From NCBI GenBank assembly GCA_019638775.1, contig JAHBTD010000002.1, positions 1,097,334 to 1,161,333 of the forward strand: 64,000 bases of DNA, given 5' to 3'. Positions 1 to 64,000 of the stretch are shown one piece after another (positions within the stretch are counted from its first letter, which is position 1; every line of letters starts with the position of its first letter). The notes beneath the pieces were generated by a model that saw only the letters and a program-made list of their open reading frames with translations, was not told the DNA's origin and did no database searches. The stretch is from Fimbriimonadaceae bacterium. GTDB taxonomy: Bacteria > Armatimonadota > Fimbriimonadia > Fimbriimonadales > Fimbriimonadaceae. The position numbers and the translations under genes are program-made.

Positions 1-595
1 TCTTGTCCTTGACCTTCGCCCCGCCCATGATCGCCACAAACGGGCGCTTCGGGCTGTCCAAAGCCTTGCCGAGATACTCCACCTCTTTTTCGATCAGGAA
101 TCCGGCAACGCCGGGAAGGATATGGGCAACGCCCTCGGTCGAAGCGTGGGCTCGGTGGGCTGTGCCGAAAGCATCGTTCACGTAAACGTCGGCGAGCGAG
201 GCAAGCTGTTTGGCGAATGCCGGGGCGTTCTGTTCCTCTTCGGGATGGAAACGGACATTCTCCAACAGGATAGCCTCACCGAATCGGAGCGCGCGACATG
301 CTTCCTCAACTTCAGGACCGACGCAGTCAGGCAGCAACGGGACGCGCTGGTCGAGTAGCTCGCTAAGGCACTTTGCCACCGGCAACAGCGAGAACTCCGG
401 AGAAACACCCTTTGGTCGTCCGAGATGGCTGCAAAGAATGACGGCGGCACCGCTGTCGAGCAGATGCTTTATCGTTGGTAGAGCTTCGGTGATGCGGCGG
501 TCATCGGTGATCAATCCACCCTCTAAAGGCACGTTAAAGTCACAGCGGACGAGCACTCTTTTGCCCTTTACGTCGATGTCTCGGACAGTCTTCAT
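1..595 (-). CDS. pgk: Phosphoglycerate kinase, N-terminal part (cut by window edge)
   Basis: Glycolytic enzyme, cytoplasmic, transferring phosphate between 1,3-bisphosphoglycerate and ADP. About 198 N-terminal residues are visible on the minus strand, from the ATG at 595 (protein [20 protein letters not shown]) to the window edge. Family signatures are the substrate-binding segment [15 protein letters not shown] (residues 13-27), the SHLGRPKG segment near residue 57 and, at the edge, GGAKVKDK from the hinge side of the N-terminal domain. The frame is open across the left end, so this is truncation by the window and not a pseudogene. A terminator belonging to the upstream lipoprotein gene lies 60 bases before the start, so pgk probably has its own promoter in 596-654, though I see no clear one. 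Confidence 0.95.
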
Positions 596-654
596 TGTTG
601 AGGACGATCTTACCGTTTCGGGGCTGCGTGACCCGTCAAAGTGACTACACAAGA

Positions 655-688
655 GAAAACGGCGCGACCTTGGTGTGGTCACGCCGTT
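655..688 (-). terminator. Rho-independent terminator after the lipoprotein gene
   Basis: On the minus strand a 12-base-pair stem (one G-U pair) from 688-677 and 669-658, with a 7-base loop, is followed by a T-rich tail (TTTTCTCTTG). It lies just after the stop at 708 and separates the prepilin/lipoprotein pair from pgk. Confidence 0.8.
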
Positions 689-707
689 CAGAAGATTCGG
701 TGAAGAG

Positions 708-935
708 CTATCTGCCTCCTTCCGTCTCCTTGTTGTCCCCCGCGCTGGATTCACCGCTAACGCCACGAGACTTCGCTAACTCCTGTTGCTCAGGAGTGAG
801 GTTATCGGTCTTGGTCAGATCAGTTGATGCTGGCTTCTCACCCTTTGCCGCAGGTTCGCTGGCTGTATCCGAGGAACAGCCAGTGACCGAGAAGAGTACA
901 GAAACGATTACAGAGGCTATCAACAGTTTTCGCAT
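708..935 (-). CDS. Small lipoprotein, function unknown
   Basis: Seventy-five residues starting [11 protein letters not shown], with a short signal peptide and a lipobox ending VTGC, so probably lipid-anchored in the cell envelope. The mature part is hydrophilic and low in complexity (rich in S, T, E and K), with no recognisable domain. I chose the ATG at 935 and not the longer reading from 1016 because it sits right before the signal peptide and overlaps the stop of the prepilin gene by one base (TAATG), the pattern of translational coupling. A terminator follows at 655-688, so the two genes form a short transcription unit. I do not recognise the family. Confidence 0.75.
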
Positions 936-1873
936 TAGAAAATGATCCTCGCATCCCAGTTCTGGAAGTCGATGTCCGGTCTCAGAAGGTAGGGGTGGCA
1001 GAAGTTTGCATCCCACGATCTGTTGGTCACGAACTTACCGTTGTATCGAGCAAACGGGTCCGTTCGAGGGTCTCGGTCTCCAGTTTCAAACACGCCGATC
1101 TTTCGAGCCTTTGCATGACCATCCGCATAAGAATAGGTCATCGTGCTGTTATAGAGATCGTAACCCTGGTTGCTCGAATTCGAAGAATATGAGCTCGACT
1201 CTCCGTTGTTGCTCACCGAACACCCTACGAACCCAGGAACATACCGGCAAGGCAGTGTTGGGTTCGGGCAGTTGAGCCATGGCGAAGCATAGCTTCCTCC
1301 GATCAGAGATCGCCTTCCCGTACCGGGCCAGAAAACGATCAGATCGGCCACGCTGCCAATCGCGGTAGAACTGTAACTTTGAAGAAGTCCATTGTACAGA
1401 TAAGTGTGATCAGAAGCGTCCAAGGGGGGCTTCAAACCACCGAGCATCGAATACGTACCACCGTCAAAGCGGTTGCCAGCGGGATCATGAAGGATCCCAT
1501 AGTTCTTGATGTAAGGTTGCAACGCATTAAACACAAACGAATTCGTCGCATCGATTCGATCCTGCGGTTGCCCTGTGGCAATACGCGCCGGAGTAGGAAT
1601 AAACCGGTTTGAAGTCGTTGCGGTCGCGCCTAGGCTCGGAACCGGAATGGTTGCCAAGGGAAACAGATCATCGTAATCTGGGAGATACAGCTGAGCAGCT
1701 GTAGCAAGATTCTTCAGATTGCTAATAGCTTGAGTTTTCTTCGCCGCCAGTTTTGCCTGCGCAAATACAGGGAAAAGAATAGCCGCGAGAATCGCGATGA
1801 TTGCGATCACCACGAGTAGTTCGATGAGCGTGAAGCCAAGCCTATGCTTGGGTTCACCTATTTGTCGAGTCAT
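935..1873 (-). CDS. Type II secretion/type IV pilin-like prepilin protein
   Basis: 312 residues. The N-terminus carries the prepilin peptidase site RLG/FTLIELLVV, with cleavage after Gly13 and Glu at +5, followed by the hydrophobic helix AIIAILAAILFPVFAQAKL. The body is long for a pilin and includes a DGHAKARK motif near residue 256, matching the 'prepilin N-terminal cleavage / H-X9-DG' families common in Armatimonadota and Planctomycetota. It is expected in the inner membrane and then in a pilus-like or secretion pseudopilus assembly; its specific role is unknown. I chose MTRQIGE at 1873 over the upstream 1900 start because it leaves a typical short leader. It is coupled to the small lipoprotein by a one-base overlap. 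Confidence 0.85.
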   Translation of the reverse strand: MTRQIGEPKHRLGFTLIELLVVIAIIAILAAILFPVFAQAKLAAKKTQAISNLKNLATAAQLYLPDYDDLFPLATIPVPSLGATATTSNRFIPTPARIATGQPQDRIDATNSFVFNALQPYIKNYGILHDPAGNRFDGGTYSMLGGLKPPLDASDHTYLYNGLLQSYSSTAIGSVADLIVFWPGTGRRSLIGGSYASPWLNCPNPTLPCRYVPGFVGCSVSNNGESSSYSSNSSNQGYDLYNSTMTYSYADGHAKARKIGVFETGDRDPRTDPFARYNGKFVTNRSWDANFCHPYLLRPDIDFQNWDARIIF

Positions 1874-2245
1874 TGATCGAGGTCCTTGGGCTCCGGCCAA
1901 ATTTGAAACGGACGGTCCTCGTCAATAATTATATCTTGATTAGAACAAAACAGGCTTCATATTTTCAAAAAAGTTCACATTTGCACTGGTCAGTTGCTTG
2001 TCTAAAAGCTGTTGCCCATCAGCCTTACCCATCTGACGTGACATTTTCCTGTCATGACAATAAAGTTCAGTACACATTTATGACTGGCGGAAAAAACTGT
2101 TACTAACTCTGTACCCCAATGGCTCGACTCTATATCAGACCCAATCTACTGCGCTGGATTCTTGCGCGATAGTATATGAGCAAAGCCACTAAGTACTTCC
2201 ATATCATCCATGAAGAGGATTGTACGCAATAGCTTATTCTTTAGA
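1874..2245 (-). promoter_or_regulatory. AT-rich intergenic region with putative prepilin promoter
   Basis: 372 bases without a gene. On the minus strand a TATAAT box (1928-1933) sits about 55 bases upstream of the prepilin start, with no convincing -35. The rest (about 1960-2245) is AT-rich and I see no RNA gene or repeat in it. Confidence 0.35.
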
Positions 2246-2740
2246 TCATCTGTAGTTGATAAAATCCACGGGATAAGACAGGTCCAATCCTTTCACGAAC
2301 TGAATCACCTTTTGTAGGTCATCCTTACTCTTTGCGCTTACACGAACCTGATCGCCCTGAATCTGCGCGTTGACTTTGAGCCCTTTATCCTTAATCTGCT
2401 TGATAAGCGGCTTGGCCTGATCTTGAGCAATGCCGACTTTGAACGTAATCGTTTGCTTCACTGATATCCCTGCACCCGGCTCCAACTTCCCGTCTTCCAC
2501 CGACCGTAAATCGATTCCACGCTTAACAAGCTTTGAAATCAAGATATCTTTTAGCTGGCCCATGCGGAATTCATCTTCGGCAAGAAGATGAATATCATTA
2601 TTCTTCTCTAGCTCAATGCTCGCGATGCTGCCTTTGAAGTCATAGCGGTTCGCCAGTTCGCGCTGGGCTTGGTCCACCGCGTTCTTGACCTCCATGCTAT
2701 CTACCTGTGAAACGATATCAAACGAAAACTCACTTGCCAT
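2246..2740 (-). CDS. yajQ: YajQ family nucleotide-binding protein
   Basis: 164 residues starting MASEFSFDIVSQVDSMEVKN, full length for the YajQ (DUF520) family. Members are cytoplasmic proteins with two ferredoxin-like domains; some bind cyclic di-GMP and act as effectors, but the role is not settled in most bacteria. Recognisable segments are ANRYDFKGS near residue 30 and the C-terminal SYPVDFINYR. I chose the ATG at 2740, not the upstream 2797 start, because it opens with the family's conserved N-terminus. It overlaps the end of the preceding gene by 11 bases, so the two are probably cotranscribed. Confidence 0.93.
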   Translation of the reverse strand: MASEFSFDIVSQVDSMEVKNAVDQAQRELANRYDFKGSIASIELEKNNDIHLLAEDEFRMGQLKDILISKLVKRGIDLRSVEDGKLEPGAGISVKQTITFKVGIAQDQAKPLIKQIKDKGLKVNAQIQGDQVRVSAKSKDDLQKVIQFVKGLDLSYPVDFINYR

Positions 2741-3188
2741 TCTTCTTTCCTGCCTCCCTCGTATAAACCCATTTGGTCGTCTTGACTTCGTCCTCAAGAG
2801 TCGCCGTCAACGTCTTGCCATCCTTGCTGATGACAAGCTCCGTTATACCGGGTGTGCTCTGCTTAACCCCGTTCGCCTCGGTCGCCGTGAGGATGAGCTT
2901 CGACTGCTTCTTGTCCTTGTCGTCATGCTTCTCCCAAGTCCCCGACATCGTCATCGCCTTCCCGTTCTGGTTGAAGACGACCGCTTGGAATGTCTTGTCT
3001 TTTCGCAGCAACAAACTCAGGGTTGTCCTTTGTGCCGCAGTCTTGTAAGTTCGGACCGTCTGCAAGCTTCGCGCATCCGTCTTCTTGGCGTCAATGACGA
3101 TCTTCCCCGCCCATTCACCAAGAAATGCCTGCCCGACCATCGTGGCGCAAGAGCACATCAAAGCCAGGATGAGGAGAATCCGTCGCAT
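2730..3188 (-). CDS. Secreted protein of unknown function
   Basis: 152 residues with an N-terminal signal peptide (MRRILLILALMCSCATMVGQ), then a beta-rich segment with FLGEWAGKIVID, SGTWEKHDDK and GKTLTATLEDE. The repeated 'GxW / G-T-W' pattern suggests a small lipocalin-like or beta-barrel fold, which is only an inference from pattern. The Cys in the leader lies in CSCATMVG, not a good lipobox, so it may be secreted and not lipidated. Its end overlaps the start of yajQ by 11 bases, so the genes are likely translated from one message. I do not recognise the family. Confidence 0.7.
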   Translation of the reverse strand: MRRILLILALMCSCATMVGQAFLGEWAGKIVIDAKKTDARSLQTVRTYKTAAQRTTLSLLLRKDKTFQAVVFNQNGKAMTMSGTWEKHDDKDKKQSKLILTATEANGVKQSTPGITELVISKDGKTLTATLEDEVKTTKWVYTREAGKKNGK

Positions 3189-3204
3189 TGGCTTGGATTA
3201 AACC

Positions 3205-4191
3205 CTAAGTCGCCCCATTCAGGCTGATGGGCAGGAAGGTCTCATCGGCGCCACTGCGATAAGGCGCGTCTACTCCAGGCCAAAGTTGTCGCAGAGCTAG
3301 CTGTTGTGGAAGGTTGCAAACGCCCCACCGTCGAAAAGCTGCACGCCTGTTGGGATGGAATCGCATCCCTAAGCGAGCCGCTTTCCTTGCCAGACCCATC
3401 TGCCCCCAAAGCACATACAGCGCGGCGAGATGGAGTGCACAGGCTCCCAGACCACGGCGTACCACTGCCCTATCCCAACGCCCATCAATCCATCGGTCCG
3501 CCCCCATTAACAGTCCCTGACGAATCCTTATCTCCTCAACTGATGCACTCTCAGCAAGTGAAAAGGAGTTTGTTGGATGAATTCGCCAGTAGGTCAGTTT
3601 CTCAGGAACAAACGCCACTGTGTGATGATTCGAAGCGGCGAGCAATGCCATCCAATCTCCCGAGTAACGCAGCCCAGGGTCGAACTTGGCGAACGGCTTT
3701 CGGAAGACAACACTCGAAGCCAAGACTCGATTGGATTCGAGAAGCCAGGGAAACAACTCCTGCTCTTCAGTGATCGGCCAATCCTCATGCTGGTCTCGCT
3801 TGCGCTCAAGGGGGTTGGTATTCGGCGCCAGCCATCCGTGTGTGTAACAAAGTGGCGCTCCAGGGTTCCTGTCCAATGCTTCTAACTGCAAGGCAAGCTT
3901 GTTTGGCTCCCAAAAGTCATCTGAATTCAGAATCGCGATCAGGTCGGTTGAGGCAAGCGAAACACCACGATTCTGGTTTCCATAGGTTCCTAGGTTGGAA
4001 TCGTTTTGAAAGAGCTTAATCCGCGCATCGTCAAAGCTCTTCCAGACCTCCATAGAGTCGTCAGTACTGCCATCGTCGACGACAATCATCTCCCAATCGG
4101 GCATCGTCTGCGCCAATACGGACTCCACGCACTGCGGAATGTAGGGCGCATGGTTGTAGCTCGGGACGACGATACTGATTTTTGGCTGCAT
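3205..4191 (-). CDS. Family 2 glycosyltransferase
   Basis: 328 residues beginning MQPKISIVVPSYNHAPYIPQ, the usual GT-A fold N-terminus of family 2 transferases. Diagnostic features are VVDDGSTDDS (residues 38-46), which binds the nucleotide sugar, and NSDDFWEP (89-96), the metal-binding DXD-like site. The middle has ASSVVFRK and YSGDWMALLAAS, as in transferases acting on surface glycans. No membrane segment is evident, so it is probably cytoplasmic or peripheral. The substrate cannot be told. I chose the start at 4191, not 4224, because it opens directly on the first beta strand. It lies 29 bases after the redoxin gene and may be the last gene of that operon. Confidence 0.88.
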   Translation of the reverse strand: MQPKISIVVPSYNHAPYIPQCVESVLAQTMPDWEMIVVDDGSTDDSMEVWKSFDDARIKLFQNDSNLGTYGNQNRGVSLASTDLIAILNSDDFWEPNKLALQLEALDRNPGAPLCYTHGWLAPNTNPLERKRDQHEDWPITEEQELFPWLLESNRVLASSVVFRKPFAKFDPGLRYSGDWMALLAASNHHTVAFVPEKLTYWRIHPTNSFSLAESASVEEIRIRQGLLMGADRWIDGRWDRAVVRRGLGACALHLAALYVLWGQMGLARKAARLGMRFHPNRRAAFRRWGVCNLPQQLALRQLWPGVDAPYRSGADETFLPISLNGAT

Positions 4192-4220
4192 ACGCTGACC
4201 AGCGTAGCTTACTTGCTTCC

Positions 4221-4694
4221 TCAACCAGGTTTGAAGCTTGGCACGTTGTCGGCTTCACTTACGATCTCTTGGACGGGTACACCAAGTTCCGCTGCGAGGA
4301 GCTGAGACATCTCCTCCATATACTTCATGCTCCATGCCTCCGAACAAAGGCGGATGATCCCGTCATTGCCCGCGAGCACATAGGTTGGGACGGTCTTGCA
4401 CCCGTACTTCCGGGACACCGCCAAATCCATGTCGATGGCTTGCGGCATCTGAATCCGATTCTCCTGACAATAGGCGCTGGTTTCAGCTAAGCCATCTTGG
4501 CTCACTCCAACGATCACTGCTTCGGGGTAAGCACGAACCAATCGGTCGTAATATGGCATCGCGAAGCGGCATGTCGAGCAACCCGTGCGCCAGATGAAAG
4601 CGAGAATGGGTTTCCCGCCACGTGCGGCTTGGGAATCGAAGTCACCGAGTACAAAATCGATGAACGGCTGCCCTACCTCAGGCAAGTTACTCAT
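4221..4694 (-). CDS. Thioredoxin-fold redoxin
   Basis: 157 residues with a thioredoxin/TlpA-like fold. Residues 39-42 are C-S-T-C, an active-site CxxC within WRTGCSTCRFAMPYYD, and KTVPTYVLAG further on supplies the cis-proline loop. There is no signal peptide or membrane segment, so it probably acts in the cytoplasm as a thiol-disulfide reductase or peroxidase-like protein; the partner is unknown. The C-terminal tail (about 25 residues) goes beyond the fold. The start overlaps the stop of the preceding small membrane protein by 8 bases, which suggests coupling. Confidence 0.8.
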   Translation of the reverse strand: MSNLPEVGQPFIDFVLGDFDSQAARGGKPILAFIWRTGCSTCRFAMPYYDRLVRAYPEAVIVGVSQDGLAETSAYCQENRIQMPQAIDMDLAVSRKYGCKTVPTYVLAGNDGIIRLCSEAWSMKYMEEMSQLLAAELGVPVQEIVSEADNVPSFKPG

Positions 4695-5013
4695 TCACTA
4701 AGTATGTCTTAGGTGTCTCTTCGGTTGTTTTGGGAGCGGGTGGCGGCAGGGTGTTGAGCTTCTGCGAAAGCTCGTCTACGGCAAGAGTCTGAGAGTGAAG
4801 CGCTTGCGTCAAACGCTCGACCTGAGCGGCAAGGGCGAGAACCTGGGGATCCTGAGACGAACTGTTTCGGTTGAGCAACTCAGCCATCTTTTGCTGATGC
4901 TTGGTAAGGATGTACACGATCGGGATCATAAACATCACGAAGCCCAAGACAAGGCCCAAGATCTCGTCACCCTGGAGATCAAAGGCGAACAGGTCCACCA
5001 GTTGATGTGTCAT
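4687..5013 (-). CDS. Small membrane protein with coiled coil (paralogue A)
   Basis: 108 residues: one hydrophobic segment (about residues 18-37, with LVLGFVMFMIPIVYILTK) followed by HQQKMAELLN and a predicted coiled coil (LAAQVERLTQALHSQTLAVDELSQKL), then a proline-rich tail. It closely resembles its upstream neighbour (IPIVxILTKHQQKMAEL in both), so the pair arose by duplication. The layout, one helix in the membrane and a cytoplasmic coil, recalls PspB-type or sigma-factor-associated small proteins, but I can show no homology. Its start overlaps the neighbour's stop by four bases (ATGA). Confidence 0.7.
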   Translation of the reverse strand: MTHQLVDLFAFDLQGDEILGLVLGFVMFMIPIVYILTKHQQKMAELLNRNSSSQDPQVLALAAQVERLTQALHSQTLAVDELSQKLNTLPPPAPKTTEETPKTYLVNE

Positions 5014-5321
5014 CCCTGGTCACCGTTCTGGTTCTGCACACTGCCCGTTGATCCCGACCCAAGCCGTCTCTGATTCCCGGCGATTTCGTCGATCATCATC
5101 GTTTGCTGATGGACGAGTGTCTTGAGTTCGGCAACTTCCCTTCGCAACATGTCCATTTCAGGACTCCCTTGTATGTTCCGATTCCCGTGGATCAGTTCAG
5201 CCATTTTCTGTTGGTGTTTGGTGAGGATCGCAACGATAGGAATCATGAAGATCACTATCGGAACAGCAATCGCTGGCAGCATTTCCCACATGGAATCGGC
5301 AATGAGAGTATCGATATTCAT
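5010..5321 (-). CDS. Small membrane protein with coiled coil (paralogue B)
   Basis: 103 residues: a hydrophobic segment (IAVPIVIFMIPIVAILTK, about residues 17-34), then HQQKMAELIHGN and a coiled coil (DMLRREVAELKTLVHQQTMMIDEI), ending in a Gly/Ser-rich tail. It is a paralogue of the next gene. The start is uncertain: GTG at 5327 reads MFMNID, while ATG at 5321 reads MNIDTLIADS; I prefer the ATG. It appears to be the first gene of an operon with its paralogue, the redoxin and perhaps the glycosyltransferase. Function unknown. Confidence 0.65.
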   Translation of the reverse strand: MNIDTLIADSMWEMLPAIAVPIVIFMIPIVAILTKHQQKMAELIHGNRNIQGSPEMDMLRREVAELKTLVHQQTMMIDEIAGNQRRLGSGSTGSVQNQNGDQG

Positions 5322-5385
5322 AAACACCCACGGAATCCGTACATCCGTGAGGTCATTCTACAAAAAAAGTTGGATCGACATGGGT

Positions 5386-6120
5386 CTACAGGGCCTGGTG
5401 TCCGAGTTCTTGTAGGGCATTTGGCAGGTCGATGCGGCCTTCATAGATCGCCTTGCCGACGATAGCGCCCTCAAGATTGGGCAGTCGCAGGCCGTCTATC
5501 GCTCTCAGGTCTTCCACAGAACTCACTCCACCGCTTGCGATCACTTTGCCCGCAACCGTTTCGCAAACTCGCTTCAGCATCGAGAGATTCGGCCCTTGCA
5601 TCGCGCCATCTGTAGCGATATCCGTCACGATAAACCGCGCAACCCCCAAACCATCCAGCTGATGAAGGAAAGCGTAAAGCTCAATATCCTCGCCTTCCGT
5701 CCAACCCGAGACTTTCACGATCCCATCCCGAGCGTCAACACCGGCAATTGCTGCATTTCCAAGCTCGCCAAACGCATGTTCGACGAATTCTAAGTCTGTT
5801 GCGATGCGTGTGCCAAAGATCACGCGGGCAATACCGCTCTTTAGAATTTGCCTTGCGCTCTCAAGCGAACGAATGCCACCGCCAAGCTCAATCTTTGCCG
5901 GAGTCTCTTTAGCGATCCGTTCGACAACCGTTAGATTGACGGGACACCCAGCCTTTGCCCCATCCAAGTCGACAATATGGATCCATTGCGCCCCGGCGTC
6001 AGCAAAGCCCTTGGCCACGGCGACCGGATCGTCGGAATACTCTGTCTTTTGGGCATAGTCGCCTTGGGTCAGCCGTACGCATTTGCCCTCAAGGATGTCA
6101 ATTGCCGGGAGGATCAGCAT
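5386..6120 (-). CDS. hisA: Phosphoribosylformimino-AICAR-phosphate isomerase (histidine biosynthesis)
   Basis: 244 residues, a complete TIM-barrel HisA that carries out the Amadori rearrangement of ProFAR to PRFAR, the fourth step of histidine synthesis. Visible hallmarks are the catalytic Asp8 in LPAIDILEGKCVRL, the second catalytic Asp129 in AGVDARDG, the phosphate-binding loops ELGGGIRS (78-85) and IASGGVSS, and TDIATDGAMQGPNL. It overlaps the end of hisH by seven bases, giving the order hisB-hisH-hisA. HisF, HisG and HisD are not in this window. I see no terminator immediately after it. Confidence 0.96.
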   Translation of the reverse strand: MLILPAIDILEGKCVRLTQGDYAQKTEYSDDPVAVAKGFADAGAQWIHIVDLDGAKAGCPVNLTVVERIAKETPAKIELGGGIRSLESARQILKSGIARVIFGTRIATDLEFVEHAFGELGNAAIAGVDARDGIVKVSGWTEGEDIELYAFLHQLDGLGVARFIVTDIATDGAMQGPNLSMLKRVCETVAGKVIASGGVSSVEDLRAIDGLRLPNLEGAIVGKAIYEGRIDLPNALQELGHQAL

Positions 6121-6857
6121 GTGAGAAAGCTCCGCATGAGGTTCAGCCCCGCCTCTCCACTCTTTTCAGGGTGAAACTGGGTAGCCCAAATATTGCCCTT
6201 ACGGATAGCCGATGCGAACTGAATACCGTAAGTTGTGCGACCAGCCACGTCGGCGACGTCGGTGCAATCGGTGTACAGAGAGTGGACGAAGTAGAACTGG
6301 TCAATTTTGGATTTTAGATTTTGGATTTTGGATCGGCATGAAGGTTCTTGATATTGGGTATTGGGTGATTCAAATGTCCATGATCGCTGATCGCCAACTG
6401 TTAATGGCTCTGAAATATCACCCATTGTTTCGCGTGTATCACTCCCTCTCCCTTCTCCTAATTCATCGTTCATCGTTCCGCGTTCATCGTTTTCAAACTC
6501 AACGTCGTTCCATCCGGTGTGAGGCACTTTGAGCCCCATATCTTTCGGGAAGTACAGTACTTTGCCCCCGACCAGACCAAGCCCCTTGTGCTCCCCATGC
6601 TCCTCGCTGGATTCAAAGAGCAGCTGTTGACCCAAGCAAATGCCGAGCAATGGCTGGCCAGATCGAGCAAAGGACTGGATATCGTCGGCTACAGAAGTGA
6701 TGTGCTCCATCGCCGCGCCAAAAGCGCCGACTCCGGGGATGATGAGCTTTGTCGCCCCTTTGAGGGTGGGCTGCACCGAGCACTCAAAACCAAGGTGGCA
6801 AACCGCCCTTTCCACCGAACGGAGGTTTCCCATGCCGTAATCGAGAACGACGATCAT
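6114..6857 (-). CDS. hisH: Imidazole glycerol phosphate synthase glutaminase subunit with an internal insertion
   Basis: 247 residues; the usual HisH is about 200. It is the class I glutamine amidotransferase that feeds ammonia to HisF. The nucleophile is Cys74 in LGICLGQQLLFESSEE, and His229/Glu231 in QFHPEKSG complete the triad. Between the conserved HTGWND (113-118) and YFVHS (189-193) the usual gap is about 20 residues; here it is about 70, and the extra residues (about 122-186) are encoded by short heptamer-type DNA repeats (6300-6494). The insertion keeps the frame and all catalytic residues, so the enzyme may still work. It overlaps hisB by four bases (ATGA). Confidence 0.93.
   Translation of the reverse strand: MIVVLDYGMGNLRSVERAVCHLGFECSVQPTLKGATKLIIPGVGAFGAAMEHITSVADDIQSFARSGQPLLGICLGQQLLFESSEEHGEHKGLGLVGGKVLYFPKDMGLKVPHTGWNDVEFENDERGTMNDELGEGRGSDTRETMGDISEPLTVGDQRSWTFESPNTQYQEPSCRSKIQNLKSKIDQFYFVHSLYTDCTDVADVAGRTTYGIQFASAIRKGNIWATQFHPEKSGEAGLNLMRSFLTC
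6300..6494. repeat. Heptamer-rich repeat insertion inside hisH
   Basis: The part of hisH that has no counterpart in normal HisH is built of short tandem heptamer-like units: four copies of a TTTTGGA/TTTTAGA-type unit around 6304-6333, two of TATTGGG near 6355-6368, and several of TTCATCG around 6462-6492. Such heptamer repeats are usually intergenic; here they are translated. Confidence 0.7.
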
Positions 6858-7459
6858 CCAATCTGGCCTTTCGTCGAAGGCGCAGCTCTGCGCTCGGTTG
6901 GTATAGTTGCATCCCGCAACGCACGCCCGAATCCCTTAAAGATCGCCTCGCAAATATGGTGATCGTTCTCACCGGCGATCTGTCGAATATGAAGTGTCAC
7001 GCCTGCGTTTGCCGTGATCGCCCTGAAGAACTCTTTCACACACTCTGTCGAGAGGTCACCAATCTTATCGCGAGAAAATCGAACGTCAAAGTCGAGAAAA
7101 CCACGACCACTAAAATCGATCGCCACAAGCACGAGGGCATCGTCCATCGGCGTGTGATTGCTGGCATACCTCTGAATCCCTTCGGATGCCGCGCTCGCCT
7201 CCGAAATCGCCTTACCCATCACAATTCCTACGTCCTCGACAGTGTGGTGGTCATCCACATTGAGGTCCCCCTCCGCTTTGACACCAAGATCAAGCTGGCC
7301 GTGAAACGCAAAGAGCTGTAACATGTGGTCAAAAAAGCCAATGCCGGTGCTGACGTCTTGCCGTGTGCCCCCGTCGAGATCGAGCACAACTTGCACGCGA
7401 GTTTCGTTTGTATCCCTGTCTAACTCGGCATATCGAACGCCGGTCGGCCCCTTGCTCAT
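6854..7459 (-). CDS. hisB: Imidazoleglycerol-phosphate dehydratase
   Basis: 201 residues, the single-domain form without the phosphatase part. It dehydrates IGP to imidazole acetol phosphate. The manganese-binding motifs are visible: FFDHML (43-48), DDHHTVED (69-76) and, near the C-terminus, NDHHICEAIFKGFGRAL. I chose the ATG at 7459 (MSKGPTGVRYAEL) over the track-extended 7525, because the added residues (YIIYRWRRR and so on) do not resemble the family and would run into the divergent promoter region. It is the first gene of hisB-hisH-hisA, with its stop overlapping the hisH start. Confidence 0.95.
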   Translation of the reverse strand: MSKGPTGVRYAELDRDTNETRVQVVLDLDGGTRQDVSTGIGFFDHMLQLFAFHGQLDLGVKAEGDLNVDDHHTVEDVGIVMGKAISEASAASEGIQRYASNHTPMDDALVLVAIDFSGRGFLDFDVRFSRDKIGDLSTECVKEFFRAITANAGVTLHIRQIAGENDHHICEAIFKGFGRALRDATIPTERRAAPSTKGQIG

Positions 7460-7513
7460 ATGCTGATTGTACTCGTGTGAACTGTACTTAAGGTTCCTTC
7501 GCCGCCAACGGTA

Positions 7514-7519
7514 TATAAT
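7514..7519 (+). promoter_or_regulatory. -10 box of the MarR-type regulator gene
   Basis: TATAAT, 25 bases before the ATG at 7544, in the 84-base divergent region between hisB and the regulator gene. It overlaps a perfect 8-base palindrome (ATGTACAT, 7518-7525), a possible autoregulatory site. No good -35 is seen. A GGGGAG ribosome-binding site lies just before the start. Confidence 0.5.
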
Positions 7520-7543
7520 GTACATGGCGGTTGGGGAGAAAAT

Positions 7544-8032
7544 ATGGCTAATAATCAGACGGTTACTGCAGCAAGCGACGTCGGCGTTCAGGCGTACGTG
7601 CGCCTTGTAAGAGCTGCCGATGCTGTCTTCTCCGAAGTGAGCTCTGGGCTCTCTTCATATCAAATTTCGCCCACTCAGTTTTCGACTCTAAAGGCGCTCC
7701 GGTTTTCCGGTCCGCTTTCGCAGCGAGACATCGGGCGATACATTTTGAAAACGGGCGGCAATGTCACCGTGATCGTAGACCAGCTTGAATCGATGGGGTT
7801 CGTTTCACGAATTCGAGATTCAGAGGATCGACGCGTGTGTTATGTAAACCTGACGGAGAAGGGGGAGAAGTTCTTTGATTCGGTTTATCCGACTTACCAA
7901 GAGAAGGTTCGTACGGCGATGGGACGCCTTACACCATCGGAACAGGCCGTGCTTGCCGAGCTTCTGGAGAAGCTGAAAAAGGGCAACGAGGTCCGGTCGG
8001 CGGTGGTCAACACTTCAAGGTCCGACAACTGA
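7544..8032 (+). CDS. MarR-family transcriptional regulator
   Basis: 162 residues, a winged helix-turn-helix protein that binds DNA as a dimer. The family pattern is clear: an N-terminal dimer helix, ISPTQFSTLKAL, the recognition helix region SQRDIGRYILKTGGNVTVIVDQLE (about 65-88) and the wing DSEDRRVCYVNLTEKGEKFF (about 97-116). The target and ligand cannot be told. It is divergent from hisB, so it could control itself or the his genes, but there is no direct evidence for that. It has a good ribosome-binding site (GGGGAG) nine bases before the ATG. Confidence 0.9.
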   Translation: MANNQTVTAASDVGVQAYVRLVRAADAVFSEVSSGLSSYQISPTQFSTLKALRFSGPLSQRDIGRYILKTGGNVTVIVDQLESMGFVSRIRDSEDRRVCYVNLTEKGEKFFDSVYPTYQEKVRTAMGRLTPSEQAVLAELLEKLKKGNEVRSAVVNTSRSDN

Positions 8033-8630
8033 CGGACTCGGCGGCAATCGAAGACGTTCTTTCGGTTTGTTTTGCTTGCGAAAGAACAAGGTTCTCAAAA
8101 TGTTGAGCCCCCTCTGGGCTTGAGGGGGCTTGCTCAACAGGAGGTGCCGAAAGCACCCCAATCCTTCGTATTGTCAATGGACCGGTTCATCCCGATCTCT
8201 GCCTTCTGACCTTAGAAAGACGGGCGCCTTCCAGGCCGCACGGCGATGTCCACATGTTCTTCTTGCCTTCACTACAGCTTTGTAGTTCCAGCACCGCAAC
8301 TCATCCTGCTCAACATCAGTCTGAGTCATGGCGACTCTCGCTCGTCTACGGGGTTAGCTGTCGGGTTCAGGCCAAGAGTTGCCTTTGGAAGGTCCATTCC
8401 CTTCCGTTCACCCCAAAGGTTCGGTTCCCCCGCTCCCTCACGAATGAGGGACTAAACGTTGGCATTGCAGCCTTACATATTGTAGTAGGGTTTTGAGTCG
8501 ATTTAGTTCCCCAAAACGCGAACTTTATCGAAAAAACCAAACGTTGGGATATTTGGCAGATCAAGAAGGTCTCGGATCGGTAAAATCGGAAGGTTGCCGG
8601 AGCGCTCCGCTCCGCTCTCCAAGGATCGCC
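8033..8630. other. 598-base region without a recognised gene
   Basis: No convincing CDS. It holds three hairpins: one near 8113-8143 (GAGCCCCCTC paired with GAGGGGGCTT, perhaps a terminator of the marR-type gene, though without a T tract), a CCTTTGG/CCAAAGG pair around 8382-8419, and a perfect seven-base-pair hairpin at 8434-8451. I looked for tmRNA, RNase P, SRP and 6S signatures and saw none. The end of the region carries the sucD leader with a purine-rich AAGGAT before the ATG. Confidence 0.4.
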
Positions 8631-9518
8631 ATGTCTATTCTCGTCGACAAGAATTCCCGCGTAATCGTCTGTGGCATGACCGGCCGCGAAGGCAGTTTTC
8701 ACACCGAACAGATGATCCAGTACGGCACCCAAGTGGTTGCCGGAGTCACCCCCGGTAAGGGTGGAACACAGCACCTTGGCGTTCCTGTTTTCGACTCTGT
8801 CGCCGATGCCGTTGCCGCAACGGGCGCAAATGCAGGTCTTATCTTTGTTCCGCCTCCATTCGCTGCCGATTCGGTACTGGAGTGCGAAGCGGCTGGGCTT
8901 CCTTTTGTATCCCTAATCACCGAAGGCATCCCCACACAAGACATGGTTCGTGTCACAAATCGACTCAAAGCGAACGGGACGACAAAGCTTCTCGGCGGCA
9001 ACTGCGCAGGCATCATCACCCCCGGCGAATGCAAGATGGGCATCATGCCTGGACATATCTTTAAGCCAGGCCCGATCGGTTTGGTTAGCCGCAGCGGAAC
9101 CTTAACTTACGAAATCGTTTGGGAATTGACGCGCGCGGACCTCGGTCAGACAACGTGCGTTGGAATCGGCGGCGACCCCGTCCCAGGCATGCGCTTCATC
9201 GACGTTATGCGATTGTTTGAAGCGGACCCGGCGACGAAGGCCGTCGTCATGGTTGGCGAGATCGGCGGCTCCGACGAAGAGACCGCTGCTGAGTACATCA
9301 AGTCGATGACCAAGCCCGTGGTCTCATTCATCTCTGGGCGGACAGCCCCTCCCGGCAAGCGCATGGGCCACGCTGGCGCCATCATCTCGGGTGGCAAAGG
9401 CACGCCGCAGTCGAAAGTGGATGCCCTGCTCGGCGCGGGCGCAGCTGTTGCCGACAAAACGAGCGAAGTTCCAGGATTAGTTAAAGAAGCCCTCGATAAA
9501 CTAAGCATTCGGCTGTAA
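8631..9518 (+). CDS. sucD: Succinyl-CoA synthetase alpha subunit
   Basis: 295 residues, full length. It forms succinyl phosphate and succinyl-CoA together with the beta subunit in the TCA cycle. Visible parts are the CoA-binding Rossmann domain ([18 protein letters not shown], residues 11-28; GVTPGKGG), the [10 protein letters not shown] loop, and the phosphorylated active-site His in [13 protein letters not shown] near residue 245. I chose [10 protein letters not shown] at 8631 because the 46 residues upstream in the same frame are not family-like. The partner gene sucC is not adjacent, which is unusual, since sucCD normally form an operon. Confidence 0.95.
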
Positions 9519-9527
9519 ACTCTACAT

Positions 9528-10202
9528 ATGTGCAAAGTTCGGATACTACTAGCGCTCCTTGCGCTGGTTATGGTGATCGGTGGGTGCGGCCAAAAGGAAG
9601 AAAAGGCGACGCTGTCGGCAAGCGCCGGTTCAGCTGATTTTCCGGCCGCTGAGTGGCAAGACGTATCTCACTCGACCTTCTCTATGAAGCTCCCAACAGG
9701 TTGGAAAATCCTTGACCTGACTTCAGAAGAGTTTGATTCTATGGTCAAAAGCATGGTCGATTCGAATCCAAACTTTAAGTCTGTTGAGCCAACAATCAGA
9801 CAATTGAAGACTCAAGGCCAGATGAAGATGATGGCTTTTGATGTAAGCACGGCGCACACAGGATTCACCGATAACGTAAACGTCATTATCTCTCCCTCCC
9901 CAACTCCTATCAAATTTGATGAAATTGCCAAGCGAAATCGAGATACGATGGCGGCGATGCTTGGCACCGATGCGGCTCTTGACTATAGCGAGGTGAACTT
10001 ACCAGCAGGCAAGTTTGCTCGAATCAAGTATTCGATGCCTATGAATACTCCTTCAGGAGGTCAATTCATGGTCCAAGGCATGGCATTTGTCACGGCTAAA
10101 GACAACAATGAGGTGGTCTTTACCTTTTCAGCCACTGACACATCTGCCAACGCTATGGAAAAGGCAGCTGACAAAGCAATGACGTCAGTTAAGCTGAAAT
10201 AG
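9528..10202 (+). CDS. Lipoprotein of a tandem PsbP/DcrB-like family (copy 1)
   Basis: 224 residues. A signal peptide ([20 protein letters not shown]) ends in a good lipobox, so the protein is lipid-anchored outside the cytoplasm. The mature part opens with the pattern '[18 protein letters not shown]', typical of the PsbP/DcrB-like fold, and ends with a conserved [16 protein letters not shown]. It is the first of three tandem paralogues (next at 10230 and 10952) sharing the (P)AGKFARI segment and the C-terminal helix. It begins nine bases after the sucD stop and could be read through from it. Function unknown. Confidence 0.8.
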
Positions 10203-10229
10203 GCCTCATAGAAGCTGTAGAATTCGGTT

Positions 10230-10919
10230 ATGCGTAACATAACCACCGTCATTGCTGCGGGGCTTGCTGTACTCGTCTGCGGCTGTAATAGCAACTCTGG
10301 AGCAGGTGGCACGCAGGATTATGCACGGGACGAGCGCCCCTTTGCCGTGATGGAGGCTGCCAACCTCCCGGAAGGCAAATGGACCGAATTCGGTTCGAGT
10401 TCATGCTCTATCAAGCTGCCCAAAGATTGGAAGAGCTTCGATCTCAACCAATCGGACATTGAGGCCGTTCTTGTCGAAGCAGAAACAAGCAACCCCGCTT
10501 TCAAGGGAATGGCGCTTTCCCTCCTTGACGCAAAGGAGCACGGAGGCCTGCAACTCTTTGCTCTTGACCCAAAAGACGTGGATGGGTTTAGCGACAACAT
10601 GAGCATCGTCATGCTGGATGCACCTGCCAATGTCAAGATGGACGACGCCATCAAGATTGGTAAGGAAGAGATTCTGAGCATTGCCAGCGGGACGATTGAG
10701 TACGCGGAGGTTCAGCCACCCGCCGGGAAGTTCGCTCGCATCGAATACACAAGCATGAGGAAGGGGCGCGGCGGTGAAGACGTTAAGCTCGCATCGTGGG
10801 CTTATCTTGGACTCCACAACGGCAAAATGGTGACGATCACCTTTTCGGCAATCTACAGCCGCGCTGCCGAGATGGAGAAAATTGCCGACAGCGCGATCAC
10901 TTCCTTTAAGATGAAGTGA
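10230..10919 (+). CDS. Lipoprotein of a tandem PsbP/DcrB-like family (copy 2)
   Basis: 229 residues with a lipobox leader (MRNITTVIAAGLAVLVCGC). The body repeats the pattern of its neighbours: [39 protein letters not shown] and a final MEKIADSAITSFKMK. It probably sits in the envelope as a lipoprotein. It lies 27 bases after copy 1 and 32 bases before copy 3, so the three are likely one transcript. Divergence in the middle part suggests an old duplication with separate binding roles, which is an inference. No catalytic residues stand out. Confidence 0.8.
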   Translation: MRNITTVIAAGLAVLVCGCNSNSGAGGTQDYARDERPFAVMEAANLPEGKWTEFGSSSCSIKLPKDWKSFDLNQSDIEAVLVEAETSNPAFKGMALSLLDAKEHGGLQLFALDPKDVDGFSDNMSIVMLDAPANVKMDDAIKIGKEEILSIASGTIEYAEVQPPAGKFARIEYTSMRKGRGGEDVKLASWAYLGLHNGKMVTITFSAIYSRAAEMEKIADSAITSFKMK

Positions 10920-10951
10920 CACATAAGGACCATGGAAAAAGTGTCGAGCCT

Positions 10952-11602
10952 ATGAAGCTACTCAAATCGACTGTCGTCATTGCGATCTTAACAATTCTTG
11001 TCACGGGCTGCGGATGCAGCGGCAATCCTGATCTCAACACGAAAAACTGGCAGGAGATAAACAGCGAAGAATTCACTATCAAGATTCCAGCATCGTGGAT
11101 GACTCGGAACAGCGCCGATCCAAACATTGATGAACGCCTTAATCAAGCAGCGCAACTCAATCCAGGCCTAGAAGAAATCAAATCTCAACGGGACGAGCTT
11201 GTCAGGACTGGAGCTATCAAGCTTTCGGCGCATCGGACCGACAATCCCGACGATGGCTACAACGATGGCTGTAGTGTAGTCATTGAAGAGGCCGAGACGA
11301 GCTGGACTCTGAGTGGGAATGTTGAAGAGACCAAACAGGCGATGCGACCCTTCTTAGCGCCTGGTAGTGAGTTTGAATACTCTGAGAAGGACTATCCAGC
11401 TGGCAAGTTTGGGATCCTGAAGTCCAAGATTTGGATATCTACGCCAAGTGGAGGAAAGGTGACCACCGCCTTTTGTATGTTTATGGCTTTGGCCAACGGC
11501 AAGTCTGTCACGATCACTTTTGCAGCGGGCGAAAAGCGTAAAGCTGATATCGAGAAAATCGCCGATGAGGCGATGAAGACCTTTAAGCTCAACAGCCCTT
11601 GA
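10952..11602 (+). CDS. Lipoprotein of a tandem PsbP/DcrB-like family (copy 3)
   Basis: 216 residues from the ATG at 10952 (MKLLKSTVVIAILTILVTGC), chosen over the upstream 10916 start because it opens the signal peptide, whose lipobox ends VTGC. Shared family marks are WQEINSEEFTIKIPASWMT, YPAGKFGILKSKIW, KSVTITFAAGE and IEKIADEAMKTFKL. The third copy is the most diverged and has extra Cys residues (CGCSG) right after the lipid anchor. A cysteine desulfurase gene follows 39 bases later. Function unknown. Confidence 0.8.
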   Translation: MKLLKSTVVIAILTILVTGCGCSGNPDLNTKNWQEINSEEFTIKIPASWMTRNSADPNIDERLNQAAQLNPGLEEIKSQRDELVRTGAIKLSAHRTDNPDDGYNDGCSVVIEEAETSWTLSGNVEETKQAMRPFLAPGSEFEYSEKDYPAGKFGILKSKIWISTPSGGKVTTAFCMFMALANGKSVTITFAAGEKRKADIEKIADEAMKTFKLNSP

Positions 11603-11641
11603 TTTGTAGCAAGGATTCTATCAATCAGCCAAACTTAATCT

Positions 11642-12718
11642 GTGAGCAGCGCTGATCGCTATTTCGACTACGCGGCGACTACCCCAGTTGACCCCCGCGT
11701 GCTTGAGTCGATGCTTCCCTACTTCAAGGAAGATTTCGGGAATGCGAACTCCATTCATGGGTTTGGGCAACGAGCACACTCCGCCGTTGAACATGCTCGT
11801 GAGCAGGTGGCAAAGCTCATCGGTGCAGAAGACCCCAGCGAAATCTTCTTTACTTCAGGCGCAACCGAAGCCAATAACTGGGTTTTAAGATCGTTCGAGA
11901 CCGGATATGTGAGTCCGTTTGAGCATAGCTCGATGCGCGAGCCTGCATTAGACCACGGTTTCTCTTTCCTCACAAACGATGGTTGGGATTTGAATGCCCC
12001 GAGCGCGGCCTCTTTCATTAGCGTGATGCTTGTGAACAACGAGACCGGAGCGATCCTTGACCCGACCGCACTTCGAAAAAGCGCGGCATTTCTCCACTCT
12101 GATATCACGCAAGCCGTCGGCAAAATTCACGTTGATGTACAGGCTCTTGATCTGGATACTGCATCCATGAGCGCCCACAAACTTTATGGACCGAAGGGGA
12201 TCGGCGCTCTGTACCTGCGCGGAGGGACATCTCTGCGACCGTTCATCTTAGGTGGCGAACAAGAGCAGGGTCTTCGCGGTGGGACTCTCAACGTTCCCGG
12301 CATCGTCGGCTTTGGAAAAGCCGCCGAGATTGCCATTGACGAACGCCTAGAGGATGAGCGACGCGCCCAGGCTCTACAAAAGAGCCTCATCGAGGAACTG
12401 TCGAAGTCCTCTGAAGTGCAGGTTAATCGACCCTCGACAAGCTCGCCGTTTATCCTCAGCGTTTCGTTTGGAGGGCTGCAGGGAGAGACAATGGTGGTCG
12501 AGGCGGACAGCCGGGGATTTGCCATAAGCAGTGGCGCAGCGTGCAGTTCGCGGTCCACCGAGCCGAGCCACGTACTCACGGCCTTGGGCCTAGTGGACTA
12601 CTGGCTAAAAGGTACAGTTCGAATAAGCTTGGGCCGATTTACGACTGAATCTGCGGTTTTTGAACTTGCGAGAACTCTAAATGAGATCGCAGGAACGATT
12701 CGACGCATGAGTCTGTAG
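11642..12718 (+). CDS. Cysteine desulfurase (NifS/IscS family)
   Basis: 358 residues, aminotransferase class V, a PLP enzyme that takes sulfur from cysteine for Fe-S cluster or tRNA thiolation work. Visible are YFDYAATTPVDPRV (7-20), TSGATEANN (71-79), the PLP lysine Lys180 in SAHKLYGPKG, GGEQEQGLRGGTLNV (204-218), and the persulfide Cys301 in SSGAACSSRS. It is somewhat short for the family; the segment around residues 88-125 is reduced. The start is GTG (GTGAGCAGC); no ATG fits. No Fe-S scaffold gene or thiI/mnmA is next to it, so the sulfur acceptor is unknown. Confidence 0.92.
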   Translation: MSSADRYFDYAATTPVDPRVLESMLPYFKEDFGNANSIHGFGQRAHSAVEHAREQVAKLIGAEDPSEIFFTSGATEANNWVLRSFETGYVSPFEHSSMREPALDHGFSFLTNDGWDLNAPSAASFISVMLVNNETGAILDPTALRKSAAFLHSDITQAVGKIHVDVQALDLDTASMSAHKLYGPKGIGALYLRGGTSLRPFILGGEQEQGLRGGTLNVPGIVGFGKAAEIAIDERLEDERRAQALQKSLIEELSKSSEVQVNRPSTSSPFILSVSFGGLQGETMVVEADSRGFAISSGAACSSRSTEPSHVLTALGLVDYWLKGTVRISLGRFTTESAVFELARTLNEIAGTIRRMSL

Positions 12719-12830
12719 AAGTTATTGCAACAGGTTGCCCTGTTGTCGCCGTCTTAATACTCGGTGGCATAAAGATTGCAACCTGAGATTTATGCCGCGC
12801 ACTCGACGAAGCGTGCGCTCGGTTGCCTGC

Positions 12831-12859
12831 TTGACAGCCGACCTCCGATGTGTTACCGT
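12831..12859 (+). promoter_or_regulatory. Putative promoter of the sigma factor gene
   Basis: TTGACA (12831-12836), 17 bases, then TACCGT (12854-12859), in the 266-base gap before the sigma factor gene. The -35 is a perfect match and the spacing ideal; the -10 is weak. The leader would be about 120 bases. A GGAGGA lies at 12968-12973, 12 bases or so before the ATG. Confidence 0.45.
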
Positions 12860-12984
12860 ATCTTAGTAGACAGTAAGAACGAGAACCCGCACGCGCCTCA
12901 CAGCACTGCGACGACCTGTTACATTGCGGCCACGCCCCGGAAGAGTATGAGCAATTTGAATATTTTGGAGGACTATACCCCCTG

Positions 12985-14151
12985 ATGCCTGGAGAAAACG
13001 CAGTAGTGACACAACCGCGCCGAGGTCGAGCGATCACCGTTCGCACCCCCGGTCGACATACCTTTGCTGAGGCCGCAAACACACGGCAGCTCGCAGAGGA
13101 GTTCGGCTCTGAGCCGGTTGACGAAGATCTGTTAGAGATCGAAACGGGGGATGAGGAGCCCGACGAGCCGGAAGCGCCGGCACATCACGACGACAGCGAA
13201 GAGCTTGAGATGTGGATGCGCCAGACTCGGCGCGCTCAACTGCTGACTCCTGAGCAAGAGGTCCACCTCGCCATGCTCGTGCAAGCACACGAGATGCTTA
13301 TGAAGGACAACACGCAGCAGCTGCTTCGTCTGCTTCACCGAGGCGAGATGGCCCAGTTCGGGATGCCCGAAACGGTCACCCCGGAGCTTCGCGAGCACAT
13401 CACACGCCAGGGGTTTGGCGCAAAGAAGATTCTCATCGAGTCGAACCTTCGCTTGGTCGTATCCATCGCGAAGAAGTACAACGCTCGTGGTATCCCGCTT
13501 GCCGACCTGATTCAAGAAGGCAACCTTGGTCTTATCCGTGCCGTTGAAAAGTTCGACTGGTCGAAGGGCTTCCGCTTCTCCACCTACGCGACGTGGTGGA
13601 TTCGCCGAGCTATCGCCCGAGCCATCATTAACCAGGGACGCACGATCCGTATTCCGGTGTATGTGGCTGAGCTTATCAACAAAGTTGTGAAGACGGCGAG
13701 CCGTCTGCAGCAAGAGATGCAGCGCGAACCTACCGAGGAAGAGATCTCACGCGAGGTTGGCCTGTCGGTTGACCGCGTACGCGAGATGATGCGTGTAGCC
13801 GTAGAGCCGATCTCCCTGGAAACGCCGGTTGGTGAGAAGGACAATAGCTCGATTGGAGACTTTATTCAATCGACAAACATGCCTACACCAACTGATGTCA
13901 CCTGGAGTCTAATCCGACGTGAAGAGATCGACGGCATTCTCGGTCGGCTGACCGGACGTGAGCGCGATGTGGTTCGCCTGCGATTTGGGCTTGACGACGG
14001 ACGCTCTCGAACTCTCGAAGAGGTCGGCGCTGAGTTGAACGTGACCCGTGAGCGTGTAAGGCAGATTGAGTTGCGAGCGATGAAGAAGCTCCGACACATC
14101 GGTCAAGAACTTGCCGCGCAGGGCTTCATCATCACGCAAACACCAACATAA
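12985..14151 (+). CDS. rpoD: Primary-type RNA polymerase sigma-70 factor
   Basis: 388 residues, cytoplasmic, directing RNA polymerase to promoters. An acidic N-terminal stretch of about 70 residues replaces a full region 1.1. Region 1.2 starts at [12 protein letters not shown] (about 69-105); region 2 spans about 145-225 with [38 protein letters not shown] and [16 protein letters not shown]; region 3 is about 230-300; region 4 has [14 protein letters not shown] (326-339) and the helix-turn-helix [20 protein letters not shown]. This set marks a group 1 or 2 sigma factor; whether it is the only primary sigma cannot be told here. A strong terminator follows. Confidence 0.9.
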
Positions 14152-14170
14152 GGTCATGTAACTGAGATCA

Positions 14171-14206
14171 AAAAACCATACCAAGAAAACGGTATGGTTT
14201 TTTGTT
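14171..14206 (+). terminator. Rho-independent terminator after the sigma factor gene
   Basis: A perfect ten-base-pair stem AAACCATACC/GGTATGGTTT (14173-14182 and 14191-14200) with an eight-base loop, followed by TTTGTTATTT. It lies 20 bases after the stop codon. Confidence 0.92.
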
Positions 14207-14301
14207 ATTTATTTCGCATGTTCTTTTGGAATCTGCCATTCTCCACAAGCGATGAGTTCTATTCGCTATACTAACTGAGGGCATTTACTTACGTTTGGGT
14301 T

Positions 14302-16791
14302 ATGGGAACAACGGTACACATCCTAGTCGTTGAGGACAACGAGGACGAAGCGTTCTTGCTTATTCACGAGTTGAAGCGTGCGGGATACGACGTAGTTTGG
14401 AAGCGCGTCGATACACCGGATGCCATGCGCCAGGCTTTGACTGAGCAAAAGTGGGACGTTATCACTTCCGACCATAAAATGCCTCGCTTCAGCGCTCCTG
14501 AAGCCCTCCGACTGGCGAAGGAAGTGGCCCCAGAGATTCCCGTTATTATCGTTTCTGGGGAGATCGATCTTGATCTTGCTGTTAGCTTGTTGAAAGACGG
14601 GGCGATCGATTACGTTCAAAAAGATAAGCTCCCCCTTGCCGTCCCGAGCATCGCAAACGCCTTAGAAATCATCAATCGAAGACGTGCCGGAGTCTATACC
14701 GAAGAGGAAGTCCGCGCCCTGTCCGAGCGGCTCCTTCTTGCCACAAGTGCCACCGGAGTCGGCATTTGGGAATACCGACCAAGTACAAATGAGGCCTTCT
14801 GGGACAATACCGTTTACCGAAACTTTGGATATGACGAACCACCGGATATCCCGCCATTAGCGCTGTTTCGGAAACATGTCCACGAAGAGGACTATGATCG
14901 CATTCTCAACACTTTTAAGGGTGCGATAACAGACGAAACGAACTACGACACAGAGTTTCGTATTACGACGCGTGACGGCCGCAACCGCGTTATTCAGGCT
15001 AAAAGCTTTATTGAGCGCGACAACAACGGCAATGTTATTCGCATAGTTGGCACTGACTTAGATATTACAGAACTTCGACAAGCGATTAACGAAAAACACT
15101 CTATAGAATCATCATTTCACGAGCTTTTCCATAACTCAAAGGACGCGATCATCATCATTGAGGCTGAAGGTGTCAAGTCTGGAACGATCGTCTCCGCGAA
15201 CCCAACTGCCGCCAAAATGCATGGATATTCACCCTCCGAAATGGTGGGGATGTCTGTTCGAGACTTAAATGCTCCGACGACTTCCAGTATGGTTGAGGAG
15301 CGTATTAACGACACCCTCCAGGAGCAGCGACAAAGCTTTAACGTCGAACATATCCGTAAAGATGGCTCGACCTTCTGGCTCGAAGTCACAGCCTCTGTCA
15401 TTGAGACCGGCGGACGTAAGTTTATTCTGGGCATCGAGCGCGAGTTGCCGGAACAGCAAGATTCAGCCAGCTCTTCAAAAGATACTAGTGAAAGACTTGA
15501 GCGTCTTGCACAGATTACAAGCACCGTTGTAGGAGAGCTTTCCTTAAAGAAGCAGGCCGAGATCCTGTGCGAAGATATGCGCAAAACGTTCGGTTCAGAC
15601 GCATGCATCCTTCGACTACTTGAAGAAGAGCAACTTAACATGCTTGCTTGTGCGGGAATTCCCGAATCATCTCTGTCTAAAAGCCTTCCCGCGCGATACG
15701 GACTAGGAGAGGCCATCCTGCAATCCGGCCGAGCGGTCAGTATCGCCAACATTGCTGAGAGCCCATATGCCGTGTATCTTACGGATAACATCGGCCCTGA
15801 AGATGGCGAGCGCCGTTTTAGTTTCGTCTCTTATGCCGGTGCGCCTATTCGACTCCACAATGAGGTGCTCGGGATTATTGCGATCTTCTCTCAGACGAGA
15901 GTTCGAAACTTCTCCGAAGAAGACCTTAACCACCTTCAAATTGCCGCAAACCACATCGCTATCGCCATCGAGAATGCTCGACTCTACGATGACGTGAGGC
16001 GACAAAAGCAGGAGCTTGAGGACGAGGTCAGTGTCCGCATCGCGAAAGAAGAGGAGCTGAGACTCAATGAACAGTTGCTCGAGCGAAGGGTTCAAGAGCG
16101 AACCGCACAGCTGGAAGAAGCCAATAGAGAACTTGAGGCCTTCAGCTATTCTGTCTCTCACGACCTGCGCAGCCCAATCCGCTCAATCCAAGGTTTTAGC
16201 ACCCTCTTGATGCGCGACTACGAGTCCGTTCTTGATGAGGAGGGATTGGACTCGCTGAGGCGTGTTATCGCCGCGAGTCGCAGGCTAAACGATCTTATCG
16301 ACAGCATGCTCAGCCTTTCACGCATCGCGCGCGAAGAGCTTCACATGAAAAGCGTGAACCTCTCGGATATCGCTCACGACGTCCTCTTTGAGTTAAGAAC
16401 ACGCCACCCAGAGCGAAAAGTGGACATCACAGTGGAGCCAAAGCTAATGGCTCATTGCGACCCACGACTGATGCAGATCGCTCTTACGAACCTGATTGAT
16501 AACGCGTGGAAATTCACACAAAACGAAGCTTCGGCAAGGATTGAATGCGGACGAAAGCAGGAGCAGGGCACCGACTGTTTTTATATCCGCGACAATGGCG
16601 CGGGGTTTGACCCGGGCCAAGTAGGCAGACTCTTCGCGCCGTTTCAACGACTGCATCACGAATCGGAGTTTGAGGGCACCGGGGTGGGCCTTGCCATCGT
16701 CCATCGCGTGATCCAACGCCATGACGGGCGCATTTGGGCAGAGTCAACGCCAAGCGAAGGGACCACGTTCTACTTCACGCTTGGGCGGTAA
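14302..16791 (+). CDS. Hybrid response regulator / sensor histidine kinase (REC-PAS-PAS-GAF-HisKA-HATPase)
   Basis: 829 residues, no membrane segment. Order: receiver domain (1-125) with phospho-acceptor Asp57 in ITSDHKMPRF; a PAS domain (about 150-270); a second PAS (about 275-390) with NPTAAKMHGYSPSEMVG; GAF (about 400-555) with GLGEAILQSG; a coiled coil; HisKA with His620 in SYSVSHDLRSPIRS; and an HATPase with NLIDNAWKFT (N box), DNGAGFDP (G1) and GTGVGLAIVHRVI (G2). The arrangement with a leading REC resembles bacteriophytochrome-associated and motility-type kinases; the input is unknown, and no chromophore Cys is evident. It has its own start region after the terminator. The hsp20 gene starts 11 bases after its stop. 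Confidence 0.92.
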   Translation: MGTTVHILVVEDNEDEAFLLIHELKRAGYDVVWKRVDTPDAMRQALTEQKWDVITSDHKMPRFSAPEALRLAKEVAPEIPVIIVSGEIDLDLAVSLLKDGAIDYVQKDKLPLAVPSIANALEIINRRRAGVYTEEEVRALSERLLLATSATGVGIWEYRPSTNEAFWDNTVYRNFGYDEPPDIPPLALFRKHVHEEDYDRILNTFKGAITDETNYDTEFRITTRDGRNRVIQAKSFIERDNNGNVIRIVGTDLDITELRQAINEKHSIESSFHELFHNSKDAIIIIEAEGVKSGTIVSANPTAAKMHGYSPSEMVGMSVRDLNAPTTSSMVEERINDTLQEQRQSFNVEHIRKDGSTFWLEVTASVIETGGRKFILGIERELPEQQDSASSSKDTSERLERLAQITSTVVGELSLKKQAEILCEDMRKTFGSDACILRLLEEEQLNMLACAGIPESSLSKSLPARYGLGEAILQSGRAVSIANIAESPYAVYLTDNIGPEDGERRFSFVSYAGAPIRLHNEVLGIIAIFSQTRVRNFSEEDLNHLQIAANHIAIAIENARLYDDVRRQKQELEDEVSVRIAKEEELRLNEQLLERRVQERTAQLEEANRELEAFSYSVSHDLRSPIRSIQGFSTLLMRDYESVLDEEGLDSLRRVIAASRRLNDLIDSMLSLSRIAREELHMKSVNLSDIAHDVLFELRTRHPERKVDITVEPKLMAHCDPRLMQIALTNLIDNAWKFTQNEASARIECGRKQEQGTDCFYIRDNGAGFDPGQVGRLFAPFQRLHHESEFEGTGVGLAIVHRVIQRHDGRIWAESTPSEGTTFYFTLGR

Positions 16792-16802
16792 ACTCTTTAC
16801 CT

Positions 16803-17255
16803 ATGGCGCGCCAAAACCGGGATGAATGGCTGTGGCAAGTTATTCCCGGGCAGCTCATCCTGAGCCAGCCTGGAGTAACCGTGTCGCGCTCGATACGATC
16901 CAAAGGCATTTGGCAGCCCAGCATCGACCTGTACGAGACTCCAAAGCTGTTTGTCTTGAAAGCGGAGATTGCCGGGGTGGAACCTGACCAGGTTCAGATA
17001 CTTTACGTTCCAGGACAGCACAGCGTTTTGATACGCGGAGCGCGCGAAGAGGCAGATCCAAGTGAGGAAGTGCGAACGAGCATCCACCAGCTTGAGGTCT
17101 ATTATGGTGAGTTCGAGCGGGAGGTCCCTTTGCCGCAATGCCCCGTCGAACCCGAACAAATGCGTGCCCAGTTTCGTAACGGAATCCTATACATCGAAAT
17201 TCCAAAGGCACGCGTCCGCGTCAACCACACAAGAATCACGATTCGGAAAGTTTAA
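16803..17255 (+). CDS. Small heat-shock protein (Hsp20/alpha-crystallin)
   Basis: 150 residues. ATP-independent holdase chaperone of the cytoplasm. The alpha-crystallin domain runs from about residue 40 (PSIDLYETPKLFVLKAEIAGVEPDQVQI) to the closing FRNGILYIEIPKA (about 127-139), which has the G-I-L-like motif of the family. I chose MARQNRDEW at 16803 because the 23 residues before it are encoded inside the kinase gene. Its stop overlaps the lon start by one base (TAATG), tying a holdase to a protease, a sensible pairing for protein quality control. Confidence 0.9.
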   Translation: MARQNRDEWLWQVIPGQLILSQPGVTVSRSIRSKGIWQPSIDLYETPKLFVLKAEIAGVEPDQVQILYVPGQHSVLIRGAREEADPSEEVRTSIHQLEVYYGEFEREVPLPQCPVEPEQMRAQFRNGILYIEIPKARVRVNHTRITIRKV

Positions 17256-19732
17256 TGTCACGAGCAAAAACAAAAACCCCTGTTGAAGAGGAGATCGTTG
17301 AAGAAGAGGTCAACCTGCCCGAGTCGGACATCGACTTGAGCATAGGCGACCTTCCCATTCCTGATGCTGAAGAGGAAGAGGTTCGACCGCCCATCCCCGA
17401 TGTCATCAATATCCTGCCCCTGCGCGACTCCGTCATCTACCCCATGCTGATCGCACCTCTCAGCGTTGCTCGCGAATCCAGCGTACAACTCATCGAAGAG
17501 AGCGTGGTGGGAAACAACCGGGTTATCGGCGTTGTCGCTCAACGCAAAGCCCACACAGAGCTGCCAACCTTCGATGAGGTTCACGAATACGGCTGCGCTG
17601 TGATCATCCGCACACTTGTTAAAATGCCTGATGCGGTGCGGTTGATCGTCCAGGGCGTCGCACGATATCGGATTGTCGAGCGATTGCAAGAGACGCCTTA
17701 CCTGCGGGCAAGGATCGAGGTCCTCGAAGACGCCCCTGCCGACGATACGTCGGAAGATATGGAGGCATTGCGACGGTCCGTCGCTGCGCTCTTCGACCAA
17801 GCGATACGCCTCTCCCCCCAACTTCCCGACGAGTTACGAAGCCTTACCCAAGCCGTCCAAGAAACGAATGTGATGTGCGACCTCGTCGCCGCGCATATGA
17901 CACTCTCGGTGGAAGAGAAGCAGCAGGTCCTTGAAACTCTGGACGTGGAGCAGCGACTCAAGCTCCTCCTCGAAATGCTTAGCAAAGAGGTGCGCGTTCT
18001 GGAGCTTACGAGCAAGGTCCAGAGTGAGGTCAACGTCGAGCTTTCCAAAACGCAACGCGACTATTACCTGCGCGAGCAGCTCAAAGCCATTCAGCGCGAA
18101 CTTGGGGAGTCTGACGACCGGGGCGAAGAGCTTGACGAACTACGGATCAAGATCGAAGAAGCCGAGCTGCCTCAAGAGGCTTTGAAAGAGGTCAACCGAG
18201 AGTATGACCGCCTGCGGCGTATGTCTCCCGGATCGCCTGAATACACCGTCGCCCGGACCTACGTGGACTGGATCGTCTCGCTCCCGTGGAACCAATCAAC
18301 ACAGGACAATATTGAGCTTTCTGAAGTTCGGGCCATCCTCGATCAAGACCACTACGGACTTGAGAAAGTTAAAGAGCGAATTATCGAATTCCTTGCCGTT
18401 CGCAAAGTCAAAAAAGACGGCAAGATCCGTCAGCCAATCCTGTGCTTTGCGGGGCCTCCTGGTGTTGGTAAAACCTCACTGGGGCGTTCCATCGCACACT
18501 CCATGAACCGCAAGTTCGTACGAGTCTCAGTGGGAGGCATGCGCGACGAGGCCGAGATTCGGGGTCATCGACGCACCTACATTGGCGCACTGCCCGGGCA
18601 AATCATCCAAGGCCTTCGACGCGGCGAAACAAACAACCCGGTCTTCATGCTCGACGAGATCGACAAGCTCGGCAGTGACTTCCGCGGTGACCCTTCATCA
18701 GCGCTCCTGGAAGTGCTCGACCCGGAGCAGAACTCGACGTTCCGCGATCACTATATCGACGCACCGTTCGATCTGAGCAGAGTGTTCTTCGTGACAACGG
18801 CAAACCGACTGGACACGATCCCAGCGCCCTTGCGAGACCGAATGGAAGTGATCGAACTCAGCGGCTATACCGAAGAGGAAAAGTACGAAATCGCCGTGAG
18901 GCATCTCGTACCCAAGCAGGTCGAAGAACACGGACTAAGGGCTGCGCAAATTGAGTTTCAAGACAGTGCCCTCAAGAAGCTGATCCGCAGCTATACGCGC
19001 GAAGCCGGTGTTCGTAACTTGGAGCGAGAGATCGGCTCTGTCGTACGAAAAGCAACCCTACTGTTTGCACAGGGCCGCAAGGCCAAGGTCAATATCACGG
19101 AGAAGTTCTTGGAGACCGCGCTTGGAGCGCCACGGTATCTGCATGAGGAAGTGCTGGAAAGGGAGCTTGTCCCTGGACTTGCGGTCGGTCTTGTTTGGAC
19201 TCCTGTCGGTGGTGATGTCATCTTCATCGAGACAGCCAAGATGGCTGGGTCAAAGGGTTTGATTCTTACCGGACAGCTTGGCGACGTGATGAAGGAATCC
19301 GTCACAGCCGCCCTAAGCTACATCCGCAGCAATGCCAAGCAGCTTAAGATTGACCCCGATTTTTACGAAAAGACGGAGATCCACGTTCACGTCCCTGCCG
19401 GTGCCACCCCCAAAGACGGCCCGAGCGCAGGCGTGACGATGCTCACCGCACTCACTTCCCTGCTCACCGGGCGAAACCTCAAGCCCCGTCTCGCCATGAC
19501 CGGAGAGCTCACCCTAACGGGGCAGGTCCTTCCAATCGGTGGCGTAAAGGAGAAGATTCTGGCGGCGCACCGCGCCGGTGTGACCACAGTGCTCCTCCCC
19601 GAAGATAACCGCAAGGACTTCAAAGAAGAGGTCCCCGAAGCCATCGCCAAGCAGCTTGAGGTCCACTTCGTCAAGCACGCCGATCAGGTGCTGAAACTAT
19701 CTTTGGAAAAGACAACGGGTCGAACTCAATAA
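17255..19732 (+). CDS. lon: ATP-dependent Lon protease
   Basis: 825 residues, full length for LonA. An acidic N-terminal leader (about 45 residues, rich in E and D) precedes the substrate-recognition domain (INILPLRDSVIYPMLIAPL, about 50-68). The AAA+ module has Walker A GPPGVGKT (400-407) and Walker B VFMLDEIDK (about 464-472). The protease domain has catalytic Ser724 in PKDGPSAGV and Lys near 767 in GGVKEKILAAHRAG. It degrades damaged and regulatory proteins in the cytoplasm. It is coupled to the small heat-shock gene by a one-base overlap and followed by a strong terminator. Confidence 0.97.
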   Translation: MSRAKTKTPVEEEIVEEEVNLPESDIDLSIGDLPIPDAEEEEVRPPIPDVINILPLRDSVIYPMLIAPLSVARESSVQLIEESVVGNNRVIGVVAQRKAHTELPTFDEVHEYGCAVIIRTLVKMPDAVRLIVQGVARYRIVERLQETPYLRARIEVLEDAPADDTSEDMEALRRSVAALFDQAIRLSPQLPDELRSLTQAVQETNVMCDLVAAHMTLSVEEKQQVLETLDVEQRLKLLLEMLSKEVRVLELTSKVQSEVNVELSKTQRDYYLREQLKAIQRELGESDDRGEELDELRIKIEEAELPQEALKEVNREYDRLRRMSPGSPEYTVARTYVDWIVSLPWNQSTQDNIELSEVRAILDQDHYGLEKVKERIIEFLAVRKVKKDGKIRQPILCFAGPPGVGKTSLGRSIAHSMNRKFVRVSVGGMRDEAEIRGHRRTYIGALPGQIIQGLRRGETNNPVFMLDEIDKLGSDFRGDPSSALLEVLDPEQNSTFRDHYIDAPFDLSRVFFVTTANRLDTIPAPLRDRMEVIELSGYTEEEKYEIAVRHLVPKQVEEHGLRAAQIEFQDSALKKLIRSYTREAGVRNLEREIGSVVRKATLLFAQGRKAKVNITEKFLETALGAPRYLHEEVLERELVPGLAVGLVWTPVGGDVIFIETAKMAGSKGLILTGQLGDVMKESVTAALSYIRSNAKQLKIDPDFYEKTEIHVHVPAGATPKDGPSAGVTMLTALTSLLTGRNLKPRLAMTGELTLTGQVLPIGGVKEKILAAHRAGVTTVLLPEDNRKDFKEEVPEAIAKQLEVHFVKHADQVLKLSLEKTTGRTQ

Positions 19733-19740
19733 ACCGTTGC

Positions 19741-19783
19741 GGACATGTTGAATCGACATGTCCATCATTTTTTTTTCTTTTTT
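19741..19783 (+). terminator. Rho-independent terminator after lon
   Basis: A perfect eight-base-pair stem GGACATGT/ACATGTCC (19741-19748 and 19756-19763) with a seven-base loop, then an unusually long T-rich tail (ATCATTTTTTTTTC and onward). Confidence 0.93.
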
Positions 19784-19810
19784 CTGGAACTATTTCGACG
19801 GCAGTAGAGA

Positions 19811-19830
19811 TAATATGTTCTACAGATGTC
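19811..19830 (+). promoter_or_regulatory. -10 box and BlaI-type operator overlapping the blaI start
   Basis: TAATAT (19811-19816) lies only nine bases before the ATG at 19826, and the start codon itself is inside TACAGATGTC (19821-19830), close to the TACAnnTGTA operator core of the BlaI/MecI family. If the -10 is right, the message is nearly or fully leaderless and repressor binding would cover both the promoter and the start. Confidence 0.45.
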
Positions 19831-20221
19831 GAAATCACTGCATCCCGAAGAAGCGCCGACCGGCGCGCAGATGGATCTTCTGAAGATCGTTGCCAAAAGC
19901 AAAGAGGGCATGACGGCCGTCGAAGTCTGGCAGCACATCCAAACCCAGCGACCGCTCGCCAGAACAACGGTTATCACTCTTTTGCAGCGGCTGCAAGAAC
20001 GCGGCTGGCTTTCAAAAGAGGGTGAAGGGCGTGGTGCGATCTACCACTCGCTCTATCAGCCCGAAGACGCCACAACCGCAATCGTCGACGGATTCCTGGG
20101 CCGCTACTTTGGCGGATCGCCCGCAAAGATGATGATGAACCTGCTTGGCTCCGGAAAGCTCTCAAACGATGAAATCTCACGCTTAAGGAAGCTGCTGGAT
20201 GAAGCAGAGGAGGAAAAATGA
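19826..20221 (+). CDS. BlaI/MecI/CopY-family repressor
   Basis: 131 residues. N-terminal winged helix (about 13-80) with GAQMDLLKIVAKSKEGMTAVEVWQHI, ARTTVITLLQRLQERGWLSKE and GRGAIYHSLY, then a dimerisation segment ending in LLDEAEEEK. Proteins of this family dimerise on a TACAnnTGTA-like operator and are cleaved or released when the partner membrane peptidase is activated. The gene overlaps the M56 peptidase by four bases (ATGA), the classical BlaI-BlaR1 pairing. An operator-like site overlaps its start. No beta-lactamase lies in the window, so the controlled process is unknown. Confidence 0.92.
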   Translation: MSKSLHPEEAPTGAQMDLLKIVAKSKEGMTAVEVWQHIQTQRPLARTTVITLLQRLQERGWLSKEGEGRGAIYHSLYQPEDATTAIVDGFLGRYFGGSPAKMMMNLLGSGKLSNDEISRLRKLLDEAEEEK

Positions 20222-22422
20222 GTGCAACCTTCATCGAATCGGCTTGGCCCTTTGCGGTCAACCTGGCGCTTGCCGTAGCGACAGCTTCCGGCCTATTTGC
20301 CGTGGCCCTTCTCGCTAGCCGAAAAGCGGCTCCACCGATACGGGAAGCCTTGGCAAAGGCCGCGATAACGGTAATCGCGATCTGTCCGCTGGTGGTGCTC
20401 GTCTCATCGCAGTTGCATCTGGGCAGCTTGAACGCTCCGACCGAAGCCGCTTTCGCGAAACCAGCCCGGTCAACCGCAAGCGAGGGCGCTGCGCAAACTG
20501 AAAGCAGGCCCCCGTCAGAGGAGCTGATCGTTCCTGAAACTGCTCATGGGGCGGCGGTAGCCTCTCAGACTGCTTTACAAACGCCGGTTGCTTCTGGTTT
20601 CGACTACAAAGCAGGCATTCTTGCTGCCGGTCTCGCGGGCTCGCTCTTCCTCGTGGCGCTTGTCGGGATCGGACGTCTCCGTCTTGCAAAACTTGCGAAG
20701 GGTTGGGAGAAGGTTGAAGATACTTCCCTGCTCAGCATGCTTGAACAGGCATCGCAAGCGACGGGACTGCGGGCAGTGCCAATTCTCATCCATGCAGAAG
20801 ATCTACGCGCGCCCGTCTGCTTCTCGGCAGGGAAAGACTACGTTGCCGTGCCGACAGACATCTCCGACTTCCTTCCACCGGAGCAGATTAAGTCCGCATT
20901 CATCCACGAGTGTGTCCACCTGAAAGCAAAGCACCAGACCTGGCGTCTGCTCTGCGTTTTGATGGAGGCGGCCTACTGGTGGGCGGTGCCGGTCTGGCTC
21001 GTTCGAAGACACCTTGAGGACGCCCAAGAAAAGATTTGCGACAGCTATGTGGTTCAGACCACCGATACCGGACGACACCTCGCCGAATGCCTCGTCACCC
21101 TGGCTACCAGGAACGGGCAGACCTGGACTCCAAGGGGGACGATCGCCGTCTTTCGACGGGGCGAGTTGGAAGCCCGGATTCGGAGGCTGCTGGACAAAGG
21201 AGCCAATACCATGACAAAAACAACCAAGCGCAGCGTGGCGGTTATCGCCGCCATCGCCGCCGGAGCTTTCGTTCTCGCTGCAAAGATGCAGGTCGGCGAA
21301 GTTTCGGCAAAGGGATCGGAATACTTCCCCTCGACCGAAGGCACGACGTGGACCTACAAAGTCAGTCGGCCTGGTTCGGAGGACATGATCTGGACAACCG
21401 TCGCATGGAGCGTCAAGAGCTACAAGGGAATGCCGGTCGTCGAGTATCGCTCGGACTACGGTCACTACAACGGCTATGGCTATGTCCTTCTCGCCAAAGA
21501 TGGCGCCTATGAGATGGACCGTCAATACAAGGACCTACCGGGCTTCCGCCGCGCCGACACCAACACGGTTGTGATGAAGTTTCCGGCAACAGCGGGGACG
21601 AAGTGGTCACACCGTACGCAGCCTGCCTACCAAACAGCACAGAGTTTCGGAAACGACACACCGCCCCCCAAGCCCCCCACCTATGAATACACTCGCAATG
21701 TCGTCAGCGACAACGTGATGGTCGATACACCCATAGGACGGAAGAAAGCGGTGATCATCGAAATGTCCGTCAGCGAAGACGGAGGCAAGCCATACGTCCG
21801 GTCAAGAACCTGGATGAGCCCAGGCTTAGGAACCGTTCGTGAGGAAGTCTTCGAGCCGGGCGGAAAGACCTCGCAGGTGAAGACTCTTGTGGACTTCAAG
21901 CCTGGCAGCCCGCAGAACCAAACCCCAAGCAATCCGGCTGAGCTTGTCCGGCAGAAGACTCCGCAGCTGTCTCTGCCTGCAAACGCCTACCGCAACATCG
22001 CCAACAGCCACCTTGACGACACGTACCGAAGCAGGTTTGTAGCTGTAGGAAGCGACTCATCAATGGCGATCTATCGCGTGACGGGACAGACCGTGCGTCC
22101 GTTTGACCCTACAAATGTCGACGAATGGAACGCTTTGATCGAGGAAGAGATGCCAAAGAGCAAGCGGGCTATCCCAGGACCGAACGGTTACGATTTGTTC
22201 GTTCACTTTGAATCCATCGCTATCCTTTTGGCGACCAAACAAGGCTACTTCGTGGATGACAACGCCAAAGGCGGCAACGCCGAGTACACATCGAAGGCGG
22301 GCAGTTCAGGGACGATTGGCAGAACGAAGGTCAGCGGTCGGAACCCAGACGGCAGCGCATGGACGTTGGCAGTCGTTGTGACGATGGAGGGCAGCAAGAT
22401 CACTTCGATCGAGACCCAGTAA
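20218..22422 (+). CDS. BlaR1-like M56 membrane metallopeptidase with an unusual C-terminal sensor domain
   Basis: 734 residues. The N-terminal half is a BlaR1/MecR1-type integral membrane peptidase: hydrophobic segments at about 10-32, 40-62 and 135-155, the zinc site HECVH (His230, Glu231, His234) and EKICDSYVV supplying a further ligand. After a last hydrophobic helix (about 341-359) comes an extracytoplasmic domain of about 370 residues which does not look like a penicillin-binding domain: it starts PSTEGTTWTYKVSRPGSED and is beta-rich. It should sense an outside signal and trigger inactivation of the adjacent repressor. The ligand is unknown. It is cotranscribed with the repressor through a four-base overlap. 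Confidence 0.85.
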   Translation: MSATFIESAWPFAVNLALAVATASGLFAVALLASRKAAPPIREALAKAAITVIAICPLVVLVSSQLHLGSLNAPTEAAFAKPARSTASEGAAQTESRPPSEELIVPETAHGAAVASQTALQTPVASGFDYKAGILAAGLAGSLFLVALVGIGRLRLAKLAKGWEKVEDTSLLSMLEQASQATGLRAVPILIHAEDLRAPVCFSAGKDYVAVPTDISDFLPPEQIKSAFIHECVHLKAKHQTWRLLCVLMEAAYWWAVPVWLVRRHLEDAQEKICDSYVVQTTDTGRHLAECLVTLATRNGQTWTPRGTIAVFRRGELEARIRRLLDKGANTMTKTTKRSVAVIAAIAAGAFVLAAKMQVGEVSAKGSEYFPSTEGTTWTYKVSRPGSEDMIWTTVAWSVKSYKGMPVVEYRSDYGHYNGYGYVLLAKDGAYEMDRQYKDLPGFRRADTNTVVMKFPATAGTKWSHRTQPAYQTAQSFGNDTPPPKPPTYEYTRNVVSDNVMVDTPIGRKKAVIIEMSVSEDGGKPYVRSRTWMSPGLGTVREEVFEPGGKTSQVKTLVDFKPGSPQNQTPSNPAELVRQKTPQLSLPANAYRNIANSHLDDTYRSRFVAVGSDSSMAIYRVTGQTVRPFDPTNVDEWNALIEEEMPKSKRAIPGPNGYDLFVHFESIAILLATKQGYFVDDNAKGGNAEYTSKAGSSGTIGRTKVSGRNPDGSAWTLAVVVTMEGSKITSIETQ

Positions 22423-22450
22423 GTCATTTACAAACCCCCAACAGAGGCCA

Positions 22451-22476
22451 GGGCCGCTTCGCGGCCCCGGTCATTT
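22451..22476 (+). terminator. Hairpin, probable terminator after the M56 gene
   Basis: Perfect seven-base-pair stem GGGCCGC/GCGGCCC with a three-base loop (22451-22467), followed by a short T run (CATTTTC). Confidence 0.6.
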
Positions 22477-22494
22477 TCGACGTTATGGCTCCTG

Positions 22495-22524
22495 GACGCG
22501 CCTTGCGAATTCGCAAGGCGCGTC
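22495..22524. repeat. Perfect 30-base palindrome
   Basis: A 15-base arm GACGCGCCTTGCGAA is followed at once by its exact reverse complement, with no loop. It lies between the M56 gene and ctlX. It may be a bidirectional terminator, a protein-binding site or a dispersed palindromic repeat. Confidence 0.7.
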
Positions 22525-22615
22525 TAATTGTTCATCCTGCTCCTACTCCTCTTACGTCGCGATCAATGTCCCTACTGCCTTACTCAAAATCCGTGCATCG
22601 GATATCCTTCCACAC

Positions 22616-23551
22616 ATGCACCGTCGCCCAGAGCAGATCTCAGACACCGTACTTATGGTGCGCCCGGCTGCATTTGGCTATAACCCAGAGACCGCATCAA
22701 GCAACGTCTTTCAAACTGGCGCGAAGCTCGATCCCATCTCCGTCCACAACCAAGCGCTGGACGAGTTTGAACTGTTTGTGAAAGCGCTCAAAGGGGTTGG
22801 AGTACGGGTCCTCGTTGTTGAAGACACACCAACTCCCCAAAAGACCGATGCTGTCTTCCCGAATAATTGGATCAGCTTTCACGAAGATGGACGCGTTGTT
22901 CTGTATCCCATGCTCTCTGAAAACCGACGCTTGGAGCGCGAGAACCCGATCCTGAGTTCCCTCGGCGAGTATGAGATCTCTTCGACCGTAAATCTAATCC
23001 CGTTTGAAGAGGACGGAAAGTACCTCGAAGGCACCGGCAGCATGGTGCTGGACCGAGAAAACGGCATCGTCTATGCCTGCCACAGTCCCCGCACAAGCCC
23101 CGAGGTTGCAGCAAAGTTTGCCGAAGCCTTCGACTACCACCTCGTGATGTTCGACGCAGTGGACTCAACAGAAAAGTCGATTTACCACACAAACGTCTTG
23201 ATGGCTTTGGGGGAAGCGTTCGTCGTTGTGTGTCTGGAAACCGTGCGCGACCAGGTCCAACTCAAACAATTGCAACACCTCTTTGCCGAGACGGGGAAAG
23301 AGATCGTCGAGATTAACTTGGCCCAGATGAAGCGGTTTGCTGGCAATATGCTTCAAGTTCGCAATGACGGTGGAGAGCGATTTGTCGTCCTTTCCGCCAG
23401 AGCATATGGCGCTTTGGACCCAAGCCAGATCGAAGCGCTTGAACGTCACGGCAAACTTATCCCTATCGATATCCCGACCATTGAGCAGTGCGGAGGCGGT
23501 TCTGTGCGCTGTATGATGGCGGAAGTTTTCTTGCCCAGAAGCAACAAATAA
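22616..23551 (+). CDS. ctlX: CtlX-type guanidino-group hydrolase (citrulline-utilisation/DDAH-like)
   Basis: 311 residues, an amidinotransferase-fold protein like arginine deiminase and dimethylarginine hydrolases. It has the CtlX N-terminus TVLMVRPAAFGYNPETASSN (residues 11-30), FPNNWISFH (about 81-89), LEGTGSMVLDR (about 140-150), the catalytic-type His in YHTNVLMALG, and the Cys-containing tail IEQCGGGSVRCMMAEVF. Family members hydrolyse or transfer guanidino-type groups of arginine or citrulline derivatives; the exact substrate is an inference from name-sharing proteins. A cupin gene follows 26 bases later. Confidence 0.85.
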   Translation: MHRRPEQISDTVLMVRPAAFGYNPETASSNVFQTGAKLDPISVHNQALDEFELFVKALKGVGVRVLVVEDTPTPQKTDAVFPNNWISFHEDGRVVLYPMLSENRRLERENPILSSLGEYEISSTVNLIPFEEDGKYLEGTGSMVLDRENGIVYACHSPRTSPEVAAKFAEAFDYHLVMFDAVDSTEKSIYHTNVLMALGEAFVVVCLETVRDQVQLKQLQHLFAETGKEIVEINLAQMKRFAGNMLQVRNDGGERFVVLSARAYGALDPSQIEALERHGKLIPIDIPTIEQCGGGSVRCMMAEVFLPRSNK

Positions 23552-23577
23552 CAACTCACGACTTACTACCCACGACA
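23549..23577. repeat. Heptamer-type tandem repeat between ctlX and cupin gene
   Basis: Degenerate seven-base units (ACTCACG, ACTTACT, ACCCACG) fill the gap between the two genes. It is the same style of repeat that is translated inside hisH. Confidence 0.5.
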
Positions 23578-23940
23578 ATGCCAACCCTCATCCCTTCCCC
23601 AACCCGCATCGAAGCCGCCGGCAACAAGCCAAAGGTCATCGACGAATACATAGGCCGCGTCAATTCTGGACATTCGGGTGTTTCAGTTGCACACATGCGC
23701 AGCCCCGGCGGATGGAAGGAACCAGGTCAACAGCCCGAGTTTGAAGAGTTCACCATCGTCCTTCGCGGAAAGCTTGTCGTAGAGTTCGAAGGTGGGGAGA
23801 TAGAAGTCACGGCAGGACAAGCCGTTGTCAGTAAGCCTGGGGAATGGGTGAGATATTCCACGCCCGACGCTGAGGGCGCGGAATATCTTGCGGTATGTGT
23901 GCCTGGCTTCTCGCCAGACACCGTTCACCGCGACGCTTAA
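23578..23940 (+). CDS. Cupin-domain protein
   Basis: 120 residues, a single small beta barrel. The cupin motifs are EFEEFTIVLRGKLVVEFEGGEIEV (about 55-78) and the G-x-x-V-V-S-K-P-G-E-W segment (about 83-93). The usual metal-binding histidines of cupin motif 1 are not obvious, so it may be a binding and not a catalytic protein. I chose MPTLIPSPTRIE at 23578 because upstream residues in the frame come from the ctlX gene. It is close behind ctlX and may share its transcript. It ends convergently with a response regulator gene, overlapping four bases. Confidence 0.8.
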   Translation: MPTLIPSPTRIEAAGNKPKVIDEYIGRVNSGHSGVSVAHMRSPGGWKEPGQQPEFEEFTIVLRGKLVVEFEGGEIEVTAGQAVVSKPGEWVRYSTPDAEGAEYLAVCVPGFSPDTVHRDA

Positions 23941-24356
23941 GCGGCCTTGTTTGAGCCCTGAAGTCTTCTCAGCTCAAGCAGATTGCGTAAACGCATTCGG
24001 AGTTCGAGAACGTCACAAGGCTTCGTCAGGACATCATCAGCGCCTTCGTCGATTAACTGCTGACGTACTTTGTACTCTCCGTTCCCAGTAAGCAAGACGA
24101 CAGGCAAGGCATTGTACTTTTCCGACGCACGAATGACGCGAAGCATCTCAAGCCCTGTCATGCCTGGCATGTTCAAGTCCGATACGATGGCAGTTAAGTT
24201 GCCCTCTTCGAGCAGTTCAAGAGCTTCAGCTGCCCGACTGGCGAAGTGGCAATCCCAATCGGCACAGCGCGATCTTGTGATCCGGCGCAGGCCATCAAGA
24301 ATCCTTGCTTCGTCATCGACAAACACGATTCGATATTGTTCGTTCTGTTCCTTCAT
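23937..24356 (-). CDS. Single-domain response regulator
   Basis: 139 residues, a receiver domain only: VFVDDEARILDGLRR (acidic pocket), phospho-acceptor Asp in AIVSDLNMPGMTG, the conserved Thr in VLLTGNGE and Lys in LTKPCDVLEL. There is no output domain, so it works by protein contact, like CheY-type regulators. I preferred the ATG at 24356 to the GTG at 24365. It is the last gene of the minus-strand signalling operon from 28020, 24 bases after the HD-GYP gene, and likely accepts phosphate from the kinase at 25499-27397. Confidence 0.88.
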   Translation of the reverse strand: MKEQNEQYRIVFVDDEARILDGLRRITRSRCADWDCHFASRAAEALELLEEGNLTAIVSDLNMPGMTGLEMLRVIRASEKYNALPVVLLTGNGEYKVRQQLIDEGADDVLTKPCDVLELRMRLRNLLELRRLQGSNKAA

Positions 24357-24380
24357 GATCACCACTAAGCAAACACACCG

Positions 24381-25502
24381 TTACGCCGCACGACGTGCGG
24401 ATTCGGCGCAATCTTCCAATTCAGTTCTAATGCGTTCAAGCTCATCTCGAACGCTCATCATTGCAGACACGACCCTCGGATCAAACTGTGACCCTGATCG
24501 CTCAAAAATATAGGCGACGGTCTCCCCTTCAGACATTGCGCCCTTATAGGGTCTGGGCGATCTCAATGCATCGTAGACATCGGCTACCGCCACAATGCGA
24601 GCCTCGATCGGTATGTCTTCACCGGAAACTCTTGCAGGGTATCCATTTCCGTCCCAATGCTCGTGGTGGTACCGTGCAATGTTGGCCGCCATCGCGAGCA
24701 AGGCATTCCCGCCTGAACTTGATGATTCGTCAACCTCACGCGAAAGGAGCGAAAACGTCGCTTGCAGCTCCTCACTCAGAATCTCCGCCCCGATCCGGCA
24801 GTGCTCCTGCATCGCTTGCCGCTCTTCGTCGGTCAGGCTTCCCGGCTTTCGCAAAATCGCATCGCTAATGCCGATCTTGCCGACATCATGGAGCGGGCTT
24901 GCCAAAAGAATATCGTCTTGGAAGCGCTCATCCATTCCCAACTCCTTCGCAAGAGTAAGGGAGAAGAGGCCCACCCGAAGAATGTGGTTGCCGGTATCGG
25001 AATCGCGCGCTTCAGCAGCCTTCGCAAGCCGAAAAACGATGTCCCTCTGAGATCGCTCAAGGTCCCGCGTTCGTTCTCGAACCCGCAGTTCAAGCAATTC
25101 GTTCTGGTGAAGTATCTGCTCTTGAAAATCCTTGAGAGCGATGACGTTCTTGAGTCTTGCAATCAGCTCGGCAGCGTCACAAGGTTTGTGCAGGAAGTCG
25201 GTTGCGCCCTTATCGAGAGCCTCGTGCAACAGCCTTGAATCCGAGTTCCCAGTGAGCATGATAAACGGAATTCTCGAATTCCGATCCCCCGCCCTCAGGT
25301 GTTGCAGCAAGTCTATCCCGGTCTTTCCCGGCATGTTGTGGTCAGAGACGATAGCATCAAGATCGGTTGACTGGATAATCTCTGCCGCTTCGGTAAAGCA
25401 CTCGGCGAATAGAAACTCCCATTCGTCACGCATTGCCCGGAGCATGCGGCGCAGGGCGTCAAGCACATTGCGTTCGTCGTCGACGAGCAAAATGGTCTTC
25501 AC
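24381..25502 (-). CDS. HD-GYP response regulator (cyclic di-GMP phosphodiesterase type)
   Basis: 373 residues. Receiver domain (1-120) with ILLVDDERNV, Asp in AIVSDHNMPGKTG and KPCDAAELIA, a coiled linker (to about 155), then the HD-GYP domain with HDVGKIGISDAIL, HHEHWDGNGYP and ADVYDALRSPRPYK. HD-GYP proteins break down cyclic di-GMP; the GYP triad and the HD are both intact here. I place the start at GTG 25502, which overlaps the kinase stop as GTGA; the alternative TTG at 25514 is less likely. Phosphorylation by the upstream kinase probably switches the phosphodiesterase. Confidence 0.9.
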   Translation of the reverse strand: MKTILLVDDERNVLDALRRMLRAMRDEWEFLFAECFTEAAEIIQSTDLDAIVSDHNMPGKTGIDLLQHLRAGDRNSRIPFIMLTGNSDSRLLHEALDKGATDFLHKPCDAAELIARLKNVIALKDFQEQILHQNELLELRVRERTRDLERSQRDIVFRLAKAAEARDSDTGNHILRVGLFSLTLAKELGMDERFQDDILLASPLHDVGKIGISDAILRKPGSLTDEERQAMQEHCRIGAEILSEELQATFSLLSREVDESSSSGGNALLAMAANIARYHHEHWDGNGYPARVSGEDIPIEARIVAVADVYDALRSPRPYKGAMSEGETVAYIFERSGSQFDPRVVSAMMSVRDELERIRTELEDCAESARRAA

Positions 25503-27397
25503 GCGGCGCTCCAATCGAATGCGTCATCGCTCTCTCGACGCTCTATCGGGAATTTGAGCGTAAACTCAGTTCCCTCACCGACCGTGCTTTCGAGGGTGAT
25601 AAGACCCTCATGCCGGTGAACGACGTTGTGGGTAATGGAAAGCCCTTGCCCAGTACCAATTCCAACGCCTTTTGTTGTAAAGAAGGGATCGAATACCTTG
25701 CGCTGAACATCCTCGGGAATTCCGCATCCGTTGTCACTGACCCAAAGAACAACGTTGCCGTCCTCCTCGTACGTCTTGATTTTGATAGTCCCCTTCTCGC
25801 CGTCTGTATGCTTCTCGCGAATAGCATGGGCAGAGTTGACGACAAGGTTCAAAATCACCTGGCCGAGCTCGCCAGGATGCCCTCTAAAGGTCGGCAGATT
25901 CGGGTCGAGGTCAGCCTCAACGTTGGCGACATACTTCCATTCGTTTCGAGACACGGTAAGGGTGCCTTCGATGATTCTGTTCAGTTCAACTGTCGTCCAG
26001 TTCTTGACACCGGGATGCGAGAACTCTTTCATCGCCTTGACGATTCCGCCTACCGTCTCAACGCCTTCGAGCGCCTGCGAAACCGCCGCTGGCATCTCTT
26101 CAGCGATAAAAGCAAGATCGGCATCCTTTTCAATCTGTCGTGCCTGCGGTTTCAATTCGCCCACTTGCAGATCATCCGGACTGCCCTCGATCAAGGTCTT
26201 GAAGCCATCTACCGCGCCGAGAACCTGCTCGATGCTGTCCTGCAAGAAGCGGATATTGTCACCGATGTACTGATTCGGGGTATTGATCTCGTGCGCAATA
26301 CCTGCGGCCAAGTTGCCGATGCTCTCCATCTTTTGCGCTTGCGCCAATTGAGTTTCAAGCGAAATCTTTTCGGAAAGGTCGCGTACAAAAGCGGTGAACA
26401 AATGGATGGACTCACCCTTGATCGGGCAAACGGAAAGCTCAATCTCGAAAGCCTTGTCGCTGCGCCGCTGTCCCAGCAACTCCCATCGTGCATGAGTCGG
26501 CACGTGACTCACTTGAGTATGGAATTTGGACATCCGCTGGCGAAGCGCTTCACGACACTGCTCGGCGATGAGTAAATCGATAAAGTCTTTCCCTACCGCA
26601 TCGTCAGCCTCAAGCTGAAAAATAGCAAGCGCCGCCGGGTTAATCTCTGTGATCAGACCCTCAGAGTCGAACGTAACGATCCCGTCCATGGCGTTATTCA
26701 AGACAGCAGCCTTATGGCGTTCGCTCGCCATCAACTCCGCTGTACGCTCGACAACTTGAGCTTCTATACGCTCATTTGAGAACTCGATCTCCGCTTGTCG
26801 TGACGCGTTCTCTTCCATATCACGACAACCGCGCACAATCGAGGCGACCAGAATAATGTTCTCAAAGACGACCCAACCGGCATGTTCGATAAACCGCCAC
26901 TGTGCTCCGGCAAAGACACCGTACACCGAGGTCGGCATGTACAAGCCGCGATAAATATGGTCGACGAGAACAATCAGGGTTGCCGGTATCAGCAGCTTCC
27001 AGTCACGATAAAACGCAAGAAACGCCAAGGACCCAAATACGTGAAAGTGCGTCTCGATGCGCCCACCACTGATGTGGATGAGAAGCGCGCCCATCAGCAT
27101 CTGATTGACGGCGACGACATAGCGCGTAAACGGTCTGCCCGGCCAAACTCCGGTGATAAACGCCGTTGGCATGGAGATCAGGCCGCCTAAAATCAAAGCC
27201 GTCCACACGTGAGGGTGGATCGCGCTCGATTGGCCTTCCCACGTCTTTGGACTCAGCGCTAGCGCCGCAATGATCGCGCCTAAATACTGCGCCATCATCA
27301 GGAAGCAAAAGAGGCGGTCCGTAAAGCGGTAGATAGAGTCGCGATGAGCTGCAAACAGCTCATTGGCCCGAGATTGTACTGGGAGTGCGCTTGTCAT
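25499..27397 (-). CDS. Membrane-bound PAS sensor histidine kinase
   Basis: 632 residues. About six hydrophobic segments in the first 185 residues form a membrane sensor. Then comes a coiled coil (EIEFSNERIEAQVVERTAEL), a PAS domain (about 235-345) with AVLNNAMDGIVTFDSEG, the phospho-acceptor His in NLAAGIAHEINTPNQYIG (about 365-382), and the HATPase with LGQVILNLVVNSAHAI (N box), VSDNGCGIPEDVQ (G1) and GTGQGLSITHNVV (G2). It overlaps the RedB-like gene before it (ATGA) and the HD-GYP gene after it (GTGA), so the three are translated together. Sensor ligand unknown. Confidence 0.92.
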   Translation of the reverse strand: MTSALPVQSRANELFAAHRDSIYRFTDRLFCFLMMAQYLGAIIAALALSPKTWEGQSSAIHPHVWTALILGGLISMPTAFITGVWPGRPFTRYVVAVNQMLMGALLIHISGGRIETHFHVFGSLAFLAFYRDWKLLIPATLIVLVDHIYRGLYMPTSVYGVFAGAQWRFIEHAGWVVFENIILVASIVRGCRDMEENASRQAEIEFSNERIEAQVVERTAELMASERHKAAVLNNAMDGIVTFDSEGLITEINPAALAIFQLEADDAVGKDFIDLLIAEQCREALRQRMSKFHTQVSHVPTHARWELLGQRRSDKAFEIELSVCPIKGESIHLFTAFVRDLSEKISLETQLAQAQKMESIGNLAAGIAHEINTPNQYIGDNIRFLQDSIEQVLGAVDGFKTLIEGSPDDLQVGELKPQARQIEKDADLAFIAEEMPAAVSQALEGVETVGGIVKAMKEFSHPGVKNWTTVELNRIIEGTLTVSRNEWKYVANVEADLDPNLPTFRGHPGELGQVILNLVVNSAHAIREKHTDGEKGTIKIKTYEEDGNVVLWVSDNGCGIPEDVQRKVFDPFFTTKGVGIGTGQGLSITHNVVHRHEGLITLESTVGEGTEFTLKFPIERRESDDAFDWSAA

Positions 27398-28020
27398 CTA
27401 TTCGACCTCGGACTCTGTAAGGGGCAGCCATAAACGGGGGAGGCAGCAGGAGCTTTTCGTTGCTCTATAAGATCGCCAATCGCCATCGTCCCCTCGGACG
27501 CGCCCTCGTGCCCTCGCCCATTGGTTATTCCACCTTTGAACGTTAAATCACCGGACGGAGAATACAGAAACACTTGACCCGACGTCGCCGACTCATATTG
27601 CGCCTGGACCTCATCTTCACTGAGGAATTTGATGGCTGCGCCTTTTAGTCGCTGGGCATACTTCACATTCTCAGAGTTCGAAGATGGATTCGCGTTCGGG
27701 CCGCAGAAAACCACAGAGCAGGTGAGCTGTGACGGATACCGAATCAGAAGTTTTTCAAGGTTGACAAAGCTAGCGCGGGTACACGGGCATTCCGTGTGGG
27801 CGACCATGACAATCTGCCACTTGTTCGTATCTGTCTTTACTGGCGTCGAAGTAGGCTGTCCACCCTGTACGCCAGGGGTGGTCTCCCAAGTAAGAAAAGT
27901 GTTGAAGCCGACAGCGAGACAAATCACCCAAGTAAATATGCCGATGACAGCAAAAGCGCGCCTTAAACCGCGGGCTTTTGCTGTGTTCGCATCCTGCTTA
28001 ACATCGGCTTTGCCTTCCAT
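27394..28020 (-). CDS. RedB-like membrane-anchored thioredoxin-fold protein
   Basis: 208 residues. One hydrophobic segment (about 21-43) anchors it, leaving a thioredoxin-like domain outside the cytoplasm. The Cys-rich site HTECPCTRAS holds Cys78 and Cys80, a C-x-C instead of the usual CxxC, followed by a conserved GGITNGRGHEG and a C-terminal YGCPL. This matches the 'RedB' proteins found beside kinases in Planctomycetota and related phyla. It may report redox or metal status to the kinase whose gene it overlaps by four bases. The sensing role is an inference from the operon. Confidence 0.75.
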   Translation of the reverse strand: MEGKADVKQDANTAKARGLRRAFAVIGIFTWVICLAVGFNTFLTWETTPGVQGGQPTSTPVKTDTNKWQIVMVAHTECPCTRASFVNLEKLLIRYPSQLTCSVVFCGPNANPSSNSENVKYAQRLKGAAIKFLSEDEVQAQYESATSGQVFLYSPSGDLTFKGGITNGRGHEGASEGTMAIGDLIEQRKAPAASPVYGCPLQSPRSNR

Positions 28021-28153
28021 GACTCTTAGAAATGGTTGGCTCTGGGAGTGTCAGGTAACGTGCACTTTCTTGCGCCGATTGGCGCAAGAACTGCAAACTG
28101 GCAAGTTTGCGAGGATGCTTTTTGATGCTGGAAAGCAGGTTTAACTACCAGGA

Positions 28154-29800
28154 CTATTCATAGCCTGGTCTACTCGCAAAAGCTGTGCTCGTTAGAGTGG
28201 CTAATTGGTCAGCATTCAAGCTACCTATGCTCTCCAATCGCTCTACAAAGCTGCTCACATCGGCTCCATCCGGCAATGATAATCCACCCAACAAGCTGAA
28301 TTTATGCCGAAGAATATCGCGCAGATCGGCGGTTGTATTGCGGGCATGTCCGGCTGGGAACATCACGAAGCCGCTGTCCAAAACTTCCCCTCCCTCGTCC
28401 CGACTTGTCGGGATGGGGGAGGGGACTGAGGGGTGGGGGACATACGAGATTCTTACCGATGTCGGAATCCCTTCCGGATACTTCGCATCATAATCCGTCC
28501 CGCCGTGCTGGAAATCGATCTTCTGCATCAACGCCCGGGCGACCGGATGGTAGATCGCGCTGTCGGCGACCTGGTAGTCGTACGGATCAAGCATCAGGGC
28601 TTTCCAAACCGCATCGTTCGCCCCGCCGCCGGTGGGAAGCGCGCCGTGCTTGGCCTTGTACTCGAGCGCCTTTCGGATGAGTGTCGCCACGATGTAGGCC
28701 ATCGAGTGGTCCGCGCTTTGGCGTGTCTTGGGGTCCTTCTTCATCGGGTTGCCGATGATTCCGAAAGCGGGCTCGTAGGCCAGGATGGTAATCCCTGCGA
28801 TATTGCCGCCCTGCGGATCGTCGAGCAGCTGGGGATTGGCGGAAAGCAGATCAATCACCCCCTGCAAAGCCCCCGCCGACTGGTGCTCGTAAAGCCCAAG
28901 CTTAAAGTGCATCCCCATCACGGCAAAGTCGTCGCCCGAATGCGCCAGCACCAAGTCAAACGGCGAGTCCCCGCTCTCCTTCCATCGCTCTGCGCCCTGA
29001 GTCGTCGGCTCAAAGAAGCGGAAGACCGCTTCAGGATTTCGGAAGATATCCTTCGGTCCAACAAAGCCCGCCATCGACCGCTTCATGCAAAGGATCGCCG
29101 CTTCCGTGCTGATCGCCGCCGAGGCTCCTTTCGAGTCGCTGAGCTGCTTGCCCGCACGGATCGCCCGCCAAGGAATGTAGTGAGCCACAAACATCCCGAT
29201 CGCACTTTCGATCTGCTCCGCCGTCGCCCCCATCAGCGCCCCATAGGTCGCCGCCGATCCGATGGCTCCGTGAACGACGTGATCGATCTTGTAGCTCTTC
29301 AGGCTGAAGACCTCAGCCAGCCGCCCCCGAATCTCATCCAGCAACACCATCGCCCGCAGAGCCGTCGCTCCGTCCAAACCCTTCTGCTGACAGGCCGCCA
29401 TCACTACCGGATAGAAGTCGTTGTGTCCAAACTCGCCCGCGGTATGCCCAAGCTCCGGGTTGTAGCCGAAATTCGTGCCGTTGCTGTCCCATTCGCGAAC
29501 CGCCGAACTGTTCGCGACAATCGCCTTCTCCGCCTTCACTTTCGCCTTCGAGCCGAAGACCGTCGCGCCGTTCGCATCTGGGTACTCCAAGGCTTCGGCG
29601 CGGAGAATGGTGGGGGCGTTGGTTCCCAGCGCAAGCGCCGAGAAGCCGCACAGAACAGCGTCGGTGTGGAACAGCCGCGTGCGCTCAAGAACTGCGGCAG
29701 AAGGACCGGAGCCGAGCTTGCCCGACATAAAGTCGATGGCGTACTGTCCGATGCCGAGGGCTTGGTTGGAGTCGCGAGAGAGGGTGACAAAGTTGCTCAT
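28154..29800 (-). CDS. prpD: MmgE/PrpD family protein with an in-frame repeat insertion
   Basis: 548 residues. The family includes 2-methylcitrate dehydratase (propionate catabolism) and cis-aconitate decarboxylase relatives. Family-like segments are LFHTDAVLCGFSALALG, DWNGTNFGYNPELGHT-type text near 110, LDEIRGRLAEVFSLKSYKIDHV, KGASAAISTEAA and the final MFPAGHARNTTADL. Between ISY and LDSGFVMFPAGHARN about 20 extra residues (about 455-475: PHPSVPSPIPTSRDEGGE) are encoded by a GC-rich palindromic repeat. No prpB or prpC is adjacent, so its exact substrate is open. It is divergent from the decarboxylase gene. Confidence 0.85.
   Translation of the reverse strand: MSNFVTLSRDSNQALGIGQYAIDFMSGKLGSGPSAAVLERTRLFHTDAVLCGFSALALGTNAPTILRAEALEYPDANGATVFGSKAKVKAEKAIVANSSAVREWDSNGTNFGYNPELGHTAGEFGHNDFYPVVMAACQQKGLDGATALRAMVLLDEIRGRLAEVFSLKSYKIDHVVHGAIGSAATYGALMGATAEQIESAIGMFVAHYIPWRAIRAGKQLSDSKGASAAISTEAAILCMKRSMAGFVGPKDIFRNPEAVFRFFEPTTQGAERWKESGDSPFDLVLAHSGDDFAVMGMHFKLGLYEHQSAGALQGVIDLLSANPQLLDDPQGGNIAGITILAYEPAFGIIGNPMKKDPKTRQSADHSMAYIVATLIRKALEYKAKHGALPTGGGANDAVWKALMLDPYDYQVADSAIYHPVARALMQKIDFQHGGTDYDAKYPEGIPTSVRISYVPHPSVPSPIPTSRDEGGEVLDSGFVMFPAGHARNTTADLRDILRHKFSLLGGLSLPDGADVSSFVERLESIGSLNADQLATLTSTAFASRPGYE
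28387..28440. repeat. GC-rich palindromic repeat inserted in prpD
   Basis: Arms of about 18 bases (CCCCTCCCTCGTCCCGAC and its near-complement at 28407-28424) around a two-base loop, followed by ACTGAGGGGTGGGGGA. It matches intergenic copies at 37381-37430, 38197-38254 and 38456-38502 and keeps the prpD frame open. Confidence 0.75.
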
Positions 29801-29932
29801 GGAGTTCTGTTCATTCTAGCCCAGCGGAACCTGATATGGGGGCGTAACTCAATTTCGCAAAGACCATACAACTTTAACGTGAATTTTTCGATAGCGCAGG
29901 CCCCACCACAACGGATAATCTGCAACCCACTT

Positions 29933-31330
29933 ATGATCCCATCGCGCGTCCCCACCTCCGCCGACTTCGAGGCCCTTGAATCGGAAATTGGCGACTACCT
30001 CTCTCACATCGACACGCTCCCGGCAGTGCCCGTGAAAACGCCGGAAGAGATTCGCATGGAGGTGGCACGGGCTTTTACATTCGACAGCCCCCGCTCGCTC
30101 CCCGACCTCATCCACGACGCGGCATGGATCGTGCGCGACGGCATTGTGCATACACCCCACCCGCGCTACTTTGGCCTGTACAACACGGCTTCCCTGCCTG
30201 CGGCGATCATGGCGGATGCGCTGGCGGCGACCTTCGACTCCCAGCAGGCTGCCTATTCGCATTCGATGGCGTGTCACGAGGTTGAATGGCATGCCCTTGC
30301 CGTCTTTTCCGACCTTCTGGGATGGACCGAAGGGGGCTTCTCCTCCTTCACCAGTGGGGGAGCCGAATCCAACCTAACCGGCGCGATCTGCGGGCTGACG
30401 TGGAAGTTTCCTTCATACGCAGCCGATGGCGTTCATGGGCTCAGCGGTCAGCCCGTGTTCTACGTCTCCGAGATCGCCCACGACTCTTTCCAGAAGATCG
30501 CGCACCACACGGGGATCGGGCGGTCGGCATTGCGGAGGGTCGCGGTTGAAGCGGACCTGCGCATGAGCCTTCCCATGCTTGAGCGAATGATCGCCGAAGA
30601 TGAGGCAGCGGGGCGCCTTCCGTTTATGGTCGTGGGCACGGCGGGGACGACGGCATCCGGCATCATCGACCCACTGCCCGAGCTAGCCGACCTCTGCGAG
30701 AAGCACGGGCTTTGGCTGCATGTGGACGGGGCTTGGGCGGCGGCGGCGATCCTATCGCCCAAGCATCGTCACGTCCTCGACGGCATCGACGGGGCGCATT
30801 CGCTCACCTTCGACGCCCACAAGTGGCTGAACTGCCCGATGGGCGCGGGGATGTTCTTCTCTCGTTTGAAGGACCCGGTGGTGCGGGGGTTTGGGGTTCA
30901 GGCATCGTATATGCCTGCGCGGGTTGGCGATCTGGACGAGCCGTACATGACGACACTTCAGTGGTCACGCCGATTTATCGGTCTGAAGGTGGCGATGACG
31001 ATGGCGACGTTTGGGCTGGACGGCTATGCCGAGATGATCGACCGCCACTTTCGCCAGGGCGATCTCCTGCGCAGACTTTTGAGAGAGAGCGGCTGGGAGA
31101 TTCTGAATGCGACGCCGCTTCCGGTTGTCAACTTCACGCATCCGCGTATCGAGTCGGGAGCGGTGTCGCTGGAGGCGGCGCTTCAGTCGATCTTGGAGAC
31201 GAAGGAATGCTGGCTGTCGATTGCGCCGGTCCCGCCTGACCGGAGGGGGTTGCGGGCCTGCGTGTCGGTGGTGGATACGAAGGATTCAGATGTGGAACGG
31301 CTGGTAGCCTTGTGCAACTCGCTGATCTAG
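29933..31330 (+). CDS. PLP-dependent group II amino acid decarboxylase
   Basis: 465 residues, in the aromatic-L-amino-acid/glutamate decarboxylase family. Recognisable are the HPRYFGLYNTASLPAAIMAD segment (about 76-95), SFTSGGAESNLTGA (about 139-152), VGTAGTTASGIIDP, the Asp in LHVDGAWA that pairs with the PLP ring, and the PLP lysine Lys297 in FDAHKWLNCP. I chose the ATG at 29933 (MIPSRVPTSADF); a much longer reading frame extends to 28433 but only mirrors prpD on the other strand. The substrate cannot be told from sequence. It ends convergently with the CAP-domain gene, overlapping four bases. Confidence 0.92.
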   Translation: MIPSRVPTSADFEALESEIGDYLSHIDTLPAVPVKTPEEIRMEVARAFTFDSPRSLPDLIHDAAWIVRDGIVHTPHPRYFGLYNTASLPAAIMADALAATFDSQQAAYSHSMACHEVEWHALAVFSDLLGWTEGGFSSFTSGGAESNLTGAICGLTWKFPSYAADGVHGLSGQPVFYVSEIAHDSFQKIAHHTGIGRSALRRVAVEADLRMSLPMLERMIAEDEAAGRLPFMVVGTAGTTASGIIDPLPELADLCEKHGLWLHVDGAWAAAAILSPKHRHVLDGIDGAHSLTFDAHKWLNCPMGAGMFFSRLKDPVVRGFGVQASYMPARVGDLDEPYMTTLQWSRRFIGLKVAMTMATFGLDGYAEMIDRHFRQGDLLRRLLRESGWEILNATPLPVVNFTHPRIESGAVSLEAALQSILETKECWLSIAPVPPDRRGLRACVSVVDTKDSDVERLVALCNSLI

Positions 31331-31899
31331 CGCCGGTGTCCAAAATCACAAACCCAGATGAACTTGAGCTTGTGCCCAGGGGCAGGCAGATACGCGATGC
31401 CGATCTCATCAAAGTCCGGCTTGAGCATGATCGCGCGATGCCCGGGCGACTTTAGCCAATCCTCGATTGCTTCTTCGGGGGTGGTCTGACCGCCGGCAAT
31501 ATTCTGCCCAGCCAAGGAATAGGAGTACTTAAACTCCTTCATCCGGTCACCAACGCCTCGTCCAAGACTGTCGATGTGGTCGAAGTAGTTGTTCTTCGCC
31601 ATATCCTCGGCCATCCATCGCGCACTTTGCGAGAGGGTCGGATTGATTTTCAAAGGCGCAAGCCCTGCTTTCGCACGCTCTGCGTTCGTGAGCTTCAAGC
31701 ACTGCTCAATGTATCTGGCCTCAAGTTCGGTAGCGGTAGTCGCTGGCTTAACGAATTCGGGCTTGGCAGCGCATTCTCCGGGTTGAACCTGGACTTGGGG
31801 AAACTCAACGATCATCCGGGCCTGAGGCACCGGTATCGGCACAACCACCATAAAAGGCAGCATCAGCGTTATCCATTTCCCTGACTGCATCTTGCTCAT
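31327..31899 (-). CDS. CAP-domain (SCP/PR1-like) secreted protein
   Basis: 190 residues with an N-terminal hydrophobic segment (about 9-26), so exported or anchored. The CAP fold begins at CLKLTNAERAKAGLAPLK (about 68-85) and shows SQSARWMAEDM, YFDHIDSLGRG, GQNIAGGQTTPEEAIEDWLKSPGHR and the closing FIWVCDFG. The His of FDH and of SPGHR form the typical cavity pair. Bacterial CAP proteins have no single known function. The C-terminus overlaps the decarboxylase gene tail to tail. Confidence 0.9.
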   Translation of the reverse strand: MSKMQSGKWITLMLPFMVVVPIPVPQARMIVEFPQVQVQPGECAAKPEFVKPATTATELEARYIEQCLKLTNAERAKAGLAPLKINPTLSQSARWMAEDMAKNNYFDHIDSLGRGVGDRMKEFKYSYSLAGQNIAGGQTTPEEAIEDWLKSPGHRAIMLKPDFDEIGIAYLPAPGHKLKFIWVCDFGHRR

Positions 31900-32152
31900 T
31901 CCTTGCGCTTTGGCGTTCGCCGATGCGCATGTTCACGTCCTTATGAGCCGCCTTTACCACGAAAGATTACCGCCTTTCGAAGTGCCAACAAGATTCTACA
32001 ACTGTTGCGGCTCACAAGCGCTTACATTGCAGATATTCCGCAATTCTTCGATGTTCTCTAGGGGGCAGACAGGAAGCTGGAACGTTTGCGGGGAGATGGG
32101 CTGATACCTTGAGATTCGAGCTCACTGACAAAAATCAAAGGATAATGAGTCT

Positions 32153-32836
32153 ATGGTTTTCCGATCCATTCTAATTGCGACTTCCCTCTTGGCGGGGGCG
32201 CTTTTCGCGCAAGCACAGTCCAAAACCTACGGAAAAACCAATGCCCAGATCCTATCTATGGGGCGATCAAAGTGGTTCGACTTCTACACTTCGAAGGCCG
32301 GACAAAGTACGCTCGACATGTCGAATGCCGAGAGGCTATACGGAGCAGCGCTCAAGGAGCGCAACGACCAGCGCCTAGCCAAAGAATCAAAGACCCGAAA
32401 GGAAGCTATTGCAGCGATACGCAAGTCTGCCGACGCTTTTGGATACGGCATGATCTCGGTCGGCATCGCCTACAGCGGCGGAGGAACAATCTGGAATCCA
32501 GTGATTGCTGGGGTCTCTGCCGATACCGAAGAGGCGCTTTACGATGTTCTTTTCAAAAAGCCGCTGAGCAAAGAAAACCGTAAAGCTCTATCCTTTGCCA
32601 CACTCCAAAAAGAAGTAGAGCAGATCGGCAGTCGGCTGGCTAAGGATCAAAAGCGGATCGCAGAATATGACACTCCAGACGGGACATATTACAGCGATGC
32701 CGTAAAAGCCCAGAGGGACTGCGTCGCGCTTCTGAAAACAATCACTGCTTCCGTAGCCAAACTCCGAACGAATGAACGCACCCGCATCGCCGCGCTCCTC
32801 AAGAAGTTTATCGACATGAGAGCAGGAATGAGCTAG
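32153..32836 (+). CDS. Exported protein of unknown function
   Basis: 227 residues with a signal peptide (MVFRSILIATSLLAGALFAQAQ) and an Ala-x-Ala type cleavage. The mature part is hydrophilic and mostly helical, with LYGAALKERNDQRLAKESKTRKEAIAAI, split by a glycine-rich patch ISVGIAYSGGGTIW (about 101-114), and a lysine/arginine-rich end. Probably periplasmic. I recognise no family. It is preceded by a gap of about 250 bases where I see no gene, and followed 41 bases later by trpA. Confidence 0.65.
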   Translation: MVFRSILIATSLLAGALFAQAQSKTYGKTNAQILSMGRSKWFDFYTSKAGQSTLDMSNAERLYGAALKERNDQRLAKESKTRKEAIAAIRKSADAFGYGMISVGIAYSGGGTIWNPVIAGVSADTEEALYDVLFKKPLSKENRKALSFATLQKEVEQIGSRLAKDQKRIAEYDTPDGTYYSDAVKAQRDCVALLKTITASVAKLRTNERTRIAALLKKFIDMRAGMS

Positions 32837-32877
32837 CCTGCGGCCTTCAACCTCAATCAGCCAAACTATATCCCTCC

Positions 32878-33666
32878 ATGGGAAAGATCTCCGAACGTTT
32901 TGCCGAGCTTCAGAAAAGGGGCGAAAAAGCGCTTGTACTCTTCGTGACGGCTGGAGACCCTGACCTCGAAGAGCTCCCCTCGATCCTCACGACATTGCAG
33001 GAAGCGGGCGCCGATCTGATCGAAGTCGGCATTCCATTCAGTGATCCCATCGCCGATGGCCCCGTCATCCAAGCCTCAAGTCAGCGGGCGCTCGACCGTG
33101 GCGTCACTCCACGCGCCGTGCTTGCCGCAATAGGGCAAGCAAACATAGAGGTGCCCGTTGTGCTGATGGGCTATTACAACCCCGTGCTTCGTTTTGGGCT
33201 TGATTCCTTTGCCGAAACAGCTTCGGGCCACGGTGCAAACGGAACTATCATTAGCGACCTAACTCCAGAAGAATCAAGCGCTTGGATTGATGCAAGCCGT
33301 GCGCACAGTCTCGACAACATCTTTCTAGCTGCCCCCACAAGCACCGACGCACGCCTCGACGAAGTTTGTCGGCGAGCATCCGGCTTTGTTTATGCTGTTT
33401 CCCGAACCGGGGTCACGGGTCATGCAAGTGAGGTTCCGCTCGAAGTCAGTGGGCTCGTCGGGCGGCTCAAAGCGAGAACAGAGTTGCCCGTCTGCGTGGG
33501 CTTCGGCATCAGCCGACCTGACCACGTTCGGATGGTATGCCAAGTCGCCGATGGGGCCGTTGTTGGCTCATGGCTCGTGAACCTTCTCGCCGAAGAATGG
33601 CAAGAGGGACGAGGAAGAGATCAAGTTCTAAAGGCCGTCCGCGAATTGGAGGACGCCACCCGATAG
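32878..33666 (+). CDS. trpA: Tryptophan synthase alpha subunit
   Basis: 262 residues, TIM barrel that splits indole-3-glycerol phosphate into indole and glyceraldehyde 3-phosphate. The two catalytic acids are at the canonical positions: Glu49 and Asp60 in LIEVGIPFSDPIADGPVIQ. Further signs are GYYNPVLRFG, the VSRTGVTG phosphate loop and VGFGISRPDHVR. The gene stands alone: trpB and the rest of the trp operon are not here, which differs from most bacteria but is common where amino acid operons are dispersed. Confidence 0.96.
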   Translation: MGKISERFAELQKRGEKALVLFVTAGDPDLEELPSILTTLQEAGADLIEVGIPFSDPIADGPVIQASSQRALDRGVTPRAVLAAIGQANIEVPVVLMGYYNPVLRFGLDSFAETASGHGANGTIISDLTPEESSAWIDASRAHSLDNIFLAAPTSTDARLDEVCRRASGFVYAVSRTGVTGHASEVPLEVSGLVGRLKARTELPVCVGFGISRPDHVRMVCQVADGAVVGSWLVNLLAEEWQEGRGRDQVLKAVRELEDATR

Positions 33667-33708
33667 GTGTTTGGTGCGTTGGAGGTCGGATACCCGACAT
33701 CCTCTCGA

Positions 33709-34419
33709 TCAGCCCATTTTGCTAAAGTCGAACTTCGGTCCTTGAGCGGCCTGCCACTTCTTCTTTTGGTCAGCCGTAAGCACCGCCAAAGCGGCTGCTT
33801 CTGCTGCTTTCTTCCAAGCCAGCCGGGTCTTGCTGTCCTCCGCCTCAAACTTTCGAGCCATCTCCTCGATCTTCTTGTGATAGGCCTCTCGTTCCTTGAT
33901 ACTGTCCGGGTTCTTTGGCTGAGGAATGGCTCGGATTTGAACTTGGCGCTGCTCAAAGAGGTCTTTTGATTTCTTATCTGCGTCCTCTTGGATCTTGCGA
34001 ATCTTTGATTCCTGGGCTGCCGAAATGCCGACGAGACCTTTTACATCCTTCGCCACAATTGCAAAAATCCCGTACTGCTGGATGAATATCTGGCGCAAGC
34101 GAGTCTGCTGCGTCTTGCTCAGAACAGCCAAGACCTGCCCCATAAGCCCGCCCATCTTCTTGTCGGCGGCCTGAACTTCCGACTGCGACGGCGGTGAACT
34201 GCGCTTATTCATGCTCATGATGAGGTCTTGTATCGACTGCCGGAGCGAATCGATCTTCTTCACCTGTGCGGGCGTTAGCTTGAGTTCCGTCTGAACAGCC
34301 TTAGCATTGAGCAACGGAATCGCGACCTCCAATGCCGAAGGTCGCTCTGCTGGCGATTGGGCAAACCCAAACACCGCCATCGAAAAAAGGAGAAGAATCG
34401 CTAAGAAACTGTTACGCAT
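33709..34419 (-). CDS. Spy/CpxP-like periplasmic protein with LTxxQ motifs
   Basis: 236 residues from MRNSFLAILLLFSMAVFGFA, a signal peptide, to a C-terminal FDFSKMG. The mature part is helical and charged, with two LTxxQ-type motifs, ELKLTPAQVKKID (about 48-60) and AVLTADQKKKWQA near the end, which is the hallmark of the Spy/CpxP chaperone family; there is also QTRLRQIFIQQYG. It is longer than Spy (about 140 mature residues), so a relative and not an orthologue. I chose the ATG at 34419 over 34431. Likely a periplasmic chaperone or metal/stress-related protein, by analogy. Confidence 0.7.
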   Translation of the reverse strand: MRNSFLAILLLFSMAVFGFAQSPAERPSALEVAIPLLNAKAVQTELKLTPAQVKKIDSLRQSIQDLIMSMNKRSSPPSQSEVQAADKKMGGLMGQVLAVLSKTQQTRLRQIFIQQYGIFAIVAKDVKGLVGISAAQESKIRKIQEDADKKSKDLFEQRQVQIRAIPQPKNPDSIKEREAYHKKIEEMARKFEAEDSKTRLAWKKAAEAAALAVLTADQKKKWQAAQGPKFDFSKMG

Positions 34420-34440
34420 TGTAGACACCACTATAACACT

Positions 34441-34640
34441 TCAGACGTTCTTAGAGGCTCCAGGTCTCCCTCACCGAGGGATTCTGGGGCAGGGGTCCCG
34501 GCAATTCTCTCCGCCAGAGAGATTGCCAGCCGAAGGAAATACGGGTTTCTAGCGGAGCCGCTCAGAATACTGGGGTTTCGCTTGCCCAGAGTTGGAACAA
34601 CAGTCGTGAGGAGGTCGATCCCCACGGGTGAAACGGGGGT
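34441..34640. repeat. Cluster of GC-rich inverted repeats
   Basis: Contains several hairpins between the Spy-like gene and the STAS-like gene: TCCCTCaccGAGGGA near 34471-34485 with a trailing GGGGCAGGGGT, and GGCAATTCTCTC paired with GAGAGATTGCC at 34499-34526. It is related in style to the elements at 37381 and 38197. Confidence 0.5.
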
Positions 34641-34654
34641 CGATTAAGTGGGAA

Positions 34655-35056
34655 ATGTATCTAGTAACATGGGACGATCATGATGCAAAAGTCGAAGCAA
34701 GCCTTGGCGGGCGAGTCACTGTTGAGGAGATGACGGTTTTTGCAGAAGAGTTGAAAGCAGTTGTCGAAGAGTTTGGGAGTCAGCCCTATTTGCTGATGCT
34801 CGACTATTCGCGAGCAAAGTCCTTCGACCTGAAGGCAACGGATGTGCTGATGTCGCTGAAAGACTTTTGTCTTGATGGCGGAGCTGAGAAGATAGTTTGC
34901 GTCGTTCGCGATGAAGAAGATCTTGCCCAGCACACACACAGCCGGCTGATGGCAGCCCTGGAGGGTAAAGAGCAGTTCGTTCTGCAGCCCGACGAGGCAA
35001 CCTGGCCGGCAATCGAAAAGGTAGCGGTTTCCGCTCCCCAATTGAAAGTGGCTTAA
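34655..35056 (+). CDS. STAS/SpoIIAA-like protein
   Basis: 133 residues, no signal peptide. The alternation of strands and helices (VEASLGGRVTVEEMTVFAEELKAVVEEFGSQPYLLMLDYS, then VLMSLKDFCLDGGAEKIVCVV) matches the STAS/SpoIIAA-like fold used in anti-sigma-antagonist and lipid- or regulator-binding proteins. The Ser-containing loop typical of phosphorylatable STAS proteins is not clearly present (DYSRAKSFDLK occupies it), so regulation by phosphorylation is uncertain. I chose the ATG at 34655 (MYLVTWDD). It is followed by a strong bidirectional terminator. Confidence 0.6.
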   Translation: MYLVTWDDHDAKVEASLGGRVTVEEMTVFAEELKAVVEEFGSQPYLLMLDYSRAKSFDLKATDVLMSLKDFCLDGGAEKIVCVVRDEEDLAQHTHSRLMAALEGKEQFVLQPDEATWPAIEKVAVSAPQLKVA

Positions 35057-35088
35057 CCGGTCCAACTGAGTAACTGCGAATACAACAA

Positions 35089-35125
35089 AACAGCGTCGGG
35101 CGGCTGCCCGGCGCTGTTCTTATTT
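35089..35125. terminator. Bidirectional terminator
   Basis: Thirteen-base arms AACAGCGTCGGGC and GCCCGGCGCTGTT (35089-35101 and 35106-35118) with a four-base loop, flanked by AAAA on the left and CTTATTTT on the right, so it can end both the STAS-like gene (+) and the hydrolase gene (-). Confidence 0.92.
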
Positions 35126-35141
35126 TGTGTGCAGATGCTGC

Positions 35142-36155
35142 CTACATCACTGACTGCAAATACCAATCCAGAATTTTTTGGAGCTCAAGCTTCCACCCGT
35201 CGATCTTGGGATCGTTCAGAATCCTAAAGCTGTGGTTTGCATTCGCCACCACGTCGAGCTTTACATTCACGCCCTTCGCCAGGAGAGCCGCAAAAAGGAC
35301 TTCCGCGCTTTTGGGATCGACTCCCTTGTCTTCGGCCCCCTGCGCGATAAAGACCTTCCCCTTATAGTCCGACAGTTCGGCAATGGGAGACGACGCCAGG
35401 AATGTGGACCAACGACGATTCGGATGCCCAAAGAAGAACTTCTCGGTGCTCATCGGATCGGCCTGGATGCTCTTCCATTCGTCCAGCACATACGCTTCTC
35501 GGCTCTCCGGCGTCGAGCCATCGTCGTTAAAAAACACACCCTCGCGGGCACGGCTGAGAATATCGAAGAGCTGGCTCGGGCCTCCCCCTGCCATGACGGC
35601 GACATGGCTCGCACGAAGGTCCTTCGCCACCCGAGCCGCGACCAGTCCGCCCTCCGAATGCCCGATCACAAGGAGCTTTGAGGCGTCGATGTCTGGCAGT
35701 TTGTGGGCCGCTTTGATCGCGGCTTCGACGGCCTCGGCCCAGCGGTCGAGGGTGTGCTGCTCCAAGAACTCCTTGGAGGCTCCCCTTGCACCGCCCTCCT
35801 TAGGATCATCGAGATACTTCACACCTGGCTTCTCGATGATCAAGGCCCGCGCTTTGTCGACGGCGATCTCGTTCACGACGATATGCCCGCCAGCGGGGAC
35901 CACCGCCTCGCCCTGCATGACAAAGCAGGACTGGCATCCCGACCCCTGCACATAGACAGCTAGCGGCAGCTTCTTCCCGCCTGGGTTCTCCGAAAGATAG
36001 AACGTGATCTTTCGGTCGAACTTATCCTGTGTGAAGTAGCGCAGATAGGGCTGGCGCGGCGGCTTTTGGGTGTCCTTGACCGGGGCATAGCGTTCAGGCG
36101 CTTGGGAGAGCGATACGGCCATAGCAATGCCAGCAAAGAGCGAGACAGCAAACAT
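35142..36155 (-). CDS. Exported alpha/beta hydrolase
   Basis: 337 residues with a signal peptide (MFAVSLFAGIAMAVSLSQA). The alpha/beta-hydrolase core shows LAVYVQGSGCQSCF (oxyanion strand), the nucleophile Ser in VIGHSEGGLVAARVA (about 163-177), VFIAQGAEDKGVDPKSA with the acid Asp, and the catalytic His in NANHSFRI. It resembles dipeptidyl-peptidase- or acyl-esterase-type hydrolases; substrate unknown. Two Cys in GCQSC could form a disulfide outside the cytoplasm. It ends at the bidirectional terminator. Confidence 0.85.
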   Translation of the reverse strand: MFAVSLFAGIAMAVSLSQAPERYAPVKDTQKPPRQPYLRYFTQDKFDRKITFYLSENPGGKKLPLAVYVQGSGCQSCFVMQGEAVVPAGGHIVVNEIAVDKARALIIEKPGVKYLDDPKEGGARGASKEFLEQHTLDRWAEAVEAAIKAAHKLPDIDASKLLVIGHSEGGLVAARVAKDLRASHVAVMAGGGPSQLFDILSRAREGVFFNDDGSTPESREAYVLDEWKSIQADPMSTEKFFFGHPNRRWSTFLASSPIAELSDYKGKVFIAQGAEDKGVDPKSAEVLFAALLAKGVNVKLDVVANANHSFRILNDPKIDGWKLELQKILDWYLQSVM

Positions 36156-36289
36156 ACGCTACAGATACTGCACGCAGACCCCTATCTGTTCCTTCTGCCG
36201 ATGATACGAACGCTCGCCAAGGGTGTCTCACTAAAGAAGGCAGGTTAGGGAGGCTAAGAGTCCATGAAAACGGATAACCTAATGTACAC

Positions 36290-37234
36290 ATGCCGCAAGT
36301 CGCTGTCGTCACCGGCGGAGCCGGATTTTTAGGTTCACATTTGACCGACCGTCTCGTAACCGAGGGTTGGAATGTGGTCGTCATCGACAGCCTCATCACC
36401 GGATCGACCGACAACATCGCCCATCACGCAGGATCGGGCCGTGTCAAATTCATCCAGCAGGATGTCACCGAGTTCCTTTTTATCGAGGGTGCCGTGGATT
36501 ATGTGTTCCACCTCGCCAGTCCGGCTTCCCCAATCGACTTCATCCGCTTCCCTATTCCCGTGCTGAAGGTTGGCGCGCTGGGCACGCATAAGGCGCTGGG
36601 ATTGGCGAAAGCGAAGGGTGCAAAGTTTTTGCTTGCCTCGACGAGCGAAATCTATGGCGATCCACTCGTGTCTCCCCAACCCGAAACCTACTGGGGGAAC
36701 GTAAACCCGATCGGCCCGAGGGGAGTGTACGACGAAGCCAAACGCTATGCCGAAGCCATGACGATGGCTTATCATCACTTTCATAGCCTGGATACGCGCA
36801 TCGTCCGATTCTTCAACACCTACGGTCCCCGTATGCGGCTGGACGATGGGCGCGTAGTGCCAAACTTTCTGGCCCAAGCCCTGCGTGGCGAGCCTTTGAC
36901 CGTCTATGGAGACGGCTCGCAAACCCGGTCGTTCGGCTACGTCGATGACATTATCGAGGGATTGTGGCGGCTCGCCATGTCCGACTTTCATGAGCCTGTG
37001 AACGTCGGCGCGGACGACGAGTACAGCGTGCTGGAGTTTGCCAAAGTGGTGTTGGAGGTGACGGGTTCATCCAGTCCGATCACCTACAAGCCCGCGCTTC
37101 AGGACGATCCCAAGCAGCGCCGGCCCAACCTCACCCGCGCCCGCGAAATCCTGAATGGCTGGGAAGCCAAGGTACCGCTGCGAGATGGGCTGAAAAGGAC
37201 GGCGGAGTACTTCAGGGGAAAGATTTCGGAATAA
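36290..37234 (+). CDS. NAD-dependent epimerase/decarboxylase, UDP-glucuronate decarboxylase type
   Basis: 314 residues, extended short-chain dehydrogenase. NAD-binding [11 protein letters not shown] (8-18), [12 protein letters not shown] (about 74-85), [11 protein letters not shown] (about 115-125), the active-site tyrosine and lysine in YDEAKR (about 144-149), and [10 protein letters not shown] are all as in UDP-xylose synthase (UXS), which turns UDP-glucuronate into UDP-xylose. Neighbouring genes give no clue to a surface-glycan cluster. The start ATG at 36290 is preceded by AACCTAATGTACAC, with no strong ribosome-binding site. Confidence 0.88.
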
Positions 37235-37380
37235 AAGGTAAGGGAGGGCCAGCTATCAGCTAGTGAATGCTTGCGCACTCGACGCATTCTTCTTTGCGAG
37301 CTTGGTTCCTTTGCGCCCGTTGCGTGAAATCCCTAGAGCTTCACTTCGCAATGGAGCACGCCCAGCACGGCGCATTCACG

Positions 37381-37430
37381 AACCCCTTCTCTCTGACGAC
37401 CCAGGGAGAAGGGGCAGGGGATGAGGGTTT
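37381..37430. repeat. GC-rich palindromic repeat
   Basis: CCCCTTCTCTCTG and CAGGGAGAAGGGG (37383-37395 and 37402-37414) form a hairpin, followed by CAGGGGATGAGGG. Same family as the copies at 28387, 38197 and 38456. Confidence 0.7.
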
Positions 37431-37478
37431 AGACGGATAGCGGCAAATCCGGCTTTCAGCGGTGCCACCCTCGCGCCG

Positions 37479-38105
37479 TCATACCGTAACACCGTAACAC
37501 CGCAAAGCCTCCTTCATCTGCCCCTCAACATCCCCATCCGGATCGATCTTCACCGCATTCCAGCCAAAGGCCTTCCCTGCCTCCACATTGATCAAGGTGT
37601 CCTCGAAATACAGGATCTCCCCCGGTTCAAGCCCCGACTGCTCCTCAAACATCCTGAAAAACCGCTCCTCCGGCTTGCTGACCCCCGCCTCTTGCGAGGC
37701 CAGCCGAACTTTCAGCTCGTGGATGTTCGGGAATTGGCCGGAGTGCATGGTCTGCCAGTGCGGCTCGTTGGTGTTGGAGAGACAGCCGGTCACCAGTCCA
37801 GCGGCCTGCAGCTCACGCACGATCTGGAGCGTCCCTGGATACATCTCTTTAAGAATGGCGTTGTGGGCGACTTTGGCCTGATCGGGCTCGATGCCCAGGA
37901 ACTCTCCAAGCTTGATCGCGTATTCGTCAAAGGGGATCAGGCCGTCCTGAAAGGCGTCGAATTCGGGAAAGCCACCCAGGGGAAGGTTATCGAGCAACGG
38001 CTTGGAAGGGGTCAGCCCGGCATGGACCAGGGCGTCGTTCCAGGTGTGGCAGATGCGGATCATCACCCCGCCGATATCAAAACACACCCCGCGAATCTTT
38101 GCCAT
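37479..38105 (-). CDS. HAD-superfamily hydrolase
   Basis: 208 residues. Motif I is CFDIGGVMI (8-16), a D-x-G variant, motif II is the Asn/Ser of GCLSNTNEPH (about 107-116), motif III the Lys of GVSKPEERF (about 141-149), and motif IV ILYFEDTLINVEAG (about 163-176). This is the YihX/epoxide-hydrolase-N-like branch; phosphatase activity is usual, and the substrate is unknown. The last codons (RCYGVTV) run into a short CGTAACAC tandem repeat at 37485-37500, hinting that the original C-terminus may have been altered. Confidence 0.88.
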   Translation of the reverse strand: MAKIRGVCFDIGGVMIRICHTWNDALVHAGLTPSKPLLDNLPLGGFPEFDAFQDGLIPFDEYAIKLGEFLGIEPDQAKVAHNAILKEMYPGTLQIVRELQAAGLVTGCLSNTNEPHWQTMHSGQFPNIHELKVRLASQEAGVSKPEERFFRMFEEQSGLEPGEILYFEDTLINVEAGKAFGWNAVKIDPDGDVEGQMKEALRCYGVTV

Positions 38106-38196
38106 CCTTGGTCAGCTCCTACAGGAGTTTATCGGTTTCTTGCGCCTCGAAACTTGGAACGGCGTGGGAGGGCAACGCTTCGTCGTTGCCGCTTAA

Positions 38197-38254
38197 CCCC
38201 TCCTTTGTCTCGACGACGAAGTCGGCGTGATGGGGGAGGGGCAGGGGTGGGGGT
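38197..38254. repeat. GC-rich palindromic repeat
   Basis: CCCCTCC at the left, GGGGGAGGGGCAGGGGTGGGGG at the right (with a variable central part, TCTCGACGACGAAGTCGGCG). It is followed by two further hairpins at about 38308-38337 (CCCTTCCCC/GGGGAAGGG) and 38357-38380 (CCTCCATAT/ATATGGAGG). Confidence 0.65.
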
Positions 38255-38395
38255 TCCAGGTTTCTTTTTCTCCACCCCCATCCCACAGTTTGCTATCGCT
38301 CACAGGTCCCTTCCCCCTGTCATATGGGGAAGGGATCAGACACTCGGCATAGAACCCTCCATATCGGCAGATATGGAGGGATCGGAGCCGTAGGC

Positions 38396-38596
38396 GGTAT
38401 CTTCACCCCATGACCACCCGGCGGGAATTCCTCATCGGCATCGGCGCGTAGCAGACCCCCCTCCCCCTGCGAAGCGAGGGGGAAGGGGCAGGGGGTGGGG
38501 GTAGTTACCGCCTCTTTTGCACCAAACACAGGGTGAAAACCCCAGGTATCTTCACCTCATGACCACCCGGCGGGAATTCCTCATCGGCATCGGCGC
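38396..38596 (+). repeat. 52-base direct repeat of the glycosidase gene start, flanking a palindromic element
   Basis: Bases 38396-38447 and 38545-38596 are the same except for one base (C/T before the ATG). The downstream copy is the real start of the Tat-exported protein; the upstream copy encodes only MTTRREFLIGIGA and then TAG. The 97 bases between them carry the GC-rich palindromic element (38456-38502). This looks like a duplication connected with the element. Confidence 0.8.
38456..38502. repeat. GC-rich palindromic repeat between duplicated gene starts
   Basis: CCCCTCCCCCT and AGGGGGAAGGGG arms around GCGAAGCG, followed by CAGGGGGTGGGGG. It is the most complete copy of the family. 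Confidence 0.75.
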
Positions 38597-39896
38597 TTGC
38601 GCGGCGGCGACCGCCCTGCCCAAAAGCCTGTGGGCCGCAGCCCAACAAACCCAGATCATTGCCAAAGCCAACCTGGACTTCCTGCGCGCCCTCGCCAAAG
38701 ACACCGTCAAGCTCGCCACTCTTGCCCCCGGACAAGGCGGCAACGCCTGCGGATTCCCCCTCATCACCCCCGGCGGCAGCTACCCCGCATTCTGGATTCG
38801 CGACTTTTCGATGGCCCTCGGCAACGGCCTGATCGACGCGCCCACTGTGCTCAATCACCTGCGCCTGGTCGCCAAAACCCAGAACGGCCCAACCGAGCGC
38901 AAGCTCAAAAGCGGGGCGATCATCCCGCCCTACGCCATCGCCGACCACATCCGCCCCGATGGTCAGCCCGTCTTCTATCCCGGCACCTACTCCCCGGGCG
39001 AAGATCAGGGCGGCGAGCCTTGGGGCATCCTGCCGCCCATCGACGACCACTACGAATTCATCAACATCGCCCACGAATATTGGCTGCTCACCCGCAAGCC
39101 GGACTTCCTGAATGAATCCATCGAGGGGATGACCCTCTTCGACCGCCTTGCCAAAGCCCTCGACTGCCCCGCGATCGACGCCGAAACCGGCCTCGTCTTC
39201 ACCACTCCCGAGCGGCGAGCCGTCGGGTTTGGGTTCTGCGACACGGTCTACATGACCGGAAATCTCCTGTTCGCTTCCCTGCTTCGCCACCGTGCCCTTG
39301 GGCAGATGGTCGTCCTTTGCCGCGCTTGCAAGAAGACGGAAAGGGTCGGCGAGTATCAAAAGAGTCGAGCTTTGCTGGAGCAGAGCCTGCTCCAGCACTT
39401 CGCCAACGACGGTTGGCTGATGGCCAGTACCGGGGTCGGACGGCAAGTGGATGTCTGGGGCACCCTCTTTGCCCTGCACATCCAGGCGGTTCAAGGTGAG
39501 CCCGCCAACATCCTGCGCCGAACGGTTATCAACGCTGTGCGTGAGGGCACTATCCACTACAAAGGTGCTGTGCGGCATGTGCCCACCGATAAGGATTTCT
39601 CGGCAACTTCCGCTTGGGAGAAGACGGCTGGGGTGACGCTGAACACCTATCAGAACGGCGCTTATTGGCATGTCCCGACCGGGTGGTTGGTTGAAACGGT
39701 GTCGTCGATGCATCGGGGTCTGCCACCGCAGTTGGTGGCGGAGATGGTGGCGCACTTTAAGGCGGAAGACTGGCGGAAGAAAGAGGATAAGAAAGGCGCG
39801 CCGTGGGAGTGCCTGTCACCGGTGAATGACTATCGGCAGAATCCGGCCTATATGGCGTCGGTCACGCTGCCCTTGAGCGTGCTGAGCAAGCTATAA
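38559..39896 (+). CDS. Tat-exported six-hairpin glycosidase-like protein
   Basis: 445 residues. The N-terminus TTRREFLIGIGACAAATALP is a twin-arginine signal, so the protein is exported folded. The body has several aromatic and Gly/Asp-rich segments of the (alpha/alpha)6-barrel glycosidase type: PAFWIRDFSMALGNGL (about 76-91), DDHYEFINIAHEYWLLTRKP, VGFGFCDTVYMTGNLLFASLL, GRQVDVWGTLFAL and NTYQNGAYWHVPTGWL. I infer a carbohydrate-active enzyme; no specific family or catalytic acid can be named with certainty. Its first 12 codons are duplicated 149 bases upstream. Confidence 0.7.
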   Translation: MTTRREFLIGIGACAAATALPKSLWAAAQQTQIIAKANLDFLRALAKDTVKLATLAPGQGGNACGFPLITPGGSYPAFWIRDFSMALGNGLIDAPTVLNHLRLVAKTQNGPTERKLKSGAIIPPYAIADHIRPDGQPVFYPGTYSPGEDQGGEPWGILPPIDDHYEFINIAHEYWLLTRKPDFLNESIEGMTLFDRLAKALDCPAIDAETGLVFTTPERRAVGFGFCDTVYMTGNLLFASLLRHRALGQMVVLCRACKKTERVGEYQKSRALLEQSLLQHFANDGWLMASTGVGRQVDVWGTLFALHIQAVQGEPANILRRTVINAVREGTIHYKGAVRHVPTDKDFSATSAWEKTAGVTLNTYQNGAYWHVPTGWLVETVSSMHRGLPPQLVAEMVAHFKAEDWRKKEDKKGAPWECLSPVNDYRQNPAYMASVTLPLSVLSKL

Positions 39897-39968
39897 AGAC
39901 TCCGCGCCACCTCCCTAAGATTGCCACCGTCGGGAGTCGTCGACGACCCTACAAGGCAACAAAAACGC

Positions 39969-40220
39969 CTAAGGCATTAATAAGGCTGACCGATCCCAGA
40001 TCGTAATACGATTGCGCATGAGTTCAGCCCGTTCCATGCACTGCTTGACACAACGCTTGTCGACTGGCTCTGACCGCCAAATGCTATCATCAAGATCAAA
40101 ACGCAGAACTTGGTCTCCAAACACTAATACTGCACAGTATAGTGAAGGAGAAATGTCAATAGCATCAAGGTCGCGAATGATAGTTTTGAGAAACGTCGAA
40201 TAAGCTTTAATATAGTGCAT
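39969..40220 (-). CDS. Small protein, doubtful
   Basis: 83 residues (MHYIKAYSTFLKTIIRDLDA and on), in DNA clearly richer in A+T than the neighbouring glycosidase. It has no known motif. The start region faces the AT-rich gap before the restriction gene (40221-40394), and a hairpin lies at 40286-40305. It could be a real gene of the accessory region or a chance reading frame. The remaining part of the gap shows no other gene. Confidence 0.35.
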   Translation of the reverse strand: MHYIKAYSTFLKTIIRDLDAIDISPSLYCAVLVFGDQVLRFDLDDSIWRSEPVDKRCVKQCMERAELMRNRITIWDRSALLMP

Positions 40221-40285
40221 TCATACATTTTACAATAATGCTTTCTTGTTGTATGTCCCTTTTAATACCTCAAAACGCTTGTGTG

Positions 40286-40305
40286 CTGAGGTACGAATAC
40301 CTCAG
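40286..40305. repeat. Seven-base-pair inverted repeat before the restriction gene
   Basis: CTGAGGT, six bases, ACCTCAG, about 90 bases before the TTG start at 40395. A nearby ATACCTCA (40265-40272) repeats one arm. Possible operator. Confidence 0.4.
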
Positions 40306-40394
40306 TCCGTTAAGCTGGGATTGCCTAAACTTGAGATGGTTGCGTCCTGAGCATCAAAGAGGGGACATGTGTAAGAATAAGATGAGGATGCAGA

Positions 40395-41432
40395 TTGGCT
40401 AAAGGGCTCAATATTCTGATTTTGGCTGATAATGACAATGGCCAGAACATCGTACGAATGCTGGGAGAAAGCTTTTTGTCGGCGGGTCATCGCATTCTTC
40501 CAATCGGTAATCAGCATATTTCTGACCCTAACATCAGCTCACTATTCTTGCCAACTGCCACTCAGCCAAAACTAATACATACAATCGCTTTGGGAATTGA
40601 AACAATCGATCACTTTATTCCGCGCTACGATGCAGTGATCGTAGCATCGGGAACGAGACAACCCAGTGACACAGAGATCGACTTCCTTGAGAGAATGAAT
40701 GTACCACTATTTAAGATCACTCCCCTTTGGGACTATGATGCCACTAGCGATAGGACAAAACAATCCTTTACAGATGAGGAGTTACGCGCTCTTATCAGGT
40801 ACACGAACAAACCTGCCGGAGTGTATTTTTCTCAACTACCAGAATCAATCGTTAACGATACAAATCGTTGGATTACTGAGGTTCCAGAGCTAATTCTGTT
40901 CAGAGACTCAAAGTATTTCATCGACTTAGTTGAGTTTAGTTGTAACAAGAAAAATGTATTTGTAACCGATCTATCACTACCTGAGATCAATCTTGTCACG
41001 CTTTCCGATTGCTGGGACGAAGTTTTCAAGACACTTAGTTGGAACTATGACCAGGTTGTACAACTTTCGAGTGATCGATTTGAGGACATGGTGGGTGAGT
41101 TACTTTCTCGCGAAGGATTCGAGGTGACACCAACCGCCAGGACGAGGGACGGCGGAAAGGACTTTATAGTATCGAATCGAAACATCCTGGGTGAACACCT
41201 GTTCTATGTCGAAGCTAAACATCCGTTGCCCAAAAATCCAATTGACGTCACAGTTGTTAGATCGCTCTATGGTGTGATTCAGCTAGACCGTGTTAATGGA
41301 GGCATGATAGTAACGTCAAATCGGTTCACCAGAGACGCCATCGATGAAGCCAGTGGTATCTCGAATTTTATCACCCTGCGCGACGGTCAATACCTCGCCG
41401 ACTGGATCAAGCGCCACGCAAAGCAACCCTGA
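40395..41432 (+). CDS. Mrr-like restriction endonuclease domain protein
   Basis: 345 residues, starting at TTG with GAGG seven bases before it; no ATG fits better. The C-terminal third is a restriction-endonuclease (Mrr_cat) fold: SSDRFEDMVGELLSREGFEVTPTARTRDGGKDFIV, then FYVEAKHP, giving the D...ExK-type catalytic set (Asp in GGKDF, Glu and Lys in VEAKH), and QLDRVNGGMIVTSNRFT. The first 220 residues are unlike known restriction specificity domains but have a flavodoxin/TIR-like alternation (ILILADNDNGQN, RYDAVIVASGTR). It probably acts in defence against foreign DNA. No methylase lies next to it. Confidence 0.75.
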   Translation: MAKGLNILILADNDNGQNIVRMLGESFLSAGHRILPIGNQHISDPNISSLFLPTATQPKLIHTIALGIETIDHFIPRYDAVIVASGTRQPSDTEIDFLERMNVPLFKITPLWDYDATSDRTKQSFTDEELRALIRYTNKPAGVYFSQLPESIVNDTNRWITEVPELILFRDSKYFIDLVEFSCNKKNVFVTDLSLPEINLVTLSDCWDEVFKTLSWNYDQVVQLSSDRFEDMVGELLSREGFEVTPTARTRDGGKDFIVSNRNILGEHLFYVEAKHPLPKNPIDVTVVRSLYGVIQLDRVNGGMIVTSNRFTRDAIDEASGISNFITLRDGQYLADWIKRHAKQP

Positions 41433-41710
41433 CGGACGGTTATGATGCCTCAGGACGCACTTATCGCTGTCTATTGGGGTTGGTTGCATGAAGTCCTGAG
41501 GCTAAGAGACTGTAACTGGCCAAGAGCGGGAAGTGCGGGATCGGATAGCAACTTCCGCCTTCTACGGACGCTGTATATTCTGAGCGTGCGACCGTCGTCT
41601 GAAGGAGAGTGAGTTTGAAAGCACAGGTCTTAGCATCAGGACTGTAGGCGGTACAAGAAATGATCAGCACAATGTGCGTCCTCAGGCATCTATAGCTGGT
41701 ACGTTTGGTC

Positions 41711-42226
41711 ATGTCTGCCACAAATGATCTGACCGAGCTAATGAACAGAATAACCGAGGCTTTTGGCAACGACCGCCGCGCTTTCAGTTCACTTGAAGAG
41801 ATCGTGCAGCACCCTTCAGGGCTTTCACGTATGCAACGGCGTGAAGCGCAGAAACTGATTGGCAAGACATGTGAAGCGGCTGATCCGACGGTTTTCTGGA
41901 TCGTCGAACCGTGGTATCTCACGATAGAAGCCTATAAGCGCTTTGCTCCGTGCTTCTTGATTGCCTTTCTTGAAGAGGATAATGCAACGGCACCAACAAA
42001 GAGCAGCCTTTGTCCAGAATCAACGCCCCGCTTCCTTAACTGGCTTTTTCGTGGAGCGGTAGCAGAGCGTAATCGACAATGGGAGCATTGGCTGACATTA
42101 GAGCTGATTCCAAACTGTGACAGAGAAATGCTTGCAGCCCTGGCGCAATATGTAAGCTACTGCACTGATAGCCAGCAAGGAGAGGCGTGCAACTGTTACG
42201 AAAGACTCTGGAGCAGGTACGTTTAA
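41711..42226 (+). CDS. Hypothetical protein
   Basis: 171 residues from the ATG at 41711 (MSATNDLTELMNRITEAF). Mostly helical, no signal peptide, with RMQRREAQKLIG and many aromatic residues in the middle (WIVEPWYLTIEAYKRFAPCFLIAF). It has seven cysteines, five in the C-terminal third. I do not recognise it. It lies alone between the restriction gene and the tRNA, in what appears to be the accessory zone. The 278-base gap before it (41433-41710) and the 259 bases after it hold no other gene I can support. Confidence 0.55.
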   Translation: MSATNDLTELMNRITEAFGNDRRAFSSLEEIVQHPSGLSRMQRREAQKLIGKTCEAADPTVFWIVEPWYLTIEAYKRFAPCFLIAFLEEDNATAPTKSSLCPESTPRFLNWLFRGAVAERNRQWEHWLTLELIPNCDREMLAALAQYVSYCTDSQQGEACNCYERLWSRYV

Positions 42227-42465
42227 CAAAGTTTGATGCCAATAGGGATGTTTCCGAGCGCAGGCTGTAGAGGCGCACTTCGATGTCTCCGATCTGAATC
42301 CCCGTCTGTGTAGCCGGATTTTTTTTGCCTCAGGGTGCGCATACCTCAATACTTTTCTTGTCCCAGTCCGTAGCCCAGAGGCTTGTACCAGCGGCTCCCC
42401 CCCTTCAAACAGACCCGCTCCAAACCCAGTCCCACCGGCCGCCAACCACTCTCAAGCAACGAAGG

Positions 42466-42471
42466 TATAAT
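42466..42471 (+). promoter_or_regulatory. -10 box of tRNA-Gln
   Basis: TATAAT ends 14 bases before the tRNA 5' end, a normal distance for a short leader. I see no strong -35. Confidence 0.6.
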
Positions 42472-42485
42472 CTCGCCCTTCGAGC

Positions 42486-42559
42486 TGCCCGCTCGTCTAA
42501 TGGCAGGACGGCAGGTTCTGGCCCTGTTAATCGAGGTTCGAATCCTTGGCGGGCAGCCA
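42486..42559 (+). tRNA. tRNA-Gln (anticodon CUG)
   Basis: Folds as a cloverleaf: acceptor TGCCCGC with GCGGGCA; D arm GTCT/GGAC; anticodon stem GCAGG/CCTGT with loop TTCTGGC, anticodon CTG, reading CAG; T arm CGAGG/CCTTG with loop TTCGAAT; discriminator G and encoded CCA (42557-42559). Its 3' half (42527-42559) is on the opposite strand the end of a large serine recombinase gene, so it is the attachment site of an integrative element. Confidence 0.95.
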
Positions 42560-44074
42560 ATTTTCAATTTCACGGTTTTCGCCGTTCTTTTCACATGTTT
42601 CGAGCATGGATTTGAACGGCTCTTGAAGCGAAAGCTGTACATATCGACCGTCGTAGAGGGAGTTCGAACACAGCACTTTGAGCAACTCTCGCTTTTCCTT
42701 AGAGTTAGCCTTCTCGAACCTGGAATGGCAGTTCGATCCTAATTCCAGAAGGGATACACCGAGCTCAAAATACGATGACTGGGCCTTGCCGAGGTTTGAG
42801 AGCAACAATTGCCCTTGGTCCAACTCCAACTCCCACTTGGCCTTGAGCTTATCGTAGGCTGAGAGCGGCACTTGCCCGTTCAGCTTATCTATGTAGAGTG
42901 CTTCCAACTTGGCTTCCAGACTCTTGCACTCAGCCTCAAGAGACTCCCTTTGGTCAACATGGAAGGCGCGTTCTTCGGTCAGACTCTCGAGTAGCGCCCT
43001 GCGCAACATCTCCAGTATTTCTGGATCGATCCTCAGCCCTCGGAGCTTGTTTGAGATTTGGGTCGTAACCTGCTCTTCTTCTATGCACTTCTGTCCAGGG
43101 CACCTCCCCTTTCTTCCTGTGCAGTGGTAGTAGACGTACTTGCCTTTCTTCATCTCGGCCGTGATCGCGCAGCCGCAATGGGCGCAGGTCAGCATCCCTT
43201 TGTAGGTGAACTCCAGCACACCGAAGCCCGTCTTGTTCCGGTTGCGCCCGTGCATGACATCTTGCACTTTCTCAAAGAGCTCCTTTGAGACAACTGGTTC
43301 ATGGCTGCCGACGTATACATGCCTGTTCCACTGTATCAAGCCACAGTAAATCGGATTGGACAGGATTTGGGCTATACCGCTCTTATGGATTCTGTTGCCG
43401 TTGCGCGATCGCAAGCCAATCTCGATTGCCAGTCGCCTTACGCTATCAAGAGACAGCCCCTCGTCGGCATAGGCGACAAACAAACGCTTGATCTTCGGAG
43501 CAAGGGACTTGTCAAGACGAATCGTGCGCTTTGCACCGCTGACCACGTTGATATAACCGTAGGGAGCATAGGACGGCCAGATTCCTTGCCGCGCCTTTTC
43601 CTCCATTCCCTTCCGGGTTTCTTCTGAGAGGTTGTCGATATAGTTCTTGGCAACGACCAGCTTGATATCGTGGATGAACTTCTCGTGACTCTTAGACGAT
43701 GGCGTCAGGATCGTCCCCTCTTTGACAAAATGTAGCGCAACGGCCAGCTCGCCGACCTTGACCCGGTCAGAGAGGTTACGGTACAGACGGTCGATTTTCT
43801 CGCAGAGGATCGCGCTAACCCGCTTTGAACGCACTAATGAAAGCATCTGCTGGAACTCGCTCCGCCCAGCTTCCTTGGCAGTTTCGGCCTCCACAAATTC
43901 CGCGATCACCTGCAAGCCGCGATCCTGAGCGTAACGGCGCAAAAGACCAAGCTGAGCATCGAGCGAGTAGCCTTCCTGCTCTTGCTCTTTAGTGGAAACC
44001 CGGGCATAAAGCACAGCGCTCTGAACTTCCTGAACTTTGACGGCCTTTCGGGCCGAGCGACGACCGTAAGACAT
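42527..44074 (-). CDS. Large serine recombinase (integrase)
   Basis: 515 residues. Catalytic N-terminal domain with Ser27 in VLYARVSTKEQEQEGYS; the recombinase domain (about 190-330) with ARQGIWPSYAPYGYIN and ILSNPIYCGLIQWNRH; a zinc ribbon (about 348-380) with LTCAHCGCAIT and YYHCTGRKGRCPGQKC; then a long coiled coil as in phage- and ICE-type integrases. I chose the ATG at 44074 (MSYGRRSARKAV); the longer frame to 44455 includes a non-homologous stretch. The final residues NWLPAKDSNLD are encoded by the antisense strand of tRNA-Gln (42527-42559), so the element integrated into and restored that tRNA. Confidence 0.95.
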   Translation of the reverse strand: MSYGRRSARKAVKVQEVQSAVLYARVSTKEQEQEGYSLDAQLGLLRRYAQDRGLQVIAEFVEAETAKEAGRSEFQQMLSLVRSKRVSAILCEKIDRLYRNLSDRVKVGELAVALHFVKEGTILTPSSKSHEKFIHDIKLVVAKNYIDNLSEETRKGMEEKARQGIWPSYAPYGYINVVSGAKRTIRLDKSLAPKIKRLFVAYADEGLSLDSVRRLAIEIGLRSRNGNRIHKSGIAQILSNPIYCGLIQWNRHVYVGSHEPVVSKELFEKVQDVMHGRNRNKTGFGVLEFTYKGMLTCAHCGCAITAEMKKGKYVYYHCTGRKGRCPGQKCIEEEQVTTQISNKLRGLRIDPEILEMLRRALLESLTEERAFHVDQRESLEAECKSLEAKLEALYIDKLNGQVPLSAYDKLKAKWELELDQGQLLLSNLGKAQSSYFELGVSLLELGSNCHSRFEKANSKEKRELLKVLCSNSLYDGRYVQLSLQEPFKSMLETCEKNGENREIENWLPAKDSNLD

Positions 44075-44255
44075 GGGATCACATTTTACGACGGCTTTCT
44101 GTCGATCCAAATGGAAATCTTGAGAAACTGGATAACTCGCGCGTTGTAGAGCTTGGATTCTTCCAGGGAGACTTCCCTGCCGAGCTTCCGGCACCAGATT
44201 TTTCGCACTTCCTCTAAGGTATGTCGCTGCTCGTGCGTACAAAGGGGGACTGCGT

Positions 44256-45581
44256 TCACGTCCAACCCTTCTTAAGCCGGGTCCACAGCCAGCCCAATCG
44301 ACCATATTTGCGGCGTTCTGCAATCGATCGCCTTTCAGAGGCTGGCTCGTCCTCAGATTGACCGAGCAACGCCCGCTCCGCAGCATACGAGATTCCGGCC
44401 GCATCCATCTCTTGGTCTTCGAGACGGCGTAGCTCTTCGAGCGTGAAGGTTTCACGAATTGAGGAAGTAATTGACTTGGAGTGTTCTTCGAGTTCAGTCC
44501 GGACGAGTAAAGTCAGCTTGTAGTGCTGAAATAGTCGTGAGGCTTCAGCGAAGCGAGGATCCTGGCGGATACTGTCCTGAGCTTTGGCCTGAAGGTAGGC
44601 CAAGTACGTCAGATTAGCCTTGCGCTCACCCTCCATCAATCCCAAGCAGACGTAGCTGGCGACGATGGGTAGCGACAGCGTCAACGCAACAAAACCCATC
44701 TCCAGCTTCGTCAGTTTCATGCTTGAGAGACTGGAACTCTCGACCAGCCCTTTGAAGAGCCCCACTTGCTCAACCTTGGACTCGATAACGACGAACGCAA
44801 CGGCTAGGCCAATCAGGAGAAAGCCGTAAAGCCACGGCAGCGTGTTTCGCGCAAAGGAGCTTTTCACACCGAGACGGTAGAGGCTCCCGCCAACCGACGT
44901 CGCAAGCGGCGTCAACACCGAGCCGACCAAATACATGACAGCAATCCCGAGCGCTACAAAGAGCAAAATTAGCGGCAGTTCTTCCCCTATGGAAGCCAGC
45001 TCTAACTTGTCGATCAGCAGACCAAGGCTAAGGCCAAAGACAGTGCCGCCGCCGATGACCGCGACCAACTTGTGGAGCCAGCCGTAGAGCGCTGAGGGCT
45101 TTTGTGAAGGTGAAGGCAGTCCATGCTGACCCGCCAGTTCTTCCAACGAACACGGCTCGTCACTTCCAAGCTCTAGGGAGGAGGCACTTGGGCGTAACGC
45201 AATGCCAAGCGGGGCCAGTATCGCCGCCAAGTCTGAAGCTCTCTCGGTTTCGTCTTGCCGTGCCTGTTTGAGCGCGTCTTGCACTTCAGACAGTTCGCGG
45301 CGGAGCATGTCGTTTCGCTCGTTGAGGCTATCCGCCATGTCTTGTCGAAGGCGTTTGACGTTCTCTGAGGCGGCCACCGCGTTCCAGCAGAGTAGCCATG
45401 GGACCAGACGCTTGGCATCCTCAGGGGACTCTCTGGCGGCGGTCCCGGCTTCTAGCATGGCTTCGGCATCATGCGTCAGCACGGGAGGAGAATAGACGAA
45501 ATGCCGAGGGACCGGATCGCCGTCTTTGTCCCGGACCCTGGGGATCACATTGGTGTACGGCGTGGCGGTTTCAACTCTCAC
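44256..45581 (-). CDS. Four-helix membrane protein with coiled coil, unknown
   Basis: 441 residues. A hydrophilic N-terminal half contains a coiled coil (ERNDMLRRELSEVQDALKQARQDE, about 89-112), then four hydrophobic segments (about 174-190, 203-224, 250-268 and 296-316), then a helical cytoplasmic tail (LARRLEDQEMDAAG-type text at 390). The C-terminus is rich in Arg and Lys. It starts by overlapping the preceding vWA lipoprotein gene by four bases (ATGA), so the two are coupled. I do not recognise the family; in context it may be an assembly or stabilising component of the element's envelope-associated apparatus. Confidence 0.6.
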   Translation of the reverse strand: MRVETATPYTNVIPRVRDKDGDPVPRHFVYSPPVLTHDAEAMLEAGTAARESPEDAKRLVPWLLCWNAVAASENVKRLRQDMADSLNERNDMLRRELSEVQDALKQARQDETERASDLAAILAPLGIALRPSASSLELGSDEPCSLEELAGQHGLPSPSQKPSALYGWLHKLVAVIGGGTVFGLSLGLLIDKLELASIGEELPLILLFVALGIAVMYLVGSVLTPLATSVGGSLYRLGVKSSFARNTLPWLYGFLLIGLAVAFVVIESKVEQVGLFKGLVESSSLSSMKLTKLEMGFVALTLSLPIVASYVCLGLMEGERKANLTYLAYLQAKAQDSIRQDPRFAEASRLFQHYKLTLLVRTELEEHSKSITSSIRETFTLEELRRLEDQEMDAAGISYAAERALLGQSEDEPASERRSIAERRKYGRLGWLWTRLKKGWT

Positions 45582-46234
45582 TGGCTTCCTCCACTTTGCG
45601 CCAGTCGGATGCGCTCAATGAGCATTTCTTGAGAGTCGTTAGAGCCCCGAACGAAGCCCTTATCACCCAGCGGTTCTAACCAGTTCGACCAGCGAGTTCG
45701 ATGTTCGGGCAAAACCCCGGCGACAACCAGACACTCAAGTTTTGGGTTCTTAGACAATAGGCCGATGCTCTCGCGAATACAGCGAACGACATGAGCGCTC
45801 ATATCCTCAATGCCGCCGTCGGTGATGACGATGGCGACGACGGGAAGTTTGGAGCGCTCGGTAGTTTTGACGAGTTCGGTCAAGACAAGTGCCGTCTGGG
45901 TGCCGGGTTTTTCTTGAGCCTTGGCGGTAGCGAGTAGTGGCTGGCCAATCCGCTGGTTGAACGTTCCCCGGCTGTGGATCGGTGGTCCCTGATAGATCGT
46001 CCGGGAGGTATTGGCAAATGCAAGAACCGTCAGGTCCCCTTGAGAATCCAGTCGCCTCTGGAAAGAGTAGAGCGCCGCGCCGTAGCGGTTCGTCAGCTCC
46101 GGGCTTGGGCAGCTGACATCGATGGCGACGACAAGCGAAACGGGCTTCGTTGCTTCCCGCTTGCATCCAGCGAACGCTATTAGGATTCCGGCGGTAAGAA
46201 CGATTGAGAAAACGACAAGAGATGTTTTTGACAT
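45578..46234 (-). CDS. Lipoprotein with a von Willebrand A-like domain
   Basis: 218 residues. Signal peptide with a lipobox (ILIAFAGC), so anchored in the envelope. The A-domain begins VVAIDVSCPSPE (about 36-47), where a DxSxS-like metal site is only partly kept (DVSCPS), and continues with TQTALVLTELV and VVAIVITDGGIEDMS, the later Asp of the site. The Cys in the metal motif is odd. vWA proteins usually bind partner proteins in the cell envelope. It is coupled to the four-helix membrane protein gene that follows and lies near other element genes. Confidence 0.7.
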   Translation of the reverse strand: MSKTSLVVFSIVLTAGILIAFAGCKREATKPVSLVVAIDVSCPSPELTNRYGAALYSFQRRLDSQGDLTVLAFANTSRTIYQGPPIHSRGTFNQRIGQPLLATAKAQEKPGTQTALVLTELVKTTERSKLPVVAIVITDGGIEDMSAHVVRCIRESIGLLSKNPKLECLVVAGVLPEHRTRWSNWLEPLGDKGFVRGSNDSQEMLIERIRLAQSGGSQ

Positions 46235-46252
46235 GAGGCCTCCTATGAATCG

Positions 46253-46801
46253 TCAGGGCTCCTTGCGTTTGGATTTGCTCTTGTCCCTCTTTTGGGGCGC
46301 AAAGACCGCCTTGGCAACGAAGCTGAAACTACGAACGAAGAGCCGGGATAGCGCACCAACCAGCCGCCAGTAGGCTTGCAGGCAGACCGAGGGACGCTTA
46401 CCCCGCTCAAAGAGAATCCAGCCCAGCACGAACGGCAGGGCGAGAATGATGAGAAAGTTGAAGATCGAGGCAACGGCCCGGGCAATGCCTATCCCCGAAA
46501 CAAAGCCGAACACACCGTCTGCTACTTGGTACGCCAAGGCTGAGATCGACCCAAAGTTGGCGACGGTGAACTTAAGTCCAAGGAAGATCAGACCAAGGGC
46601 AAGAACCAAAGAGAGCGGGCGAAGCGAGAGATACCGTCCCGGCTTGCTTAAGTCCTTGCTGGCACACTCAACGCAGACCGTGGCGACAGAAGGACTACGA
46701 TGGCCTTTTGAGCAAAGACGGCAGCCGAAACTCCGTGTGCAATTGCCGCAGAACTTAGCGCTTTTGGGCCAAAGCCGAAAGCAAAAAAGACAGAGGATCA
46801 C
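46253..46801 (-). CDS. Zinc-ribbon membrane protein
   Basis: 182 residues. Four CxxC pairs (CLFC at 4-7, CGNC at 18-21, CRLC at 27-30, CVEC at 43-46) make a double zinc ribbon at the N-terminus, followed by two or three hydrophobic segments (about 62-80, 87-107 and 112-128) and a basic, Lys/Arg-rich end. It overlaps the replication-relaxation gene by four bases and so is cotranscribed with the conjugation-type genes. The function is unknown; zinc ribbons beside membrane helices are common in small helper proteins. Confidence 0.65.
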   Translation of the reverse strand: MILCLFCFRLWPKSAKFCGNCTRSFGCRLCSKGHRSPSVATVCVECASKDLSKPGRYLSLRPLSLVLALGLIFLGLKFTVANFGSISALAYQVADGVFGFVSGIGIARAVASIFNFLIILALPFVLGWILFERGKRPSVCLQAYWRLVGALSRLFVRSFSFVAKAVFAPQKRDKSKSKRKEP

Positions 46802-47604
46802 GGACTGACCTCTTGGTCTGGCAAAAGCCCGGTGATAGACCTGGTTTGAGGGTCAAGCCAGACGCAGTCCAAGGGACTCTCGGTCTCGATAGCACCAAAC
46901 GTGGTGAAAAGAAAGCGGGGATCGTCCTTGTGAACAAGTGAAGATAGGTGACGAAGCCGCAGACTACCGGTCGTGACGACCAGCACGGCAAACGAATCTT
47001 GAGCGTAAGCCTCCTGGAAAATCCCTCGGGCATACCTACGGTAGCTGGCAATCTTGGCCTTGAAGCACTTGCGCGACACATGCCCGAGGTCTATCTCAAC
47101 AAAGAAGCAGTGCGTTTCGCCTAAGTGCTCGATTCGCAAGAAACTGTCCGGTTTGAAAGTGTGCCTCTGCCAGCCGTCACCCCGTTTAACAGAGTAAGCA
47201 TGTCGGCAGTGCGGCTCGGGCAGCCACTCAACCGACAATCGGCCTGCAGATTCACTAACCGCGATGCGAAACTCAGTAATACGGCATGAATGCTCAAGCA
47301 GAAGCGGTGAACAGGGACGCTTGAGGTGAAGGCGGACATCATCCAGACCAAGCCCGGTGTATTCGGCGATGACCGCCGCCGCGTGAGGAGTTGCAGCGTA
47401 GAGGGCCTGCGATCCCTTGACCGGCAAAGCGTTAACCTTCTGGGTAAGTCCTGCGCCGCAAAGCCTTCGAAGGCGAGATCGGCAACGCACCAAAGAGCCG
47501 AAGTAGCCAAGCCGGACAATCTGGTCCGCCGTGATGACCGAGTGGCCGAAGAGATCACTCAGCAGTCGAACATCGCGCTCCGTCAGCCGAAAGCCGCGCT
47601 TCAC
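46798..47604 (-). CDS. Replication-relaxation family protein
   Basis: 268 residues. N-terminal winged helix (about 5-70) with LTERDVRLLSDLFGHSVITADQIVRLGYFGS, then the catalytic-looking core RLSVEWLPEP and HTFKPDSFLRIEHLGETHCFFVEIDLGHVSRKCFKAKIASYRRY, the PD-(D/E)xK-like region of the Replic_Relax family found on plasmids and conjugative elements. Its role is probably DNA binding or nicking at the element's replication or transfer origin, which is an inference from the family. It overlaps the ATPase gene (four bases) and the zinc-ribbon gene. Confidence 0.75.
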   Translation of the reverse strand: MKRGFRLTERDVRLLSDLFGHSVITADQIVRLGYFGSLVRCRSRLRRLCGAGLTQKVNALPVKGSQALYAATPHAAAVIAEYTGLGLDDVRLHLKRPCSPLLLEHSCRITEFRIAVSESAGRLSVEWLPEPHCRHAYSVKRGDGWQRHTFKPDSFLRIEHLGETHCFFVEIDLGHVSRKCFKAKIASYRRYARGIFQEAYAQDSFAVLVVTTGSLRLRHLSSLVHKDDPRFLFTTFGAIETESPLDCVWLDPQTRSITGLLPDQEVSP

Positions 47605-49043
47605 GGTTTCTTCCCTCCGCGAACTGCCGGGGCGCGGTCATGGCGGACAATCTGTTCTGTTTTGGTCTGTGGTTTGGCAAGACGGCCGCGAATCTCGGTT
47701 TCCACATCTTCTGCTTGTCGCCCAAAACGAGTTAGGCCCGAATACTTGAGTTCCTCAACCTCTTTGGAAGTTGCCTCGGGATCGTCAATCTTGTCGGTCT
47801 GGACGCGGACTGGAGGTTGGCCGCGCCGAACGAAGATGGCCTGACCAACACCTTGGGAAAGAAGAAGCGTCTTGACTTCGTCTTTGGAGCCAAGGCCGAC
47901 AATCTCCCCGGATAGTTCAGAGGCATCTAGCGATCCGGTTTGGAAGAAGACTTGCAAGCCGACGTTGTTTCGCAGAACTTGCCGGAGGCCGGTGGAGAGT
48001 TGGTAGAGGTTTTGATGAGAGAGCGTCAGCGACAAACCGAATCTGCGTCCCTCGGCGACGATGGATGAAAACGACTCCGATGCCATCGTTTCAAATTCAT
48101 CGATGTACAGATGAGCGGGGTTACGTTTCTTTTCCGGGAGATCGACGCGCGCCATCGCAGAGTGCTGGATAGCGCTGACAAGTAGTCCGCCGACGAGGTG
48201 TGCCGCCCCGTGAAGCCGGTCTACCGCTAGAGAGACCAGCAGAATCTGTCCAGGTGTGTCCAGCAACTTAATAACGTCAATTCCCACGCCAGAGCCGAGC
48301 ATTCGTCGAACCTTCGGCACGGCTAGAAAAGGCGTCACCTTGTTGATGACCGGCATCGACAGCGTCGTCTGCTTTTCGTAAGACAGATCATGGAAGAGTG
48401 AGAAGAAGGATTGGGCGTTCGGTTCGTTAAGACCAGCCAGAATCCGTTCACGGAAAGACGAATTCGTTAGCAGAGGCTCTGTCTCGCAGAGTGACATCTC
48501 GGATTCAGCCAGGGCGATTAAGGTGTTGCGCAGCGTCTCGTCCAACGCTACGCCCCAAGATTCGGCTTGTGAGCGAAGGACATCAAGGACATACAGAGCC
48601 CGGCTGTGCAGATCCCCTGAGCCGACTAAGGGGTTGAAGCCACAGACAAACTCGTCCTGCCGAAGGTCAACGAGGCATAGCCGGTCCGTGGCTGACTCGG
48701 AATCGGCAGCAAGTAAGGCCAGAATCCGGTCGATTAGATCGCCGCGCAGATCGATGACGACGAACGTGCGGTTTTCCACAATGTCGGCTTGGATCAGTTT
48801 CAGAAGAAGGTTCGTTTTGCCTGCACCCGTTGAGCCGAGAACGTAGGTGTGTCTCTTGCGCTCGCCTTCGGTAATGGCGAAGGGTTGACCTGATCGCTCA
48901 CTGTCGCCGAACATCGTTCCGACGATAACGCCTTTCGGAAGCTGCCCATCTCTCGTTCGCCTCCGACCAGTTCTGGCAACAACAACACCGTTGCAAACGG
49001 AGCGGGCCAGGCTTTCAATCAGTTCTGTGAGCGCGTAGTACAT
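47601..49043 (-). CDS. VirD4/TraG-like conjugative DNA-transfer ATPase
   Basis: 480 residues. RecA-type ATPase with Walker A LGSTGAGKTNLLLK (about 69-82), Walker B AHLYIDEFETM (about 326-336) and an all-alpha lid domain, as in coupling proteins of type IV secretion systems and TraD/MobA-associated ATPases. There is no clear N-terminal membrane anchor, so it may be a soluble form. In the element it probably brings DNA to a transfer pore, or pumps it. It is the first gene of the minus-strand set running from 49043 to 44256, each gene overlapping the next by about four bases. Confidence 0.82.
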   Translation of the reverse strand: MYYALTELIESLARSVCNGVVVARTGRRRTRDGQLPKGVIVGTMFGDSERSGQPFAITEGERKRHTYVLGSTGAGKTNLLLKLIQADIVENRTFVVIDLRGDLIDRILALLAADSESATDRLCLVDLRQDEFVCGFNPLVGSGDLHSRALYVLDVLRSQAESWGVALDETLRNTLIALAESEMSLCETEPLLTNSSFRERILAGLNEPNAQSFFSLFHDLSYEKQTTLSMPVINKVTPFLAVPKVRRMLGSGVGIDVIKLLDTPGQILLVSLAVDRLHGAAHLVGGLLVSAIQHSAMARVDLPEKKRNPAHLYIDEFETMASESFSSIVAEGRRFGLSLTLSHQNLYQLSTGLRQVLRNNVGLQVFFQTGSLDASELSGEIVGLGSKDEVKTLLLSQGVGQAIFVRRGQPPVRVQTDKIDDPEATSKEVEELKYSGLTRFGRQAEDVETEIRGRLAKPQTKTEQIVRHDRAPAVRGGKKP

Positions 49044-49098
49044 CTCAGTTAGATATCTTCGCGCCCCTGAATTGCTGTTTTTGGGAGAAAGCCGTATT

Positions 49099-49116
49099 CT
49101 TTAGAAAAGTCTAAAG
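49099..49116. promoter_or_regulatory. Inverted repeat between the divergent ATPase operon and HTH gene
   Basis: Perfect 7-base arms CTTTAGA and TCTAAAG with a four-base centre AAAG. Sits in the 88-base divergent gap, 18 bases before the GTG start at 49134; a likely operator controlling both directions. Confidence 0.6.
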
Positions 49117-49133
49117 GGGAAGGCGAAAACTTG

Positions 49134-50270
49134 GTGCAACAGCGCTCGTTTGGGGAGGAACTGCGCCTGCTGGCCCGGCGCAGATATGCCTCGCTGGCGG
49201 CCTTCTCGGCAGTGGCTGGTCTGAGCCCGGGGCGCATCTCTCAAATCGTCAAGGGTACGTACCCCAATCTGAGCTACCAGACCCTCGAAACCTTGCTCAG
49301 AGCCTTTCCAGATATCGCTGAGAAGGAAGCCCTCTATCAGGCCTGGATTCGCGATTATGCCCCTTCGCCAATCGAAACGGAGTTACCTACCGCCGGGGCA
49401 ACTGATGATGAAATCTGGGGGTTTCTGGAGTGCCGCAATAGCCTCTACGAGCTGGGCAAAATTGGCAATGTTCGGGATGCGACGGGCAGCCTCTGGCACG
49501 AGTTGGCGCATCAGCCATCAAGACAGGAGCTTGCCTACCACTGTGGCAAGATTCATGTCGAGACTAGCTCGCATACGGAGAGACACAGGCAAGCCATCCA
49601 CGTCTCTCGCGAACTGCAAAACCTGGCAACGAGCGCCTACGAGCCAGCCTGGGTAGCATCAGCGCTCTGGCAAGAAGCCATCTCTACCTATCCGGTTGAT
49701 CCAGACTCCCCGCGCTACAGCCGATCCGCCATGTCTCGCCTTGGGCGCTACTTAAGCGATTGGCAGCCCCGAACCGATCGCGAGCGAAGTTTGCACAGGA
49801 CCTTGTTCCAAACGTATCTTCGAGACCGACTGATCGCCCTAGAGGAGCTTTACCGGCATGGCGTCAGGAACAGGAGCCTTCTTGAGTATCAGCTCGCTGC
49901 CTTGCAAAGCGTGCTCCCAGAGATAGAAATTGGAGTGGATTTCAAAGGCACTAAAGAGGTCGAAGCACGGGCACTTATCGCACTGGGCAGACTTGACGAA
50001 GCAAGCGATGCACTGGAAGCCGCTGCCCAGCCAGGCGACACCTATAACTCTCTTAAAGTAGCGGTCACAACAGCCAGGTTGCACGTTGCCGACAAGGACG
50101 CAGATGGCGCGTTTCAAATCTTAGCGCAATGGGTGCCAATTGCGGAGACACAGTCGCTGTACCACTATCGAAGTCAGCTTGTTTCTATCGAACAGAGCCT
50201 GCTCCAAGCGTATCAACGTCTGCCCCTTGCCGAGAGAGTTGAAAGGAATGCAAGTGACATTGAAAGTTAG
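49134..50270 (+). CDS. Helix-turn-helix regulator with TPR-like domain
   Basis: 378 residues from GTG at 49134 (preceded by GGGGAAGG); a TTG at 49131 is the other choice. The first 60 residues carry an XRE-like helix-turn-helix (SLAAFSAVAGLSPGRISQIVKGTYPNLS), and the rest is helical and repetitive, as in TPR-type signal-binding domains of Rgg/PlcR-like and plasmid-control regulators (AREALIALGRLDEASDALEAA near 285). It is divergent from the transfer-gene operon with an inverted repeat in between, so it probably controls transfer or excision of the element. Confidence 0.75.
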   Translation: MQQRSFGEELRLLARRRYASLAAFSAVAGLSPGRISQIVKGTYPNLSYQTLETLLRAFPDIAEKEALYQAWIRDYAPSPIETELPTAGATDDEIWGFLECRNSLYELGKIGNVRDATGSLWHELAHQPSRQELAYHCGKIHVETSSHTERHRQAIHVSRELQNLATSAYEPAWVASALWQEAISTYPVDPDSPRYSRSAMSRLGRYLSDWQPRTDRERSLHRTLFQTYLRDRLIALEELYRHGVRNRSLLEYQLAALQSVLPEIEIGVDFKGTKEVEARALIALGRLDEASDALEAAAQPGDTYNSLKVAVTTARLHVADKDADGAFQILAQWVPIAETQSLYHYRSQLVSIEQSLLQAYQRLPLAERVERNASDIES

Positions 50271-50439
50271 GTTTAGGTTTTGGGGCTCCTGAAGCTAAAA
50301 GGCCCTCCTGAGATAGAGCGGGCATGATCGATGGGCGAATCTACCTTCGCACCTCTCTGGACCAGCTCAAACGCCTGCATATTTGACCTAGCTGGCTACC
50401 TGAGCGATGCTGTCACTGCGTCTGCCGCCGCCGTTCTTG

Positions 50440-50467
50440 GCCGCAAGAGCACACGCGTTCTTGCGGC
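50440..50467 (+). promoter_or_regulatory. Hairpin before the small element gene
   Basis: GCCGCAAGA and TCTTGCGGC form a perfect nine-base-pair stem with a ten-base loop. It ends 12 bases before the ATG at 50480; the ribosome-binding GGTGAGGGCG lies directly downstream. It may act in translation control or as a terminator of the preceding transcript. The rest of 50271-50479 shows no gene. Confidence 0.45.
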
Positions 50468-50479
50468 GAGGTGAGGGCG

Positions 50480-50749
50480 ATGGCAGACAGATTTGAACTT
50501 GGCAATACATATATCACACCCAACGCGGAGTGCCAATTGGAGTGGATTGAGGTTCTCAGAGCGTTGAACCGGCACGCTTTGTGTGACTGGGGCGAGGTCG
50601 ACGACGATGACCGCAAAGCTAACGACAGGGCATTGCAGCATGGCAGCAGGCTCCTCTCGGTCTACAGAGATGGGTGCGGCACGAAGTTTTGGATTATCAC
50701 TGAGGCAGATAGATCAGCGACGACCGTTCTACTGCCCGAAGACTACTAA
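50480..50749 (+). CDS. Conserved small protein of mobile elements
   Basis: 89 residues from the ATG at 50480 (MADRFELGNTYITPNAECQL). The segment CDWGEVDDDDRKAND followed by SRLLSVYRDGCGTKFWIITEADRSATTVLLPEDY is one I recognise from many plasmids and integrative elements, where it is annotated as a conserved hypothetical or 'plasmid-related' protein. The function is unknown. It is well conserved and near the HTH genes, so perhaps regulatory or linked with restriction avoidance. The start is set by the preceding GGTGAGGGCG. Confidence 0.75.
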   Translation: MADRFELGNTYITPNAECQLEWIEVLRALNRHALCDWGEVDDDDRKANDRALQHGSRLLSVYRDGCGTKFWIITEADRSATTVLLPEDY

Positions 50750-50798
50750 GAGCAGGCGAAACGCGTCTGCTCAACTTTCGTGCTGGTACAGACCGCGC

Positions 50799-51068
50799 CT
50801 AACGCGGCGAGGGCTGTTCCGTTGTCTTTTCAACCGTCGCGCCCCGGCTCTCCAACTCGGTAAAGATTGCGCTGATTTCCACCCCTAACCCCCGGGCCAG
50901 TTTCGCGACCACGTTGATCGTTGGCGTTCTGGTGCCACGCTCGATATGGGTCATGTAGGTGCGGTGAACCCCGCAGCGATAGGCAAACCCCTCTTGGCTG
51001 AACCCTCGCTCGGTCCGCCATTCCCGCACTAATCGACCGAACTCTTCTGGCAGCGACAACTCCGGCAT
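50799..51068 (-). CDS. XRE-family transcriptional regulator
   Basis: 89 residues, a helix-turn-helix domain in the first 70: EFGRLVREWRTERGFSQEGFAYRCGVHRTYMTHIERGTRTPTINVVAKLARGLGVEIS, typical of Cro/C1-type repressors. The remaining tail is short. It is divergent from the lipoprotein gene at 51182, with a 14-base palindrome (51120-51133) between the two that is the obvious operator. The same 11-base half occurs upstream of the zinc-ribbon gene at 53042. Confidence 0.88.
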   Translation of the reverse strand: MPELSLPEEFGRLVREWRTERGFSQEGFAYRCGVHRTYMTHIERGTRTPTINVVAKLARGLGVEISAIFTELESRGATVEKTTEQPSPR

Positions 51069-51119
51069 TTCAAATACATTGGAATCCGCACCATATTTCT
51101 GTCTACTTCGTATATACTG

Positions 51120-51133
51120 GTGACTATAGTCAC
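51120..51133. promoter_or_regulatory. Palindromic operator GTGACTATAGTCAC
   Basis: Perfect 14-base palindrome, seven bases on each side, overlapping the promoter region of the divergent XRE regulator and golvesin-domain lipoprotein genes (TATACT at 51113-51118). Eleven of its bases (GTGACTATAGT) recur at 53282-53292 beside the next element gene. Confidence 0.65.
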
Positions 51134-51181
51134 AGTTCGTTTAGCGCTGGCTGTGGCCAATTCACACTCGGAGGCATATCG

Positions 51182-52864
51182 ATGAAGAGATTGTTGTCTT
51201 TCCGCCCATTTTTGGCGGTTATTGCTATTGTTCTCGTCGGCTGTGGTGGAGGCGGTGGGTCGGGCTCAAGCTCCGGCGGTGGTACCGGTCAGGTTCACGC
51301 CAACGTACGGGTCATCCCTTCAGATGGTTCCGTTACAGTCAACCGTCCTGATGCCAGTACCCTCGTTTTGACCGGTTCTGTTCCCCCAATTGTCGACGGC
51401 GACGTCTTGGTTTCCAGTACAGGTGAGGGGTTTCTTCGAAAAGCAAAGAAAGTCACCCGTTCACGCGAAGGCGAACTGACGATTACGACCGAGCCGGGCA
51501 CCCTGGAGGACGTCTTCAGTAATGCCGAGATCGCTGTTGTGCGCACACTTGGCGCTGACGATGTGATCGAGCAGGGCCAAGTCGCCAGCGGCGTCACGGT
51601 CGAACCGAGCAGCCGGGTCGGTGGAGCCATTCGCATTGGTGTTCCCGAGCGTGTCATTGCCCAAGCAGGTGGTGTCGCTGTTAAGCTCGATGGCGGGATC
51701 GACCTATCGTTTGATCTGGACTTTCAACTTCGGGTCAGCGGTCTCCACATTCAGCACTGCCGAGCTGTGCTGACCAGTTCTGGGCAAGCTCAACTCCGTG
51801 TTCGCGGTGGCTTTAACGGCATCAACGTTAAGCACAAGCTAACGCATCTTTCCTTCAAGCCGATCACGATCTATGTCGGCACTGTGCTTGGCGTACCAGT
51901 GCCATTGGTTATCAAGACCGACGCTGACATCTTTGTGACCGTTCGAGGCGATATGGCCGCTGAGTTTACGGCCACAGCTACTGCCTCAGCAATGGTCCAA
52001 GGTGGAGCCGAGTTTAACGGCTCTGATTGGTCGCTCGTCAAGTCCTTTAACAAAGGCTTTGACCTTGCGATCGAGAAGAACTTCTCAACGGGATCAGTAG
52101 TCACCTTCTGTCCGATTTTGACTGAAGCGACCGTCAAACTCTATGACGTCGTCGGCCCGAACTTTTCGCTGGAGCCGAACTTTGTCTGTCGCTATGATCG
52201 GCAGAGCAATCCCAACGGCCTGAAGGTCAATGTCCAAGGAGCCTTCACCGCCTCAGCCGGGATTCGGGCCGAAGCGATGGGCAGAACCTGGGTAGACCGG
52301 CAGTTCCCTAACCTCCTAAACGCCAGTTTCAATGTCTTTGACCGGTTCTTCCCTGACGCCACTGGTGGTGGAGGAGGGGGAGGAGGCGGTGGCGGCGGCG
52401 GCGGTGGACCCTCTGAGGTCGTTATCGACAACTCCGATGCTGTTAGTAACATCAATTCCGTTGGATTCTTTAAGTGGGGCACCCCGAGCTACTGGCACAC
52501 AGCAACTGGTCTGGGCATCAACGGCTCAATGCTCTGGACACAGAACAATCAGCAAGGGGTCCAGGCTCTGGATAATGTCGGTCAGTGGCGACCCAACCTC
52601 ACGGCAGGCAGATACGAAATCTTTGCGTTCATCCCCCGCAACAACGCAACGACCAAGGATGCAAACTACGAAATCTGGATCGCGGGCAATAACTACACCA
52701 CTGTTCACGTCAACCAGTTTGTCGTCTACGATGCCTGGGTGAGTCTCGGCACCTACGATCTTCCGGCTGGATCGAACAGCTTCGTCAGGTTGCTTGACGT
52801 CACCAACGAGCCCTGGATTTCCACTAAGATCGGCTTCGACGCGATGAAGTGGGTTCGTCGTTAG
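51182..52864 (+). CDS. Lipoprotein with golvesin-type C-terminal domain
   Basis: 560 residues. Lipobox leader (MKRLLSFRPFLAVIAIVLVGC), Gly/Ser linker, then a beta-rich domain (about 40-390) with repeated 'DADIFVTVRGDMAAEFTA'-like segments, a poly-glycine linker (about 395-410), and a C-terminal domain (about 413-560) starting VVIDNSDAVSNINSVGFFKW, and containing GQWRPNLTAGRYEIFAFIP and WVSLGTYDLPAGSNSFVRLLDV. This matches the golvesin C-terminal/carbohydrate-binding-like domain of secreted lyases. An outer-surface role in adhesion or binding of polysaccharide is plausible. A strong terminator follows. It is the largest cargo gene of the element. Confidence 0.8.
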   Translation: MKRLLSFRPFLAVIAIVLVGCGGGGGSGSSSGGGTGQVHANVRVIPSDGSVTVNRPDASTLVLTGSVPPIVDGDVLVSSTGEGFLRKAKKVTRSREGELTITTEPGTLEDVFSNAEIAVVRTLGADDVIEQGQVASGVTVEPSSRVGGAIRIGVPERVIAQAGGVAVKLDGGIDLSFDLDFQLRVSGLHIQHCRAVLTSSGQAQLRVRGGFNGINVKHKLTHLSFKPITIYVGTVLGVPVPLVIKTDADIFVTVRGDMAAEFTATATASAMVQGGAEFNGSDWSLVKSFNKGFDLAIEKNFSTGSVVTFCPILTEATVKLYDVVGPNFSLEPNFVCRYDRQSNPNGLKVNVQGAFTASAGIRAEAMGRTWVDRQFPNLLNASFNVFDRFFPDATGGGGGGGGGGGGGGGPSEVVIDNSDAVSNINSVGFFKWGTPSYWHTATGLGINGSMLWTQNNQQGVQALDNVGQWRPNLTAGRYEIFAFIPRNNATTKDANYEIWIAGNNYTTVHVNQFVVYDAWVSLGTYDLPAGSNSFVRLLDVTNEPWISTKIGFDAMKWVRR

Positions 52865-52884
52865 ACCTGTCTCCCCAACACACT

Positions 52885-52916
52885 GCCCCGTCGTTAGCGG
52901 CGGGGCTCTTTTTGTT
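52885..52916 (+). terminator. Rho-independent terminator after the golvesin-domain gene
   Basis: GCCCCGTCG and CGGCGGGGC (nine base pairs with one G-T) around a TTAG-type loop (52885-52906), then TCTTTTTG. It begins 20 bases after the stop codon. Confidence 0.9.
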
Positions 52917-53041
52917 CTAAGAGATATGCGACCAACAAAAATGGGCGGTGCTCCAGATTGGATCTACCGCCCGTGCTCATTGATGTTCTACCAGTTCTCA
53001 TTCTGGCAGGATCGTTCGTTCCTGACAATAGTCGAGTACCG

Positions 53042-53245
53042 CTAGCTGTGCGGATGAACGACCGTGCCGCAGTATTGACACCGCCACGGCGAATTTGCCG
53101 CATTGATGCTGGCGAATATCCAAACGATGATCCAAGCCCCGAACGAGAATAAGGTGACGATGGCATGGACAAGATGGTTGGCTTGGGCCTTGTTGGCTGA
53201 AACCACCTTGTCGCAGACCGGGCATTTGGCTGATGATGTTTTCAT
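53042..53245 (-). CDS. Small zinc-ribbon membrane protein
   Basis: 67 residues from MKTSSAKCPVCDKVVSANKA. A split zinc ribbon (CPVC at 8-11 and CQYC near 57-60) flanks a hydrophobic hairpin or helix (LVHAIVTLFSFGAWIIVWIFASI, about 23-45). This layout is like the LITAF-like/zinc-ribbon small membrane proteins, which lie at the membrane surface. It has its own AT-rich upstream region with the operator-like GTGACTATAGT. I chose 53245 over 53299 because the earlier codons extend into that promoter. Function unknown. Confidence 0.75.
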   Translation of the reverse strand: MKTSSAKCPVCDKVVSANKAQANHLVHAIVTLFSFGAWIIVWIFASINAANSPWRCQYCGTVVHPHS

Positions 53246-53281
53246 GCTTACTCCAAAGAAGTCCTCACCAATACGCTGTGA

Positions 53282-53292
53282 GTGACTATAGT
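53282..53292. promoter_or_regulatory. Second GTGACTATAGT operator-like site
   Basis: Eleven bases the same as in the palindrome at 51120-51133, 37 bases before the zinc-ribbon start at 53245 on the minus strand, next to TATTATATAG. It suggests control by the same XRE regulator. Confidence 0.5.
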
Positions 53293-53554
53293 ATGCCATA
53301 TTATATAGTTCAGCCAGTAATCTGAAGGCATACTTTTCGGCAGGACCGGTTAGCAGCCAAGGCGGCTTTGAGCTTGGTTAGGGAAACTCTTAGAGATCGC
53401 TACTGTAGCATGGCTTCGCTTCGAAGTCAGCGGACGCCAGACTTTCACCGGCATCATAGAACGAGTGGAAAGGGATTTCTCCATTGGTACCCAAAACAGG
53501 ATGTTGAGACGTTCTGCATTGAACTATGGGGCTGGTCTAGAAGAGACCGGTGAA

Positions 53555-53569
53555 CAGCATAGTATGCTG
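53555..53569. promoter_or_regulatory. 15-base palindrome before cas3
   Basis: Perfect palindrome CAGCATA-G-TATGCTG, about 30 bases before the proposed cas3 start. The core AGTATGC also occurs at 53290-53296 and, inverted, at 53328-53334. A likely operator for the cas operon. Confidence 0.5.
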
Positions 53570-53599
53570 ACTAAGACACGGCACTTTTGTTAACGATTT

Positions 53600-56281
53600 G
53601 TGGAAAACGTACTTGACGCAGGACAACCGTTTCCTGTACTCTTGTCTACTATATTAAGATTGAGGGACGGTACGTTGGGCTTGTCATTAGGCAAAGAATA
53701 TTTCAGGCTATGGGCGAAAACAGACCCTAATGGGTTGTGGCATTCGTTACCCTACCATTTGCTCGATGTCGCCGCTACAGCCGAAGTTTTATGGGAGAGG
53801 TTGCCAGAACGTTCGAGAACTGTCGCTGTCAGACAGTTTCCTTCACTGCGGATGGCCCGAATTACTTGTATCTTCTTAGCAGCATGTCATGACATTGGTA
53901 AGGCCAATCGCTACTTTCAGGGCCAAGTAGACCAATTCAGGGAGGCATTGAAGGACCTTAGTGTTTCCTCTGAACGCGTACGACAGAAGCATGGACAGGC
54001 TACTAACGCTTACATGCTTGAGTTCTTAAAGGGTTGGGGATGGTCACCCATAGCCGCGAGGAGTGTCGCCGTTTGTGTAGGCGGGCACCATGGCTACTTT
54101 GTGGTCGATCACGGGCGAACAGCGCTGGGCATTCACAAGCCGCCTTGGACCGAATTATCTTTTGAGCTTTTAGAGGATTTAGCGCGAGTTTTGGATTTTG
54201 AGGAAGGAACCCCAGAACCCAAGAATCACGTCGAATTCGTTGGATGGTTGGCAGGTTTCGTCAGTGTGGCAGACTGGCTTGGCTCTCATGAGAAGATGGT
54301 AGGATTCAAAACTACTGAAAGTGATCTTGGCGATTATCTGTATAACGCGAGAAAGCGGGCTGTAGAGCTTCTGGACGATCTCAGATTTTATCCATCAGAA
54401 TCTACTTCACGTCGGAATACTGATCAGATTCTGTCGGGATATATGCCTAATGCGATGCAGTCTCTCTCGGAACGGATATCACAAGAAGGGTTTGGGGTTG
54501 CAATAATTGAGTCCCCTACGGGTGAAGGAAAAACAGAGGCGGCCTTTATCCTCTCCGAGCCTGATAGGTCGAATGGAGAGGGATTATATTTTGCATTGCC
54601 AACGATGGCGACCGCAAATGGATTGTTCGATAGAGTCAAGGGTTTTCTTTCCTCCCCTTCGGACCAAACGACCAGACGCCTTCACTCACAAGCCTGGCTA
54701 TACGCTGAAGACGTAACTACGCACGGAAATTCCAATGACCAAGAGCAGCGGCTGATCGCGGAAGATTGGTTTTCTGGCAGTAAACGTGGATTACTTGCGC
54801 AGTATGGAGTCGGAACGATCGACCAGGCGCTTATCGCATCGCTGAGAGCAAAGCACTTTTTTGTCAGGCTCTTTGCACTTGCAGGAAAAATGGTCGTAAT
54901 CGACGAAGTACACGCCTACGACGTATATATGAGCGGCCTCCTTACGCGACTAATGGAATGGCTCCGAGTGTTCTCATGTCGAGTCGTCTTGCTATCGGCG
55001 ACGTTGCCAAGTTCAAAACGTAGTGAGTTGCTAAGGGCCTGGGGCGTTGAATCTTGGCAGCAGGCCGCCTACCCTTGTATCACCTGGACAACTCCTGATG
55101 GGCTTGCCAAAAGCGAAACCTTTAGCTGTAATCCAAGAAAGCCCCTGTCGATTCGCTATTTCGAAGGGATCGGTCATAGCAGCGTTCAGGCTGGGGTTCA
55201 CAGAATTTTAGATCGTGTATTGACGTCAGGAGGAACTGGCGCATTATTATTTAACACAGTCAACGACGCACAAAGCGCATACGAAATCTTGAAGTCCTAC
55301 GACGAGGCGGAGGGCATCAATCTTTTTCTATTTCATGCCCGGTATACAGTCGACGACAGGGACGCGATCGAACGAAAGGTGCTGAATAATTTTGGCAAGA
55401 ATGGGCTGAGAATCCGTCCTGCGATAGTCGTGGCAACTCAAGTCGTTGAGCAGAGCCTTGACCTTGATTTTGATCACATGATTAGCGAGTTGGCACCGAT
55501 AGACTTATTGATTCAAAGGGCAGGCAGATTGCACAGACACAAACGAGATCGATACGGGAAATTGCTTTGCGACGGTGCTCCAGACCAGCGTGATGCGCCT
55601 GTCTTGGAGGTTCTTAAGCCCATGACCCGAGAAGATGGATTGCCGGACTTTCGCAACAAAGTATACGATTGGTCGATACTCCAGCGTACTGACATTCTCC
55701 TTAGCAAAGAAGTGTTGATCGACGAGCCTAAGAAAGTTGCAAGTTTCATTGAGATCGTTTACGACGAAGAGCCGCTTTGTGATGAGCGGCCAGGGATCCA
55801 GGAAAGACTCCGTGCACTTGAGGCTGAACACAAGATGAAAGAAGAGGATCTTCGCGAGATCGTTTGCGCGGTGGGAATCCCATCGCCGTTTTCCGAAGAC
55901 TCAATCTCGCTAACCGCAAATGATCACCCTGATCCTGACGAAGCCGGGTCGAAGTACCAGCAGTTTGTCGCTAAGACAAGAATAGAGAGCCTTCCCACGG
56001 TCTCCATTGTAATTTCTTACAAAGACAGGCCTGCGCCGGAGGGGATTCTCTCGCAGGAAGATAAGCGAGCTCTTGTCCTCAAGACCGTAAAAGCGAGCCT
56101 TCCTCAATACCAACTCAACGAGTTACTCAAGATACCGATTGGTAAGGGCTGGGACAAGACTAAGGCTCTTCGTGACTCAAGACTGGCTGTCTTGGACGAA
56201 AATGGCTGTTTCGAGACCGAGAGCCACCGCTATACTTACGATTCCGAAATTGGGCTTCGTTGGAGCAAAAAGAATGGGTAG
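53600..56281 (+). CDS. cas3: CRISPR-associated helicase/nuclease Cas3 (type I-E)
   Basis: 893 residues. HD nuclease domain at the N-terminus with HSLPYHLLDVAA and AACHDIGKAN (His97-Asp98), later GGHHGYF and SVADWLGS; then a superfamily 2 helicase with Walker A ESPTGEGKTEA (Gly308-Thr312), DEVHAYD (435-441, the DExH box), SATLPSS, and NTVNDAQ plus QSLDLDFDHMISELAPIDLLIQRAGRLHRH. It degrades DNA marked by Cascade. The start is GTG at 53600 without a good ribosome-binding site, so the true start could be a little different. The stop overlaps cse1 (ATGGGTAG), tying it to the Cascade operon. Confidence 0.96.
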   Translation: MENVLDAGQPFPVLLSTILRLRDGTLGLSLGKEYFRLWAKTDPNGLWHSLPYHLLDVAATAEVLWERLPERSRTVAVRQFPSLRMARITCIFLAACHDIGKANRYFQGQVDQFREALKDLSVSSERVRQKHGQATNAYMLEFLKGWGWSPIAARSVAVCVGGHHGYFVVDHGRTALGIHKPPWTELSFELLEDLARVLDFEEGTPEPKNHVEFVGWLAGFVSVADWLGSHEKMVGFKTTESDLGDYLYNARKRAVELLDDLRFYPSESTSRRNTDQILSGYMPNAMQSLSERISQEGFGVAIIESPTGEGKTEAAFILSEPDRSNGEGLYFALPTMATANGLFDRVKGFLSSPSDQTTRRLHSQAWLYAEDVTTHGNSNDQEQRLIAEDWFSGSKRGLLAQYGVGTIDQALIASLRAKHFFVRLFALAGKMVVIDEVHAYDVYMSGLLTRLMEWLRVFSCRVVLLSATLPSSKRSELLRAWGVESWQQAAYPCITWTTPDGLAKSETFSCNPRKPLSIRYFEGIGHSSVQAGVHRILDRVLTSGGTGALLFNTVNDAQSAYEILKSYDEAEGINLFLFHARYTVDDRDAIERKVLNNFGKNGLRIRPAIVVATQVVEQSLDLDFDHMISELAPIDLLIQRAGRLHRHKRDRYGKLLCDGAPDQRDAPVLEVLKPMTREDGLPDFRNKVYDWSILQRTDILLSKEVLIDEPKKVASFIEIVYDEEPLCDERPGIQERLRALEAEHKMKEEDLREIVCAVGIPSPFSEDSISLTANDHPDPDEAGSKYQQFVAKTRIESLPTVSIVISYKDRPAPEGILSQEDKRALVLKTVKASLPQYQLNELLKIPIGKGWDKTKALRDSRLAVLDENGCFETESHRYTYDSEIGLRWSKKNG

Positions 56282-57761
56282 TAGTTTTCATCTTGATAGT
56301 GAACCTTGGATACTTGTTGAAGATCTGGCAGGGCAGAGGAAGGAGCTTTCTCTTACTGAGGTTTTTGAACAAGCCGGTTCAATCAGGCGCCTTATAGGCA
56401 ATCCACTTGAAGTCGCTGTATTAATTAGGCTATTGCTCGCGATTGCCCATCGCGTTTCCCACCCTGCCAGCAGAACCGAGTGGGGACAACGCTGGAAGAA
56501 TCGCAAGGTTGAGATCGCTCGGATGGCGGATTACGTGCGTCAAAATACCGGATACTTCGACTTATACAACGAGACGAACCCATTCGGCCAGCACCCTCAA
56601 CTCCACTATGGCGAAAAACCACCCTCGGTACTTCAGTACGACAGAGCGACCGGCAACAATGCCGTGTTTTTAGATGCGGACATCGAAGTCCAAATGACAC
56701 CGGTCCCGTCAGCAGAGATTGCACGCGCCATGCTGACGAATTTTGCCTTTGGGGGCTCGCACCCCGATAAGCGCAGCCCACTTGCAAGGCAAGGCTCTAT
56801 GACTATGTACTCCGGTCCTCTTTGCGCAAGAACGATCTCTTTCTTGGAGGGAGACGACCTCGAGAAGACAATCGTCATGAACCTGATTTCTAGATGGAAG
56901 AGTGGAGCGCCGTCTTGGGAAATCAAGCCGCCTAATCATCCTGGCAGATCAAAGCCATCAGGCTGGGCGGATATGTACACACGCCGAACACGATTCGTTC
57001 GATTGCACCCAATCGATGGAGGCAGTCAGTGTTCTTCAGTCGCCCTCCATATGGGCGAGCAGATTGAGGAGAATACCGACGGCTTATTTGCCGATCCTAT
57101 GATTCCGCGATATGTCGCGAGCGACGGAAAACTCAAGGACTTCCGCTTGCAGCCTGGAAAGGCGCTCTGGCGTTCGCTGAACGTGCTGCTTTGTTGTACA
57201 CCCGGCGAAGGAGTTAAGACGGGGACCCACAAGGCTTCAGAGTGTGTACGACAATTAAAGGGGAATTATTATCCTTGCATAAGCGAAGAAGAACCTGTTC
57301 GCTTGCGGGTGATCGGAGTATGCGGCAATGCGCAAGGCCCAAAGACCGAGTTTTGGCGAGACGAAACACTTCCGTTTAGATTATCGCTGCTTGGTGACGA
57401 CGAGCTCTTCTCAGATATAGATCGAAATGTAGCCAAGGCGGAGTCGGAAGCAAAAAAACTTGAACGAAGATTGTACGCCTTTGCGAGGAGATACTTACAA
57501 GCCGGTCAACCTAATCCCGATAGCAAGGATGTTGCCAAGTTGGCAGAAGAGCTTGGACAAGAATTACATGATTACTGGTCTGTGGTCGGAGCAGATGGTG
57601 AAACGCTCGCAAGTCGACCAAAGCGTATGCCGGAAGACGAGTGGAAAGATCTGACGGAACGAGCGTCAAAGGATGCATATCGTATGGCGATTGATCGACT
57701 TCCTCCGTCTGCCGCTCGCTTCCGGGCCGAATATCAGCGAACAAGGAGTAAAGAAGAATAG
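56274..57761 (+). CDS. cse1: Cascade large subunit Cse1 (CasA/Cas8e)
   Basis: 495 residues, starting MGSSFHLDSEPWILVEDLAG. It recognises the PAM and recruits Cas3. Family features are NPLEVAVLIRLLLAIAHRV, NPFGQHPQL, SQCSSVALHMGEQ-like text near 245, and C-terminal helices. The start overlaps the end of cas3 by eight bases. The gene order cas3-cse1-cse2-cas7-cas5-cas6e is the standard type I-E Cascade order. Confidence 0.93.
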   Translation: MGSSFHLDSEPWILVEDLAGQRKELSLTEVFEQAGSIRRLIGNPLEVAVLIRLLLAIAHRVSHPASRTEWGQRWKNRKVEIARMADYVRQNTGYFDLYNETNPFGQHPQLHYGEKPPSVLQYDRATGNNAVFLDADIEVQMTPVPSAEIARAMLTNFAFGGSHPDKRSPLARQGSMTMYSGPLCARTISFLEGDDLEKTIVMNLISRWKSGAPSWEIKPPNHPGRSKPSGWADMYTRRTRFVRLHPIDGGSQCSSVALHMGEQIEENTDGLFADPMIPRYVASDGKLKDFRLQPGKALWRSLNVLLCCTPGEGVKTGTHKASECVRQLKGNYYPCISEEEPVRLRVIGVCGNAQGPKTEFWRDETLPFRLSLLGDDELFSDIDRNVAKAESEAKKLERRLYAFARRYLQAGQPNPDSKDVAKLAEELGQELHDYWSVVGADGETLASRPKRMPEDEWKDLTERASKDAYRMAIDRLPPSAARFRAEYQRTRSKEE

Positions 57762-57792
57762 CCGAAATGCCTTGACAGTAGAGGGAGAGCTT

Positions 57793-58368
57793 ATGGAAAA
57801 CAGAAGGGCGAACGCGCTTATCAGAGAACTAGAAAAGTACAGAGGGAAGAAGCCTAAAGATGCAAATAGAGCAGCTTTAGCCGAGTTGCGTTCAGGCCGG
57901 GGCAAGGTGCCTGGAGAAGCTCCACGAATGTTTCCCTACATCGTGAAGATTCTCGACAACGGTCAAACCGAGGGTCCATTCGTTACAGCTGCGTTCTTGA
58001 CGGCGTCGAATTTTGCTTTTCACCATGAGCCTGGCGGTTCGGGCAACCTTGGCGAATCGCTTAGGAAATCGATCGACGGCAAGAAACATAACGAAGCGGG
58101 GGTTGAAGCTCGACTCGTTGCCGCTCTCGACGCAAATCTCGAGATACTGCCGCGGCATCTCGATGGGTTGGTGTCCCTTTGTGAGAGCGCGAACGTTCCC
58201 ATTGATTGGAGAAAATTCTTAGAAGATGTCGAAAAACTGCTCTCCCCTTACGAGCATGTTCGAAATCGCGTGCGCATGCAATGGGCAAAGGGCTTCTGGG
58301 GAGCGAGCCAAGTCGAAGAGAACGATTCAAACGAAGAACAAAATCAGGAGGAGCAAGAATCACAGTGA
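57793..58368 (+). CDS. cse2: Cascade small subunit Cse2 (CasB)
   Basis: 191 residues from the ATG at 57793, with GAGGGAGAG before it. Helical bundle that lines the target-DNA side of Cascade: RANALIRELEKYR, RAALAELRSGRGKVPGEAPRMFPYI, FLTASNFAFH, GNLGESLRKS, and RMQWAKGFWG in the C-terminal part. The last 25 residues are acidic and repetitive (EENDSNEEQNQEEQESQ). Its stop overlaps the next gene's GTG start (GTGA). Confidence 0.92.
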   Translation: MENRRANALIRELEKYRGKKPKDANRAALAELRSGRGKVPGEAPRMFPYIVKILDNGQTEGPFVTAAFLTASNFAFHHEPGGSGNLGESLRKSIDGKKHNEAGVEARLVAALDANLEILPRHLDGLVSLCESANVPIDWRKFLEDVEKLLSPYEHVRNRVRMQWAKGFWGASQVEENDSNEEQNQEEQESQ

Positions 58369-59432
58369 AAGCAAAATTCATCGAATTACATCTACTTCAG
58401 AGCTTTCCGCCTTCGTGCGTCAATAGAGATGGAAACAATTCTCCAAAAGACTGCATGTTCGGGGGAGAGCGCCGCGCTCGAATCTCAAGTCAGTGCCTAA
58501 AACGCGCAATCCGTCAAGCCGACGTCTTTACGGAAGTTGTCGGTGAAGCGATCGCCGCTAGGTCGAAGCGCATCAGGGATGAAAAACTTATCCCGTATCT
58601 TGAAGGGAAGGGGCTGTCTCCCGAGCAGGCTGTCGAAATTGCCGACAAGTTCAGAGGCGAGCTTGCTAAACCCGATACCAAGAAACCCGAGTTGACATCC
58701 GTTGGGCTCTACTTTGGCGATAAAGAGCTCTTTGCGTTGTTAGATGCGTATCGAGCTGACGATAAGAAGTGGAAGTCGGTGGTCAAACCTAGCTCGGCTG
58801 ATGTTGCATTGTTTGGCAGGATGCTCGCAGAAGCAACCGACCTAAACGTTGATGCGGCGTCGCAGGTCGCTCATGCGATCAGCACCCATGCCTTATCCCA
58901 AGAGACAGACTTTTGGACTGCGGCGGACGATCTCAAAGACCTCAGCGACGAAGACTCCGACGCAGGCGCAGACATGCTTGGCATGGCCGAGTTTAACGCT
59001 TCCATCTTTTATCGTTACGCATGCGTCTCGTTGCCGATTCTCGAAAAAAATCTGCAAGACGAAGCCGTGTGTAGAAGAACCGTCGAAGCGTTTCTGCGGG
59101 CTTCGTGGGACGCTACACCAACGGGAAAACTCAATGGGCATGCCCACTTCACGCAACCCTTTGCCGCCCTCGCCGTTGTTCGTCGCAAAGGAATGCCGCT
59201 CAATCTTTGTAATGCGTTCGTCAAGCCCATCCGATCCCAGCGGGGAGAAGGCCTGGACGATCTTTCGGTGAAGGCCTTACTCGTACACCTATCAAGATCG
59301 CGGACGATGAGCCTGGTCGATGACGCAGACTATTACTTCGCTAACTCGCTGGATTCGGAGTTTAATAGTACTGGCGTGCTTACCAAGAGCGGGTATGCAG
59401 ATGTCGTTGCCGGAGTGCTGGAGGGGCTTTGA
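58365..59432 (+). CDS. cas7e: Cascade backbone subunit Cas7e (CasC/Cse4)
   Basis: 355 residues from GTG at 58365, with AGGAGG before it. Forms the crRNA-binding backbone. Family marks: FIELHLLQSFPPSCVNRDGNNSPKDCMFGG (5-34), RARISSQCLKRAIR (37-50), ASQVAHAISTHA (about 165-176), AEFNASIFYRYACV, FLRASWDATPTGKLNGHA and the C-terminal DADYYFANSLD. It overlaps cse2 by four bases and cas5e by four (TTGA). Confidence 0.95.
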   Translation: MKAKFIELHLLQSFPPSCVNRDGNNSPKDCMFGGERRARISSQCLKRAIRQADVFTEVVGEAIAARSKRIRDEKLIPYLEGKGLSPEQAVEIADKFRGELAKPDTKKPELTSVGLYFGDKELFALLDAYRADDKKWKSVVKPSSADVALFGRMLAEATDLNVDAASQVAHAISTHALSQETDFWTAADDLKDLSDEDSDAGADMLGMAEFNASIFYRYACVSLPILEKNLQDEAVCRRTVEAFLRASWDATPTGKLNGHAHFTQPFAALAVVRRKGMPLNLCNAFVKPIRSQRGEGLDDLSVKALLVHLSRSRTMSLVDDADYYFANSLDSEFNSTGVLTKSGYADVVAGVLEGL

Positions 59433-60127
59433 AAAGCGACTGTTGCCTGCTATTGCGCCTGGAAGGGCCTTTGCAGAGCTGGGGTTACCGCTCGCGGTTT
59501 TCTGATCGGGATACGGGTATGGAGCCAACCAAGAGCGGTGTGATCGGACTAATGTGTTGCGCCCTCGGTCGGGACAGGCATGAAGGCATCAGGGATCTGG
59601 TCGGCCTTCGAATGACGGTTCTCGTCGAACAAGAAGGAAAGCTGCTCAACGACTTCCACACGGCAGGCGCAGGGGTATTCCGAGGGCAAAAGGGGTATGC
59701 AGCTCCGAAGAGCGACGGAAGCAAGGGCAAGGACGCAGTCATTATGAATAAGCGTTACCTGCAAGACGCTTCTTTCCTCGTTGCGCTCGAAGGCCCAAGG
59801 GAGTTGCTTGAGCGGATTGCGGCGGCTTTAGACGACCCCATCTGGCCGCTAAGCCTTGGGCGCAAATCCTGTCCGCCAGCGACCAGGGTTCTTGTCGGAA
59901 TCTTCGAAGGCGATGTGCTGGATATGCTCAGCACCGCCTTAGATGAGACCAATGTGAACGGTCACCAACGCTTTGGACGCACACATAGATGCATTCGGGA
60001 ATTAGAGCCGGGTGACTTCGCCGGCGAACCAATCCAAGACGTGCCGATCGAGTGGCCGGACAGACAAACGAGAAAATACGGCATTCGCTACATCGAAACG
60101 ACCCTCTTAGATTTGGAGGCACAATGA
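59429..60127 (+). CDS. cas5e: Cascade subunit Cas5e (CasD)
   Basis: 232 residues, starting at TTG overlapping the cas7e stop. It binds the 5' handle of the crRNA. Visible are LLRLEGPLQSWGYRSRFSDRDTGMEPTKSGVIGLMCCALG (8-47), which is the family's N-terminal signature, then DFHTAGAGVFRGQKGYA, RYLQDASFLVALEG and SLGRKSCPP. The TTG start is odd but no other codon fits. It overlaps cas6e by four bases (ATGA). Confidence 0.94.
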   Translation: MKSDCCLLLRLEGPLQSWGYRSRFSDRDTGMEPTKSGVIGLMCCALGRDRHEGIRDLVGLRMTVLVEQEGKLLNDFHTAGAGVFRGQKGYAAPKSDGSKGKDAVIMNKRYLQDASFLVALEGPRELLERIAAALDDPIWPLSLGRKSCPPATRVLVGIFEGDVLDMLSTALDETNVNGHQRFGRTHRCIRELEPGDFAGEPIQDVPIEWPDRQTRKYGIRYIETTLLDLEAQ

Positions 60128-60768
60128 TTCTGTCCCGAATCCAACTCAATCCGTTTCACGCTAGAACGTACGCTTTGGTCGGTGATGCTTACGAGCTTCA
60201 TCGGCGGTTATGTGGCTGCTTTTCGAGTTCACGCCAAGAAGCGTCCGTCCTGTTTAGGATTGAGCCCGGCCCTGTCCTTCTCGTTCAGAGTGAGTTTGAA
60301 CCTGATTGGAGCAAATTCGGCGAACCCAGCGAAGTTTTCAAATCGAAGCCCGAGTGCAAACTGTTCAGTCCGGAATTTGCGCAAGGTCAACGCCTTATTT
60401 TTCGCTTGAGGTGCCGTCCGTGCAAAAAGCATGCGGAGGAAGGAAGTAAACACAGCAAGCTTCGGTTCTTACGTACCGAAACGGAAAGGCTGGAATGGCT
60501 CAAACGGCAAGGCAAGAAGTATGGATTCGTCGTTGAATCGGTCGAAGCGACATACGAACGATGGATAGACACGAAGCAGGCTTACCAACGCGAAACCGAA
60601 GATGCGAGTAGGATAGACAGGAAGGCTTCAGATCTGCCAGCGATTAGATTCGACGGCATTATTACTGTGACCGATCCTGCCCATTTCCTTAGTGCTCTGA
60701 AGTCCGGTATCGGTCCGCAAAAAGCATATGGCTTCGGACTCTTAAGTGTAGCGAGGGATCAAGCGTAA
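60124..60768 (+). CDS. cas6e: crRNA endonuclease Cas6e (CasE)
   Basis: 214 residues from MILSRIQLNPFHARTYALVG. Its active-site His is at residue 26 (ELH), the position used in the Thermus enzyme, and the C-terminal glycine-rich loop GIGPQKAYGFGLLSVAR binds the repeat stem. It cuts the repeat after the CCCCAC/GTGGGG hairpin to leave the 8-base handle AUGAACCG. It is the last gene of the Cascade operon. A 609-base gap with the candidate regulatory module follows it. Confidence 0.95.
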   Translation: MILSRIQLNPFHARTYALVGDAYELHRRLCGCFSSSRQEASVLFRIEPGPVLLVQSEFEPDWSKFGEPSEVFKSKPECKLFSPEFAQGQRLIFRLRCRPCKKHAEEGSKHSKLRFLRTETERLEWLKRQGKKYGFVVESVEATYERWIDTKQAYQRETEDASRIDRKASDLPAIRFDGIITVTDPAHFLSALKSGIGPQKAYGFGLLSVARDQA

Positions 60769-60877
60769 GCGAGTCGGCATAGCAACCTGAACGCTTCGCG
60801 GGAGCTACTGCCTTATCCCATGCAGACAGCGACTTCTTCTTGGCTGCCTGTAGTATTTTTCCAAAACCAGAAATGAA

Positions 60878-60910
60878 ATGTTCTCAGCTTGAAACGACTT
60901 GTCGTATAAT
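60878..60910 (+). promoter_or_regulatory. Promoter with built-in Cascade target site
   Basis: TATAAT at 60905-60910, with a poor -35 (TTCTCA at 60881-60886, spacing 18). Read on the minus strand, the bases just upstream of it are AAG (60900-60898) followed by TCGTTTCAAGCTGAGAACA. The pseudo-spacer at 61284-61303 agrees with this sequence at 16 of 20 positions: positions 1-5, 7-11, 13-17 and 19 match, and 6, 12, 18 and 20 do not. AAG is the PAM of E. coli type I-E, on the correct side. Binding by Cascade would cover the promoter. Confidence 0.75.
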
Positions 60911-60916
60911 ATAGAA

Positions 60917-61030
60917 GAAGTGCCGACTTCAAAAAATGAAGCCGGCGTGAGCGAGAACCGAAGTCCTCAAACTCCGATCAAAAACAGTTTGACATAATGT
61001 TGCTCGCACACGCCGTGGCGCCTCAAGGAG
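60917..61030 (+). ncRNA. Structured leader RNA before the small ORF
   Basis: From the predicted start of transcription to the ribosome-binding site. Contains a hairpin GCCGaCTTC/GAAGcCGGC (60922-60930 and 60938-60946) and a long stem GGCGTGAGCGAG/CTCGCACACGCC (60944-60955 and 61003-61014, 11 of 12 pairs; it competes with the hairpin's right arm for three bases) that encloses a smaller CAAACT/AGTTTG hairpin. A structured 5' untranslated region of the small ORF, or an independent RNA. Confidence 0.45.
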
Positions 61031-61036
61031 ATCCTT

Positions 61037-61279
61037 ATGGATACATTTATTATCGCCGCATGGCATAAAGCGACGCCCATACCTAACCAAGACAGCGATC
61101 GTGTGCGACTTGACCCTTGTGGAACGCCCATAGCTTTTGACGACTACGGCAAAGGCTATGGTTATGGCTGGGATGTAGGCCCGCTGTCTCCAAGAAGTAT
61201 TAATGATTTTGCAACTGTTCGACCAATTCATTGGCGGAATTTGCAAAAGCTGCGACAGGCCGCACATTCGTGGGGATGA
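61037..61279 (+). CDS. Degenerate HNH-endonuclease-like small protein
   Basis: 80 residues with a good ribosome-binding site (AAGGAG, nine bases before the ATG). It keeps the frame of a known small HNH-nuclease family: W-x-K-x-x-x-I-P near the start, RLDPCGTPIAFDDYGKG, then YGWDVGPLSPRS where active members have YGWE-x-DH-x-P, and RPIHWRN where they have NLQPLHWENN. So the DH and the final N-x-x-K are missing (G-P replaces D-H): it should lack nuclease activity. Its last eight codons and stop lie inside the first degenerate CRISPR repeat (61255-61283). It could be a toxin, a DNA-binding regulator or a structural accessory protein. Confidence 0.7.
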   Translation: MDTFIIAAWHKATPIPNQDSDRVRLDPCGTPIAFDDYGKGYGYGWDVGPLSPRSINDFATVRPIHWRNLQKLRQAAHSWG

Positions 61280-61332
61280 ACCGTCGTTACAAGCGGAGAA
61301 AACAACCGCCCCACGATAGTGGGGAATTCTAT
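61255..61332 (+). CRISPR. Minimal pseudo-CRISPR (repeat-like, 20-base spacer-like, repeat-like)
   Basis: Repeat-like 1 (61255-61283) matches the array repeat at 22 of 29 bases, with the last 16, including the handle ATGAACCG, identical. The spacer-like part is 61284-61303. Repeat-like 2 (61304-61332) matches the first 22 bases at 19 positions, keeping the CCCCAC/GTGGGG stem, and loses the handle half. This is what one functional crRNA needs: a 5' handle from the first repeat and a 3' hairpin from the second. The pseudo-spacer targets the promoter at 60905-60910. The layout matches the minimal CRISPRs of CreA or CreR RNAs. Confidence 0.85.
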
Positions 61333-61337
61333 ATAAT
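61332..61337 (+). promoter_or_regulatory. -10-like box before cas1
   Basis: TATAAT 41 bases before the cas1 start, just behind the second degenerate repeat. No -35 is seen at the right distance, so the box may not be used; alternatively cas1 is read from the upstream promoter. Confidence 0.35.
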
Positions 61338-61377
61338 TCTGATGGGTTAATTAAGAGTTGGATGTGCTGGGGAAAAT

Positions 61378-62316
61378 ATGCCTGCAGACCTTCATCTGTT
61401 GCCAAAGCTTAGGGATAGGCTGAGTTACGTCTATATTGAGCATGCCGTTGTCGAGAGGGAGGAATCGGCAATCGCGGTTTACGATGACGATGGCTTTACT
61501 CAAATTCCAATCGCTTCGATTGCTCTCTTAATGTTAGGTCCAGGTACCAAGATCAGCCATGCTGCTATCGACATCCTGGCACGGAACAATTGCTTGGCAG
61601 CCTGGGTAGGGGAGGGCGCTGTCAGAATGTACGCCTTTGGAACGGGTGGCACCCATTCCGCCGTCCGGTTAATGCGTCAGGCGGAGCTGGTGAGCGATCC
61701 ACCGGCGCGGCTTAGGGTTGTTCGCAAGCTCTACGGCATGCGCTTCCCAGAAGCTCTTTCTGACGATTTGTCGATCGAGCAGCTTCGAGGAAAGGAGGGT
61801 TTGCGCGTTCGGAGCGCATACAAGGAGGCAGCTGAGAAGTATGGAGTGGAGTGGTCTGGGAGAAACTACGACCGCAACGCCTGGCAAGGTTCTGATCCGG
61901 TCAACCGCGCCTTGTCGGCTGCCAACGCCTGCCTATACGGAGTCTGCCACACTGCTATCCTTTCTATGGGCTTCAGTCCTGCGTTGGGCTTTATCCACAC
62001 GGGCAAGCAGCTGTCCTTTGTGTACGATGTCGCGGACCTATATAAGCTTGACATCGCTGTTCCAGCCGCCTTTTCCGCCGCTAAGGAAGGTGCTGACCAG
62101 ATAGACAGGCGCGTACGTTTAGCGATGCGGGATCGGTTTAGGGAAAGCCGTTTCCTCAGTCAGGTTTCTCTCGACCTGATGAGCCTGTTTGCAGATGATC
62201 TTCCTGATGAGGAACTGGAAGTTTACGACGACGACCCTGCGTTGCCTGCAGATCTTTGGGGACCTGAGGATGATTGTAATAGTAGTTCGAACAGTGAAAC
62301 CTCGACTGAGGGGTGA
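61378..62316 (+). CDS. cas1: CRISPR adaptation integrase Cas1 (type I-E)
   Basis: 312 residues. Forms the Cas1-Cas2 integrase that adds spacers at the leader end. Family features: LHLLPKLRDRLSYVYIEHAVVEREESAIAVYDDDG (about 5-39), LMLGPGTKISHAAIDILARNNCLAAWVGEGAVRMY (about 55-89), the metal residues Glu in KEGLRVRSAY, His in GFIHTGKQLSF and Asp in YDVADLYKLD. The ATG is preceded by GCTGGGG. It follows the regulatory gap after cas6e and overlaps cas2 by 47 bases. Confidence 0.96.
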   Translation: MPADLHLLPKLRDRLSYVYIEHAVVEREESAIAVYDDDGFTQIPIASIALLMLGPGTKISHAAIDILARNNCLAAWVGEGAVRMYAFGTGGTHSAVRLMRQAELVSDPPARLRVVRKLYGMRFPEALSDDLSIEQLRGKEGLRVRSAYKEAAEKYGVEWSGRNYDRNAWQGSDPVNRALSAANACLYGVCHTAILSMGFSPALGFIHTGKQLSFVYDVADLYKLDIAVPAAFSAAKEGADQIDRRVRLAMRDRFRESRFLSQVSLDLMSLFADDLPDEELEVYDDDPALPADLWGPEDDCNSSSNSETSTEG

Positions 62317-62563
62317 ACTCAGTAGATGGATGGTTGAGTTTCAAGCTGGAGTCTTCGTCGGCAATATGCCCGGACGAGTGCGGGATCGACTTTGGGAGAA
62401 GATACTTGAGGAAGAAGGGAGCGCGATCATGGTCCATTCAGCACGAACTGAGCAGGGTTACGCCGTTCGTTGCCATGGCGAGCCAGACCGGCGTCCAGTA
62501 GATTTTGAAGGTTTAGTCCTGATGCGGTATGTTGGAAAGCAGAAAACTACCGTCGCACCTTGA
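62270..62563 (+). CDS. cas2: CRISPR adaptation protein Cas2 (type I-E)
   Basis: 97 residues from MIVIVVRTVKPRLRGELSRW. The ferredoxin-like Cas2e fold is recognisable: VKPRLRGELSRWMVEF, GVFVGNMPGRVRDRLWEKI (about 28-46) and a C-terminal FEGLVLMRYVGK. It bridges two Cas1 dimers. The start lies within cas1, 47 bases before its stop, in a different frame. The stop codon overlaps the -35 box of the array promoter. Confidence 0.94.
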   Translation: MIVIVVRTVKPRLRGELSRWMVEFQAGVFVGNMPGRVRDRLWEKILEEEGSAIMVHSARTEQGYAVRCHGEPDRRPVDFEGLVLMRYVGKQKTTVAP

Positions 62564-62589
62564 CAATCAAATAGTGCGATTTGTATAAG
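62560..62589 (+). promoter_or_regulatory. Promoter of the CRISPR array
   Basis: TTGACA (62560-62565), 18 bases, TATAAG (62584-62589). The -35 includes the cas2 stop codon. Transcription would begin near 62596, about 12 bases before the first repeat. The leader between cas2 and the array is only 44 bases, so leader functions reach into cas2. Confidence 0.7.
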
Positions 62590-62607
62590 TTAGCGGCATT
62601 TTATAGT

Positions 62608-64000
62608 AATCGCCCCACGCTCGTGGGGATGAACCGAAGTGGGGCAAGTCATTCAAGTCCGATAGAACAATCGCCCCACGCTCGTGGGGATGAACCGGCG
62701 GCTGATCCGGTGCTGAAGTCCCACCCAAGAATCGCCCCACGCTCGTGGGGATGAACCGAACCCCTTTTACGGTTGTCTTCATTGTGTCGTAATCGCCCCA
62801 CGCTCGTGGGGATGAACCGGGGATTGTCAATCCTCAGCGTGGACCGTTCGAAATCGCCCCACGCTCGTGGGGATGAACCGGTTGCGATGGCGGGGAATGC
62901 TATCCGGTACAGAATCGCCCCACGCTCGTGGGGATGAACCGAAACCCAGGCGGGCAACTGTGAGTTGGTCCTGAATCGCCCCACGCTCGTGGGGATGAAC
63001 CGGACGATGAGCGAAAGGTCTGAGAGATGGTTGAAATCGCCCCACGCTCGTGGGGATGAACCGTGCCCCGGCGTTTTGGTGGGAGGGTAGCGATGAATCG
63101 CCCCACGCTCGTGGGGATGAACCGGTCTCGCTTAAGCTGTTCGATGTTTTGAAGTCAATCGCCCCACGCTCGTGGGGATGAACCGATCCTCACCATCACC
63201 GGACAAGACGCCCTCTAAATCGCCCCACGCTCGTGGGGATGAACCGTATAGCACGGGCTCCGTGATTCCGCACGCAGCAATCGCCCCACGCTCGTGGGGA
63301 TGAACCGGACCGGGCGACGGGTTGGGTCGCATTGGAGGAAATCGCCCCACGCTCGTGGGGATGAACCGAGCGAGCACGATTCGCGGGTGGCAAAGTTCGC
63401 AATCGCCCCACGCTCGTGGGGATGAACCGAACGGTTGGGTTCTACGTAATCCCGATGGCAGAATCGCCCCACGCTCGTGGGGATGAACCGCACCAGTCAG
63501 CCGGATCCTCGGTATTGCGCTGAATCGCCCCACGCTCGTGGGGATGAACCGACGAACGCTCTGGCAGTGGCTGGGGTTCACCAAATCGCCCCACGCTCGT
63601 GGGGATGAACCGTGCAGAGCCCTATCAAAAACCTGGCAAGGATGAATCGCCCCACGCTCGTGGGGATGAACCGGACTCAGAGAACGGGGACCGTCTAAGG
63701 CTCCAAATCGCCCCACGCTCGTGGGGATGAACCGATGGATATGACTACATATTTCACATGTCTAATAATCGCCCCACGCTCGTGGGGATGAACCGGCGTG
63801 AGCGAGCATAACAAAGCCCTGGCGCAAAATCGCCCCACGCTCGTGGGGATGAACCGTGCAAGGCGCGATCGCTCGAGCCGCGGCCCGAAATCGCCCCACG
63901 CTCGTGGGGATGAACCGCGCAAAGCAAACGCATTCGAAGGTTTGCCCTTAATCGCCCCACGCTCGTGGGGATGAACCGAAGGTGGAGATGGTCTTCCCGC
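62608..64000 (+). CRISPR. Type I-E CRISPR array, 23 repeats visible, cut by window end
   Basis: A 29-base repeat starting AATCGCCCCACGCTC and ending GTGGGGATGAACCG recurs at an exact 61-base period from 62608 to 63950: 23 repeats without a single mismatch and 22 complete 32-base spacers, plus 22 bases of the next one. Hairpin CCCCAC/GTGGGG; handle AUGAACCG. Leader end is at the left (cas2 side), so the newest spacers are there. Perfect conservation, the leader promoter and complete cas genes argue for an active array. No two spacers looked the same by eye. Confidence 0.98.

Follow-up and report, generated by a model that had tools for sequence, protein, structure and literature searches.

The locus

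The window, by which is meant the whole 64,000-nucleotide stretch of Fimbriimonadaceae DNA analysed here, contains a type I-E CRISPR-Cas locus with cas3, cas8e, further Cascade genes, cas6e, cas1, cas2 and an array; cas3, cas8e, cas6e, cas1 and cas2 were named by Pfam, and cas11, cas7 and cas5 by operon order. Between cas6e and cas1 lies a gap of 609 bp, and within it come, in this order, a promoter-like site, a leader of about 120 nt, an ORF of 80 amino acids (the cargo ORF) and a mini-CRISPR made up of two decayed repeats (psiR1 and psiR2) around a 20-nt pseudo-spacer (psiS), with 45 bp from the end of psiR2 to the start of cas1. The features are as follows.

60124..60768, plus strand: cas6e (PF08798, E 5.6e-46), the upstream neighbour
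60878..60897, minus strand: target (protospacer) of psiS, 16/20 identical, with mismatches at 6, 12, 18 and 20
60881..60910, plus strand: predicted promoter TTCTCA-18-TATAAT, 10/12 matches, its −35 element wholly within the target
60898..60900, minus strand: PAM AAG (CTT on the plus strand), read from the sequence
60917..61036, plus strand: predicted structured 5' leader of the cargo mRNA, from an inferred transcription start
61025..61030, plus strand: Shine-Dalgarno-like AAGGAG, read from the sequence, 6 nt before the ATG
61037..61279, plus strand: cargo ORF, 80 aa, a degenerate small HNH-family protein by its homologues, alignments and model
61255..61283, plus strand: psiR1, 23/29 to the array repeat, stem with 5/6 pairs (by eye), 8-nt handle ATGAACCG intact
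61284..61303, plus strand: psiS, the 20-nt pseudo-spacer, read from the sequence
61304..61332, plus strand: psiR2, 19/29 to the array repeat, all within the first 22 bases, stem with 6/6 pairs, handle decayed
61378..62316, plus strand: cas1 (PF01867), a possible read-through target of the cargo promoter
62270..62563, plus strand: cas2 (PF09707, E 9.9e-31)
62608..64000, plus strand: main CRISPR array, 29-nt repeat in a 61-bp period, extending to the contig end

With a repeat of 29 nt and a period of 61 bp the array spacers are thus 32 nt long. Another contig of the same genome (G000:C1:1-1774) opens with repeats of 61-bp period and is probably the continuation of the window array, which ends at 64000. 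A Cas1 search of genome contigs gave 2 loci only. The genome has a second, divergent I-E system (L039, on G000:C22) with a cas6e that is 35% identical, and there cas1 sits within about 90 bp of cas6e and no HNH-plus-guide unit is present. The repeat of this second system is GTGTTCCCCGCGCGAGTGGGGATGAACCG, the last 14 bases of which are identical to those of the window repeat, and so cross-use of guides between the two systems is possible.

Two repeats decayed in opposite directions

The two repeats have lost different halves. In psiR1 all 8 bases of the handle (61276-61283) are kept, together with 15 of the first 21 bases and one stem mismatch (by eye), and the TGA stop of the cargo ORF falls inside this handle; in psiR2 it is the hairpin that is kept, the changes within the first 22 bases all lying outside the stem (by eye). 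Divergent decay of two repeats of this kind has been described for creA genes (PMC8501985). The preliminary description of the locus had scored the kept half of psiR2 at 19/22, which holds, and psiR1 at 22 matches where 23/29 are found; the coordinates it gave for the elements all agree with the sequence. When folded alone, the psi-array RNA is predicted to pair psiR1 with psiR2 rather than to form two repeat hairpins, and is modestly stable (z −1.88). The psiR2 hairpin was scored as terminator-like, and so read-through into cas1 is disfavoured.

A pseudo-spacer that matches the predicted promoter

Read from 60897, the minus strand agrees with psiS at positions 1-5, 7-11, 13-17 and 19. The mismatches within positions 1-19 are thus those first reported, at 6, 12 and 18 only, and position 20 is mismatched too; the target adjoins AAG and stands upstream of a TATAAT hexamer (60905-60910), also as had been claimed. 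Positions 6, 12 and 18 are ones that type I Cascade leaves unread, 18 by the every-sixth rule. For creA guides positions 6 and 12 have been tested and are not required, and positions 1-5 and 7-11 are (PMC8501985).

For a test of chance the guide was held fixed and 486 bp of the gap were shuffled 4000 times with dinucleotides kept, the score being the 15 non-flipped positions among 1-17. The observed pair scores 15/15 with AAG, and the best of the 4000 shuffles reached 12 with AAG (1 shuffle); when no PAM was demanded shuffles reached 14 (1 shuffle) and 13 (2 shuffles) of 15. Across the 64-kb window the next-best sites for psiS differ from it at 4 non-flipped positions, and AAG flanks none of them. 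Over the 4.3-Mb genome nowhere but psiS and its target carries the 16-position pattern without a mismatch; a single other site departs from it by 1 mismatch and three do so by 2. A two-repeat pseudo-CRISPR with a self-matching pseudo-spacer between cas6e and cas1 is therefore confirmed as real.

TTCTCA-18-TATAAT is the only promoter-like site in 60700-61420, and shuffles contain such sites at a mean of 0.8, so that the site alone is not significant. The leader region (60915-61045) has a predicted fold of −42.6 kcal/mol (z −4.28), and none of 200 shuffles folds as low. Rfam gave one match, a sub-threshold group II intron (22.2 against 34.5 bits).

The cargo ORF as a relative of small HNH proteins

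The cargo ORF has no match in Pfam, PHROGs or NCBIfam; a direct protein database search with it alone returned only itself, the phages searched gave no match, and plasmids gave one at E 0.07. When 291 genomes of the phylum were searched in six frames, and many weaker rows set aside, five homologues in other genomes were obtained (E 1.6e-9 to 3.3e-4; 28-38% identical). They are related to small HNH proteins whose motif resembles YGWEIDHI...NLxPLxWENN. The homology to small HNH endonucleases (PF01844) spans about 60-70 residues, and the family profile reaches 4726 proteins at E 1e-5, with about 110 of the best 120 marked PF01844.

The D-H, N and N of the HNH motif have a catalytic role. The window ORF was aligned with 108 of the best 120 proteins, the remaining twelve being omitted. 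Of these 108 relatives, a set of best hits and hence biased toward the motif, 108 have the D, 108 the H, 107 the first N and 108 the second N; in the window copy these positions are taken by G48-P49, T60 and L69. The window protein keeps W9, R24, D26, C28, G38, G44, W45, W66 and N68, is further altered at V8, K25, E46, D56, L61 and K72, and lacks three residues after S54. A model built from the alignment has a mean pLDDT of 89 (74 to 89 over five models) and shows two strands (45-49, 61-65) followed by a helix (66-78). A Foldseek search of the model against the PDB gave no E below 0.001, and several HNH domains are among its 18 weak rows. The window cargo is thus an HNH relative whose frame is open and whose motif is lost, and with these residues gone nuclease toxicity cannot be assumed for it.

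A second instance in the same family

In another genome of the same family (G023) a homologue of the cargo lies just beyond the far end of the I-E array. Its HNH ORF has the D-H, N, N motif intact and matches PF01844 at 3.4e-6, and directly 3' of its stop codon there are decayed repeats and a short pseudo-spacer. This pseudo-spacer matches the minus strand at L038:11607, at AAG and about 160 bp before the HNH ORF, in 14 of 15 read positions when an 8-nt handle is taken; the mismatch at a read position is at 9, and 6, 12 and all from 18 onward differ as well. Among 4000 shuffles the top score was 12 when AAG was demanded and 13 when any PAM was allowed. Set to a handle of 7 nt, the register gave 12/17 only. 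Both repeats keep 7/8 handle bases, and so divergent decay is weaker here than in the window. Within 3.9 kb downstream of this HNH-plus-guide unit no cas gene occurs.

A strict promoter scan of the G023 unit found none; TATAAC and TAATAT hexamers can be seen by eye in or beside the target. The PAM stands 4 nt from a −10-like hexamer in the window and in G023, where the promoter is weak. The G023 leader is also structured (z −2.49), and in both leaders short complementary stretches occur near the Shine-Dalgarno sequence (by eye).

The preliminary description had proposed a mini-CRISPR of CreA or CreR type that targets the promoter predicted for its own module, and had not chosen between the small ORF and cas1-cas2 as the cargo. 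The anatomy fits the first proposal, and the layout recurs in an independent relative. As to the second point, the HNH homology and a G023 copy that has no cas gene downstream make the small ORF the likelier cargo, and because of G023 cas1-cas2 are unlikely to have been the original target.

Survey of the phylum and of other HNH loci

With the window Cas1, 40 places were found in 38 of the 291 phylum genomes; all were taken as I-E-like, cas6e beside cas1 being confirmed in 30. Guides were scanned anchored on the handle, with repeats masked, at least 7/8 handle bases, a PAM-flanked target and at least 13/15 read positions. With no limit on distance (51 stretches, 1618 guides) 11 rows reached at least 13/15. 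A guide-to-target limit of 40-900 bp was set after that result was known, and drops five of these rows (L090, L096, L099, L038 and L103, at 12, 30, 3959, 14,639 and 10,978 bp), of which that in L096 is 14/15. When 6/8 handle bases were allowed there were 14 pairs against 5 for reversed guides, and so only matches at 7/8 are trusted. Over all 40 places, with handles of 7-8/8, 7 of 1823 guides match a PAM-flanked site 40-900 bp off at 13/15 or better, against 0 reversed and 1 complemented control guides. The seven are those of the window genome (G000), G023, G156, G063 (15/15), G190 (14), G062 (13) and G215 (13). The G156 pair (L099) consists of two similar spacers of one array and is left out of the module count. 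Absences mean little on short contigs such as that of G260 (3 kb).

The mini-CRISPRs of G063, G062, G215 and G190 have targets 150-159 bp away, flanked by AAG or ATG. These targets lie a short way upstream of cas3 or cas8; in G190 the gene concerned is an ORF that occupies the place of cas8 and for which tblastn gave no match. The site pairs are:

L103:7134 and 7284 (G063)
L088:1922 and 2081 (G062)
L092:2987 and 3141 (G215)
L147:7030 and 6880 (G190)

In three of these four loci an ORF of 62-76 aa with no Pfam match begins right after the target, and by reason of these orphan ORFs the four units may be CreR or CreTA.

HNH family members are rare and occur in 7 of the 291 genomes (E 1e-6). Both copies sited in I-E loci carry a guide, and those of G153, G130, G030, G033 and G226 have none; four of these five genomes are without a cas1 match, and in G226 the HNH gene is at a contig end. 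One of them (L042:3990-4199 in G033, a genome 68% complete and without a cas1 match) is an HNH relative with the altered motif YGWVIGRL and a stop codon in the matched stretch. For HNH copies outside I-E loci, 0 of 167 handle-anchored guides hit in 25 loci (16 viral, 4 plasmid, 5 from the phylum). Beside viral copies further pairs appear at handles of 4-6/8, several in repeats or low complexity, and none at 7/8; handle-free scans of the other HNH loci gave scattered pairs of 13-14/15 with varied PAMs and no handle.

The gap between cas6e and cas1 is variable. G008 and the second I-E system of the window genome have almost no gap and lack the insert. Other sequence fills the gap in G146 and G169 (552 and 539 bp) and in G156 and G023 (269 and 274 bp; loci L049, L051, L047 and L052), that of G023 holding an 87-aa ORF with a sub-threshold zinc-ribbon match, and arrays occupy it in G260 (one spacer, second handle decayed; L057) and G083 (eight spacers; L073). 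The gap may be an insertion hotspot. A blastn search with the window gap in 85 genomes of the family gave matches in 18, all short and mostly to array repeats. The truncated-array pattern, sought in the 291 genomes, matched in G000 and G063, and the G063 match, sitting inside a normal array, was dropped.

Interpretation

The reading we favour, at roughly two chances in three, is that a CreA-type guide would bring the Cascade encoded at this locus to the promoter predicted for the small HNH-family gene and so shut that gene. The decayed repeats retain the parts that a processed guide needs, and Cas6e would process the psi-array RNA to a predicted guide that starts with AUGAACCG at 61276 and ends in the psiR2 hairpin. 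Cascade with this guide would bind the target over the −35 element without cutting, leaving the promoter off; if Cascade were lost or titrated, or an anti-CRISPR inhibited it, the promoter would open and the HNH protein be made. In a unit of the G023 type that protein would be a DNA-cutting toxin which punishes Cascade loss or inhibition, and the window cargo, because its HNH-motif residues are lost, would likely be either a defused toxin or a protein that binds nucleic acid without cutting it. Any read-through into cas1-cas2 would add a control of spacer acquisition. For the window copy three readings remain, judged from its sequence: an effector that does not cut, a toxin that has been defused, or a switch now acting on cas1-cas2.

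It is quite possible that such a unit is a new kind of CRISPR addiction or alarm device, in that type I-E Cascade would restrain an HNH DNase that attacks the cell's own DNA once Cascade is lost or blocked, the window copy being disarmed and kept as a regulated DNA-binding protein that couples the alarm to cas1-cas2.

Control of acquisition in the manner of CreR, with the guide repressing a promoter whose key products are cas1 and cas2 and with the small ORF incidental, is a doubtful alternative. The want of another promoter-like site in 60700-61420 and the start of cas1 only 45 bp past psiR2 speak for it, as do the four other mini-CRISPRs of the phylum aimed upstream of cas3, cas8 or the cas8-position ORF; however, the G023 unit lies beyond the far end of its array with no cas gene after it, the second I-E system has cas1 about 90 bp from cas6e and does without the unit, and the psiR2 hairpin looks like a terminator.

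That the unit is a relict, a former HNH addiction module whose toxin is dead and whose guide and match, now without importance, survive because too little time has passed, seems unlikely. The loss of the motif positions and homologues that are just 28-38% identical speak for it, but the frame is open, the Shine-Dalgarno sequence intact and many structural residues retained, and a 15/15 match with its mismatches at flipped positions would be hard to maintain without selection.

Improbable, too, is an RNA toxin, the structured leader or its mini-ORF (ATGAAGCCGGCGTGA at 60936) being toxic as in classical CreT and the HNH ORF decayed baggage. Both leaders are structured (z −4.28 and −2.49), and CreT RNAs bear mini-ORFs and stem-loops (PMC8501985); against this the mini-ORF has neither the published type of tandem minor codons nor a close Shine-Dalgarno sequence (by eye), whereas the 80-aa ORF has a good one, an open frame and many conserved residues, and the HNH motif is intact in G023. 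An ordinary decayed mini-array matching by chance can practically be set aside, for although one-spacer (G260) and eight-spacer (G083) arrays do occupy this gap, 0 of 4000 shuffles reached the match, the exact pattern is unique in the genome and the layout is repeated in G023.

If the favoured reading, that of a guide leading Cascade to the promoter of the HNH-family gene, is true, a decayed mini-CRISPR can put a small killer gene under Cascade control. The combination of the HNH family, decayed repeats and a PAM-flanked self-match provides a search handle for more units, of which the known HNH modules are two only (window and G023). A disarmed copy in the window beside an armed one in G023 offers a test of the unit's role after toxin loss.

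Comparison with known systems

In the literature considered the cargoes repressed by CRISPR are RNAs that sequester tRNA or are bactericidal, a KilA-N protein, and a single ORF for which no homologue is annotated. A literature search, made mostly without subscription papers, found no HNH cargo under a CreA or CreTA guide in the titles, opening lines of abstracts and passages of the papers listed; here a nuclease-family cargo is seen twice, at different places of I-E loci and in one bacterial family. Earlier creTA genes were located around cas6 (PMC8501985, PMC9458426, PMC10097628). Our starting point had been the suggestion of a new example in a type I-E locus, of which the anatomy stands and the novelty of the subtype does not, since I-E CreTA and CreR are already published (PMC12055562, PMC13131331).

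Archaeal CreTA (H. hispanica, H. hubeiense) shares with the window unit two divergently decayed repeats and pairing at 1-5 and 7-11 (PMC8501985, PMC9458426), and Acinetobacter I-F CreTA shares a psiS of 20 nt, of which 17 are paired there (PMC10097628); in contrast to the window their toxins are small RNAs and their subtypes I-B and I-F (PMC8501985, PMC9458426, PMC10097628). In the window psiS pairs at 1-5 and 7-11 beside a PAM at a predicted promoter, with G023 mismatched at 9, and both units are linked to a CRISPR-Cas locus with Cascade genes. Where the toxic product was originally a small RNA, the window has an ORF of a protein family and a structured leader.

CreR, known from types I-B, I-E and V-A, likewise has a mini-CRISPR with a partial promoter match, but it aims at the promoter of the cas operon and is generally uncoupled from a toxin gene (PMC13131331, PMC12737573). 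The window promoter precedes the small ORF first and cas1-cas2 after it, and the G023 target has no cas gene beneath it.

The type I-E CreTA of Citrobacter rodentium shares the I-E locus and a crRNA-like guide with a partial match, at an I-E PAM, to the promoter region of a small ORF, and its toxicity depends on translation of that ORF (PMC12055562). It differs in that its ORF, of 96 bp and with no annotated homologue, lies in the cas3-casA gap and has the guide on the opposite strand (PMC12055562), whereas the unit described here has an 80-aa HNH-family ORF between cas6e and cas1 and a co-directional guide that overlaps the ORF's end. With the small HNH endonucleases of phages, plasmids and cyanobacteria (PF01844) the cargo is homologous, although the window copy is without the motif residues.

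CrePA shares a protein cargo under a CreA guide, and its published trigger is an anti-CRISPR (PMC12737573). Its CreP typically has a KilA-N domain (PMC12737573), whereas the window ORF is without a Pfam match and the G023 copy is an HNH protein, and so the cargo of the present unit is of HNH type.
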